The notes under the pieces were generated by a model, which was not told the DNA's origin, searched no databases, and saw only the letters and a list, made by a program, of their open reading frames with translations. 64,000 bases of DNA from Owenia fusiformis. Lineage: Eukaryota; Annelida; Polychaeta; Sabellida; Oweniidae. The stretch is taken from assembly GCA_903813345.2 (NCBI GenBank), contig CAIIXF020000009.1, forward strand, positions 32,460,740 to 32,524,739. Reading direction: 5' to 3'. The position numbers were made by a program, and so were the translations under genes. Shown piece after piece: positions 1-64,000 of this stretch (position 1 is its first letter; each line of letters opens with the position of its first letter).

Positions 1-3000
1 TTTTAAGCTAAGTCTGTCTATTTTGAGCATTTACCCTGCTAAAAATAACTCTGAAGTAGCTAGTATCCTTTTAGGTTTAATAAATGTGTCAATTCCATTA
101 ATCCCTTGTCATTTTTCTATTTCTCAAAAACAAGATAATAGCATGAGTAGACTTGTATAATCTACAGTAAGGTGTACTATAGGATGGCAGAATGTTTATT
201 ACGAAACACTTTAGCTGGAGCTAAAATTGTAATTTATCACAATACAATTAGTAAACAATCCGGGAATAAGACCCAGGGCAAAGTTGTTTTAATAAAGATC
301 ACAATAATATCATCAATTTACAGAAGAATTCTCAAGGGGATTACATGATTAATTAGGTTGCAATGACCTTACTTTTAATGACATAATTTTTGCCCTAGAT
401 TTCTCTTAAGTGAATGGAAATTCTAGTTAGCCATTCTGATTTTTAATTAATTAAGAAATCACATAAATGGCTAAATTATAATACCTAAAATCTTTACTTC
501 TAGAATTACTTGTAGAATGTGTCGCAATATTAGAATATTCAGATTTCAGATTCAGATTTCAGATATTTATTACTATTTTGAAAAACATACATGACATTCA
601 ATACAACATGATGCTCTCAAGAGCATATATGTTGGTTTTAACTGGACAGAAATGGGTCAGTTCCGCCAAAAGGTTAGAATATTGTGTCACAATATCAGAA
701 TATACATCTAGCACATAACTTATTTATAGTAGAAATATTTTTATATTCATTCATTCTGTATTACTACTTTTATAAACACCAAGCAGCTATATTCTAATAT
801 AAATACAAAATACAACGCAACTCATTTTTTCCCAATTTTTTAAAATATTCAATACTTCCAAAAAGTGCTTATATTGTTATGAAAAATTCAATACTTCCAA
901 AAAGTCCTTAAATTAAAACAACAGTTAAACAAATATAAAGCAGGAATCCATGGCCACTGGGGGGTCAGTGGAATTTGTTAGTGCAAACTCTACGAGTAGC
1001 TAGAGATAGACAAGGGACATGTATATAATTTAATCTTAAATGATACTCAAAAAGATAAAAATCAAAAATATCAAGGGAACTATAATATATGCAATATCGA
1101 AACCAAAAGGAACACTGATTAGCATTTGCTAGATGTCTCTTGTTTATGATAATTTTTGTACCTCAAGTTCCTGGAGCAAAGTATGATTATTGAACCATTC
1201 TTAATTCATATTGACTCTCCTGTCAAAAATATCCAAATCTGAAAAGATGCTGTTCCCATAGGAACTGAACTCAGACTGAAGCATTAATCTAACAAAGACG
1301 ACTACATAGGTATACAAGTGCAAATAAGAAATACTTAAACAATACAGGATGTTTTTAGTCTATTCTATATGTACACATATTTTAGCCTATTATAGAACCA
1401 GGCCCGTAGCCAGGGGGGTTCGCGAGTGTTTGGGCGAATCCCCCCCCCTCTGGCCAAACATTCTTTCAAAATCATGAAGTTTTTCAACATTTTGAGCACT
1501 TCTCAAGTGATTTTAGCCATACTTGGGCCAAAATTGTCAAATGTGAACCCCCCCCCTGGAAATTTTTGAAAACTAAACCCCCTTGGCAAATCCTGGCTAC
1601 GGGCCTGGAGAACATATGTCGAATTCCAACAAACAATAAAATTACGTTCAGATGATGAATCAAGATTACATTTCCACATTTCTAAACTTTCATGCACTTT
1701 TAGTAAACCATACACTGAAATAATAATTCTTAGAAAACTGTCTGAAAGGAATACTTTCCTACTCTTATTATTTTTTTCAAATTAGTTTTGAAACGAAAGA
1801 TCACCCATATGAGCAAAATGATGTAACAAATGTGAAATCTAATATTTCCTTCGCTTTCAAGTTGGGAAAATCAAGTGCTCTAGCTAATATAATTGACGAT
1901 TCCAAGATTTTATTACTTTAAAGGTTGTAATACGATAATGTTAAGTTATTTGTTCTATAGAGGTCAGCATGTACTGTTGTTATTAGGTTATGTATTACTC
2001 GAGTCTCTAGCCAATAACTTTGCCAGAGATCACCACATTTGGATCGCTGTGTACTCTAAAGTTTCAAGTCGTGGTGACTATCATTTTTAATTTTATTTGA
2101 AAAACATTTGTGATGATATAAAATGGAATTGATGAGTGAGCGATGTCAAAAATGAGATATAACATAAAATTCATAACATTCTCAAAGCATTCAAAGCGTG
2201 TAATATAAATCGTTAATTTTGTTTCTGTTAGTGATGTGATTGACAAATCATCAATGATGACATGACATGGTTGATCTCGGGTCGAAGACCTATAAAAATA
2301 ACTTCAAGTTCATCTTTATATGACCATAAGGTCATACACTGAGATGTTATTCCCCTCTATTATCATTCAGAATCCAAGGGGAGGGGCTTCCCAAATGTTT
2401 TTGACATAGGGCAGTGAGTACTCAGTGAGATGCCTGGATAAGACGGTGCATAACAACAACATCTCATTTGGTCATTATCACTCTTCAGATCTATCTTTTT
2501 GTTTTTTGAATGTACATAAATCTAATGTAATAAATGTAGTGATAATTGATGTGTAGTTCAACATGTTCAAAGTTTCACATAACAGTTTGAGAATTTCTGA
2601 AGATTTCATATCATTCTTACTGTTCAGAAGAAATACAACATATATATCTGCTTTATAGCAGTATTCAAAGACCACATTAGTCTACATGGGTTCTTATCTA
2701 GTTTCTCCAACTTACAGAGAGTGTATATAGCGTGTAGTTAAATCTTATCTCCAAGAAACATTTTTATCTCAATTTCAGAAATTTCAGATTCTTTGGTCCA
2801 GATCATTCTTTGCATACAATTGATGATTATGTAATACAGTAACAAACATTGATTTTAGCATGTTATATTGAGGGCATTTTATGTGACAAAATTAATAAAT
2901 CGATCGAACGACAAGAAAGAACTGAGTGTTATGAAAAACTGTTGATTGATGTAAAGTTCAGTACAATGCCACGGGTGATTTATGGCCTTTTCCTTTGTTT

Positions 3001-3546
3001 GATTTCAAAGACCAAGAAGCAATATGCTGTAAAAATCAATCTGAGGTTGAGACAAGTCTTAGAGTTTTACTTTTGCTATGCTCAAAATTATACTGAATAT
3101 TCACTTTTTATCGACTTCACTTAATATCATTTCGATAACTTTTCACTTTTACCTAACAGGAAAATCATAACTATTAGTTGAGAGGCTTAATTTTCTAAAA
3201 CTACAATCTATTCTATGAAACCAATCACCCTGCAGTGTTCTCCTAGTATAATGACAGAGAGTTACAAAAGGCACGTAATGAAACAAAAAAACAAGTTATG
3301 TAAGGCCTTTTGTATAACATTGAACTGATGGTAATTTCATCTGATAACCATGAGCTTTCCTAAAAGCAAGTAATTTAATATGATGTCAAAGTGTTCTAAC
3401 GTTCAATGCAAAACTGAAAATACAATATATTTTATCCCTATATGAAAAGTAGGTTCATTTAAAGGTGAATGATATCAGTTTTTAATACTAATCTTATCTC
3501 TTCATAAATTCTGGATCAATTTTTTGTGGTTGAATAAAGAGAATAC
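1..3546. other. Non-coding, presumed intron after exon E
   Basis: Apart from the MITE at 1398-1608 I see AT-rich sequence with small direct repeats (AATTCAATACTTCCAAAAAG near 847 and 886). No exon with the phase needed after exon E could be supported. An 88-codon plus-strand stretch at 2849-3124 lacks an ATG. Confidence 0.5.
1398..1608. mobile_element. 211-bp MITE with 17-bp perfect terminal inverted repeats
   Basis: The ends are CCAGGCCCGTAGCCAGG at 1398-1414 and its exact reverse complement at 1592-1608. They are flanked on both sides by AGAA (1394-1397 and 1609-1612), a possible 4-bp target duplication. Subterminal C/G runs are inverted too. No coding capacity. Confidence 0.75.
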
Positions 3547-3601
3547 CTGTGATATGTGCCTCTCCCCATGTGCTAAATTGGTAGATCTGGAGGGAGACTG
3601 G
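3547..3601 (-). CDS. Exon E of unrecognised minus-strand gene (internal, 55 nt)
   Basis: On the minus strand the segment follows a pyrimidine-bearing acceptor (ccttttctgaaaatttag) and ends at CACAG|gtattc. Read in phase 0, which is the phase left by exon D, it is open over its whole length and gives PVSLQIYQFSTWGEAHIT plus one base, so it ends in phase 1. The intron to exon D is 355 bp. The peptide is more hydrophobic and ordered-looking than the preceding exons and may be the start of a folded domain, but I recognise no family. The next exon should begin with two bases completing a codon; I found no convincing one between here and position 1, so the gene probably runs off the low-coordinate edge. 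The evidence is phase continuity and splice signals only. Confidence 0.6.
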
Positions 3602-3956
3602 CTAAATTTTCAGAAAAGGGATACACTTTTTCATTGAGGAACTTAACTTAAGACATGCAACAGATGGAGATAATTCACTTGCAGAAGACCAATGACAAAA
3701 GAAATTCCCAAAAGATAGCCTCCATATTCCAAATTGCATCATTTCAAGGGATCCTTATATTTCTCCAAAACAAGGCAAGAGTATGAGGCTGGCCTAATGA
3801 TACTAATTACTAGCATGGTCCCCCATACAATAAAAAAAATATAGGCAATTAATTCAGATGTATCGCAGTTTCATTTGTCTATCTTTGATAGATGAATGGA
3901 CAGAAAATCAAATTGATGAGTGAAAAATTCCAATAAGACTTTAACCTCTGACTTAC

Positions 3957-4069
3957 CGTTTTCTCTGGTGACGATACATAAAGATGTTTGGTAGAGTGTG
4001 GTGGAGAGTTGGCATGCAACTTCCTGATTTCCTGAGGCGTTTCACCCTCATCTAACGTCCAGGCAGACC
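3957..4069 (-). CDS. Exon D of unrecognised minus-strand gene (shared internal exon, 113 nt)
   Basis: The minus-strand exon starts after aatatacttgcag and ends at AAAACG|gtaagt, a near-consensus donor. It begins with GG (phase 1) and reads SAWTLDEGETPQEIRKLHAN followed by SPPHSTKHLYVSSPEKT, ending exactly on a codon boundary. Base composition is clearly richer in GC than the flanking introns. It has SP motifs (NSPPHS, SSPEK) typical of proline-directed phosphorylation sites and no hydrophobic segment, which suggests a cytosolic, largely disordered region. It accepts all three upstream exons A, B and C in frame: G|GG gives Gly after A or B, A|GG gives Arg after C. This makes it the junction exon common to the long and short forms. 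No family was recognised. Confidence 0.78.
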
Positions 4070-4606
4070 CTGCAAGTATATTAAAGCAAGGTTGATAAAA
4101 TGAATATTTTTGCAAAAAAATTTGTCCTAAAATGCCCAAAACAATCTATATAGATTTTCAAGGCATAATATAACAAACGATGAACCTAAAACATTAAAAT
4201 AAATGTATCACCCCCAATGACAATTATCATTGTCATACGTTTCAGTCTCTGTGTGACATTTATGTATGATATACCAAAATATAGTGTAAATATAATAATT
4301 CGCAGATCAAGAATCCATAAATGAAGGATAAAGAACATGCAGTATGGTTTGTTGCAGTTTGTAGATAAAACAAATGACAAATTCAAAGATGTCTCTTCCT
4401 TGCTCATCGCTGGCCAAAGCTACTTTTTGCATGTTTTCACATTAGCATAAAATAGACTGTATTAACACCCTATGCGCTAAGTTATATGCCATTTGTGAAG
4501 CCAATGACAAAATATTTCAATTGCACCCTACCAGGTTCTCCTTGTGACCCCTGAATATTTGGTAAGATAGTTGGTACAGATTGTGTGACAGTTACTGGAC
4601 AGCACC

Positions 4607-4613
4607 CCGATAT
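4607..4613. repeat. Left target-site duplication CCGATAT
   Basis: CCGATAT precedes the CAGAG terminus at 4614 and is repeated exactly at 5380-5386 after the CTCTG terminus, defining a 7-bp target duplication. Confidence 0.8.
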
Positions 4614-5379
4614 CAGAGATCACGGTAGACCTTCGCCATTCGCCAATCGCGAATTTTCGAAAGAGGTGGCGAAAAATATGTAAAGGTATTTCGCAGTTAT
4701 GGCGAATTAGAGGTGTCACGGTTTCCCGCTATTGGACCGAATTTCGGTCCAGATGCTTCGGTTCGGGACATGGGACAGAAAGGGTTAATATCGGTACATA
4801 GATTCCTTCCCTAAAATGCATAAAAACGTGTATAAATAGCGAGGAACACCTCCGATTTCGTTCTGAAAAATTAAATATTTTCACTTACCTCGTACCTAGA
4901 TTACACTTCTTTGCATTGAAAAGTGTTATTAACGGACCCGCGATTTCAGGTAGATGGTAATGGTTGTTCGTAAATTTCTTCAGCGTCGTTCGCAAATCGA
5001 GTGCATTATCAGTATGCCGGATGTAGGAGAGAAATTGAAAAATCGAGCCGGCATTTAAGTCGAAAAAGTCGGCAGTTTGGAAGTATTTTGGGACTCCGAT
5101 ATCACAAGGTAAACGAATTGGTGCAGACTATGTAAAATGCCGATCACATTCGCGGCAGATGCTTTACATTCAATTTTAATTGACGTTTTTTTATTTCTGA
5201 ATATGATTTTGAAAAGTGAAACTGAAAGTGAAACTGTCATCATCAGACATTGCATCATTTTTAATGTTCCCTTTTTTACAGTTTTTCAAAATGGCTAATT
5301 CATATTTTGGTTGGCGAAAATTTTTTTGGAAGATTTAGCCACAATGGCTAACAAGTTTTTTCAACTATCGTGATCTCTG
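4614..5379 (-). mobile_element. Non-autonomous hAT-like element, copy 1 (766 bp, inverted relative to copy 2)
   Basis: Terminal inverted repeats CAGAGATCACGGTAG and CTATCGTGATCTCTG are flanked by the 7-bp duplication CCGATAT. The body is a near-identical reverse-complement match to 39339-40086. Its internal ORF, on the minus strand, is damaged: relative to copy 2 it has a 30-nt insertion (in frame) and a 13-nt deletion of GGTGTAATATCAC that shifts the frame, flanked by a short CAC microhomology. The CAGAG-type terminus is hAT-like, although hAT elements normally give 8-bp duplications. Both copies here give exactly 7. Confidence 0.8.
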
Positions 5380-5438
5380 CCGATATATCTCAGGGTTGGT
5401 CAGATACGATTATGACGTCATAGACAAAATATCTTATC

Positions 5439-5562
5439 TATGATGAACACCTATGAAAGAAGAATACTTCTGTATGATGAACACCTATGAAAGAAAAATA
5501 CTTAAATATGATGAACACCTATGAAAGAAGGATACTTCTGTATGATGAACACCAATGACAAA
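5439..5562. repeat. 34-bp minisatellite, 4 copies
   Basis: Units start at 5439, 5473, 5507 and 5541 with TATGATGAACACCTATGAAA. Spacing is exactly 34 bp. Confidence 0.85.
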
Positions 5563-5944
5563 TAACCAACTAGAGTACAGTATATTCCAAAAGAAGAGCA
5601 ATGAGTGCTTAGTATGATATATCAAAATTTCCCCATCAATCCACACATTTCTAGTCAAAACACATTATTTGCCAGAATTAAACCAGAATAAAAAATTAAG
5701 GTGGCATACTGCCCAAAGGCAAAAAATGCTCTGTATGACCAAAACATGAGTCACCATAGCAACAATAACTTTTGATTTAAAGCATAACACAATTATATTT
5801 TGATCTCAATACACAAATATTTCCTCTATATTCTGCGTGAGTTTCAACTTATCAATAAGAACATTGAAATGTGATAAAATGAGATCATATTTGCATGGAC
5901 TTATTGAACGCAGGGTATATTGTTCATCCTGATCCACATATAGA

Positions 5945-6352
5945 GAAACCTGTGTAAGTGGAACACCTTTGGTTCTGCCAAAACATGTTCCACTTGCAAG
6001 GTGTTCCACTTACAGAGGTAATGGTGTCACAGGGATTTGTAAGAACATGTTGGATCATCGATCTTACAAACTTGGTCTAATGAACTCAGTTTTTGCAATC
6101 AAGTCTGAAATAAACAGCAAGGAGTATTATCTGAAGGTGGCATCCTACACTTATATCTACAGGAGGCATATTTACTTAATTATCAAGTTGGCTTGTTTTT
6201 CTGGCCCAAAAATCACAGTAGGAGGTTATATAAAATCGATAATCATTATGATCATCATTATTTTATGTCAATGGGTTTAAAAAGTAGGAAAAAAGTGTTC
6301 TAATTGCGAGGTGTTATTCTTACAGATATCTTCCACTAAGCAGGTTTTACTG
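5945..6352. mobile_element. Putative 0.4-kb inverted-repeat element with AAACCTG ends
   Basis: Left end GAAACCTGTGTAAGTGGAA and right end TTCCACTAAGCAGGTTTT are imperfect inverted repeats. Close to the left end a second palindrome (arms 5949-5970 and 5998-6019) repeats the GTAAGTGGAACACC motif. The same motif recurs as a short array at 48832-48935. Confidence 0.45.
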
Positions 6353-6405
6353 TGCGTATCTTTTAAGAATTTCAAAATGAGAGAAATAGTATAGCAACTG
6401 TTGAA

Positions 6406-6530
6406 CAAGGCATTAACATGCAAAATGTCACCACATGTCAATTGTTACAGATGCTTGTCACCGAACAACAACTGTTGTCCACCAAAAAGTTGGAGACAAT
6501 AACAATATGTCGCCATTTTTGATGGTGACA
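6406..6530 (+). repeat. Dispersed GGCATTAACATG family, copy 1
   Basis: Family structure: a 5' block CAAGGCATTAACATGCAAAA followed by a TGTCACCACCTG block, a variable middle of CCAAACACC/CCAACTG units, a conserved AAAAGTTGGAGAC block, and a 3' hairpin TGTCACCAC-TTGT-GGTGGTGACA. This copy has most blocks, with a decayed hairpin. All copies in the window face the same way. The block-array-hairpin layout resembles short Helitron-derived (HINE/DINE-like) repeats, but this is only a structural analogy. Confidence 0.7.
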
Positions 6531-7545
6531 TCATCACCATTATGACATATGAAGCATGCATGAAACCTACCATTTTTACAACCAAGTAAGCGTAGAAACT
6601 CTTTTCCCAGTGTGTCAAAACTCGCTCTTCTTTTTTGCATTTTGTTTTATTGAATAGAACCGATGTAATAATATTCCAAATCAGTTATATATCCATAGCT
6701 ATCCAATTTTTGCATAATCCTATATTCATGTTATCAAAAATGATCTGACAGAAAAAAGAAGACTACATTTGTATTTCACAACGTAGATTCCTAAATCAAA
6801 TCTTCGTGTTCTTGTCTATCTTCCTTTTTCCAACTTGAATGTGTTCTGAGACGTATTCAGCTATTCCTAGATAAACTTCCAGCTTATCACTTCTCTAAAT
6901 GATGAACAAACATTGCGATACAATAAACCATAAATAGTACAATTTTAATGATAGGGAAAATTGTAACAAAATGGTATAATCTTATGTGAATTGAACTGCA
7001 AGGCATTCCAATTAATGTAATAAATTATGATGACAATTATAACATTCGTATTGACCTCAACTTATTCTTACGTAGGCCCTTGAATCTAAATCCTCCAGGA
7101 TCTCTAAAAATTCAATAAAAAACCAATCTGTGGTAGATTATATGTCAAGGCTCACTGTAACTATAAGTTGTGATTCCTTTAGTAAGATATTCATAACACC
7201 ACTTAAAAATACATTTTGGAATTTGGGAATTGGAAGCAAATTTTTCAAGGGTGCAAACTGCAGACGCCTGTAACAATTAATGGGTAACCTTGATTCTATA
7301 TTTGTTCTATAATCAATCTAATTTCTCAAATCAACTGATAACCTGGGAGATAATTACATCAATACTTTGTGTAAATTTAATTGACACAAATCGTAGACGC
7401 ACACAACAGGGATTGAGCTAAAGACATTATCTGACAGCAGGTCTCCCAGATCAGTTCTATTTCATTAAACCAGCATGTGCAATAAAGCGAATGGGAGAAC
7501 TGGGGGGGGGGATGTGGGTCTAGGTGGCTTCATGCGTGACTAAGA

Positions 7546-7680
7546 CGAGGCATTAACATGCAAAATATCACCACCTGCCATTTGTTACAGGCACCAACCA
7601 CCAAATGCCAAACACCAACTGCAGCCACAGAAAGTTGGAGATTAATACAATATGTCACCACTTGTGGCGCGCGGTGACAT
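7546..7680 (+). repeat. Dispersed GGCATTAACATG family, copy 2
   Basis: This is a full copy with a well-preserved 3' hairpin (TGTCACCACTTGTGGCGCGC then GGTGACA), expanded by a GCGC insertion in the distal arm. Confidence 0.75.
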
Positions 7681-8379
7681 GAAAATCATCAATACAGGGA
7701 AAGACACAAATGCTATACAGTGTATATACAAATGTACTTTAATAGTTAATACACATAGAATTAATAAGATGGTGAAGAAATCTGATATCTGGTTCACCTA
7801 TTGATAAATCAGTTTACAGAGAAGATGCCAGGTATATGCCAATATCTCTAAGACTAATCAACACAAGGGCGTTGGGCTTATCAATGATAAACATGTCTTC
7901 TACTTCCTTTTCAAATCATCTTGCAGTTTTTCATTTATTTCATTTTTAGGTCTTTTTAGTATTAAAACTTTCAAATGGTCTTTCTTAGTCTTAGTATGGT
8001 AATTACTTCTACCCTCTAGGCTTTATGGTACTTTAAAGATGTGACAAGTATTACGTTTTGTGTCAATTTGGACCACCTGAGCCACTCTTTCTCATTCACA
8101 AAGGCTTCCAAGAAATGGAAAAAAGTACAAAACCACATTATGGATGTCCTACAGGGTATTGAACTCCTTATCAGATATCTTGGAAAATCAGTCTGAGCAA
8201 AACGTAAATCATACATATAGTTCTGCAAATGTTTGAAAGATGGCGTATAAATACTGCTGAAAAAGTCATAGAATAAGTATCTATGGTAAAAATGAGTATA
8301 CCATAATTGAAAAATGCACTGTGGTCAACCAAAAGCCTAAAAAGATAAGTTTAGGAAATCAAGGCAATTAGTAAGTTAA

Positions 8380-9839
8380 CCCAGCCTTTCAGTAGGTTCG
8401 CTTTAGGTGATATATTTAACTTAGGATTTCTAGGTTCGCTTTAGGTAGTTCCCCATATAAAAACTCCATTGGTAGGTTCGCTTTAGGCGATGTTCAAATA
8501 TGCTAATTAGGTCTAGGTTTACTTTAGGTGATCACCTAAAGTGAACCTATAACTACCTATAACTACCTAAAACTACCTAAAGCGAACCTAGGTAGGTTCG
8601 CTTTAGGTAATTATAGGTTCGCTCTAGGTAATTATAGGTTCACTTTAGGTGGTCACCTAAAGCGAACCTGAATCTAATTAGCATATTTGAACATCGCCTT
8701 AAGTGAACCTAAAACTACCTAAAGCGAACCTACGTAGGTTCGCATTAGGTAAATAATTCCAAGGGCTGGGTTGGCTTTAGACCACCCAGCAGCTGGGTGA
8801 CTTGATTTGTTGATTTGAACTGTTTATATATTTCTCACACATTTTGATGCATATATTCTCACGCAAGTACATTTATTTACAATGATGGTCCTAAGCTGGC
8901 CTATGGAGGTAGCCGGGTGTCTGGACCCTACAAACTTGTGAACTGTATAGGCTATATGTCAACTGTTTATTTATTTCTCACACATTTTGATGCTTAGTTT
9001 ATCACTCAGGTACATTTATTTAAAATTCCTCCTACTATAATTGCATGCTTTTATAACACTTAACCTCTTGAATACCAGCCTCTAAAAAGGGTTTGAAACC
9101 AGAGTATTGTTTATTTTTTGCCATTTTTTTTTTATATTTACATCTAAAAACACAACAGTTGATGTTTGATTTCATAAGAATAGTAAACATAGACCCATTA
9201 CATTCATTTTAAAACATCATTTGTGAAGATTAGATAAAAATTGCCAAAGTTAGAGCAGTTTTAGTGAAAAATTCTGTGACAGATATATCCGTCATTCTGG
9301 GTATTCAAGAGGTTAAAATAATATATTGATTGATCATTTATACACTTACTTACATGTACTTTGTAAATGAGCACTGATGTGATGGTCATTTCAGCATATT
9401 TCCCCATTTTCCTGGCTATTTCCAAATTTCCTGTCTAACTGATTTTAGTTTGAATATTATACCCACAATGCATTGATACTTCCTGCTATCAGCGCCCCTA
9501 GTGGCTGTGACAGAACTTCTGTTTTGTAGGTTTGCTTTAGGTAGCTTTAGGTAGCTTTGGGTTCGAACCTAAAACTACCTACAAGTTTGAAGTGTTTTAG
9601 GTAGATTTAAGATTTTTAGGTTCGCTTTAGGTAACTCTTGAAGAATGACTATGTTTTTTAGGTTCGCTTTGGGTTCGAACCTAAAACTACCTACAAGTTT
9701 TAAAGTGTGTTAGGTAGATTAGGTTCGAACCTAAAGTGAACCTACTTTTTGTAGGTTCGTTTAGGTAGTCAGCAAATTGTGGGATTCACTTTTAGGTTCG
9801 CTTTAGGTTCGAACCTACATCACCTACTGAAAGGCTGGG
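8380..9839. mobile_element. 1.46-kb fold-back element built of AGGTTCGCTTTAGGT motifs
   Basis: The outer ends CCCAGCCTTTCAGTAGGT and ACCTACTGAAAGGCTGGG are perfect inverted repeats. The left arm (8380-8775) and right arm (9520-9839) hold about twenty copies of AGGTTCGCTTTAGGT in both orientations. The left arm is itself a large imperfect palindrome, with matching blocks near 8478-8514 and 8664-8702. The middle (8776-9519) has a diverged direct repeat of an 80-bp segment (TTTCTCACACATTTTGATGC near 8830 and 8970) and no ORF. No target duplication is obvious. Confidence 0.75.
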
Positions 9840-9962
9840 AAACAACTTAAAATCTAACAGTGTTCTACCCTTAGCGAAGAGGTTAGCTCTAAGGTTAAGA
9901 TTATTTTACGGTTTAGTGGGCCCAACCCCAGAAGCCATCACAGCCAAGGATTACCGTATATA

Positions 9963-10096
9963 GACAAGGCATTAACATGCAAAATGCAACAATCTGGTAT
10001 TTGTTACAGACACCGACAGTCAAACACCAACCACCAAACACCGTCCACAAACAATTTGAGACTACAACAATGTCAATCACCACTTGTGGTAGTGAG
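9963..10096 (+). repeat. Dispersed GGCATTAACATG family, copy 3
   Basis: Both blocks are present, with CAAACACCAACCACCAAACA units in the middle. The 3' hairpin CACCACTTGTGGTAGTG is slightly decayed. It lies about 120 bp after the fold-back element. Confidence 0.72.
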
Positions 10097-10454
10097 ATAA
10101 AAAATCATCTTTCCGTTGATAACAAACTCTGGTGATCTTTACGAAAATACAAAAGCTTCCATAGTCTTTTGATGCCTATGACGATGCAACCTAAAGATTA
10201 TCATGAATTAAGAATTAATTTGGTATATTATAATTTGGGTTGCCCCTTAATAAGCCTTCTCATGTAGGAGATCTCCACTTTAAAGAAGACTCCAAGAAAT
10301 CTAAACAATCAATGTACATGTAGTTAGGATGCAATATGTTTTTTCTTCATACAGAGAGAAATATCTTTTCTCCCATGCATCACTGATTTGCATATGTCAT
10401 GAACATTTTATCTTTGTAGAGCCTAATTACAAACATGCTCGTATTTCATTCAAG

Positions 10455-10745
10455 TTTATGTAAATCAATTCATTACCTCGATCATGTGGGAGATCTTTTG
10501 GTCTTAATTGTACAAGATCAGGGGTCGAAGACTTCCCAGATCCCCCATTAAAATATGTAAATAAATTTGTTACCTGGATCTTGTAGGAGATCTCTTGGTC
10601 TTTATTTTACAAGAACAGGTGTATGACCTCCCAGATCCCAAATTCAAATATGTAAATAAAGTAATTACCTAGATTTTGTGGGAGATCTTTTGGTCTTAAC
10701 TGTACAAGGACAGGCGTTGATAACCTCCCAGCTCCTGCATCCGTA
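10455..10745. repeat. Three tandem copies of a ~96-bp unit
   Basis: Units start TTACCT at 10473, 10570 and 10665 and share GGGAGATCTTTTGGTCTTAA and ACAGG..GACCTCCCAGATCC. On the minus strand each copy ends in a donor-like AG|gtaa, and copies 1 and 3 have long open stretches, but no acceptors separate them. I treat it as a duplicated intronic segment. Confidence 0.7.
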
Positions 10746-10932
10746 ATTATAATCTTACAATTATTCAATAATGACATCATGTAGCTTTATATTTCACAGT
10801 CCATATGAATCTATGTGCATCATATGTTGGAAATATCATCACATAATTTGATGTGATCCAATTCTAATGATTTAGTCAAAATTAAGAAATTCCTTCTTGA
10901 TGATTATAATCCAAATCAGAAGTGACAATATT

Positions 10933-11403
10933 TCAAAATTTATTTGAATTTTTATTCCATTTCAGTATCCGCTGTCCATTTCGCTTCCAAACAATTTCAA
11001 ATGATAAATCTGAATCTACTATAGAGTAATGAAGCCAATAACATTGCAATGACGTCATTGAATTTTTCATAACTCCCAAAACGCCCGTCCAAAATCTGAT
11101 GAATTTATCTATTAAAATGCGAAGAAAAATAGAGTGACGGATATGAAAGGAGGTAATTACACGCCATGTCATCAATAAACAAATTGTTTTCATCAATAAT
11201 AAGGACCTTGGAAGGAACAAGACCGACATAAAAATAGAGCACTTTTTCAAAGTGTGACAAAAGCATTCAAGTTTTCTATAATTGCTGAGATAAATGGGTT
11301 TATGTTGGTGTTGTCGTTCAGGTAAGAAAGAGCATAACTGAACGACTGACTTTAGTAATATTTGCATGTTGATGGAGCAGTGCCAAAATGGTTCAAGATG
11401 CAA
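10933..11403 (-). other. 156-codon unrecognised ORF in the intron (doubtful)
   Basis: This is the longest non-tandem open frame here, running from MHLEPFWHCSINMQ to ILKWNKNSNKF. It has no recognisable domain, and a second frame is also largely open with protein-like segments, so frame choice is ambiguous. The 5' end overlaps the 22-bp minisatellite. A decayed transposon or pseudogene fragment is as likely as a gene. Confidence 0.2.
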
Positions 11404-11560
11404 TGCTAATATAGTTCAAATACCAATGCCAACATGGTTCAAGATGCTATGCTAATATAGTTCAAATAGCAATGCCAACATGGTTCAAGATGCAATGTTA
11501 ATATTGTTCAAAATAACAATGCAAATATGGTTCAAGATGCAATGCAAATATAGTTCAAAC
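11381..11560. repeat. ~22-bp minisatellite, left part
   Basis: This is an array of GCCAACATGGTTCAAGATGC and AATGCTAATATAGTTCAAAT units. It stops where the ATGGCGGCC element begins and resumes at 12901, so the element split it. Confidence 0.8.
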
Positions 11561-12900
11561 CAGAACAACGGCAACGCCAAAGCGTAGCGAATCCCATCGA
11601 ACAGAAATGGCTGGCGTTTTTAAAAACGAAGCGCAAATATCATAAAACAACACACCAGAAAGGCCACCATTTTCAAAATGGTTGTTCACTAGCCAAGTTG
11701 TCATCAGAAGAAATAATATGCTTTTAAGTAGCCACCTCTAAAATTTTTGAAAAATCACACACGTACTTGTAAACACACATAAAACACACATAAAAATGGT
11801 GGCCATTTTTCAAAATGGCTGACTACTCCCCAAAGTTTTATTAGACAATGTGCCATGCTTAAAGTATTCACATATCAAATATGAACAAAATCGCTCCACT
11901 TTTTTTCGAGTTATAGTAAAATACGTTAAAATGGCGGCCATTTTTCAAAATGGCCACCTTCTCCCAAAAGCGTCATTAGAAATAGACAGTGTGCCATGCT
12001 TATGGTATTCACATACCAAATATGAACAAAATCGCTACACTACACTTCGAGTTATAGTGAAATACGTTAAAATGGCGGCTATTTTTCAAAATTGTTTTCA
12101 AAAAGGCTGCCTTCTACCAAAAGTGTCATAGGACAGTGTGCCATGCTTATAGTATTCACATACCAAATATGAACAAAATCGCTCCACTACTTTTCGAGTT
12201 ATAGCAAAATATGTTAAAATGGTGGCCATTTTTCAAAATTTTTTTCAAAATGGCTGACTTCTACCAAAAGTGTCATAGGACAGTGTGCCATGCTTATAGT
12301 ATTCACATACCAAATATGAACAAAATCGCTCCACTACTTTTCGAGTTATAGTAAAATACGTTAAAATGGCGGCCATTTTTCAAAATGGCCGCCTTCTACC
12401 AAAAGTGTCTTTAGACAGTGTGCACTGCTTATGGTATTCACATACCAAATATGAACAAAATCGCTCCACTATTTTTTGAGTTACAGCAAAAATCGTAAAA
12501 TGACGAGTAAAGGCGGCCATTTTTCAAGATGGCTGCCATGTGCTTCTTTAATATCTACATTTGTAGCATTATTAATGTCCTTTATAATTTTTTTACATTT
12601 AAAACATATTGCTATTACAGTTTTACATATTGCACCTAAATTACTGTAAAATCGTCACTAAAATGGCCGCCATTTTGAAATGAGCGGCCATTTTGAAAAT
12701 CGGCTTTCGAGCAGAACTTCTACCTCCATAGGGTATATGTGTACAAAATATGAACAAAATCGGGCCAACGGTAATTGAGTTATTGCCCGGACGGACGGAC
12801 AGACGGACGTACGGACGGACGGACGGACGGACGTACGGACGGACGGACGGACGGAGGCGTTCCCTATATCCCTCCGAACTTCGTTCGATGGGATAATAAC
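11560..12900. mobile_element. ATGGCGGCC tandem-repeat element, copy 1 (~1.34 kb)
   Basis: The ends contain AATCCCATCGAAC (left) and GTTCGATGGGATAAT (right) in inverted orientation. Five internal units of 135-147 bp start near 11851, 11992, 12139, 12286 and 12421. Each holds AAAATGGCGGCCATTTT next to AAAATGGCCGCC. The element ends with a run of GGACGG repeats and CTATATCCCTCCGAACTTCG. ORFs in it are repeat-derived. It shares ends and layout with 16450-17313, so it is one family of long tandem-bearing non-autonomous elements. Confidence 0.7.
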
Positions 12901-13050
12901 AATACCAACATGGTTCAAGATGCAATGCTAATATAGTTCAAATAGCAATGCTAATATGGTTCAAATAGCAATGTATATATGGTTCAAGTAGCAACGCTAA
13001 TATGGTTCAGCCAACAATGCCAATATAGTTAAAGCTGCGATGCCAATATT
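12901..13050. repeat. ~22-bp minisatellite, right part
   Basis: This continues the array interrupted at 11560: AATACCAACATGGTTCAAGA and related units, decaying toward 13050. Confidence 0.78.
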
Positions 13051-16000
13051 ATGAAATCATAAGAGCACAATTATAAAACCTTATAAAAATCAATGTAGTA
13101 TACATTGTTGGTTATGAATAATTTAACAATCCTCTAAATATTTTGCTTTGTTTGACTTGGGAAAACTGGTTGCTTCAGTGGAAATGGTGTCTGCTGGCAT
13201 TATTCTATGTACAATAGAGGAGTTTAATATAGCTTTGAGATTTTGCTAATTCTCATATTTACCACTGAAGCCTATGGCAGTCTGGCCCAAGAAAAACAAA
13301 CAAGATATGCAGAATGTCACCATCCCTGCTTTTTTAATTTTTCTTGCATCTATATGTTGCATTTTGACACATAGTTAACCACTTTAAAGGAATAAGTGAT
13401 TCCTTCAGGGGTTTTAAAGATACCCATTATGAGTGACCAAACTTAGCTGAAAGCAATGATTTTTACTATGGGAAAATAACATGGGAAATATTGTTTTCCA
13501 CTTTATCTAAAAGGAATCCTTTATTCGTTTTAAGGGATTAACTGTGTGTCAAAACGCAACATATTGATGCAAGAAAAATTAAAAAAGCAAGGATGGAAGG
13601 GGTTGAAAATCAGGAAAACATTTCAGAAAAAACATGTGGGTGGGTTGTTTGCATCTACCCTGTCTCAAAGTCGAAATTATTTTATCATCTCTAGAAGTGA
13701 TTTTCCTGGAGGTAATGCATTGGCCTAACATATGCACCTGTTTAAATCCCCAGGAAATGGCCAAAATCAAACATACAACTGTCCAAAATCTGTTGCGCTA
13801 ACTTCCCTCCTCCTTTCAAATTTCCTGCATATCCTCCATGTCCTTCAAGACCATATGCGACCTCAACCTTTTTAAATTATTACTTCTCAGTATCCAGCTC
13901 AGCCTTTTGAAGTCATTAGCTTCTTTGTACCCAGATACCATTAGAATAAATGATATAACATTAACCTAAAGGCATATTGAGGACACAGCTGTGTAAGAAT
14001 CCAGGTAAGGTCTAGAATCAAATGGTTCAACAAGAAATGAGAAAATTAAATTAAAAAGACATACAGATGTACATGCCCCATACATTGGTATTAATGCTAT
14101 ACACACTAATCCAAACTAATATTGTTATATTTCTGCAAGGTTTCTGCAGAAAACCAATCTCAAGTATGACCCTGAAGCATGTAAACTGGGTCTTCTGCAG
14201 TAAGAAAGTAGATCTTCAGGGGGTTGTTAAATGTCAACCAACACCCAGTATTCATAAGTCATAAAGAAATTTAACATTATTTTGTAACTTCCAGCTAGTC
14301 TAAACTAATTGATCAATTTATCTCTCAGAGAGCCTTAGCTTAAGATAAAAAAGGTCTTGACTATTTTAAATTTCTGAATATACTCCGGTCTAAATGAATA
14401 TTGTGAATATAACTTGTTGCAATTTGCAGAACCCCATATCTAGTTAGTAGGACAACAGCTATATCAGTATATTCCATCAAATTTCAATCATTTTTGTAGG
14501 ATATCACGTAAATCATGTTTGGATGTTTTCTCTATAAAACTTTAAGCAAGAAATGTCAATGAACAAAGTTTGAGAGCAAAATTAGTTTAACTGCCTGTAA
14601 AATATTTCTGAAGATGTGTTAATTTATTTCGGCAACTTGCAACTCAGATTACAAAAGATTTTCAAATAGCACTAAATAAAATTGTTAAATAGAGCACAAA
14701 TATGAAAACGAAAAGAAAAAAGTGTAGAGTTCAAAAATTAAAGACTACAACTTGTAAAAATGAAACAAACCCCCAACATCCCTAACAGTAATCTTTATTA
14801 GAAAGGAACAAACAATGTCTCCCACCCACACCCCAATTAAGGAATCCTATAACAATCCAAAAGATAGAATCTTTCAAGTGGAAGCAATATAAATCACAAG
14901 AAACATTTTCTATTAACCCAGTTTAAGTATTTCCTACACACCTTATCACACCATCAAAAAAGATTTATGGAATCTTATCAAATTGGGGGAGTTATTCATT
15001 ATTTACCATGACAATATTTCTAATTCTTGAAATATCTATGAAGAAAATAAATGAAAAAATAATTCAGCTTAATTTATCAAAGAAAAATATAACCCTAAAT
15101 TAAACATTAGCAATCTATTATGTCATATAAAAGAACTGCCAATAATTGTGATAGTTTATCACAATTTAGAATTTGATCCAAGACACTAAATGAGATAACT
15201 ATATTATATACTCGTACAGTACAGTACAATGAAAATCAAGACAGACAAGACCAGGAAATCCAATTTTGCTACATGGAACCAGCATTTAAAGCAATGAAAG
15301 AAGTACAAATGCATACATTTCTGTGTCTTATAAAGAATTAATAAAAATATTAATATTTTTGTGTTCTAATTACAATTAAGCAGTGATCAACCATGATCAA
15401 TATATACAGCCTAGAATTCAAAAAATCGTACATTATTATAAGTCATAAAGAGTAATGTTTTTCTTAACTATAGGGTGAGATAAAACATACATGTATATAG
15501 TAATTTTGCAAGATTTTATCTTCATCCTATATTAATTCAAGACCACCATCCTATATAGTACTCATTACTTGTGAAAAAAAACATTTAAAGGCTAACTGAA
15601 TTGTAAATAGGTAATAAGTGCTCACAGGCAGAATAGACAGATTTATCATCATTTTCCTCTTCATTCTCCACTTCTCCTCTTTCTGTACCACATAGGCCTA
15701 AAGATGCATATTAAAGCCTATGTGGTTCAGAAACAGAGCCGCATGACCTTCACACACCCTGTACTTTCCCACATCTAATTATTGAAAAGTGTCAATTAAC
15801 ACAGTCATCTAGACCTGGAAGCTTTTGTTATAGGAGTGTATTCCATCAATAAAAATTTCTCTTGGAAGTGCCTTGTTTTAATTAAAAGTACATAACCAGG
15901 TTTATATCATAATACTTGAAGGTTGGACCATTATAAGAAAAACCAAGCTAAAAATACTTGCAACATGGCACCACTTAAAGAGATGAAAGGTTCTCCCTCA

Positions 16001-16144
16001 TGAGAAACATCAATCAATTCACACAAAATCTAGATTGACATTGAAAAGACCCCTTGATAATATCTCAACAATGCATAATCCAGGTTTTGTCACCTGAGAA
16101 AGACCTCTTGACAATATCATAATAAGCCCTTTGAGAATCGACCA
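13051..16144. other. Long intron, no recognisable feature
   Basis: Plain AT-rich sequence. Splice-like signals occur, but none bounds a phase-compatible open segment. Confidence 0.5.
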
Positions 16145-16230
16145 TATGCACCCTTGGTATATGCAGCTAGAGATAATTGACTGCGCCCCCAGAGTATAAA
16201 ATCGGTAGCTGCATATACCATGGGTGCATA
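16145..16230. repeat. 86-bp inverted repeat (24-bp arms)
   Basis: Arm TATGCACCCTTGGTATATGC then AGCT (16145-16168) pairs with 16207-16230 with one mismatch. The loop is 38 bp. Probably a tiny MITE. Confidence 0.65.
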
Positions 16231-16366
16231 GGCAAATGCACGAGTTCTTTCAGATACTGATAAGATCCATTGGAACATATGCTACGTTTATGGCGTCACA
16301 TGGTATGGTGAATACTAAAATCCCCTACCCATATCATGTCGTGTATATAAGAGTTATGTACTTGGA

Positions 16367-16438
16367 GGTTTTGGATACAGGGTTTATCCCAAGGGAGATA
16401 CACATATTGCACGAGGAATAAACTTTGTATCCAAAACC
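16367..16438. repeat. 72-bp inverted repeat
   Basis: GGTTTTGGATACAGGGTTTA pairs with TAAACTTTGTATCCAAAACC. It lies close to the previous inverted repeat and may derive from the same element. Confidence 0.6.
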
Positions 16439-16449
16439 GATAGTACACT

Positions 16450-17313
16450 AGAAAAACAGCAACTCCATGGAGTAGCAAATCCCACCAAACAAAACATATT
16501 ATGCTTATTATATCTAGTGTAAATGTTCAAATGTTTGTGCACTTTGTGATAGAAGCATGAAATTTGGCACAAAGTTTAAGTTTATACCATTGTGAACTAG
16601 GCATCATCAAATAAAATTTGAACCAAATCCGTTCACTAGTATATGAGTTATCAAAGATTACGTTTTTTGCGAAAATTGGGCGCCATCTTGAAATTCAGCC
16701 GCCATCTTGAAAATTATTTCTTGAACAGAGCAAATGTGTCCCTTGGCATAATCATATAAAATTTTAATCAAATCTGTTCACTGGTATTTGAGTTATCAAA
16801 GATTAGTTTTTTTATGAAAAATTGCCACCATTTTGAAATTAAGTGGCCATCTTGAAAAAATTTTATCGAACATATCTACTGTGTATCTAAGCATCATCAT
16901 ATAAAATTTGAACCAAATCCGTTCACTGGTATTTGAGTTATCAAAGATTACATATTTTTATGAAAAATGGCCGCCATTTTGAAATTAAGTGGCCATCTTG
17001 AAAATCTCTTTTTGTGCGAAACTCCTTTGTCCCTAGGCATCAGCATATAAAATTTGAAGCAAATCCATCAACTTGTATTTGAGTTATCAACGATTACATT
17101 TTTTACGAAAAATGGTGGCCATTTTGAATTGAGCGGCCATATTGAAAATTCCTTCTCGAGCAGAGGTACTACACTCATAAGGCATAAGCCTATAAAATTT
17201 GAACCAAATCCGTCAACCGGTATCGGAGTTATCACCTGGACACAAGGACAAACGAACAGACGGACGGACGGCTTCTCTATATCCCCCTCGAACTTCGTTC
17301 GGTGGGATAATAA
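16450..17313. mobile_element. ATGGCGGCC tandem-repeat element, copy 2 (~0.86 kb)
   Basis: Left end AGTAGCAAATCCCACCAAAC and right end GAACTTCGTTCGGTGGGATA match copy 1 at 11560-12900. Five units of 144-146 bp start near 16611, 16755, 16901, 17046 and 17192 and carry GCCGCCATTTTGAAAT and GTGGCCATCTTGAAAA. It closes with GACGGACGG. It has no coding function. Confidence 0.7.
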
Positions 17314-20300
17314 AAGATGTATTCCGTGCCTACTGAGTATGTTCTAAGATATATCATTCCAACATTGAAAAACATACTAAGGTGCGAATTTTTCTAGTCT
17401 TAAAAAGTTTGTGAGATTTTCACACTCATTGCTGGATATTAAAATTTAAAATATAAAGCCTAAGTTTTAAATATAATTTTTATTTCGAAAATTTAGTGAA
17501 ACGTAAATAGAGTTTGCTTTTCAGGAGCGGAACTGGGATGGATACAGCCTGCTATTCCAGTCCCAGACCTTGGCCATAGCTCCCTATTTACAGTATATAT
17601 TCCCACTCGTTATTTACCTAGAACCTCATTAGGTATGGAATACATGATCATATTGTTTTGTGATTCACTTACCTTGACTTTGATGTGTTGTTGACCCATA
17701 CATTTGTACAAACGATAAATATGAACTCGCACCTCTAACAATATAAAAACTCATTTTAATTTTCTCTTTGTCTGTACAAGTCTTGTTTCTAGTAACGTTA
17801 ATTCAAATCCAAAATGAAATTCTAATCTTAAAACAAGTAATAATCCTAACTCCAAAAATGTGTTTATAGCATGTGCAACTCTATTACAAACAACATTACT
17901 TAAAATCGCACATAACCATTTTTGGTATAACTGTTGACATAGCAACACACAACAACATTGATGTTTCAATACACTAATGCATGCATATCTATTTCATCAA
18001 ACAATTTTATGACGAGGCATAGAAGTTTTTGATGAATCAAAACATAAAGTCAATCATAGTGATAACATACAACCTTTCCACTCTTACTGACCATAAATGA
18101 CTGGGAAATTGCAATGATCAAAACCAAAGTGATTCATTATAAAAATAATGACTAGACTAATTTAATTACTGCAGGCTATGCTAGCAAAATAGTTAATAGG
18201 CAACCAGACCCTAGCACATGCAGTTTTTTCATTAAGGTTTCCAATTCTATTTTCAGGTTATTCACACCTTACCTTTACAGAAATATTGAACATGTAATTC
18301 ACACATAACATAACTAATATCAAAATTTGTTAAAGGATCTTGATTGCAGTAAACACAAAAACACAATGAGAAACCCGGGGCTTTATTTGTAACACATATG
18401 GGACAGGACAGAGACCTAACATATTGCTAATAAAAAAGTAAGTCTACATTAAAGCATAGACTCATAGAAGTCTACATTAAAGCAGACCCATAGAAGTCTA
18501 CATTAAAGCAGACCCATAGAAGTCATAATAAAGCATAGACCCATAGAAGTCATAATAAAGCACATGCCTATAGAAGTCTTCATTGAAGCACATGCCATTA
18601 AAAGTCTTCATTGAAGCACATGCCCATAGATGTCTCCATTAAAGCACATGCCCATAGACGTCTCCATTAAAGCATAGACTCATACAAGTCTATGTGAAAA
18701 TACAGACCCACGAAGATGACTATATATAAAACCACAGACCCATGGATGTCTTTCATTAAGTCAGCTCTGAATGTACATTCATAACCATATTTGTTGTGAT
18801 GATCATAGTAATCAACAACCCATAATATTATATAAGATATATATATTATATACATTACTAGATATTGTAAATAATAATCTTACAAGTACCTTTTTGAGTG
18901 TGCCCTTCTTCAGCAAAAAAGTTTGATAAATTCCACATAAAATTCAGTACTGGGGCTAGTCCCTCAGATAGTCCATCATCTATGGTTTTGTGCGCCATGC
19001 TACTATATTTAGATAGGTGACTATATTTAGTTTATTCTGTTCAAGGTTTTAATGTTAGCAATTCCAATGCTAGAATCCAATAATGTCTTTTATAAGGCAC
19101 TTTGTTTCTTTGACTTCAATAATTTCCACAATTTGTTCTTCAATTTATCTTCCCATTTCCCTATGCTGTGTGCAATGCTATGGTAATGCGTACCATAGAA
19201 ATGTTATCATCTCAACTTGCTCTGTCGACTTGTCCAATCATGCATGAATTTTGTCATAAATCAACACAAGAGATAAAACGCCAATACTTTGTCTTAATAC
19301 TACTATAAAATACCGCAGTCATTAACACAGCACTATTATATTCTAAACAATATAATTGCCAGTAATATGAAGAGACCGCAGCATATATAGTTTTTCCATC
19401 GACAAAGGTCTTTGAGACGAAATTCTAAAAATAGCTTTTTCTAAAATTAGACTTTGTTGTTTGCGTCTTCCTTGTCCGTATTTAGAAGAAAAATTGTTTT
19501 TTTAAAACCAAGTCATTACCATAGTAACTAGTTTTCCCAAATCTCCCATTTTCATACACATTTTTCATCCTTTTTGCGAAAAACTAATTAGACTAAAGAG
19601 ATCTGTTCTATCAATAACAAGGTTTTACATCGACTTAGGCATTTAAAAGGCAATGTTTCTTAACCTTTAGATCTTCAGTGCTTTGCTAATAGCTGCAATA
19701 ATAGGTGCAAATGAACGCAGAGAATATTTTAGATCAAATGTGCCAGATGGGTTTGATAGTGATATTTGAGATCTAGGATCCTTCTGCAAATATATTATAC
19801 AATAACAATACCTCTTTTGTTTCTACATCCGCCAATCAATTTATTTGTTGAACCGACAAATAGACAATATAGATTCACATAATACTTGAACTTGTAACTC
19901 AAATACCCATATTCTTATACATGTATTTGCTTTCATCCTCAAGCTTTTAAAGTACATGTCCAATATCTCTGCAACTAGGGGAAAACATAACAATAGGAAA
20001 AATGAATTGATATCCTAATAAATAAATAAATATATCCTTGAGCTACTAAACACATCAAGCATCAAAAATGTGGTTCTATATTATTGAAAAATACATATCC
20101 TCAAACATCCTCTATTGATTACTGATTGTTCTTGATTATTAACGTTGCACTATTTACACTACACTGCACTACAATCTGAATTGCTATTGTATTTTATACC
20201 GAGAACAACAAATATAGCAATTAACACATCTTGAGAGTGGGGTTAAAAGTGAAATATGTACATGTGATGAACTTAACAAATATTTAGCCATTGTATTTTC

Positions 20301-20530
20301 GATGTCTAACTTTTCGTTACTATTACTGTTAAATTTAAGATCATACCTCTTTTAAATTATAAATATAATGAAAGCAAATTGCAATTAGCTCTAACAAGAA
20401 GAGTTCAATAAAACTATATGTAATTCTGTTGTTATTTTTAGCCCATGAGGTAGTGACATAACAAAATCTTCGTTACACAAAATTTGATAAAAATTCACTA
20501 TTATGCAAAATCTACCATTCTTACCATGGA
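17314..20530. other. Long intron; only the minisatellite at 18441-18740
   Basis: Nothing else was recognised. Short open frames lack any protein-like signature. Confidence 0.45.
18441..18740. repeat. ~28-bp minisatellite, about 11 copies
   Basis: AGTCTACATTAAAGCAGACC-type units, first spaced 28 bp. The array decays into AGTCATAATAAAGCATAGAC and GTCTCCATTAAAGCACATGC variants. Confidence 0.8.
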
Positions 20531-21068
20531 TATCAATTTAGAAAATCATGAGATTGTGGTTGATCATATTAACCCATTTACTAGGTATTCCTCAAAAATA
20601 CATATTAGAATCAAACATTCATATCAATTTAGAAAATCATAAGATTGTGGTTGATCATATTAATCCATTTACTAGGTATTCCTCAAAAATACATATTAGA
20701 ATCAAACATTCATATCAATTTAGAAAATCATAAGATTGTGGTTGATCATATTAACCCGTTTACTAGTCATCCTCAAAAATACATATTAGAATCAAACATT
20801 CACATCAATTTAGAAAATCATGAGATTGTGGTTGATCATATTAACCCATTTACTAGGTATTCCTGAAAAATACATATTAGAATCAAACATTCATATCAAT
20901 TTAGAAAATCATGAGATTGTGGTTGATCATATTAACCCATTTACTAGGTATTCCTCAAAAATACATATTAGAATCAAACATTCATATCAATTTAGAAAAT
21001 CATGAGATTGTGGTTGATCATATTAACCCATTTACTAGGTATTCCTCAAAAATACATATTAGAATGAA
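20531..21068. repeat. 91-bp satellite, 6 copies
   Basis: Units start at 20531, 20622, 20713, 20803, 20894 and 20985 (TATCAATTTAGAAAATCATG). Identity between units is very high. Because 91 is not a multiple of three, the short open frames seen across it are by-products. Confidence 0.9.
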
Positions 21069-23544
21069 ACATTTTTGGACCAAGTTCCTCATGTAGCAGT
21101 TTTTTGAAGAATAAGGTAAAGACTGAACTTTTTGAAATTAATAATGTTGAATCAATTAAAGTACTAGCTTAAAAACAAAGCTTAAAACTCACTGAACTTT
21201 TATTGAAATAAAAGGATGAATTACAAAAGGATGCCATGCTTTCTACCATGGACAATTCACTCAAAATAATGAGACTTATCTCCCGTGATCCCGGTGAGTA
21301 TTGAAGATACTGATTGGCTCTGTTCTAATAGTCAAGACAGAGCAATTTATCATGTGGATGTCCTGGTCTTCAATTCAAAAACATCTTCTAAATGAGGACC
21401 ACCAAAATAATGAACTTGTTATTCTTCAATCCTTATTGCCTTACAATCCATCAAGTTGACTAATAGGACCTACATGGCTAACTTATCATTTTTCAAAACA
21501 AAGAGTAATACAGTTGGACAGATCGAACACTAGAGGGACCATGTAAGTGACAATCATATTGAAGATAAATACATGGCATCAATTGTGTGAGTTATAATCT
21601 AATTAGTCCAATTTACATCAAATCAATTATCTCTGAAGGGTGTTTGAATTATGTCATTATCGCCAAAAAGCAGGTAAGCGCATGGAGCATTTTATCATGT
21701 GCAAAGTTTATTATATTTTTTCAGATTATTTCTTCAAATAGAAAGTTCTTGCCCTAGCAGTCTAGGATGCTGGTACATCACACTAGATGAAGACATCAAT
21801 ACATCATAGCCAACGGGACTTTGATTTGAGTCAAGTGAGCTCCTTCTTTTACTCATCTACACAATATACATGTAAAGTTCCAATTCAGCAAGATTCTCAC
21901 TTATTGAATGTTAGCATTCATCAACACATATTTTGAAATTCTTGGAACACGAGGTCGATATTCTAAAGTTTATCCTCCAATCCATCTAAGTTGCAGTCAA
22001 TATCCTAATAAAGGTTTCCAAACTCCTCCTAATCACATTGAGACTTAATGAAGTCATCAATTTGGCATGTAATCTTCTTTACCTTAACATTACCAAATGA
22101 GATACATTTCAGTTAATATGATTTAGAGACGTGTAGTTTAAAATACTTTAAAAATATAATGGAACTTCATCCCTCATTGGCTTCTATGACGCAATATTGT
22201 TACTATCATTTGATGCATACCAATCGTGAGCAATTTCAGTATATTCACAGGGTTTGTTAACGTCACAGGGCACAATAATGTATGTGAACTTTGTCAAGCA
22301 ACACTCAAAGTAATGAAAAAACATCAAATATTAATAACACTCTCATAGTTGGTGCATCCGCACCTTTTACAGCTTGGATGCTCAACCATATTGCATATTG
22401 GGAGCTGAAAGGCAAAAGGTTGAAATATCATTAGAGCTTTGTCATCCTGGGTGCAATTCATCAGTTATACAGAGTATCATTTGTACAAATCACCAAATAC
22501 TATGTAATCTACATCCTTCCTTGCATATTTGATAAGTTTCAAATCAGCAGGATTATTTTGGAATTTACCCGGTGAAACTACTGAACTACAACTGAAATGT
22601 TTCTTTATATTAATGAAAGTAAAGGGATGATTTTTTCTGCTGTCTAAGGTTGCGCATTAGACTTCTCAAAATGATTAATTCATCTATATGCAATACTGGT
22701 TTCAGCATGGGCATTTTATTTAATTTCTAAGACATGACCGTTCCATGTTATGATAGGAAACAAGATTGGAACAAATACATTGTACACGATAAGAATTGAT
22801 GTAGAATCAGAATCAGATAGATATACTACTTGAAAATGGTAAATACGGAGACGGCAGATCAAGGCTGCTTACTTGAGTGGTGAAAATCCTTAGTTACAAT
22901 AACGATTAGCAGCTCCTGGATTATCATCACCCTAACCATATAATACACATTTATGATTCAAAAGTACTCCATATACAGTACATGGCCACTAGAGACTGAT
23001 CTATTAAATTCATATCTTAGATTTTGTCACTTTAATCACCATAAAACATTCTGAATGAACCCCAAAACGTTTACAACAAGAATGGAAAAGGGATATTGGA
23101 AAGTAAAAGTAACTCCTATAAATCATTGAATATGAAAATTTAGATAAAACTGACAGGAAACATGAAAAATTACCAATTTGTTTGTTGATTTTAGGTAACT
23201 GAATGAGTAACATGCAAAACGGATACACAATACAAATGCAAACAAATCATAATCTACTACATCTTTATATTCATATCATTGTTTAAAGTTCTGGTGTTTG
23301 AAATTACTTGCACAATTAGACCTTTATACATCCTAAAAACAGAACACAGCAAGAAAATGAAGATTAAAGAGAATAAAGATCTCAATATAATATAAGATAA
23401 GCAGAAGATCCTTCTTTAGGGAGACTATGTTCCTGCTTGTTATTCTTAGTAATTCGAGAATTTGCATATAATCTCATTATACTGTGGTGAGAAATCTGAT
23501 AAGGTTGACATCTATTTTTGCAAAAACATTAATAACACTTACAA

Positions 23545-23650
23545 GACAGGGCATTAACATGTAAATTGTCACAGCTTGCAGTTTGGTACAGATGCTGAAT
23601 GCTGACCGGCAAACACCATCCACGAAAACATTGGAAACTATGACAATTAT
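23545..23650 (+). repeat. Dispersed GGCATTAACATG family, copy 4 (3' truncated)
   Basis: The 5' block and one CAAACACCATCCACGAAAAC segment are present. The sequence leaves the consensus after GACAATTAT without the hairpin. Confidence 0.6.
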
Positions 23651-25642
23651 TATTTTCAGGTTACATAATAATGAGAAAGAACAAGGGACAAAGCTGGAGA
23701 GCACAAATGAACTCAAATCCGTATGTGAACCATCTCAACACACAGAGCCAACACATAAAACCAAATTCCATGAAAAAAGATTTATTCATCTTAATAATAT
23801 AAAGAAAGAACCATGGAAAAATGATAATAAAAAGAGATCAAATTTTATAGTCTATTCCATTCATCACCCTTATTTATCATCTCTTTTATCTATGTGATTA
23901 TAAATAAGATTGAATATATATGAAGCATAAAGCCCTCATAATATAAGCATTCTTCGGTTTTATTGCATTCTTTAGTTAGGTCTTTATTAATCCATGCAAC
24001 AATCTTACATACCATGAAGTAGATGAAAGATAGCAAGATTTATTGACTGAAATTATAGACTCTTGGTGTGATGTTCATGATTACGACACCCCTATAATCA
24101 ATTTCATGCTGCAAAGGCGCTGACTGATTGTTGTTGACACTGTTCTACGTGAAGACATTACGATAGCATCCCATATGCTAAGGCAATATGTCATTCCAAG
24201 ATCCTCTTCATTTCATAGTCATCCACTATTTTCTAAACCTGAGGTTTAATTCCCGTTGTGATTTCTTCTTTTGTCATCTTACTTTATGCATGGTTTTACT
24301 GAAGTTTTTGTGTATAAGTGAAAAATTAGAGTGAATTGCAGTTGGTTGGTGGTTGGATGGTCGGTGCTTGATCATTTGCAATAAAAAAAATATGACAAAG
24401 GTGTCTTTTTAGTATAATATTGTTCTGATTATTGATTCCACACACTTACATTATTGTATCAATGAATTCCTTGTTTCTTGGTTTTGTTAGCCCATGCTTT
24501 CTGAAAGTTTATCCTATGATTTATAATCAACTGCTCCACTTAATGAATGATTAATGTTGATAGCAAGTCCAATATTTCATAATACTTGAAAATAAATGAA
24601 GCGGAACATGATTTGAAAAATATAAAATGCCAAAAATCTGGTTCAATATTGATTCAATCAAAGAAATTGATTGGAGCATCCTAGACTGATAACCAGCTAT
24701 ATATAAATCATAGGGCGTGAAATTTACTATATTATGATTAGATGTCTGGTTTATTTGTGTGGGCTTATGTTGTTCCACTTCAATGATTTATTTCAAGATA
24801 TATACATATTTTGATAATCTTGTAAATTGATACAAATTGTTTCAGATATTCAAGATAAACTTTTGTTGTTAACATATGATTCTATATCATGGATATTCTT
24901 GATATTTTTTATTTGGAAGATCGATAAAAAACAATTGGCTGAAAAAATTAATTTATTGCAGCTTACAATTTTGTATCCCCTATAACTCTGATTTTAGCCT
25001 TACTCTGGTAAGAGCAATGTCATTCTTTTTGCAGCAAGGTTGGATGCAAGTAGGCCAAACAGTGATGTTTTAATCACTAGCATTATTAAATTGTTTCCCT
25101 TTGGAATAAGTTGTTATTGATTCCCACAAAGCTCAGTGTGCCTATGACACTGTCAATTAACAATATGCAAATAACAACTTGAGTATTATTGAATTGTTCT
25201 TCTGTCCTATCATGAACTATAACTAACAGGTCATCTTGATTTTATGGAATTGGCAAGATGAAATATTTTCAATCTGAAAGAAATGTGAGGCATCCTTTTC
25301 TATTCTGAGATAAAAATGACAAAACTTTTTTTATTTAAGTAGTAAACATAGAAGGATAAGACATTTTCAGAAAACTTGTCACGAAATGAATTGCCCTGTT
25401 GTGACTGATAAGACAACCAAGGGAACAAACAAAAAATCATGATTAAAATAGAGTGAAAAAATGTACTATGTGTGAAAGTAATAAAAAAAATTACAAGCAA
25501 ATATTAATCATAAAGTTCCTCAACAAGGTATATTATTAAAAATCTATGGAAGAGCACAACGCTTACACTAATGGACAGATCTGAAGGCTACTACTCTAGC
25601 TGAGTGGTGAATGAACTTTTGAAACAGAGTCTGCCAGATGCC

Positions 25643-25667
25643 TGATTTGAACCAACTGAGCTACATC
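25643..25667 (-). pseudogene. tRNA-like remnant
   Basis: The minus strand reads GGATGTAGCTCAGTTGGTTC then AAATC. This combines a TAGCTCAGTTGG A-box with a GGTTCAAATC B-box-like stretch fused without the anticodon arm. It may be a degenerate tRNA or tRNA-SINE fragment. Confidence 0.2.
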
Positions 25668-25910
25668 CTAAACCCAAATGCCATCATGCCAATATTTTGC
25701 ATGTGTGGTCATGAGCGTGATAATAGTATATCAGTCGAAAGTTTGTTCACCTTAATATTAAATCTATTCTGTGTGGTTGTATCACAGGTAGAGTATATAA
25801 TATGAAGATAGGGCCATTTATCCTACAGGTGAGATCATTTATATGACAAGGTAAATGTTCATCACAATCTGTGATTAATTGTCATTAACTTCATGGAGAC
25901 TAGTGAAGTA

Positions 25911-26521
25911 CAGGGTGTCAAATAAGTCCCGTCCCCCCCTCTACAGCCAAGACCAAGATATATGGTACCAAGTGTGATATATCATTGGAAAGGTCGTCCA
26001 AAGTTACGTTAATTAGCATATATCTGACACATGTCAACCAATCTCACAAAGTTTTACAGTGTATCAATTGAGGTGACCATAGGTCTAGAAACATGGTAAT
26101 TTGGCGTATTTGGCAGGGTTTTTAGAATCGGGAATAAGAAAAGTCAAAGGACCTAAAGATGACTACATATGTATATGGCAATGAATTTAACCAATTTCTG
26201 GATAGGGGAAGATGTGTAGAAAATAGAGGAGCAAGGTAAGTGGTGAAAACATTTTTGTAAGAAGTGGAATGCGAAAAATATTAACTTTTTGACGTATTTC
26301 CGTGGTCAAATCCTTCTTATTTTGAAGCAAAAAAGCTGCTTAAAGGAGGGTATGCTAACTATAAAAGACATCATAAAAATATAGGTGAAGTTCATCCAAA
26401 ATACTTGAGAGTTAGTGAGTTAACATAACTTTGTATGATCTTTCCAATGGTATATCACACTAGGTGCCATCTATTAAGGTTCTAGCTGTAGCAGGGGGGA
26501 CGGGACTTATTTGACACCCTG
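25911..26521. mobile_element. Tc1/mariner-type MITE, 611 bp, long inverted ends
   Basis: It starts CAGGGTGTCAAATAAGTCCC, ends with the exact inverse, and is flanked by TA on both sides. The first 28 bp are identical in both arms, and recognisable similarity continues for about 110 bp. Subterminal sequence resembles that of 57798-58306. No ORF. Confidence 0.85.
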
Positions 26522-26523
26522 TA

Positions 26524-28383
26524 TATGTATCAAATGTATGTATCAAGAGCCTTTGAATGAATCTTTCTATGACAAGATAATAAGTAATTGTACTGGCTAA
26601 TAATGGCTTTCCAATCCAGTAATAAAAAAAAGTTCTACAGTGTCTCGACTAGACAGTTACATGCATCTCCAGACTACAAGAAATACTCTCAGTGGTGAAA
26701 TCTTAGATTACATAGAGCCTCTCGTCAAAGATGATATTGATTAAAAATACTTATGAAGTTTTGTACTTGGTCCATACATCTCACCAACATCCCTCCTTGG
26801 GCACACGTTTTCATAATTTCAACTCATTGTCCCAAATAAATGCCAATCTTATTAAAAAATTGAGGCCTACTTTCGAAAATAAGTCCTAAAAAGGCATATT
26901 TTTGCCCCCTCTCAGATCAGCCAGTGGGGTTAAAACAATAAGAGGATAAATTATGTGTCACCCTTACTTCCACGCTTGATATATACTCCTTGATTACCAT
27001 CCTTTCATATATTCAGAGTTATGACGCATAAGGGAACCAAAAGGTGGGACAGTAAGGTCATATACAGCATTTTCAATTTTGTTATGTTTGTTTATCATCA
27101 AAGGCTTTACATTTGCTTTAATGAGTGAGTGATGATTGTTTGACATAATACTGTGCAATTCTTGGAATGCCATTTCACTTGAATGAGATTGGAAAAACAT
27201 TTGATCAATTCTGTAAAATTGCAAATAAATCCTGGATTGGGCAAACTTAGAACTTTTATATCAACATATCATATTATACATTCACTTTTTATATAGCCAA
27301 TTTCAGATCTCAATACTACTTGGAACTACAGAGGAAAGGATACACAAATTGCACAAAACCAGGAATAACAAAAAACATGCATGACAATCAACACATAAAA
27401 ATTAAGACAACCAAAACAGGAAAAGACTATAGATCCCAAGACAAGGAATTAATGTTCCTCATGTAAAGTCTGTAATATGAGAATGTCTTTTTTTGCATTG
27501 GCCAGTGGGTGGGGGTTAGGGGTACGAGCGAACCCTCACCCCCTGGCCAAAAAAGTCCCTCAGCTAGGGGCCTGGATCCTCAGACAGGCAATTAAAGTTC
27601 CTCATGTTGAGTCTATAACCTGAGGATGTCTAATCTCTTGACATTTCTTACCTTATAAAGTTTGCTTTTTATGGGACAACTTTAAATCAATTTTATGATC
27701 CAAGCCAGGGCATTAGCTAAACAGCTAGAATTAACGAGACAACTTGAAAACTATTTACTGTGAGCTGCTTTTCTTAGCTGCTATGCAAGAGTCTATAGAT
27801 CTTTTGAGGGGTCCATGTCAGGGGGTAAGAGCAAGATATATTCTGTAACCTAATTCTTTTTTTACAGAATAGGTAGCAGTTGTATCACTAGTTGATTCAG
27901 TTACACCATATTCTATTGTTTTGAGGAGAAGTAAGGTCTTAAGCTTGATACAGCAATATATGGTAGTCAACTTGAGTATATGAGTACATATGGATACAGT
28001 TCTGCTTAAAAAACATCCGGGTAACATCTGTTGAAACTCATACAATGTGGTCTTTGCCCCATTTAACCTCCCATCTTGTGTAGCAACACTGTTTCAATGC
28101 TGGTTTGATCAACTCCGCTTGTGGTAGCTCCTCATCACATCTGGTCTGGTATGGGATTGATCACCAAAAGCTTGGATGAGACTGCTGATAATGCATGTCA
28201 GTAGCCAGAACTGAGAGAATTGGGTGATACTTTAAAATGACCTTGATGAGCATAATATTGAACAAGTGCGTTTCCGGGTTCAATGACGGTCAAGTCTCAT
28301 AAGCTATGATCCATGGCAAGCTTATTACCATATGTAATAGAACATATTTATCACTAAGTAATAGTAAAATAAATTCTACTTAC
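26524..28383. other. Intron immediately downstream of exon C
   Basis: Contains a C/G-rich scrap at 27503-27573 (GTGGGTGGGGGTTAGGGGTA, CCCTGGCC, AGGGGCCTGG) resembling the ends of the 1398-1608 element. No exon was seen. Confidence 0.4.
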
Positions 28384-28534
28384 TTGGCTGTGATGGGGGA
28401 GGTTTCTCTATATATATCCTAGGAATATCTGGTTCAACACTTCGGCTCCTTGTCAACGATTCCTTGTCCACTGACATATTTTTTCTAGATTTCATCCTCC
28501 AAGAGGCTACACGGCGCATTCTTAGAGCATCCAT
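28384..28534 (-). CDS. Exon C: alternative first coding exon of the minus-strand gene
   Basis: The minus-strand ATG at 28534-28532 has a good context (G at -3, G at +4), and an in-frame TGA lies eight codons upstream with no plausible acceptor between, so this reads as an initiating exon. It encodes 50 codons: MDALRMRRVASWRMKSRKNM, then SVDKESLTRSRSVEPDIPRI, then YIEKPPPSQP. It ends with one base at CCAA|gtaagt (phase 1), which joins exon D as Arg. The first 20 residues are strongly basic; the end is proline-rich. The segment SLTRSRSVEPDIP resembles SFTRSRTLPTIP in exon A, so A/B and C look like alternative 5' ends with the same kind of basophilic-kinase or 14-3-3 site. No TATA box is evident upstream. 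An alternative reading is the first exon of a separate gene, but the phase fit with D argues against that. Confidence 0.72.
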
Positions 28535-30989
28535 TTCGAGATTTATGTACTTTTGTCAGCTTATTTTAAAAATATGTCTATAGTTTTCATGTTCGGCATG
28601 ACACACAGCTTTAACTTGTCAGATTCAGATTGATGAATATCTGTGTTTGTCCCATTTGTGATCCGTACCATATCTAAGATTTGCTACATAGGTAATCTAA
28701 ATGTTCAGTCGTTGTGTTTAATGTTACGGTGAGATTGTGTGAATAAAGAACCTAAACTACAATCAATCATCAGATAATAGCTTCATCAGGTAGTGACTTA
28801 GTACAGATGAAATCTCTGCAAGTTTTATTTATATCCAATAAAATATCCACCAGTAGATAAAGATGTTGAAATATGTGTGTAGGCATTTACTTTTAAATCC
28901 AGAAGTCAGATATTCCGATAATCAGTGATGCATGTTCAATTTCCAAATGATGTCACCGTCCAATGATTAACATAGCTTTGTTGTAAAAGCTCTAAATAAT
29001 GGCTGTATCACAGAATTTTGTTATAAGGAAACTGTTTATGGCAGGTCTTTAACATAAAACATATTCCAATATCTCATTTCTCATATTCTCTACCAATTAA
29101 GCAATTGAGTAGCTAAGTTTTTTCCACGGATACACATATTGCTGTCCTACTTAGGGATAATTCCTATGCGACAGAACAGGCGTTTATTACAGACCCACTG
29201 AAGAAATATCTAAAGCAAATGAGTGCTAAAAAGGTCAGCGAGATTGTTCCAATTAAAGTGCTAGAGGCATGTCTGTGATCTAGCCTTCTTATAATCCCAA
29301 TATCAATGGTTGTTTCAATTTTCATTGTTCGATACATTGTAGTAGATTGTGCTTATTATTTGATGTTGTCCAATTGATTTTATCCATTCTACTATTTGCT
29401 CATGTAAATATGCTTGCAGCCTAACAGCTAAACATCATTGTAGCCTAAAAATTGGAAATTCTGAACTTTCAGGCAGAAACAAATCAATGTAAAACTTTTC
29501 CCCCAAAAAATATATTTCAATTTCAGAATATTTTTGGCCCTTTTCAATTCTTGTTATATGTAGTTAGTCTAAAAATCACAAGACTCAATAATTTATCTCT
29601 GGAAACTCTTGATCTCAACATCTATCATTTTTGAGAATTTACATATTTTAGCACTTAAACCTTACTTTGGGAGATATATATTTGAGATGGTAAAGAATAA
29701 ATTGTTGGGCTGGTCCCTATGTGGATTAATGTGAAAAAATGATATGATTAAACAATATGATAACGACTCTTTTGTGAGTATTTTTAGTCACAAAGTGAAA
29801 ATTATGCTTTGATTGCAGCTTTTGGATGAAAGGGTAAGACAATCCAATGTATATGTACATGGATAAAATGGTACAGAGATTGATCTCATGACACGGTCAG
29901 TAATCATTCTAATTGACTCAACGCTGGAACACCAAATTGGAGTTTGACCATAATCTGTTAAAAATTATTGCAAAAAAATCTCAATCAGCATTTATTAGGA
30001 GGAAAAATATATATATAATCAGACCTTATTTTAATTTAGACCCCCTGGACATCTAATTTAACATTCATGATATCACTGTCTATTAGATTAGTAGGTTCGC
30101 CACAACATGTTTTTGCCATTTTTGCACATCACGCAATAAGCTTGAATAATATTATGTAACGTGAGAAATGGAGAAAAGTAGAAAATAGATCATTTCAGAA
30201 AAATGTTATTTAAAAAAGTTATTTGAAGTTGATCTTGCTGGACTTTGACAAAATAGCGTGAAAACCATGGAAAACTGTTGAGATTTTAATGTGCTTAAGA
30301 TTTTAATGAGGACTTTATTTCTAAAATATACCAAATATTGAACACAATACTGTACAGACCAAGAGTAAAGGTTTCATGTCTGCTCACTTTATTTCATGTA
30401 AATTCTATGTAAATGAAATTATTCGCCGAAAAGATACCATCAAACAAATGATAAAAGTACTAGTTTGAAATCATGTAACTGAAATGTGACATATCGTGAA
30501 GTATAACATTATCGAACTCAAAACTGGATGCTAAAAGCAATATCAACAGGAATATCGTCAAAATGTTTATATTTATGTAAAAACCTGTCAGTTAACCAAG
30601 TGTTGTAGAATGAGAATGAGATTGTAGAATGAATATTTTACGTATAGGTATCTGCATAGCAGGCGTCAACTTGTGGCATCAATGAAATCCAAATTGACAG
30701 CTGAAACAGTCGATTAACTCAACTGAAATATGTCTCCTATTGGGGAATGGCATTAAAATAACTTCTTACGTTTTCTATGAAAATAAAAGCGATATATCTG
30801 AACAAATTCCTGAATATGTTTTTATTTGGCATTCCTGCTTGGACATGAAAGCACTTATGGTAATTGTGAAAACCCTAAAGATTTCACTCACAGCACTTTT
30901 GTAAGTGAGCCCAGAGCACCCTGAAGCCCAAAATGCAGTGCTTATTATTGAGCTCTGACTACGATAAACAATTTTACAGTTTAATTGCT
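28535..30989. other. 5' side of exon C; presumed UTR and promoter region
   Basis: An in-frame TGA lies just upstream of the exon C ATG, and no good acceptor is visible. There is no TATA box and no CpG-rich island in the first several hundred bases, so the transcription start cannot be placed. Confidence 0.35.
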
Positions 30990-31330
30990 GATAATAGGGA
31001 GTTTAAGCTTGCATATAAAATCGAAATGCTGACCTATACGTATGACCAATCCCCCATATGAATGCATCGCTTAAAAAACTTAAGCTTGCATTTAGGTTGT
31101 GAAAAACAGTGCTTAGAGCTTAAACCATGGGCATTCAATAGAAGGGTAGGCAACTTCCCACATTTCATACACATGCATTGTCTTGGATTTTCAAAATTGG
31201 GGAAGAAATGCTTCCTTTTTTGTTAACTTTTAAATGAGCATATTCAAAATTGATTTTTCTTTCATAAAATGCTAAAAATGAGAGTTGCATACCCTTGAAT
31301 TGAATGCCCATGCTTAAACTCACTATTATC
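30990..31330. mobile_element. 341-bp fold-back MITE
   Basis: Outer arms are GATAATAGGGAGTTTAAGC and GCTTAAACTCACTATTATC. A nested inverted pair (ACCATGGGCATTCAATAGAA and CTTGAATTGAATGCCCATGC) lies at 31123-31315. Confidence 0.6.
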
Positions 31331-31532
31331 CTACAGACTCAAAAAGTTATTGTATAAGGTTTGTATATACACTGTAGTTGCATATTCATCAGCGAGCAGG
31401 ATATAGCTTTACGTTCTGGCTAAGGGGGCAGATATATTAGATTTGCCTTGGGATAATCCCAATATCCTGAACCTCATATAGGATAATCTCTATATACATG
31501 TCATATCCTGAGAGGGATATAATATGGTTTAT

Positions 31533-33315
31533 CAGGCCCGTAAGACACTTTTCTCCAAGGGGGGTGCGGTTTTAGCTTACTAAAGAGAATATAAAATTGT
31601 CATTTTTTTGCCGCGTAAATCAAATCGCGTAAGACAGAGGGGGGGGGTCAGTTACTCCCTATATTTGTTTGGAATTAACAAATGCAACTTCCAAACGTTA
31701 CAATTGTTTTGTGGGGGGTATGAGGAGTGGTCCACTCCCCCTAGAAAATTTTACAGTTTTGAGATGCTATTTGGTGCTTTCTGGGCACTTGTAAAGTGTA
31801 AGTTTCTAAGTACGCCACCACCACGGGAATAAGAGTTGAGTAAATAAAAAACCAAGCATTCAGGGGGTCTGGGGGTTCTCCCCCAAGGACAATTTTGAAA
31901 TTTGGTTGTATTTGGAGCGAATTTTCAACCATCTGGTACGCCTGTGCGTTGTGAGTCAATAAGAAAAATGTGAATTTTTTTTCAAATTCTTTTGGGGGTG
32001 TAAAATAGGATGAGAGGGTGAAGTGGGGTGGGGTGCCAGTAGGGGAGCAAGGGGTTGTCCCCAAGAAACATTGACCATATCAAGGTGCTATTTGATGATG
32101 TCTGGGCACCTAAAAAATGTCTGAGACAATACATGAAATTCAGAATATTTTCTTTTGTTTTGTGGGGAATGTGAGGGGTGGCTAACTCTCCTAGAAAATT
32201 TGACAATTTAAAGATGATATTTGGTGCTTCTGGGCACTTTTAAAGTGTATTAGTCAATAAAAACATTGAAAAACAATCACAATTTTTTTCAAATTTTGGG
32301 GGTGTCAAAGGGGGGAGGGGTGCCAGAGGGGGAGGTGGGACTGGGGTGCCAGAGGGGGAGCAAGTGTTTGTCCCCCATATCAAAATTTACAATATCAAGG
32401 TGCTATTCGATGAAGTTTGAGCACTTTTAAAGTGTCTGTGCCTAAAAGTGCCTATTTCCCAAGCAAATTTTACAATTTTAAGATGCTATTTGGTGCTTTC
32501 TGGGCACTTTCAAAGGGTTTGAGTCAATTAAAGAATTTGAGAAAATCACAATTTTTTTTTTTTGGGGGGGGGGTGTGTTAAGGGGGTGGGGGCTGCCATA
32601 GGGGAGGTGGAGTGGGGATGCCAGAGGGCGAGTAAGTGTTAGTCTTCCAGAATCATTAACTTTATCAAGGAGCTATTTAATGATGTCTGGGCAATTTAAA
32701 AGTGTCTGAGACAATACATAAAACAAATTCAGAACTTTTCCATAGTTTTGTTTGGGGTGTAAGGGGTGGCCCACTTCCCCTAGAAAATTTTACAATTTTA
32801 CGACGCTATTTGGTGCTTTCTGGGCACTTTCAAAGTGTATGAGTCAATTAAAGAATTTGAGAAAATCACAATTTTTTTATGGGGGGGGGGGTCAAGGGGG
32901 TTCAAGGGGGGGGTCAAGGGGGGGGGGGCGCCAGAGGGGGGGGGGCTATGCAAGTGCAAGATGCAAGAGGGGGAGCAAGTCCCTCAGAAACACTAACTAT
33001 ATCAAGGAGCTATTTGATGATGTCTGGGCACTTTAAAGTGTCTGAGACAAAACACTAAAATAAATTTAGAACTTTTCCATTGTTTTGTGGGGGGTGTGAG
33101 GGGTGGCCAATACCCCTAGAAAATTTTACAATTTTAAGATGCTATTTGGTGCTTTCTGGGGTACTTTCAAAGTGTATGAGTCAATGAAAAAAAAATTACA
33201 AAAAAAATATTTTTCAAAAAAAAATTTTTTTCAAATTTTTTTTTCAAATTTATTTTGTGGGGTGTCAAAGGGGGGTGCGGTCGCACCCATCGCACCCCCC
33301 CATCTGACGGCCCTG
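31533..33315. mobile_element. 1.78-kb G-rich composite element with internal repeats
   Basis: Left end CAGGCCCGTAAGAC and right end TCTGACGGCCCTG are imperfect inverted repeats, flanked by TTTAT at 31528-31532 and 33316-33320 (5-bp duplication). Inside are four to five diverged repeats of 265-450 bp with CCCCTAGAAAATTTTACAAT, GATGCTATTTGGTGCTTTCT and GATGTCTGGGCA. Plus-strand poly-G runs of 7-10 bases recur between them. ORFs read through the repeats but are not shared between units. Confidence 0.65.
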
Positions 33316-33728
33316 TTTATATTTTGAGTATAATACAATTTTCAATAAGGCTACTCTTACTGTACTATAATTTCTGGTACATGACTCTGAAGGTAGGCCA
33401 TTCAGCTTCCATAATCGTCTTATTTGCTGATCATTCTTCAAATGATCACTGTGTTACTGAATTAACATATTGGCAATATCTATGTTCCTTATACACGGAA
33501 ACCACTTCAAACAGATCTTTATTCTGGATAAGTACAATAAATTTGAGTAAATTATATAAAATACTTAAAAGATCTTCAAAAAAATATGTATCTTCTTTTT
33601 TGCATTTTGTGATCTGAAATTGGAAGGTTGGAACATGGATTTCTGTTTTGAATAACTGAATTATTTTCTAAGAGACTGCCGTGTAATTGTAACATGTGCC
33701 TCTTGCCTATAAATCTCCCTGTCTCTCT

Positions 33729-33766
33729 ATTGGAACTTTATTAGTGAATGGCTGGCTATATAAAAG
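33729..33766 (+). promoter_or_regulatory. Candidate core promoter: inverted CCAAT plus TATA box
   Basis: ATTGG (inverted CCAAT) lies at 33729-33733 and TATATAAAAG at 33757-33766. A start site 25-30 bp downstream would fall near 33787-33792, just before the ATG at 33803. In AT-rich DNA a TATA match alone is weak. The spacing to an ORF with a downstream AATAAA makes it worth recording. Confidence 0.35.
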
Positions 33767-33802
33767 AAGAACTTTCCACTAATAGTATACTTTATCTGCG
33801 GA

Positions 33803-34000
33803 ATGGTAAATCATGATCATTGTCTTTCTGAAGCCTTTAGTGAACATAGAGGTTACTTCAGAAGTTATCAGGAAAAAACGAATCGTCAAAGTCACGTTTT
33901 GAAACATTTTGCATTTGGTTCACACGAAACAAACTTGAGATTATCAGTCAATAGATTGCGCAGGTCATTCAAGAAACTTTTCGTTAATAGGAAATATTAA
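33803..34000 (+). CDS. Candidate intronless 65-aa basic protein
   Basis: The ATG-to-stop ORF gives a 65-residue product. It begins MVNHDHCLSEAFSEHRGYFR and ends NRLRRSFKKLFVNRKY; the C-terminal third is strongly basic with alternating hydrophobics, compatible with an amphipathic nucleic-acid- or membrane-binding helix. There is no signal peptide or transmembrane segment. It sits behind a TATA box (46 bp from the ATG) and an inverted CCAAT box, and has AATAAA 68 bp after the stop, so a complete short transcription unit of about 300 bp is possible. It lies on the plus strand inside the long intron of the minus-strand gene and outside recognisable repeats. No family was recognised. A chance ORF is a real alternative; codon conservation in a relative would decide. 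Confidence 0.3.
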   Translation: MVNHDHCLSEAFSEHRGYFRSYQEKTNRQSHVLKHFAFGSHETNLRLSVNRLRRSFKKLFVNRKY

Positions 34001-34067
34001 TAATAGAAGGAGGTCGTAGTACTCTGTAACCTAATTTGAAACATAATTCCACGTATGAGCAAAGTTT

Positions 34068-34073
34068 AATAAA
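34068..34073 (+). terminator. AATAAA polyadenylation signal after the 65-aa ORF
   Basis: AATAAA occurs 68 bp downstream of the stop codon of the candidate micro-gene. Such hexamers are common by chance at this base composition, so it is support only in combination with the promoter and ORF. Confidence 0.25.
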
Positions 34074-34590
34074 TTAACAGAAAATACACTGATTCTGGGA
34101 AAAACAGCTCAATTGGGTTTACATCTGAATCATATCTAAGAATATAGAGTGAAATGCCCCTAGTATGTAAATTGTTAACCAGTGAGGAACTGTAGCAGTT
34201 GCCCATAGGCTGCTTAATAGTGCAATAATCGCAAAACACTTAAAGGGAAAAAAGAAGAAATCATATTTCAAAAATTGGAAAACATTCATATCAGTGTATC
34301 AATGTTCATATTACGTACCCTTTTCAATACATTAGTTTTGATCACACCTCTTTAAATGAGAGCTTCATCTACATGTACCATTTCCCTATCAAAACAGGTC
34401 TTGCAAAAATTAACTACTCAATCAGAATTGCAGTTTTATACCCTCATAAGTACTGTAGCTGGATTTTATTTCATATTTAAATTTTTTGTCTAACTTAGAG
34501 ACTAGTACTTACTACTGGCAATCTATATATTTTCCCCATAGTTTCATTATTTACCCTGCACACATAGTTTGGTTATAAACACTACAGTTT

Positions 34591-34775
34591 AGCAGCCCAG
34601 CCCCACACATTTAGATATTAAAAAATGACCATATATAGAAAGTCGTCCATATTTCAATGACAAACTCTAATTGGCTGGGTGAGTTCAGAGATTTACTGTT
34701 AACTGAAAGAGTGGAGACGAAGCCTTCTTTTAAGAAGCTAAGTTGAATAAATGCAGAGTATTAATTTAATCCTCA
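34591..34775. repeat. Promoter-like dispersed repeat, copy 1
   Basis: AGCAGCCCAGCCCCACACAT is followed by GAAAGTCGTCCATATTTCAA, ACAAACTCTAATTGGCTGGG and TTTTAAGAAGCTAAG. It is matched by 36733-37025. Confidence 0.55.
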
Positions 34776-36732
34776 TATAAATCAATGAATTTGAGGGCCT
34801 GGATGCCAAGAGTGTCATCATCAATTTCATGATTATGCAATCTATAAATGTCAAAGGGTGACAAACAAATACATTTTAAATTGCTTATAATCGCTAAAAT
34901 GGTTGTGTCTACCTTTATTTTCTTTTTTTCCGGCACAAGTTTTTCTACTTTAATATAATATTATGTATATTGTGTATAATGCAAATGAAATAAATGGGCT
35001 ATAAAAAGCCGGGGAAAAAAAAATGGTTGTGTCAATGTTAACCAGTGAATGTGTGATGATAAGAGATTATCAAACCAAAATAAAAAAGCCCTCAAATGTG
35101 CCGAATAAAAGTAAAACTGATTCAAAGACATCCATTCATTTTGTGACAATATGAGAATACTAACGAGAAACAGAAGAAGGCCATAGACTAGCCTAGCCAC
35201 AAGTTATCATTGTAAAAATATCCTTTAAATGTTATTTTAAGAGACAACGTCAGAGAGCTAGTAATCAGCTGATTAAATGTGCCCTGACAGCTAGAGGTCT
35301 TTATTGAGTAAAGGAGCAGTTTATAATCTTTTCCTTATCCTACATTGATTTCTACATTCCTGGGAATTTGTGTTTGTGCATGTTTTTTATAGTTTACTTC
35401 GAAAAACAAGCACAAAATGCTAAACGCTTTACAAAGCCTAAGTCTCAATGCTCTCGGGTGGCCGTAGTTTAAAAAAATGATCTAGAAAATCTATGCTGCA
35501 TATTTCTCTTAATTTTGGGAAGTTACAGCTGCCGTACGATTGCCGTAGATCAAAAGTAACTGAGGCATAAGTACAGTCTGTGAAAATGTCATACAATTAT
35601 AAGATTTGCCCATGTCTTCTTAGTACCGACACTATTAAAGTGCAGATCAGGCTTTATATCATTTCCACTCCGAAGAGTATCAATTATGGCTGTTTCGCTA
35701 ATTAACTATCAGGAAAAAATACTTTAATTCATCAAATAACCGTAAATAACAATAATTTGGAGCATTTTAGAAAATGATGTCATTTTTCTACATTTGCGCT
35801 GTGATATGTTGGACTAGGATGACTTTAGCGTTATTAATACACAGTTGAAAGTGAACGATCACTAACAGCATCCAGCAAAATGCAAACCCAAGTCATCTCT
35901 TGCCCATCTTGAAGTGACACGATGTTATATATTAGATTTAGTGATCTGGCAGATCTCAGAATTCAGCATTTTTGAGATCATTCATCTCGGCTAATTTGAT
36001 ATCAGTAGTACATGTCCATACACGAAAAGCCCATTATGCAATATATTGAAATCAAGTGCTCAGGAAATATACTCGAAAATATGTATACTATCACACCTTG
36101 TGATTTTTGTTACTCCTTATACCAGATCAATAAACTAGTTTTAATAAATCAGAGCATGTTGCTATTTGCCACGTAAAAAGATTAAATAAGCATGAGAAAC
36201 AGCGGATGAGAAAGCAGTGTTATTGTTTTCAATTGAAATTTATGATCATACTTTCTCCAAGTTTCTGGTCTCCAATCTCAAGTATAGGATCTATATCATT
36301 CTGCACATGCTCGCAGAAATTTCGAATAAAATTAGAAAGAACTGGAAAATTACTGTCACATTTGCTTAGAAAACACATTTGATGCTGTACCATTTTACAA
36401 CTTTATGTAGCATCACTTCCTTATTGAATTCAAGAAATAAGTCAGTCTCTGTGATTATAATATCAAAAGAGCAAGGGTTTCATGTCAACAGTGATGTATA
36501 TCATACTTCAATATGTTATTAAAATTCTGATGGAATGATATAAAAATAGATCTCACTTGGTAAATAAACTTAAAAATAGATTGGATGGATTTATTTCGTG
36601 GATTCTACTTGACATGAATTATTTTTTTTGTGGAATTTTTTTCGTAGAATTTATTTCATGGATTCTACTTGACATGAATCTAATTTGTCACTCTAGTTTC
36701 CGAGAAAACATCTACATTTCATTACACAAGTT

Positions 36733-37025
36733 TAGCAGCCCCGCCCCAAAGATTGGTCCATGTGACAGCCCAGGTAATAAATCATTTCAAATCTATCACG
36801 CTAGCTGACCTTTTCTCAACCAATCGCTGAAGTTGAAACAACATAGTGCTAAATATGTGCTCATTAACTATGCGGTGTTGTCAGAGAAAATGACCATTAG
36901 AAAGTCGTCCGTATTTCAACAACAAACTCTTTTTGGCTCAGTGAGATCAGAGATTAATCATAAACTGAAAGAACGAAGACAAAGCTCTCTTTTAAGAAGT
37001 GAAGTCTAACGAATGCAAAGGGTAT
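36733..37025. repeat. Promoter-like dispersed repeat, copy 2 with extra ~110 bp
   Basis: The same blocks as copy 1 (GAAAGTCGTCCGTATTTCAA and TTTTAAGAAGTGAAGTC). The head has CCCCGCCCC (GC-box-like) and ATTGG, plus an additional segment with CCAAT at 36819. Any promoter role is inference. Confidence 0.5.
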
Positions 37026-37067
37026 GAAATTTCTAGTGATCTGAAGTAAAAATATGTAGGAGTTTCT

Positions 37068-37233
37068 TGGAAGGTGTTGTTTTCAGGTTTTAATTATGTA
37101 GGGTTATATAATGTTATGTAATGTTGTATAATGTAATGTAATGTTATGTAATATTATGTAATGGTATATTTTTTATGATGCAATACATTTCTACGACTCC
37201 AAACACCCTGGTTTATTTGTTTATATTATTTAA
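37068..37233. repeat. 166-bp direct repeat, left copy
   Basis: Identical base for base to 37548-37713. It starts TGGAAGGTGTTGTTTTCAGG and includes an ATGTTATGTA microsatellite. The two copies enclose 314 bp. Confidence 0.85.
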
Positions 37234-37547
37234 TTCTGAGATATGTCAGTATCTTCATTTAAATAATGTGGACATCTGGGCTTGTTTATTTACTTATGCT
37301 AATGTACTGATGGCTATGTGAGTTATTCATCAGGTCACATGGTCACTCCAGTCTAGCAGTCAGTCAGTCTCTTAGCAGCTTACATGTAGCATTAGGCAGT
37401 AATATGCGCTAGCTTTTTCTCCCACCCTCCCTCCACTTGGGTCTTAGTTGCATTTGAGGGTTATTTTTATTTACCGTTTTTCTTGTTTTAATTTGATAGT
37501 TAACTTAGGTTTTAGTTTAGTTTGTGTTATGTACTTTTGGTGCATAG

Positions 37548-37713
37548 TGGAAGGTGTTGTTTTCAGGTTTTAATTATGTAGGGTTATATAATGTTATGTA
37601 ATGTTGTATAATGTAATGTAATGTTATGTAATATTATGTAATGGTATATTTTTTATGATGCAATACATTTCTACGACTCCAAACACCCTGGTTTATTTGT
37701 TTATATTATTTAA
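37548..37713. repeat. 166-bp direct repeat, right copy
   Basis: Exact duplicate of 37068-37233 at a 480-bp period. No matching target duplication flanks the pair and there are no convincing TG...CA ends, so a recent local duplication is preferred over an LTR pair. Confidence 0.85.
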
Positions 37714-38043
37714 ATGTTGTTTAATGCAAAAACATATTCATTCTGATATCATCCACATCACGCTTTGAAGTCTAAATCATCATTTTCTGTTGAATACATA
37801 CCTAATATATGGTGCCTAGTGGTATAAAGACTTTCTTTGACACACAATTTTGTACGTACATGTATTTGACTTGGATCGTTGAAGAACTCATGCATGTGTA
37901 TATATGTATATATGCTTCCGCACATAAAGCAACATCTTTTAAAACATCACACAAATACAAACCCCCAGACCCTCCTCCAGATCAAAATATTAAAAGTCAG
38001 AACTTTCACCAGTCTATATAACAAGGTATAATATGAAAACATT

Positions 38044-38300
38044 TTACCACCTGATTGTGGTAACACTTGCCCAGTCTCAAACAAACGTCACCACCTTATT
38101 GTGATAACACTTGCCCAGTCTCAAAAAATGTTACCAACTGATTGTGGTAACACTTGCCCAGTCTCAAAAATTGTTACCACCTGATTGTGATAACACTTGC
38201 CCAGTCTCAAAAAATGTTACCACCTGATTATGGTAACACTTGCCCAGTCTCAAAAAATGTTACCACCTTATTGTGGTAACACTGAATGCCCAGTTGCAAA
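38044..38300. repeat. ~43-bp hairpin minisatellite, 6 copies
   Basis: Each unit has GTTACCAC-CTGATT-GTGGTAAC, a perfect 8-bp hairpin, followed by ACTTGCCCAGTCTCAAAAAA. Units begin near 38044, 38087, 38131, 38174, 38217 and 38260. Confidence 0.85.
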
Positions 38301-39062
38301 AATGGGTTTGCAATATCAATATCACCAGTTCTTGGTAATGAAATGTGAGCTTTGTCAATAACCTATTGTTTCAAATATTTCGAATTTTCTTCAACATGAT
38401 TTTCTCTTCGTATACTTTTTATCCACCGTCCTACTCCTTGAATCTCAGATCTGAATCCTATTACAGTTCGAATCTAACTAATCAGATTTCCAAGTCACTG
38501 TAACTGATCGTGTTCACTTGCTTCTAATGAGCCAGCTCAACGACAGAATTTATTATTGTCAAATAAGAGTTCCATTTAGAAAGTTCTTTATTCCACTCTA
38601 GAATTTATGCTACGCTCTATCAGCAGTCTTTATAGGCAACCTTGATTTGTTTATGGTGAAAAAGGTTAGTTTAAGATTCCTTAGAACTCCCGGTTGAATG
38701 TTTTAAATTGAAGTTTACTGATTGAAATTGGGATACTATAACGTATCTACACTCTCCATTTAGGAGGTCATATACATTCAACAAAGTCGCAAGCATTAAG
38801 GATATAAATGACATTACAACAAACAGTGAATGTCAACTGAAATTTTATAGGTGTGACCTGAACAAAACAAATTGAACAAATGAGTTTAGAACCTGACACC
38901 CAGTACCTGTAATTAATCCAGGAATACAGGCACTTCCCATTACAGTAAAATAACATGTATAAATGGCATTTTAAATTGCTGAGATAAACATTTACTCTTT
39001 TTGGCTATTGTTCAAATTCAGTGAGAATAGAATTCAATTTAAATATTATATTTTCCTCTCTA

Positions 39063-39331
39063 CTTACAACATGATATTGGCCTATGCTTTTACCTTTAAT
39101 ATTATGTAAGCCTATCCTTTTACCATTAGCATTATATTAGCCTATTCTTTTGATATTAGCCTATCATTTTACCTTTGGTATTACATTAGCCTATCATTTA
39201 CATTTAACATTATATAATCCTATCATTTTAGCCTTAGCATTACATTAGCCTATCATTTTATATCTAACATTATATTAGCATACCATTTTAACTTTGACAT
39301 CATATTAGCCTATTCTTTTACCTTTAGCATA
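39063..39331. repeat. ~30-bp ATTAGCCTATC minisatellite, left part
   Basis: Units of the type CATTATATTAGCCTATCATT then TTACCTTTAA. The array is interrupted by the transposon at 39339 and resumes at 40094. Confidence 0.78.
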
Positions 39332-39338
39332 ATATAAA

Positions 39339-40086
39339 CAGAGATCACGATAGTTGAAAAAACTTGTTAGCCATTGTGGCTAAATCTTCCAAAAAAAATT
39401 TCGCCAACCAAAATATGAATTAGCCATTTTGAAAAACCGTAAAAAAGGGAACATTAAAAATGATGCAATGTCTGATGATGACAGTTTCACTTTCAGTTTC
39501 ACGTCAATTAAAATTGAATGTAAAGCATCTGCCGCGAATGTGATCGGCATTTCACATAGTCTGCACGGTGTAATATCACCAATTCGTTTACCTTGTGATA
39601 TCGGAGTCCCAAAATACTTCCAAACTGCCGACTTTTTCGACTTAGATGCCGGCTCGATTTTTCAATTTCTTTCCTACATCCGGCATACTGATAATGCACT
39701 CGATTTGCGAACGACGATGAAGAAATTTACGAACAAGCATTACCATCTACCTGAAATCGCGGGTCCGTTAATAACACTTTTCAATGCAAAGAAGTGTAAA
39801 CTAGGTACGAGGTAAGTGAAAATATTTAATTTTTCAGAACGAAGTCGGAGGTGTTCCTCGCTATTTATACACGTTTTTATGCATTCTAGGGAAGGAATAT
39901 ATGTACCGATATTAACCCTTTCTGTCCCATGTCCCGAACCGAAGCATCTGGACCGAAATTCGGTCAAATATCGGGAAACCGTGACAACTCTAATTCGCCA
40001 TAACTGCGAAATACCTTTACATATTTTTCGCCACCTCTTTCGAAAATTCGCGATTGGCGAATGGCGAACGTCTACCGTGATCTCTG
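39339..40086 (+). mobile_element. Non-autonomous hAT-like element, copy 2 (748 bp)
   Basis: The same 15-bp terminal repeats as copy 1, with one G/A difference between the two ends, are flanked by a 7-bp duplication ATATAAA (39332-39338 and 40087-40093). It has inserted into an older minisatellite of ATTAGCCTATC-type units that resumes after the element. Subterminal regions carry short inverted blocks (TTCGCCA and TGGCGAA). It contains an uninterrupted exon-like ORF. Confidence 0.82.
39468..39811 (+). CDS. Exon-like ORF carried by transposon copy 2
   Basis: The ATG at 39468 opens a frame beginning MSDDDSFTFSFTSIKIECKA and ending NAKKCKLGTR, about 115 residues. The frame closes at a TAA that overlaps a consensus donor: ACGAG|gtaagt, with the splice point after 39811. 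An ORF ending exactly in a donor looks like a captured first coding exon rather than a transposase. I see no BED finger or hAT dimerisation motif. Copy 1 carries the same segment with a frameshift, so it is not intact in both. The product is unrecognised. It is either a host exon fragment carried by the element or part of an autonomous parent's accessory gene. Confidence 0.35.
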
Positions 40087-40093
40087 ATATAAA

Positions 40094-40230
40094 CCAATTA
40101 TTTTACCTTAAATATGATTTAGGTCTATCCTTTTACCTTTACCATTTCATTAACCATTACATTTAGCATTATATTAGCCTATCATTTTCCTTGAACATTA
40201 CATTAGCCTTCCTTTTACTACTAACACTAA
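40094..40230. repeat. ~30-bp ATTAGCCTATC minisatellite, right part
   Basis: More diverged units (GGTCTATCCTTTTACCTTTA, CATTATATTAGCCTATCATT) continue the array after the transposon. Confidence 0.7.
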
Positions 40231-40925
40231 ATTAGACAATCCTTTAAATCTTGAACATTTTGTGAATGCGTAAATTCAGGCTTGCAAACATGTTCAGCAT
40301 TCTGATGTATTCATCGCATTACCTTACATATAACACTTTACATTTAAACATTTTTTTCTTTAAACAGTCAGTCAATCACCAAATTATATCCCCTGAACTA
40401 TTCCAACAAATACAGTATAGGTTTGACTTGTTATTATCACAAATATCATAAATGTCCTTGTGATATGAAATCTCAGCTCACACACAAATCCACTACAATT
40501 ATGAGTACCTGTTTATCCTAATCCAATAATCCATAGATAGCCATGCATCATTTCAACGGATTATCCACACACTTGTTCGCAAAATCTGACAATTTGTGAA
40601 ATGTTTTATCGTGTAATGTTCGCACTCAGTGTTTTATGCATACTAAGTTATAACGTGGGGTAATTTAGTTTGGTAATTTGTTTTGATTATGCAGATAGGA
40701 AAATATCCATAATTGCCTAGAGAAATGAGGTGAAAATAGGCAGCATTTTATAATTAGATGACCATGTCCATGTATATATCATACACCCACCCTCGCAAAA
40801 GGCTATTTGGTCATTAATGTTGTACGAGTAATAGTACAAATGGATGGTTTGCGTACCCGGGTTCATGTATTTATTTATTAAGTTCTAGAAAATTAGACTG
40901 GTTCAGTCCATTGAACACTCACGGT

Positions 40926-40976
40926 TCACAAAAAAGTTGCTAACTAACAATATGTCAACACTATTGGTGATGACAT
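40926..40976 (+). repeat. Dispersed GGCATTAACATG family, 3' fragment
   Basis: Only the 3' part is recognisable: ACAAAAAAGTTG, ACAATATGTCAACAC and GGTGATGACA. Confidence 0.4.
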
Positions 40977-41950
40977 ACTAATACACAAACCTTGTTTATG
41001 AAAATACAGTACATATTTATATCAAAGCTTGAAATACTTTAATATATACCCTTGCCAATCAGTTAACTACACTGCCCTCTGATTATTTCAGATAATTCTC
41101 CAAAAATTTGATGTAAAATTAATGTTGGCAACTTACATGCAGAATAAACAATGTCTTGTTATCCCAATAAAAGACTCTGATTTGATATACAGCAGGCTAT
41201 ATCAAAGAATCATTTTGAATTTCAGAGATAAGACATAGTTCGACTCTTGTGGAGGGTAATAAGAAGCGAAGTGTTGTTAATCACGGTAGAAATCAAGGAA
41301 CTGGATGACACACAATATCAAACTGCACTTTGGGACCAGAAGACATATTTTTCACCAGATATAGATTTGGTGACATTTTTTTAATTAGGACATCAATTCG
41401 TGTCATCTAGGCTAGTGTAATCAATGAGATAAAGTCAACATGGGGTAATAGGCAAGCAGAAAAATTATCAAATCTTCAAATTGGGTCCTTTACACCTAGC
41501 TAGCCCATAATCCATATTCAAGCATGCCAAGTGTGTCTCAGCCAATCAGCTTAAAGCATTCCAGTGTGTTAATTTATTGATATATGCATGGAAATGATTT
41601 TGCTTTGCATTTAAATTTTGATAAATGCACAGTCTGAGCAGTACTATTCTTTAAAAAGCGGTGACAGCATATCACCCGTGCGTTCATTTTAGTCAATGCT
41701 ATGATTTTCCAACTAAGTATTCATAATTTTTCTGCATCAGATTAATTATTTCATTTCCTTTAATATTTTGACAAACAAAACTGTCTCAGTAGTTTTTAAA
41801 TGAATATCAATTGTAACCCAACACCCCTATTTAGTATTTCTAAATAATAAACTTGTCCAAAAACTTAATTTCTTCAAAGACAACAATCTTGTAGATGTAA
41901 ATTGGTGAACTGTTCTACTTCATCATTGACCAGAGACATGTTTGAATCAC

Positions 41951-42115
41951 AATAAAGAATCAGGTATCATGCTATATTGGAAATATAAAGGCATTCATGT
42001 ATGAACTAACCCATTTTGATAATGCACTCAGGCTTCACCTTCGTGCATTATGAGTATGGGTTACTACACTCATGCTTTTATATTTGCAATATAGCATGAT
42101 ACATGATTCTTTATT
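41951..42115. mobile_element. 165-bp palindromic MITE
   Basis: AATAAAGAATCAGGTATCAT at the left pairs with ATGATACATGATTCTTTATT at the right. Pairing continues, imperfectly, to the centre (GATAATGCAC with GTGCATTATG). Confidence 0.75.
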
Positions 42116-43900
42116 CTTTAATTAACATCCATGTCTTTGATTTCAATTGCCCAAGGTGACAAACACTTCTAAGACCCAGTTCTTGTCTTTGATCCTAAAG
42201 TACACCAATAAATAAAAAATCAAAATATTCTAAAACTTAAAGACTTTCATATTGTTATTCTTTGCTGTAAGTATTAGTTTGGAAAATTGCATGTGGACCT
42301 TAGTAATAAGCACTTGTCATGTAGCTTACTAGGCAAGATTTTTTTTGTATTTACAGAAAAGACAACTTGCAACAAAATCTGTTGTTGGTGCAAAGTTCAG
42401 AGTTCTGATTGATTAAATTGGGGAACAGAGTTAGAGAATGAGCCCTTTCAGGTGTATCACAATTCATATTTAGTACAACGAAAGTAAATTTGCCATATTT
42501 GTATTTTGATATATGTTTGATGTTTACTACAGGGCACACATCTATGCCATTTTGAATGATGTTAATGATCTGAAGAGCATTGCTCTGTCGTGATAAAAAC
42601 AAACTAGGGATCTATATCGAGTCTACATCTACAATTATTCTCTTGTACTTCAAGGATTTAGTTATTTGAGACATGTTGAAAGTTGAATGACTCCTCCTTG
42701 AAGAGACAATTTGCTAAATATGGTCACAGTTATCAGGTACAATGATACTTATGTTGAAAGTTGAATGACTGCTCCTTCAACAGACAATCAAAAGAGTTTC
42801 AATTACAGGTTACTAAATTGACTTCAAAAAGAAGGAATCTCCCACATATAATTCATTAGCCATTGTTCAACCACCTACACATGCAACCATCATTGTCAAG
42901 AACACTTAAATGAAAAACATGCAAGACAATGCCTAGAACCTACCAACAGTGGAGATCACAGCCTTCCATCAGTTCCTTTCTGGGACATTTGCCACTTACG
43001 AAAGAGAAAAATGTGATGAGTATCACAATGAGTTTTAAGCAATCTGAATTATCAGAATCTCTCTTTATCTAATGCTTGTGAGAGATCTAATCTTTCTAAG
43101 GGAGAGCTTAGGCTATTGAACTTACAATAGAGTTGAACACTCCCTTGGGAGCGATGTGGTTTCAAAGCAGTACAATAACATCTTCATTGAAGTAAGCTAT
43201 TTTTCTAGGTGGGACCACTTCCAAGCCATGATCGACCATTCATAAGCGATAATACCTCGATAAAATCATGTACGTTTTAATCCAATGGTTTTCAGACTTA
43301 TGACTTGTTGCATTTCAAAAATGGCAATGAGAGCAGCTCAAAATGGGTTTTCAGATATAAATGAAAATGGATGGAGTACCTTAATTAACCTTCTGAAGCT
43401 AGTGATTAGATGAAATAATCGCCAAGGTGACAGTAGTGAGCTCATTAAGTACATGCCCCCATATGAAATCCCATTACATGGAAATTTCAAAATACAAGGT
43501 CTTAAGCAGAGTACAATAAACAGAGATAAATTAGCAAGGACTATAGTTAACATAAATCAAGTGCCTACTCTAAATCATGTAATAAATGTATTCATTTACA
43601 AAGAGAAAACCTGTAGCAGAAAACATTTGTAAAATTGAAATTGTACTTTCAGTCCAGGCAGGGATCATAAGATACAAGGGAGCAGAACAAAAATAGTAGC
43701 TGAGTACATAAGTTGACAGTTACAATACCTTCATACATCCATGGAATTAGAAAGTCCCTCCAATAAAAAAACATTATTATACATTATACATATTCTTCAA
43801 ATAAATCAACTGATTTCTTTATTATTTATTTAGAATAGTGTCTCATGTAATCCCAATAAACTATATCCAATAATAAGGTATGTACTTGTACAGTATATAT

Positions 43901-43908
43901 ATACAGAG
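43901..43908. repeat. 8-bp target duplication ATACAGAG (left)
   Basis: Exact match to 44628-44635 on the other side of the hAT-type MITE. The right copy is also the first bases (TA+CAGAG) of a Tc1/mariner-type MITE. Confidence 0.85.
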
Positions 43909-44627
43909 TAGAGGTGTCAAGTATTAACCGGTTAACCGGTTAACCGCCGATAATGGCTTGACCGGTCTGAGTTTTTATGGGCGGTTAGTTGACCGTGTAT
44001 AATTCTGTTATTTCCCGCGCTTATTTTGCATGCTAATCCGTTTGGTTTTATGGTGTCCGTTTCACGTAAGCTACTCATACATGTCATAAGTCCCATAACT
44101 CCTTACAAACATCCAATCAGCAACTTTAATCCCTGCCACGTTGCTTTCCCGCGCTTACTTTGCATTTTAATCTGTTTGTTTTCCAAGCGTCAGTTTCATG
44201 TGAGCTACTCATACATGTCATAAGTTCGAGAACTCCTTACAAACATCCAATTAGCAACTTTAATCCCTGCCACGTTGCTTACCCGCGCTTACTTTGCATT
44301 TTAATCTGTTTGTTTTCCAAGCGTCAGTTTCATGTGAGCTACTCATACATGTGATAGGTCCGATAATTCCTTACAAACATCCAATCAGCAACTTTAATCC
44401 CTGCCACATTGCTTTCCCGCGCTTACTTACATAGAATAGCGTAAAGCTTGACGAACGTAAAAAATAAACGCCGATATATCATTTTTCCAATTTTTTCAAC
44501 TTTCAAGATCGAAGATGAAGATTTCATTTGAAATTATAAGTTCAAATTTCCCGCCGGTTAACCGACTTTAACCGGTAAAACCCCCCGGTTAACCGGTTAA
44601 TGCTCAAGCGGTTAATTGACACCACTA
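43909..44627. mobile_element. hAT-type MITE, 719 bp, inserted in another MITE
   Basis: Ends TAGAGGTGTCAA and TTGACACCACTA, then inverted ACCGGTTAACCGG blocks, with an exact 8-bp target duplication. Inside, three ~134-bp tandem units (44026, 44160, 44294) contain CATCCAATCAGCAACTTTAA and CCCGCGCTTACTTTGCATTT. Confidence 0.88.
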
Positions 44628-44630
44628 ATA

Positions 44631-44844
44631 CAGAGTGGGCCAAAAACATCCACATTTTGTTAATAATTGCACCCCTGTAAATTTGCATTTACATCCCATA
44701 TAAATGATTGTTATAAAAATACCCAGAGATTTTGGACATAATTATACAATTGGATGCTGCATTTCAAAAAAAAGTTCCTGAAATTCAGGCAATTTAAACA
44801 AGATACAGCTACATAAAAAATGATACCATTCTTGACCCACCCTG
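44631..44844. mobile_element. Tc1/mariner-type MITE, 214 bp
   Basis: Flanked by TA (44629-44630 and 44845-44846). Left end CAGAGTGGGCCAAAAACATC and right end TTGACCCACCCTG are imperfect inverted repeats. Confidence 0.7.
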
Positions 44845-44846
44845 TA

Positions 44847-46771
44847 AATTTAGGAACATATTTGTAAGAGTGAATGTAACTATTGATGCTTCTTGACCAG
44901 CAAGGTTCAATATGACTTTTTGATATTTAATGTAGTCCCAATATTTAATATTTTTCCAATATTTTTGTAAAAATCTGAAAAATAGAACTCCCATCTACAA
45001 CTTTCCGACGTTTAATATTCTGATATTGCAATTTAAGAGTTGGAAAGATCTTGCAGAGGACACAGACTTCAGATTCTCGATGTGACAATAAAGTGTGCGG
45101 TTACCTTATACTTTAATCAAAGAGTCATAATAGAATGAAGGGGGTCATTGACACTATTTCTTCCCACATATGATGATCATCTTACTAAGTGGGATTTGTT
45201 TCCATGTAACTGGTTGTCTATTTCAGTGTTCCATTTATATTTTTTCCCTTCTGTCATTGCGCTTGTATAACTGTAAGGAGCTGAAAATTACTACTCCCTA
45301 GTATATTCCCAAAGATGTCAAAGTATGATTGATGAATGGATGAAGTACTTGCTAAAAATGAACATGGATAGTTCAAGGAAAAAATTGCATGGATAGATAC
45401 GCTAACTTATTTATCTTGTATCATTAAGCTTTGGATCTGCTCTCGTGGAGTGTCGCGATTGAGCGTTAAAATCAACAATGTTACATAATTACGACACTCT
45501 ATTAATCAGAATCAAAAATGTCTGATTTCTTTGAAAAACTAGATGAACTTCATCAATGATATATTTTTAAAGTCTATATCAAGAAGTAGTTATAACATCC
45601 TTTGGAATAAAACTGATCAATGAGTACATGTATGTGGCTTATGCGATTTTGCTACTTAGAACTACAAAATCATGCAACCAGCAAGGAACTTTTCCGTTTC
45701 AACACATCTTTAATACCCTAATAAGAATAGTCTCTGGAAAGAGAATGGTATCTGAAGATGAATGGTCTCTGAAAGAAGTATGGTTTCTGAAAATATGGAA
45801 TTTGAAAAAAATATGTAATCTTGGAAAAAGGTCCCTGGATAAAATCTCATGACTGTGTGTAATTTATCTTCATGTTTAGATAAATACATGAGAATGTTTC
45901 TCTATGACTATTCTCCATGACTATATAGGAGCAATTAAGCTCCCATATCTTAACATTACTGCTCATAACCTTCAATTATATTGTCTCTTCCAAGGCAATT
46001 GTTATCCTTTAAGAGACTGTATTAGGTAAACAATGGCATCTTCCCAATCTAATTAAAAGCTGTAGAAATTCCAGGAAGGGTCATTCATTAATTAGAGCTG
46101 TGGCATTTTACACCCTTGCTAATATACAACTTGGGATTCAACGTCTATCTCTTCATTTTTGTTCCTTGAAAATTCTCTTCAAAATTTGAATGAAACATCA
46201 GGTTTTCTGGTATTTTCATACATATAAGGATGTAAAACACATGTCTGTCCATGCTATACTTTGTTTATTCGTATTAGCTCTATTTTATTTCAGATCTAGA
46301 AAATTATACAATTAGATTTATATTCAGGACTTGCGCATGTATATTAGCTGAATGAGAGAATGTTGCTACTTGCCATGCAGCCCATGAGCCTTTACTTTTT
46401 ATGTTAACATAAACTGCTCATAGAATTTTAAATCAGTTTATAATAAAAACCAAAATACAATAAAACCTGCAGGTCTGAATGGCATTGACACGAGCCTCTC
46501 ATTGACTCCCATGTTAAAAAAACTTGAAATATGAACACCTGTAAATCCAAACACTTTTTAGATAAAACAGGTTTTACTGTCCATTTTCAAGTAACCATTG
46601 CTCCTTTCCATAGGACCTAAATGCAATCTCCTACAATGATGCCATCTTTCAATGGGTTAATAAAACAAAAACATAAATGGAGTCGGTCAATCTACTATTT
46701 CAAGTTGCTGAATACTAGCATTTCAAACATACAAGTAGACAACAACTAGGCAAAAATATTCAAAAATATAC
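44847..46771. other. Intron just downstream of exon B
   Basis: Contains the MITE at 46457-46580. A run of GGTCTCTGAAAGAAGTATGG-like short repeats at 45730-45840 makes a 74-codon open frame of no evident meaning. Confidence 0.4.
46457..46580. mobile_element. 124-bp MITE with ACAGTAAAACCTG ends
   Basis: ACAATAAAACCTG at the left and CAGGTTTTACTGT at the right differ by one base as inverted repeats. It lies 192 bp downstream of the exon B donor. The right terminus matches that of the 5945-6352 element. Confidence 0.65.
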
Positions 46772-46894
46772 CTTTTTTCTGTGGGTGGGGGTGGCGGGGT
46801 ATCAATCTGCGACGTCCTAGACCTGCAGCGCTATGACTTCGTGGACGGTGGTTGCTCAGATCCGGACTCCACTGAACATTTTTGCTCTTCTTTT
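46772..46894 (-). CDS. Exon B: symmetric 123-nt internal exon of the minus-strand gene
   Basis: The acceptor is aatctaatgaattttag and the donor is AAAAAAG|gtatat. Joined to the single base left by exon A, it is open throughout: E, KKSKNVQWSPDLSNHRPRSH, then SAAGLGRRRLIPRHPHPQKK, leaving one base. Length is a multiple of three and both borders are phase 1, so it can be included or skipped without changing the frame. The product is highly basic and proline-rich (RPRSHS, RRR, PRHPHPQKK), suggesting a phosphorylated linker or a nuclear or membrane-binding basic patch. A downstream acceptor (tgttcag) is also possible by sequence but breaks the phase with exon A, and the alternative frame hits TAG. 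No domain was recognised. It lies 338 bp downstream of exon A. Confidence 0.68.
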
Positions 46895-47232
46895 CTAAAA
46901 TTCATTAGATTAAAATTCAAAATATATTTTGTTGAGTTTTAAAAATTATTGTTGCTTTCTTATATCTTGAACCATCATATGATTGAAAGGAGGGCAGTGA
47001 TGGAACAATTTAATTTACTCAGTATTATTCAGTTTGTGTTTTTGTTTCTTTTATCTTACAGATGTATCTGCCTTCCCCCGCTATTTCTATGTTCAAGAAC
47101 GGTAGAGTAGGGTCATACTAAGGTCCTTCTGTGCTTTTACTAACAGATAACAGCAATAATTTAAAAAAATTTACCAGAAACTGGAAGTTTAATTTCTTTC
47201 TAACTATACTTAATGTTAAATTTTCAAATTAC

Positions 47233-47384
47233 CTGCAATAATTTTAGCAACTCCAGGAGTAGGTGGTTTGCCTAAGACTGGAGATGGGTTCCCGTTGTTA
47301 CTGTTGGGGCTGTCCTGTGGCAGGAACTTGTCTACTGGGATTGTGGGTAATGTGCGTGATCTTGTAAATGAGCGGCCATTTACA
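47233..47384 (-). CDS. Exon A: upstream internal exon of the minus-strand gene (152 nt)
   Basis: The acceptor is taatatttattttccag and the donor is ATTGCAG|gtaatt. It starts with one base completing a codon (so an upstream exon ending in phase 2 is required) and reads VNGRSFTRSRTLPTIPVDKF, LPQDSPNSNNGNPSPVLGKP, PTPGVAKIIA, leaving one base. RSRTLP fits the mode-I 14-3-3 pattern R-S-x-S/T-x-P, and several SP/TP sites follow. The composition (Ser, Pro, Asn) indicates an intrinsically disordered signalling or scaffold region. The other two frames contain stops. I could not find the preceding exon between 47.4 and 64 kb with confidence; it may lie outside the window. The family is unknown to me. 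Confidence 0.75.
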
Positions 47385-48324
47385 CTGGAAAATAAATATT
47401 AAAAGATGGCATAAGAGGAAGTCTTCTAATTTTCAATATAAATGGTACTTGTAGACGGTCAGGCAAAAGAGTGAATAGTTCATTTCTAAAAAATAATTCA
47501 TAGATCCCCCAGGAATTTATTCTTGGAATAAAACATATTCAGTCTCTCTCATGATATAGCATATGGTATATTTCAATGATATGATTTCACTGATATCATG
47601 GTCTAAAGACAGATATGAACATTTGTATATAATCAATCTATTATATTCTTCACATTTTTATTTTATTGCATTTCAGGGAACTAATTCAATGGTCCCTTGA
47701 GATCCTAAATGTGGTGTATCGTCATAGAAATAATTTACGCCTCTTGTTAATGTGTAAAACGTATATTTACATCATAATTATCACACAACATGTCATGTTT
47801 GTCAAAATTATCTATTTAGCAGCTTTCTAAATCTCTTAGTAAATGAAATAAAGAAAGGAATTTATGGATTAAATAATCATAAATCTTGTCAACAACTGAC
47901 AGAGAACATTATAACTGGTGGATAACCAACCTTATTGTTTTGTTTTTTAAGGTTATTTTATTTCCATATTTAAATCGTATATAGACATACAATGATACAT
48001 GAATACTTGAATATTTGAATACATGAATACTTATTGGTTCAATGTCAGCAAACCATTAAGGTACTAAATATTATAGTTTTAAATCACTTATATAGAATAT
48101 AGAGGTCATTTACTTGAAGGGATTGAATATGGGTTTTATTCCGAGGGACAATATGAAATTTCCTGAGGGCTAGAGGAAAAAATCAAATTGTCACATTTAA
48201 ACATATTAACTTCAAAATTGAAAATTTGAAAGCTTGAATTCCCATTTGGAACTTGTCGAGCTACTTGAACTCAATAGATGAGCATTTTTCAGATGATCTT
48301 TCAAAATATATGATAGAAATTATT

Positions 48325-48478
48325 GAAAGGATTGGTATCGGTATGGTGAACTGAATTGAACACATGTTTTTCTTACAATTACATCAAGGACCATGTCTTT
48401 TTACAGAATGTTTTCAATAATTGGTTTAAAAGAAAAACAATGTTGAATTCAGTTCACCATATTGATACCAATCCTTTC
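48325..48478. mobile_element. 154-bp inverted-repeat MITE
   Basis: GGATTGGTATCGGTATGGTG pairs with CACCATATTGATACCAATCC. Arms extend to about 37 bp through GAACTGAATTGAACA. Confidence 0.75.
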
Positions 48479-48672
48479 CACAATGGTGTAAAATGCAATT
48501 GTATTATGTTATTTTCAGTGTCCTACAAACAACATATTCTCACAACAAAGATATCACTTAAACTTTCACATAAAATATTCTCCCATTTAAAGTTCCAATT
48601 CATTCAAGCTCCTTAGATTTTAACATGGTAAATTCACCAGGTCAGCCTATGGAATGCCACTATATTCAAAAA

Positions 48673-48792
48673 CAAGGCATTAGCATACAAAATGTTACTA
48701 CCTTCCATTTGTTTCAAATACTAACCACCACCAAACACCATCCAAAACAAGTTAAGAGACAATAACAATTGTTACCAATTGTGGTGGTGACA
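48673..48792 (+). repeat. Dispersed GGCATTAACATG family, copy 5
   Basis: This is a diverged but full-length copy. The hairpin TTGTTACCAATTGTGGTGGT then GAC is present. Confidence 0.65.
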
Positions 48793-48831
48793 AACAGAAA
48801 TAACAGAAAAAAATAATAACATCTTTAAAGC

Positions 48832-48935
48832 AGAACACCTGTGTAAGTAGAACACCTGTGTAATTAGAACACCTCTGTAAGTAGAACACCTGTGTAATTA
48901 GAACACCTCTGTAAGTAGAACACCTCACCTCAATA
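48832..48935. repeat. 18-bp GTAAGTAGAACACCT array
   Basis: Repeated AGAACACCTGTGTAAGT and AGAACACCTCTGTAAGT units, five to six copies, sharing the motif at 5949-6019. Confidence 0.75.
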
Positions 48936-51261
48936 AGTAGAATAATTATTTTGAGGTATCAAGGGCATTGCCTCTTACACAGGTTTAAATATAATTATGA
49001 AGTAATGTATTTATAGGTCAAAGGTAATGTCTTAATAATATTGAACATTTATCATATTTCTTATTTCAAACTGAAGGGCATAGCAACCAAACTACAAACC
49101 ATACTCATATTCTAGCCAAAAGGACCCCAACATTGGAAGATTTATTTCAATCAATTTTTAATGATGTTTTGATCCAAACCAAAATCATGCTCTAGGGACT
49201 CTAAATAGATTTTTATCTATATTTAGCTCTAATATAGACCAGGGGATGGGTTATTGAAACTAGATGAACTTGTAAGTATTCCAGATTAATTAAAAACCAA
49301 TGGTTACATGTGGTGTACCAAAGAGCAGGAAAGCAGATCAATCAAAATTGAATTCCTGAAAAAACACATTCTCCAGGCTAAAAAAATTCTGCACTTTTAT
49401 GTCATATTAACTTTAGCCCTGGAAATGAGATTGATACCATATTAGGTAAATGCAGGTTATAGTATAACCAATGTTTAAATCAAAGTGCTTTCAATAACAA
49501 CGGCAGAAGTTTTTTCAAGAATTTTTGCTAAAACCTTTTAAAATAATACTGCTAATTTATTAACTGAGCTGTATGTGCCTGTAAAAAATGTATTGACAGA
49601 CAGATAGACATACAGACAGACAAGTAGGAGATCACTAATCACTATAATTAGCATTCTAATATGGACTGTAAATGTGCATTCAAAGTATCACGTTTGAGTT
49701 TTCACTCATATATATCTTTTTGGTAACCAGTGTAGTGGAGTGGATCACCAGTGAAGTTGGTGGATTAAACTTTTCACAGTACAGACTGTATTTGTTCAAA
49801 ATGGGCCAATTTTTCTGTTTTTCAATTTTCAAGTAGATGCACATTGGTTTTTAGATTGATCCAAACCTCTTTTCAAAATGTCAAACAAGTGAAGCATAGT
49901 TCTTCTTTTATGCTGGGGAGAATATATGTTATCATATTTTGTGCCAAAATTTATTCATTCAAAATCATAAATATTTAAAGCACACTGACTACTAAGCATG
50001 CCATTTACCACCAAAAATTTCAAGATCAAATCAGAGTCACGTTCTTTGATGGTCAATCCAAAAAGAGGTTAAGTGTAAGTAGATTACGAGATCACTAGAG
50101 ATTCAATATGTACGTGTTGTGTCTCTTAGGATGAAATTGACAGTGGAAGCCTTGTGCATACCAAGTAGGCCAAGTGGGACTGGCGATCTATTCCTTACAC
50201 AAATCTAGTCATTTTGGGAATTCAAGTCCCATAGCCCTGTTACTCCTATAGTGTGAATTGATGCACCAATGCTTTACTTTAACTGATCCTAGTGGGAATT
50301 TGATTTATCTGGCACACAAGAAATATCATGTGTATCATTATGAGATAGCGTAAATATTCAGTCCCGGTAGAGTGCTATCTGCTTTTATTTGGGTCTACAT
50401 CAATCACAGTGTTCTACCACTGTGTATCCTTTTGTTTATAGAAAGAACCTTGTTAGATCAAGAACTACTGATCAAGACAGGGATAAATATAAAGAAAATG
50501 ATGCCCATCTGGAATTGAAGAAATCATATTTTATTTTTAACTAACGACGCCTTTACTCTATTCTTTTGGGATATTTAGATACAGATGTGTCCTTGATTTT
50601 ATCATTTATGCTTCATTTGAAACTTCCAGTAGAATTCAGCAATGAGTTCAATCACGGAGTTTCAAATTAACAACCCCTTTGAGGATCTGCTGATTTTTTG
50701 GCCAGAGTTGATTGCTTTAATCTTGTTTTCACACTTCATGCGAATACAAATTCGCTTTCATATTTAGGTTAAAGAGAAATCGAGATTTAATTTTTTATTT
50801 GTCCTGAAGAATGACCTTATTTTACCGACGTCAGGGATATGTCAAAATATCTATAACAAAAGTAATTAAGCGATAACATTTTATTGTAAATCAATTTCCC
50901 CGATATATTCCCTTATATACAGAAATAAGTCTGTTGATAATAAGAACATAATCAGTAAACTTTGCCAAAATCAACACATCCCGACCCCCATCATTCCCAG
51001 GGGCCAGTTCCTCCCAAGATCAAAAAGTTATGGATCAGCAACCAAATTAATTAGATTAATGGAGTAAATACAAATAAAAAACTGATTTGCGGATCCGTAA
51101 CTTAACTTTATGATGTTTCTGGAAAATATCAGAAGCTCCCTGAAATTTTACTGTTAACAATTTTTGTCACAGCAACATAAGGATGGAGAAGATAATCAGA
51201 TTGCAGGAGTCATAATTCCCAAAATTTGGAAAAATGACCTTCTTCTACTCCTGCTAACAAT

Positions 51262-51470
51262 GTAGCCTTACCAAGCTTACTTTAGACTGTTACAGTTTAC
51301 TTTACACTAATTGGTGTTGAAGCTTAGTTCAAACAAGTTGGTGTTACAGTTTACTTTATACAAGTTGGTGTGGGCTTACTTTAAACTAGTTGGTGTTAAT
51401 TTACTTTTAACTAATTGGTGTGATACCTTACTTTAAACCTGTTGGTGTTGCAGTTTACTTTACAAGGAAC
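51262..51470. repeat. ~30-bp TTGGTGTTACAGTTTACTTT minisatellite
   Basis: About six diverged units combining a TTACTTTA block with a TTGGTGTTA or TTGGTGTGA block. Confidence 0.72.
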
Positions 51471-52030
51471 TGCATTTTATTATATTTACATTATGTATAT
51501 ATCTTTCAGTATTACATACCAAGCGAAGCATTTGTATGGAAGTCAATGGGAAAGTGAGCATGATAGTGACATAACCTCTTAGAGTTTAACCTTTTAGATA
51601 TAAAGGATTTTCAATATTTCAATTAAAAACAATTAACAACCATGAACATTCACAAATTAATACTTGTATTGTAGGTTGTATTAAACAAGTAGTTTCTTTA
51701 TGACAGTAAAAAAAAGTGTAGTGTAATCAAATTAAATTGGTGCGGACTAATTTCTCATAGTCAATACATGATTTGTGTCTCTGCTAGGCTGTAGTGCCAG
51801 AGGAAGATTTCTAAGACTAAGCACAATAATTCAGTCTGGCCTAGTGCATCAGCTGAGTGTGGTTGATGTTTAATCAACTAAATCACATAATTAAATGATA
51901 ACCACAGTTAGAACCATCAAAAAGAGACTATATGATAGGAAAAACTTACTTTATCTAACAGCTGGCATCATTCTAAAGACATTTATTTCTAAGGTAAAAA
52001 GTGTGTTATTAAAACTTCATTAAATTTGTA

Positions 52031-53430
52031 CAGGTAAGTAGAGGTATGTTCAGGTAAATGCAGGTAAGTATAGGTGGGCAAAGGTAAGTAGAGGTATGTT
52101 CAGGTTAATGCACGTAAGTAGAGGTGGGCAAAGGTTAATGCAGGTAATTAAAGGTAGGTACAGGTAAATGCAGGTAAGTAGAGGTAGGTACAGGTAAATG
52201 CAGGTAAGTAGAGGTAGGTACAGGTAATGCAGGTAAGTAGAGGTGGGCAAAGGTAAGTAGAGGTAGGTACAAGTTAATGCAGGTAAGTAGAGGTGGGTAC
52301 AGGTTAATACAGGTAAGTAGAGGTGGGCAAACGTTAATGCAGGTAAGTAGAGAGGTAGGTACAGGTTAATACAGGTAAGTAGAAGTAGGTACAGGTTAAT
52401 ACAGGTAAGTAGAGGTGGGCAAACGTTAATGCAGGTAAGTAGAGAGGTAGGTACAGGTTAATACAGGTAAGTAGAGGTAGGTTCAGGTTAATGCAGGTAA
52501 TTAGAGGTGGGCAAAGGTTAATGCAGGTAAGTAGAGGTATGTACAAGTTAATGCAGGTAAGTAGAGGTGGGCAAAGGTCAATGCAGGTAGGTAGAGGTAG
52601 GTACAGGTTAATGCAGGTAAGTAAATGTAGGTACAGGTTAATGCAGGTAAGTAGACATGGGCAAAGGTCAATGCAGGTAGGTAGAGGTAATGCAGGTAAG
52701 TAGAGGTAAGCAAAGATTAATGCAGGTAAGTAGAGGTAGGTACAGGTGATGCAGGTAAGTAGAGGCAGGCAAAGGTTAATGCAGGTAAGTAGAAGTATGT
52801 ACAGGTGAATGAAGGTAAGTAGAGGTGAGCAAAGGTTAATGCAGGTAAGTAGAGGTAGATACAGGTAAATGCTGGTAAGTAGAGGTGGGCAAAGGTTAAT
52901 GCAGGTAAGTAGAGGTGGGCAAAGTTTAATGCAGGTAAGTAAAGGCAGGTACATGTAATGCAGGTAAGTAGAGGTAGGTCGAGGTAAATGCAGGTAAGTA
53001 GAGGTAGGTACAGGTAAATGCAGGTAAGTAGAGGTGGGCAAAGGTAAGTAGAGGTAGGTACAAGTTAATGCAGGTAAGTAGAGGTGGGCAAAGTTTAATG
53101 CAGGTAAGTAAAGGCAGGTACATGTAATGCAGGTAAGTAAAGGCAGGTACATGTAAAGCAGGTAAGTAGAGGTAGGTACAGGTTAATGCAGGTAAGTAGA
53201 GGTAGGTACAGGTAGTAGAGGTAGGTACAGGTAAATGCAGGTAAGTAAAGGTATGTACAGGTAAATGCAGGTAAGTACAGGTTAAACCAAGTAGAGGTAT
53301 ATATGCAATTAAGTAGAGGTAGGTACAGGTTACTGCAGGCAAGTAGAGGTGAGCAAAGGTAAAAACAGGTAAGTAGATGTAGGTACAAGTGGGTATACTT
53401 AAGTATAGGTCAGTACAAGTAGGCACAGGA
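52031..53430 (+). repeat. 1.4-kb minisatellite of consensus 5' splice sites
   Basis: Units of about 26-31 bp read GCAGGTAAGTAGAGGTAGGT then ACAGGTTAAT. By eye about 38 units keep GGTAAGTA, and over 30 have CAGGTAAGTA exactly. CAG|GTAAGTA is complementary over ten bases to the 5' end of metazoan U1 snRNA. The long minus-strand ORFs through the array (YLPLLTCINL-type repeats) are by-products of a stop-poor repeat. Confidence 0.92.
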
Positions 53431-54249
53431 AAGTGGTGAAATCTGACTTATTAATCAGTAGGTAGATAAATAGCCTGAGGACACTCTCCACATAAACAAA
53501 CGTCTCTCATCCCAGGGTTAAACCAGGAACCTTGGGAAGGTCTCAAGTATCAAACTAATGCAAAAAAGGCAAAAGCAGGAAACACAATAAAACAACAAAT
53601 TGGAAAAACAAAATGTGTGCTTACATACCTCCTAGAAGTATTATGAAAATACTGATTCATCTTTAATATTTATATATCAAACTGGTAGAGCTCACATTTA
53701 TAAATATATTGGACCTAACTTACCATAACTTAAACTTGGATATATATTAAACTTAAAAAATTTTGATACCATCCCTCCCGTGACCCTTCACACCCGATCT
53801 ACTGCTTTAATTGGAGATTTTACATCTCATAAACACACCTACATATAGAATTCATACTGGATGTAGAAATGGCATAAATATATATTTTATTAGTAATTAA
53901 TCCCATGTGTTTTAATAAACACTAATGTAGATTTGTAATAAAGCACTCCTTCCAGCTGAAATTAACCCATTTTTGATTAATTTCCCAAATAAATGTTTTA
54001 TAAGCAATTAAACCCACTTTTGATAATATACACTAATGCAAAGATGTAATTAAATGTGAGATATATCCAGGAATTCCTAAAATAAGTATTTGCAATTAGT
54101 AAATACTTTATTTCTTCTTTTCCAGGTATTATTTTTCATTAAAATCCTAAAATAACTACATAGTAATCATGTTAACACATGCCCTTGTAAAAAGCAATAG
54201 GAGCAAATTAACAAACAATACACATTTGTAAATCCACCTACCTCAGATG
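53431..54249. other. Spacer between two minisatellites
   Basis: AT-rich spacer, no feature. Confidence 0.5.
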
Positions 54250-54665
54250 AAATACATGATTTTGATTGAACACATGATTCTAAGTGAATACTTGATCCTG
54301 ATTGAACACTTGATTCTGACTGAACACTTGATTCTAAGTGAACACTTGATTCTGATGGAACACTTGATTCTAAATGAACACTTGATTCTAAGTGAACACT
54401 TGATTCTGATTGAAAGCTTGATTCAGACTGAACACTTGATACTGATTGAACACTTGATTCTAAGTGAACACTTGATTCTAAGTGAACACTTGATTTTGAT
54501 TGAACACATGATTCTAAGTGAATACTTGATTTTGATTGAACACATGATTCTAAGTGAATACTTGATTCTGATTGAACACTTGATTCTGACTGAACACTTG
54601 ATTCTGATTGAACACTTGATTCTGACTGAACACTTGATTCTGATTGAACACTTGATTCTGATTAG
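54250..54665. repeat. 18-bp minisatellite, about 23 copies
   Basis: Units ACACTTGATTCTGATTGA with CTAAGTGA, CTGACTGA and similar endings. Because 18 is a multiple of three, all frames repeat every six residues. The plus frame reads LILIEH/LILSEH for over 130 codons, without any other sign of a gene. Confidence 0.88.
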
Positions 54666-55995
54666 AGACTGGATAATAAACTGGATTGTCCCATTATCCC
54701 ATACTACTTCAGTAAATAACCTCAATATATACTGAACGCACACTGCATTTCTGGGTTTGGAGAAGATATCACATAATGATGTCATTAAAATGAGTCAGAT
54801 AGACAGACTATGATGAATATTGATCATAAATCTAGATTAAGTTAGACTTGCAGACTGTTCCAATCGATTGACCATGATCTTGCTTGATCTGAATGTGGGA
54901 TATAATTTTGTTAACAACTCACTCAAATTTAATAAATAATGTAATAAAGTAGCATATTATTTCTATAATCCAATATCTGTTACAAACTTTGTGATACCCC
55001 AATGATATCAACAATTAAGAAACAAACCTGCGTTATCTGTGTTCAAATAATCAGAAAATAACAATCGATAGCTATATAAGAATTTATGTGAGCACATATT
55101 TGAGATACAATAAATCTTTGTTCATACAACTAAATAAACATAGTGAAGATAAAGCATGTAGATATACTTGAGTTTTTTCATAATTCTTCATCATGTATCA
55201 ACAGAACATTCATCTTTATCAGTATCAGTTTATATGTACCCTTTCCAGCTTCATCTATAGTAACAACTACCATCTCATGACTCAGTGTAGGTAACAAGTT
55301 GATCAAATAGAAGATATAAATATTTGAGCTGTAGCATGAAAAGGGTATCGTAATAATATTGGGGGGGGGGCTATAGGTAGATTTGAGAAAAAACATGATA
55401 TGAAATCAAGTAACATCATATGGTACCAAGGTGTGGAAAAAAAGTGTTGAAACTGTTTTTATAGTTGAATTGAGTTATGATATGCTTCTTGAAAAATGGA
55501 AAGTTACTGAGCATTTATCTTATTTTTATATAGAGCATTTGTATATCTGATGACTTTTATTGAGATTTATTTCATCTGCACTCACTAAAACAATGAATTT
55601 TTTATTTTTCCAGCATGTTACCCTTTTATTGAATCTACTCCATTTCAATGAAAAACTCCAGGAAAGTTAACAAATAATTTCCAAGAAATTTTCTTGACTG
55701 ATGCATCTGATGAAACATTCTGAGATAGGTGGGTTAGAATGATACAAGAAGTGCTGATATATTGAAAGCAACTGTACCCAATGAGAACACATTTTGAATT
55801 GCACTTCCTCATGCTCTATTCATTGCTATTGTACAATATAAATGTATATTTTGTACATTTTTTAATGAATGGTGATACAAAAAAGAATTTCTATACAATA
55901 CATTTTACTGATTTGTGATGATTTAAATACACACTCATTTCAGAAATAAATAAATAAAAGATTGCCTGACCAAGATGTATCACTGAGCCTTCAAT

Positions 55996-56120
55996 GTACG
56001 AGGGTTGATTCAAAAGTTCTGAACCGTTTGGTCTAAAAATCTTAATACTTTATGAATATTGTTCATATTTGGCCACAACCACTCCATATATAATAGTTTC
56101 ATTTTCTGTAAAAATAAGTA
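55996..56120 (+). mobile_element. Possible mariner left-end remnant
   Basis: TACGAGGGTTGATTCAAAAG followed by TTCTGAACC resembles known mariner terminal repeats. I found no matching right terminus or transposase, so this is at most a truncated copy. Confidence 0.35.
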
Positions 56121-56500
56121 AATTTGACCAGCAACATAGGTGTCTGGTTACCATAGCAACATGAAAACATGGTAGGTGGAGCAAGAGTACTATTGTTCAA
56201 ATTTACAACAATACATAAAATGGGTTCAAAATGACATCAAAACGTAAACAATGTGTATTTGGAATGCAAGACATAAATTATCTCTAATAAGTCAGATACA
56301 ACTGGTGTTCAAAACAACAAGCAATTAAAGCACAGCTTTATGTACCATCAATGTCTTAACTCTCAACGAAAAGGAAAAACACACTTTTAATTAATCAAGT
56401 TTGCCAGGAAGAGGAGATGATCAATCTGAGAGAGATGAGTTTGGTAACATTTTACCTGAAAGCAATGTAAACAACAAGGGAGAAACTATGACAACAGTTA

Positions 56501-56614
56501 CTAGGCATTAACATGCAAAATGTCACCACCTGCAATTTCTTACAGAATGCCAAACACCGACTAACGAACGCCATCTACAGAAAAGTTGGAGACAATGGCA
56601 AAATGTCACCACTA
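56501..56614 (+). repeat. Dispersed GGCATTAACATG family, copy 6
   Basis: The 5' block is near consensus and the middle has CAAACACCGACTAACGAACG. The 3' hairpin is lost after TGTCACCACTAAC. Confidence 0.68.
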
Positions 56615-57106
56615 ACAATATTCTCCCTAAGATTGTTTCCCATGTGGGTGCAAAATTGGCATAGGACAATATTATAATAGGAATAACAACTCTAAAAATA
56701 AGGGATAAGAAAAAAATCCAGGGCCTCCAGAGTATTACCCTTTGTAAAGAGTAAAGATTTCTCATCTCTAAAAGAGATCTGCTTAGAATTTTACCAATAA
56801 TCTCTGGGTTTACAAGTAACAAAACGCAACATAATAAAATACTTCATTTAAGATATAGCAAGATAATTCAATGTGATAGTCTAAACACAGAGATCTTAGT
56901 AGGTATATTGTTACATGACAAACTGATTACAATGTGTATTTGAGGTAGGTCTTCTTCAATCAATATTTTCCTGGAAATCTGATCACTTAGAGTGAGTGTA
57001 ATATACTGAAAGGCAGAGTAAAGCATGTGACTTATTCTCATAGATAACAGAGCATATTAAACTAGAATACCCCTCTGGCTAATCAAGTGCAGTTGGTAGA
57101 GTCATT

Positions 57107-57425
57107 TATTTACGATGTAGTGATCACGTGCAATTTGGTGCAGGCAGGTGCCATTTTGGTGCTTTTCCTTCAGAATAAATTGGGACAATTTAATACAGTC
57201 AAATCCAGTTTGGCTTCTAAATGCAGTTTGGTGCAGTCATGTGCAATCCACTGCTGATTTCTCAGAGTTATTTACGATGTAGTGATCAGGTGCAATTTGG
57301 TGCAGGCAGGTGCCATTTTGTTGCTTTTTGTAGGAATCAGTTGCAATTTGGTGCGGGCAGATACCATTTAATGCTTTTTGCTTCAGAATTGATCAATTTA
57401 ATATTCAGTCAGATCCACTTTCAAC
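57107..57425. repeat. Two-fold duplication of a ~160-bp segment
   Basis: TTTACGATGTAGTGATCACG and GTGCAGGCAGGTGCCATTTT recur at 57107 and 57266. The second copy has an extra internal repeat of GTTGCAATTTGGTGCGGGCA. Confidence 0.7.
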
Positions 57426-57630
57426 AGCCACTTTGAATGGAGTATGTGAGATTTGTCATGCCATGTCAATCGTGCCATCATCTCAGGGATGGTATTGTAC
57501 ATAATGATATATGTCTTCGATGACAGCTTTTACTGTATATGATTACTTCTTATACAATCTTCTTTCCACTGAATGCAAACCTCTCATTTTAGTATAAGTA
57601 TTTTCAGGACACAGATGTCTAATAGTCAAA

Positions 57631-57780
57631 CAAGGCATTAACATGCAAAATGTCACCACCTGCCATTTGTTACAGATGCCAACCACCGAATGTCAAACAC
57701 CAACTGCTGAAAGCCAAACATCATCCATCGAACAATGTCCACAAAAAAGTTGGACACTGAAACAATATATCACTTCTTCA
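57631..57780 (+). repeat. Dispersed GGCATTAACATG family, copy 7 (longest array)
   Basis: The 5' block is at consensus. The middle array is expanded to several CCAACCACCGAATGTCAAAC-type units. The 3' end is decayed (ATATATCACTTCTT). A Tc1/mariner-type MITE begins 18 bp downstream. Confidence 0.7.
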
Positions 57781-57797
57781 CCTACCCAACTTATGTA

Positions 57798-58306
57798 CAG
57801 GGTGTCCCGAAAGTATGGGCCCCCCCCCTAGGCAGACATATACCAGTGTCGTCATAGTATGTGTCATATATCATTTTAAAGCTTATCCAAAGTTACATTG
57901 ATTCACCAAGTATCATGGTTCAACTCTCAAATGTGAAAAAAGAGAATGGTGAGGGTAGGAATTCTAAGGAAACTCTTCTAAAGTGCCTTAACAGGTTTTA
58001 AGAGGGTTATAAAATTCCACACCCCTATTTCAAGGGCTTTTAAGGTCATATCTGAAAATAATTGCTGCTGTCAACATGGCCAAGGGGGACTCATTGACTA
58101 GTAATGTGGTGTAAAATTGAACTTTATTTTGACAAAACACTTACTTTTAAAATGACTGTAACTTTTCCCCATTTGGGAGTTAAACCATGATACTTGGCAA
58201 ATCAATGTAACTTTGGATAAACTTTAAAATGATATATGACAAATACTATGAGAACACTGGAATATGTCTGCCTAGGGGGGGGGGCCCATACTTTCGGGAC
58301 ACCCTG
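57798..58306. mobile_element. Tc1/mariner-type MITE, 509 bp, ~155-bp inverted ends
   Basis: TA-flanked. It starts CAGGGTGTCCCGAAAGTATG and ends with the inverse. Arms stay alignable for about 155 bp, with a poly-C tract of different length in each. Subterminal CCAAAGTTACATTGATT is also seen in 25911-26521 (CCAAAGTTACGTTAATT), so the two belong to one lineage. Confidence 0.88.
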
Positions 58307-58308
58307 TA

Positions 58309-61063
58309 GATTAACACTCTAGCATACGGTGATATTCAATTCATTTGTGTTGTGCAATACCCCAATTCTATACCAATAATTCTCTCCCCTGTGTACACTT
58401 AGTTACTTTAGCAAATAATCATTCCCTGCCTCAAAATCACTTAAGTGCAATAATTTACCTTTAAGTATACATTTTTAATTTATATAATTCCTAATAGTGT
58501 CTAATTGAATCAATTTAAAGTGCAAACCAAGAAATCAGCTATAAATGCATTAAGTTACAAAATAAGATTATGTGAATCATTACTTAAGGATGAGATGGAC
58601 ACTTAAGAAAATAATTTGTGAACGTTCAAAGCTTTTTAGCTATTTTACTCACTGCTAATAAATTTAAGTAATTTAGTTAAGACACAAGTACAAGACAGTC
58701 TTCTTTGATATAACACATCACTGTACTTGAGCAAGAAAAAGCTTCAAAGAGACTGGTATTGAAGAAATTGCATAATTTGCCCTAAGGTTCATAATTATAC
58801 ACCAATGGAAAGCTTGTAGTGTTATCTAGCTGAGGTCCATGACATTTATACTAGATATAGTAAGATCCTTACTGCTGACATCTTCTCCTTTCCAAAGGTA
58901 TATGGAAACCCTGGGTTAATAACAACATTCTTTTATAACCCTTCTTTGAGAAAATATTTTGTCTACCTTAATGATTGAGATTCGGCAATAGTTCATACAA
59001 GTTGCACCCCATAAAACACAAATATTAGAAGATTTGAATCTGCACATCAATTGCATTGAAGAACTCTTCTATGTAAATGTAAAAGGTTCAAATTCATTAA
59101 CCAGATTATCTATTCCTCCTGGCCTACCTTAAGGATCATTTCTCGGATAACATCAAAAGGGACGATCAAAGTCATTTCACTCTCTCCTTGAAAGTCCCTT
59201 TTATATCAATGGAAATGAACTCAGTTGAGTGTTGAATACATACTGGCAATAGAATACACCTACTATCTAACATTTAAATCCATTATGTAAGACAAGCAAT
59301 TAAACAACTTAATAAAAGAGATAAGAGATCACACAAAATGTCAGATTGACCTGATATTTTTGTCTCATAAAGAACAGAGTACATGTATTAAAGATAAGTA
59401 GCACTTCCTTTTTTCAGGATGAGAGGTTTTTTCTCGACCTTTTAGCCATGAGATTGCCCGAGTACTGACATCAAGTGCACACCAGGCCCAGTGTTGAGTA
59501 CTCCTGTATGACACTGGACTTAGATGTCAATGAGATGTCATGATGATCAGATGCACCATCAAAAGTTTTGCACGAGATCTTTCCCACGTTAAGGGTTTTG
59601 ATGAAATAAAAATTGAGATATCAAATCCCTACCCTGGGAGAAACCTAGTGACTCAATTCCCCCCCCCCCTTGTCAAAAGTCTGATTACTGGGAATATGCA
59701 TTTCATAAGTCTGTATACCCAGGATGAATGTCAAAATCTCAACCCCTGGATCAATATTGCATGTCAAATTCCCCACCTTACAATGTGTGGAGGTGTCTAA
59801 TGCAAATCTTTAAATGGTGCATGGATTCTGATCATTCTGCTTTGTTTTGATAAGTCAGTACAAAACATGGAAAAACAATTTGCAGATAAGATATATTCAG
59901 TCGTGTATGTTATCTCCACCCTTTATGAGATCATCTTGAAAGATATTATTGGCCTAAACCTAAAAAATGGCAAAAATCAATCAATCAATTCTTGATGGCA
60001 ACGAAACAAAATACAGACATATGGTATAAACATTTATTTTATCTAAATAACCTTCAAAAAATCAATTCCCATTATCGTAAATAAGAAACAGATCAATAGC
60101 AGTAGACTGTAGTAAATAAATCATCAAACGTTGAATAAGAATGACAGAATTACCAAGAGTGCAATATTGTAGCGGGTAATGATATAATGTAAAGTACCAA
60201 TTCAGCAATTTTCTTCATTTACAAAAATTACCACAAGTCGACACAACATTAAAGCCTACATTTTGTCTATATTTCTCACTATCGTGAAATTATACCTAGC
60301 TTTTAAATGTCAACCATTGTAGCTTGTGGCCAATTTAGCATTCTGTACACTTTCTTGGGGAGGGGGATATATTCGTATAGTGATGGCAAATAGTTTTCGA
60401 ATCAGTATTTATTCTCACTACCACCCCAACCCCCCACCCCCAAAAAGGAAAATTAAGACAGAAATGTAAACATTTTATCAATTGTAAAAAAATAAATAAA
60501 AAAAACTCATGCTGTACTCACATATTTTTGCATATACCCCTCCTAGTTCCACAAAGTATCGAAGAATCACTCCTTTTGAATTTATATTTTGACTCTTTCC
60601 ACTTCTCAAATAAATTCTGCCACAGTAGACTCATGTTGAAGTACTTCCAATTCAGATTTGCCAATAAATTCAAATGTGTACAATTTTCCACCTGGTTGTA
60701 AGCAATGTAACACTAATATAGCTAATACATAAATAAAATAATTCATTCGTACATATCTTCAAATCTATCTCATAATCCTAATTCTCTAGTATCTTCTCCG
60801 GGGAACTCTCCTAGGTTAGTTTAACTCTTTGTTTTAAGCTTCTAATACCGTAATCCACAAGATATTGAATATAGCACATTTAGCCTTTATCAACTGATAA
60901 ATTCTAGCGGCATGTGGATATTGTGAATTAGAAAGAACTCACTTAGAAATAGCAGTATCCTTTTGATAGAACTGTTAAAAAGATGGGTTGAGTCTCCTTG
61001 GAAATTGAAACTGTTGTTTATTCTAAGAGTAACACTTAAAAGCAAGTAATCTAAGGTATAAGT
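58309..61063. other. Non-coding, no recognisable gene
   Basis: AT-rich. It contains a CG-bearing patch at 59420-59560 with a short hairpin (CCAGTGT/ACACTGG) and a weak U2-snRNA-like string, TTCTCGACCTTTTAGCCA. The 86-codon plus ORF at 59540-59800 has no protein-like signature. Confidence 0.4.
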
Positions 61064-61745
61064 AAATGACGCACATGTGAAGTATATAAGTAGAATGTGT
61101 GAGTATATGATGCATGTATAAAGTGTATGATGTACATGTGAAGTATATGATGCACATGTGAAGTATATAATATACATGTGAAGTATATGATGCACAAGTG
61201 AAGTATGTGATGCATGTGTGAGTATAAGATGCACATGTGAAGTATATGATGCACAAGTGAAGTATATGATGTACAAGTGAAGTATATGATGCACATGTGA
61301 AATATATGATGCACAAGTGAAGTATATGATGCACATGTGAAGTATATAATAAACATGTGAAGTATATGATTCACAAGTGAAGTATGTGATGCATGTGTGA
61401 GTATAAGATGCACATGTGAAGTATATGATGCACATGTGAAGTATATGATGTACGAGTGAAGTATATGATGCATATGTGAAATATATGATGCACAAGTGAA
61501 GTGTATGATGCACAAGTGAAGTATGTGATGCATGTATCAGTACATGATGCACATGTGAAGTATATGATGCACAAGTAAACTATATGATGCACATGTGAAG
61601 TATATGATGCACAAGTGAAGAATATGATGCAAATGTGATGTATATGATGCACATGTGAAGTATATGATATACATGTGAAGTACATGTATATGGTGCACAT
61701 GTTTGTAAATGATGAGTGTATATGATGTACATGTAAGTATATGAC
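61064..61745. repeat. 20-bp minisatellite, ~33 copies
   Basis: AAGTATATGATGCACATGTG units with CACAAGTG and TACATGTG variants. A higher-order pattern is marked by GTGATGCATGTGTGAGTATA at 61207, 61387 and a variant near 61525. Confidence 0.9.
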
Positions 61746-63199
61746 AATAAATTACAGTATAAGATGTCTATCTTACATCTGGCTTAGTTTCCAGAGGTAG
61801 CAATCAATGAATACAATCAGCCCAAACATACAAATAATCCTCCTAATAAGACCTGACCTCTTAAACTAAATGTACTCAAGGAATAGCAATATGGATAGCA
61901 TGATAGGCTAATGATATCATTTAATAGAAATCCCTCTGCATATTGTCAAAGAACTGGCATGCCTCCCATTATGTGTAATCCATTTGGAAATTCAGGGATT
62001 TCGTAAGAATTTCTTACAACGGAAAAAACAAATGAGAAAATGAACAGGCAAAAGTATTGCAAATTACAATTCAAATAGTTGCAAAATTCTCATAAATAAC
62101 ATGTGATTGGTAAAACAACAGGCAAAATCACTGATTGCCTGCTTCTTATGAAATTCCAAAAATTCTATAGAGGTCAAAGAAGCCTTCCTACAGAAAATAT
62201 GACTGAAAATACAATGACAATTTAATAATTTAACACATAAAAATGATTATTTCAAAAGACCACCTTGAAAAAGCAATTTGTTAATTGACTTGCTAAGCCA
62301 GGTCAACTTGCCTTTCCGGAAATTTTTGCCACAAATCCAGTTACCACAAGGAATATACAAAATCTATTTTGGAAAATTCAATTAAACAACACATTAACCT
62401 GATTGTAATAATTACAAAGTATATACGAATCATTAACAATACTGAACAATTCTGGATATAACACTAAATGTGCAATATACTTTGTGATATGAAAATAAAA
62501 GACAAGGCATTAACATGCAAAATGTCAACACCTGCCATTTGTTACAGATGCTGACTGCAAAATATCAACTGCCAAACACCAACAGCCAAATGCCAAATAC
62601 CATCCACAAAAAAGTTGGAGACTACAACAATATGGTGGCGACACAAAAAATGGTGAGCAAAAAAGAAGTATACAGACTTCCGTGACTTTGATTGTCCTTC
62701 TAAGACCTATTTTCAAGTGAATGATGAGTAGCATCAGGAAATCAATGTTCCAAAATCAGAACAAAGTCACATCGATTCATGATAGTCACATTAAAATCAC
62801 AATGATGAATAAACAACTTGGAAATAAGTTGGATTCGTCAAGATAAATCAAATATTGACAGCGTTATTGACTTACATTTTGGATGATTTTGCAGCTATTA
62901 TTGTAAGCTCCTGTAATTTGGATTTCTTTATCTCTTATGGCGTTGAGCTGACGTTCAATCAGAAACTTGTGTTTGAACATTTAAACTTCAGGGAAAATCA
63001 ATCCAATGAAAATTGGTGAATAAATTTAAACAATTTAATTGAAAAAAGTCATGGAATATTCTTGTTTTGAGAATACTAGAAGGACTGTCTGGGCATTAGA
63101 GATATAGTTAGATAAATAAATCTAAGAAAACTTGTCTGATAGGTCAGCATAACTTATACCATTGATCAGAGATTTTATTTTAAAGGAAGAAGTTGTTTG
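61746..63199. other. Non-coding spacer with one dispersed repeat
   Basis: Only the copy at 62502-62644 was recognised. Confidence 0.45.
62502..62644 (+). repeat. Dispersed GGCATTAACATG family, copy 8
   Basis: This is a full copy with an expanded middle (CAACTGCCAAACACCAACAG and following units). The hairpin is reduced to its distal arm, GGTGGCGACA. Confidence 0.7.
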
Positions 63200-64000
63200 G
63201 TTGTACCAGGAAATGCCAGTTATTGGGTTGCCAGTTATTCAATTGTACCAATAAAATGTCAATTTGTGAGTTGTATCAAGAAAATGCCAGCTAGTGAAAA
63301 TGCCAGTTATTGAGCTGCACCAATAAAATGCCACTTAACGTGTTGCACCAAGAAAATGTAAGCTATAATGGAATCGTAGCAAGGAAATCACAGTTATTGA
63401 ATTGTATAGAAAATATGTTTGACCAAGAAAATACCAGTTATTGAGTTGCACCAAAAATATGCCAATTATTGAGTTGCAACAAGAAGCTGCAAGTTATTGA
63501 GTTGAACAAAGAAACTGCAAGTTATTGAGTTGCATCAAAAAACTGCAAGTTAACTGAGTTGTACCAAAAAACTGCAGGTTATTGAAACTGCAAGTTATAG
63601 AGCTGCACCGAGAAACTGCAAGTTATTGAGTTGCACCAAGAAACTGCAAGTTATTGAGTTGCACTAAGAAACTGCAAGTTATTGAGTTGCACCAAGAAAC
63701 TGCAAGTTATTGAGCTGCACTAAGAAACTGCAAGTTATTGAGTTGGACCAAGAAACTGCAAGTTATTGAGCTGCACTAATAAACTGCAAGTTATTGAGTT
63801 GCACTAAGAAACTGCAAGTTATTGAGTTGCACCAAGAAACTGCAAGTTATTGAGTTGCACTAAGAAACTGCAAGTTATTGAGTTGCACTAAGAAACTGCA
63901 AGTTATTGAGTTGCACCAAGAAACTGCAAGTTATTGAGTTGGACCAAGAAACTGCAAGTTATTGAGTTGGACCAAGAAGCTGCAAGTTATTGAGTTGCAT
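63200..64000. repeat. 28-bp minisatellite, >25 copies, runs off the window
   Basis: Units ACTGCAAGTTATTGAGTTGC then ACCAAGAA. They are diverged before about 63470 and nearly uniform from 63590 to the edge, alternating ACCAAGAA and ACTAAGAA. Confidence 0.92.

Follow-up and report, generated by a model that had tools for sequence, protein, structure and literature searches.

The primary papers on minisatellites that contain splice donors are reportedly Turri 1995 and Canestro 2002. Minisatellite-like duplications of exon-intron boundaries, termed "mirages", are described in amphioxus; they occur in Adh3, where units measure 10–72 bp, and in globin genes, with similar repeats in TnC and PGBD5 (PMC3087553; also PMC3902484), and regular splicing is said to be undisturbed by them, although their length is unstable (PMC3087553). 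In humans, the minisatellite of IFI6 (6-16) gives multiple splice donors (Turri 1995, as cited in a passage of PMC4526556), and excerpts of PMC10809524 report dual-specific splice sites in tandem repeats of human genes, of the UBC type. In telescripting, as outlined in part of PMC8316553, intronic U1 sites suppress premature polyadenylation. The titles and abstract openings of this literature contained no report of a minisatellite of U1 sites that serves as a decoy, and the retrieved portions of PMC4039745 (on intronic minisatellites of C. elegans) and PMC2572611 held nothing on donor arrays.

The array analysed here is located in a 64,000-nucleotide stretch of the Owenia fusiformis genome (C9:32460740-32524739, hereafter the window), and the genome searched for comparison comprised 498 Mb in 525 contigs. 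The first-pass annotation had described the array as a dense series of consensus 5′ splice sites that might serve as a docking site or decoy for U1 snRNP. Our analysis favours, with a probability of roughly 0.6, an ordinary minisatellite built from an AGGT-containing decamer, one block of which is a perfect donor.

Architecture of the array and pairing with U1

TRF assigns the array a period of 30 with 46.7 copies over positions 52031–53387, and our segmentation script resolved each 30-bp unit into three related 10-bp blocks (A, B and C; Table 1), mostly ordered A-B-C. AGGT is common to all three blocks. The left edge of the array is abrupt and the right edge gradual. Within the interior the GT dinucleotide is intact in 43 of 43 A blocks, 37 of 42 B blocks and 30 of 39 C blocks, and the variation of blocks B and C largely corresponds to two linked unit subtypes. 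A higher-order repeat was considered and rejected, with mean unit identity at 0.82–0.86 across lags 1–11.

Table 1. Coordinates of the array, of a candidate exon at its left edge and of three arrays of the same donor word elsewhere in the genome (positions without a contig prefix refer to the window).
Feature	Coordinates	Strand	Description
Whole array	52031..53434	+	30-bp minisatellite; blocks A CAGGTAAGTA, B GAGGTAGGTA (or GAGGTGGGCA), C CAGGTTAATG/CAGGTAAATG
Well-ordered interior	52031..53267	+	43 A, 42 B and 39 C blocks; sharp left edge
Degenerate right edge	53268..53434	+	GT missing in 5 of 9 A-type blocks
Weak candidate non-coding exon (predicted)	51962..52033	+	acceptor-like CTTACTTTATCTAACAG before it, its end coincides with the first CAG/GTAAGTA; no frame is free of stops
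C6 array (L010 with L024/L025)	C6:25949511-25952545	-	44-bp unit, 68.8 TRF copies (~69)
C7 array (L008)	C7:31300025-31302032	+	42-bp unit, 47.9 copies (~48)
C8b array (L028)	C8:38591142-38591375	-	34-bp unit, 6.9 copies (~seven)

We identified 39 copies of GGTAAGTA on the plus strand of the array and none on its minus strand; the plus strand of the whole window likewise contains 39. The form CAGGTAAGTA accounts for 34 of these sites, every one inside the array, in agreement with the roughly three dozen consensus 5′ splice sites first counted. Two further statements of the first-pass annotation hold in part. The core said to be present in every unit is carried by most of them (37 of 43 interior A blocks) but is absent from the rest, and only 4 of the 9 A-type blocks at the right end keep the GT. 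The U1 site said to recur every ~26–31 nt does so mostly, at 30 nt and also at 29 nt, but spacings of 20, 32, 49, 60, 90 and 98 nt occur as well.

The U1 genes of this genome were located with the Rfam model, and as 42 of 7406 candidates were scored, their number is a lower bound. The U1 5′ end, read from one U1 copy, is ATACTTACCTG, and block A therefore pairs with it perfectly, over ten bases. Computed mean energies of the duplex with U1 are -13.6 kcal/mol (block A), -9.3 (block B) and -5.6 (block C); among 8000 decamers sampled from the background, 0.2% reach -10 kcal/mol. The ideal base-pairing with U1 that had been ascribed to the repeat thus extends to the genome's own U1 5′ end, as would be expected of a docking or telescripting element. 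On the contig that carries the window, at least 34 U1 snRNA genes of equal model score are clustered at C9:23745153-23771556 (minus strand), mostly ~750 bp apart.

The window is AT-rich (GC 0.30–0.39) and rich in tandem repeats, with 75 TRF rows. Two TTATGTAATG arrays with identical TRF consensus and score lie 480 bp apart at positions 37094–37169 and 37574–37649, which suggests a local duplication. The regions 4531–5285 and 39383–40163 appear to represent one dispersed element present twice, in opposite orientations and with matching ORF fragments.

Divergence of the donor core here and in arrays across the genome

On the alignment of interior units the donor 9-mer shows a divergence of 0.036, compared with 0.159 for the rest of the unit (ratio 0.23), an approximately fourfold reduction that places it second among 30 windows. 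The earlier impression that the core drifts less than its surroundings was therefore correct for this array, and divergence is not uniform along the unit. Mismatches to the block consensus number 11/430 in block A versus 105/810 in blocks B and C together, and with the four subtype columns dropped 11/430 versus 51/648; the nominal p of 1.6e-4 for the latter assumes, as do our other Fisher tests on block mismatches, an independence that the array copies do not have. Singleton variants, which are private to one copy and the youngest, show no significant deficit in block A (3/430 versus 10/810, p=0.56), although these are few events.

We compared this bias with a neutral simulation of block duplication, deletion and point mutation, using runs matched for divergence from the parameter sets that yielded at least 30 of them (3 of 12 sets fell short). 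The bias of the array was equalled in 11 of 1215 runs (0.9%) for the pre-chosen 9-mer and in 164 of 1215 (13.5%) for the best of 30 windows. The corresponding frequencies in a smaller first simulation were 3/136, 0/132 and 0/43 for the best third, and 22/136, 4/132 and 2/43 for the best 9-mer window. The low divergence of the core is thus suggestive, and no proof of selection.

The donor 9-mer CAGGTAAGT occurs 4020 times in the genome (1997 + 2023), with 34 occurrences (0.8%) within the 1.4-kb array; a genome-wide excess of this word was rejected, its reversal being found 4455 times. Defining a locus as three CAGGTAAGT at 5–35 nt spacing, our own clustering of the 73 matches listed gave 11 loci including this array, and hence ten siblings. 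Control words of the same composition gave 8 loci (TGAATGGAC), 6 (GATGCAAGT), 7 (ACATTGGGA) and, for two further words, 0 and 0, while the control word AGTGACATG marks one large dispersed family (among 100 of 110 matches listed). The 73 cluster matches of CAGGTAAGT compare with 56, 22, 2, 110, 61, 0, 14, 13, 55, 0 and 1 for 11 scrambled or reversed words; the donor word is second of the 12 and therefore at the high end, yet inside the range. The annotation had also asked whether the unit exists elsewhere in the genome. All 16 exact matches to its 18-mer core, and all 7 matches to the first 270 bp, lie in the array, and we rejected a dispersed family of the unit; this search skips common words, so that diverged copies may escape it.

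Five sibling arrays could be measured in the same way. Their core/rest ratios are 0.49 in C7 (core rank 5/42 among windows), 1.15 in C12 (22/38), 1.48 in C6 (31/44), 1.18 in C8a (16/28) and 0.51 in C8b (21/34), so that in three of the five divergence is higher in the core than in the remaining bases; the ratio of the present array is the lowest among the six CAGGTAAGT arrays. The seven control arrays chosen by scrambled words gave 0.54, 0.88, 0.00, 0.62, 0.00, 0.28 and 0.74, where the two values of 0.00 come from arrays of only 11 and 6 copies, and choosing an array by a shared word therefore itself lowers the ratio. Taken together, the sibling and control ratios indicate that an array can have a low ratio without a splice word and that retention of the splice core is not the rule; of our results, this one weighs most heavily against a general U1 function.

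Sibling arrays at exon donors

Among the ten siblings, three lie directly at a named exon, one lies near such an exon, three adjoin an open frame only and three have neither. The C6 array begins at a kringle exon's donor (...GSVTDASNFCR/GTAAGT) and occupies an intron of a multi-kringle gene in sense orientation, with the next kringle exon following on the same strand. Its units repeat CCAATTACTGCAG/GTAAGT or GTGAGT, resembling the exon end of the sister module, and the exon end plus donor appears as CAGGTAAGT, CAGGTGAGT and variants. The intron of the sister kringle module, which we read through, contains no such array. Because the sequence ahead of the CAG in the C6 unit is 65% pyrimidine, these sites are acceptor-like as well. 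The C7 array starts in a PF15874 exon (6e-8), and its units repeat a sequence like the end of that exon plus GTAAGT; similarly, the C8b array starts at an exon of the PP2A regulatory subunit B56 (1.2e-10) and repeats its end and donor.

The C8a array lies ~90 nt past the donor of a methyltransferase exon. The arrays at C12, C3a and C6b start at open frames of 117, 182 and 112 codons, which match no Pfam family and are equalled in length at 2.5%, 1.4% and 2.7% of random positions, respectively; C6b may simply be a coding repeat. No exon was found at the C3b, C1 and C6c arrays. In locus L029 (C3:6492445, plus strand), 17-bp units such as TTCATTTTTCAGGTAAG occur near 2445–2700, after a 182-codon open frame; with a pyrimidine tract followed by CAG/GTAAG, these units resemble, judging from their sequence, exons of zero length or sites of recursive splicing.

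We also compared exon adjacency between donor-word and control loci with a Pfam scan of edge ORFs. At the 11 CAGGTAAGT loci, 64 of 66 ORFs were scanned (the other two being near-duplicate C6 ORFs inside the repeat) and matched B56, PF15874 and kringle, with one member each. The 139 ORFs of 20 of the 21 control loci matched Ion_trans (2e-9), RasGAP (5.6e-6) and Casein_kappa (4.7e-4), again with one member each, the last two falling under Pfam's cut-offs; control locus C2, for which the flanks analysed were short, and all loci of AGTGACATG, a word of a dispersed family, were left out. The flanks tested were also short for C6, C7, C12 and C8a, and for C6, where only 16 seeds were clustered, part of the array was counted as flank. 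With exons at 3 of 11 donor-word loci and at 1–3 of 20 control loci, adjacency does not clearly set the donor word apart, and the three clear siblings are marked by the copied exon end plus donor rather than by their position next to an exon. Genes with ~7 to 69 tandem units of exon end plus donor offer natural experiments on the spliceosome's choice among many donors and on how exon-intron boundaries become minisatellites, and in this respect are more useful than the reading of the present array as a U1 element.

Origin of the array and comparison with known systems

The readings we considered rank in the order of ordinary minisatellite, mirage at an unseen non-coding exon and selected U1 array. 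In the first, a 10-bp word containing AGGT would have expanded by slippage and unequal exchange, and one of the three blocks would happen to be, or descend from, a perfect 5′ splice site; we infer birth by tandem exchange and no selected function for the array. Since AGGT is present in all three blocks, the GT of the donor is in part ancestral to the repeat. The ordinary reading is favoured by the linked B/C subtypes, the repeat-rich window, the existence of arrays of other words, the diverged cores of siblings, the undepleted singletons in the core and the loss of GT at the degenerate edge. Also in its favour, no Rfam family reached its gathering score in the window, and Pfam returned nothing strong for 158 window ORFs (107 + 51), with weak matches at 7.8e-4 to 0.0056. 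Counted against it are the ratio of 0.23, its rarity in the simulated runs for a pre-chosen 9-mer, the intact GT of every interior A block and the high rank of the donor word among controls, by matches and by loci. If a plus-strand transcript crosses the array, it would carry 34–39 strong U1 sites in cis. Such sites could mask poly(A) signals in the vicinity or delay the release of the RNA, but this would be a by-product and not a role acquired by selection.

The array may also sit at an unseen non-coding exon, which is the second reading. Here a real exon-intron junction would have had its donor tandemly amplified, the exon being non-coding (5′UTR or lncRNA) and ending in TTTGTACAG/GTAAGTAG, and the splicing machinery would act at the first donor or at a few of them and pass over the others. 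We regard this as possible, though doubtful. In accordance with it, the sharp left edge begins exactly at a perfect donor (10/10 at 52031, against 5/10 directly to the left), an acceptor-like site lies 72 nt upstream of that donor, and three arrays of this kind exist in the same genome, at the kringle, PF15874 and B56 exons; the 10–72 bp units reported for Adh3 also include the size seen here. We failed to identify a coding exon at the left edge, where the reading frames leading to the first donor stay open over only 7, 3 and 13 codons, lengths equalled at 85% of random positions. Furthermore, the 14 nt before subsequent donors match the left flank at only 6–7 of 14 positions, compared with 10–14 in the three clear siblings. 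The left-edge word GTACAGGTAA recurs at some B/C joints.

The gene context is consistent with either an intergenic or an intronic position. Pfam scans of ORFs of at least 55–60 aa outside tandem repeats (without 3 ORFs of L005 and 16 of the 24 of L007) detected no gene whose exons surround the array. Among the window ORFs and 84 ORFs from the 40 kb downstream, one clear gene was identified, EF-hand SCP-like and on the plus strand like the array, with three detected exons at C9:32538488-32540589, ~24 kb and more downstream. Because its start exon was not found in the scan of those 40 kb, the array may be situated between genes or within a long first intron, the latter in line with amplification at an upstream exon. 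A query with the EF-hand SCP-like protein gave 150 scored matches genome-wide, suggesting that this genome has a large family of SCP-like or EF-hand proteins.

The function put forward in the first-pass annotation, that of a selected array serving U1 as docking site or decoy and thereby holding its transcript on chromatin or guarding it against early polyadenylation, was not upheld, and we consider it improbable. The perfect pairing at 34 sites and the lowest ratio of the six arrays are in its favour. The plus-strand RNA would be 71% purine and, with a computed z of -0.83, not unusually structured, on which basis an unusually structured RNA was rejected as a candidate. AATAAA and ATTAAA are sparse (0.7 per kb versus 3–6 in the flanks), though the composition of the array explains this. 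Counted against it are the three siblings in which the core is the more diverged part, the absence of a significant shortage of singletons in block A (few events) and the scrambled-word arrays, of which all seven also have ratios below 1 (two of them at 0.00 with few copies). The cellular pool of U1 is large relative to 39 sites per transcript, which argues against a decoy acting in trans. A landing strip in which a non-coding plus-strand transcript would have its U1-pairing block kept by selection while the spacers drift is decidedly improbable. Were the array a functional U1 element, it would provide a natural test of how U1 density controls RNA retention and polyadenylation.

Two other readings carry little weight. 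The A block, CAG/GTAAGT, could act as acceptor and donor at once, with units spliced to units as in UBC and in line with the dual-specific sites reported in PMC10809524 for human tandem repeats; the 20 nt before the sites average 28% pyrimidine (maximum 35%, n=33), which makes acceptor use unlikely and this reading very improbable. That the minus strand encodes a repeat protein is hardly credible: open frames there reach 282 codons (longest at 52337–53182, minus strand) because the repeat has no stops, the longest is probably an artefact of this, and the frame would be broken by units of 20, 29, 32 and 49 nt and has no gene context.

Compared with the described systems, and as far as the sections cited above portray them, the array shares U1 complementarity with telescripting sites and units that are splice donors with the IFI6 minisatellite. 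Telescripting sites sit in expressed genes, and so does the IFI6 minisatellite, in which the use of two downstream repeats is reported, whereas a transcript of the present array is hypothetical. As in the UBC-type dual-specific sites, AG/GT lies inside the unit, but the array lacks an acceptor tract and is not a coding repeat. With the amphioxus mirages, again as described in those sections, it has in common short tandem units with AG/GT splice signals and edge units that escape homogenisation; it differs in that no exon is shown at its edge and in that the sequence preceding its donors is no copy of the left flank. The kringle, B56 and PF15874 siblings are closer to the mirages in that an exon end plus its donor is repeated, and the present array looks like an ordinary repeat related to those known from lancelets and humans.
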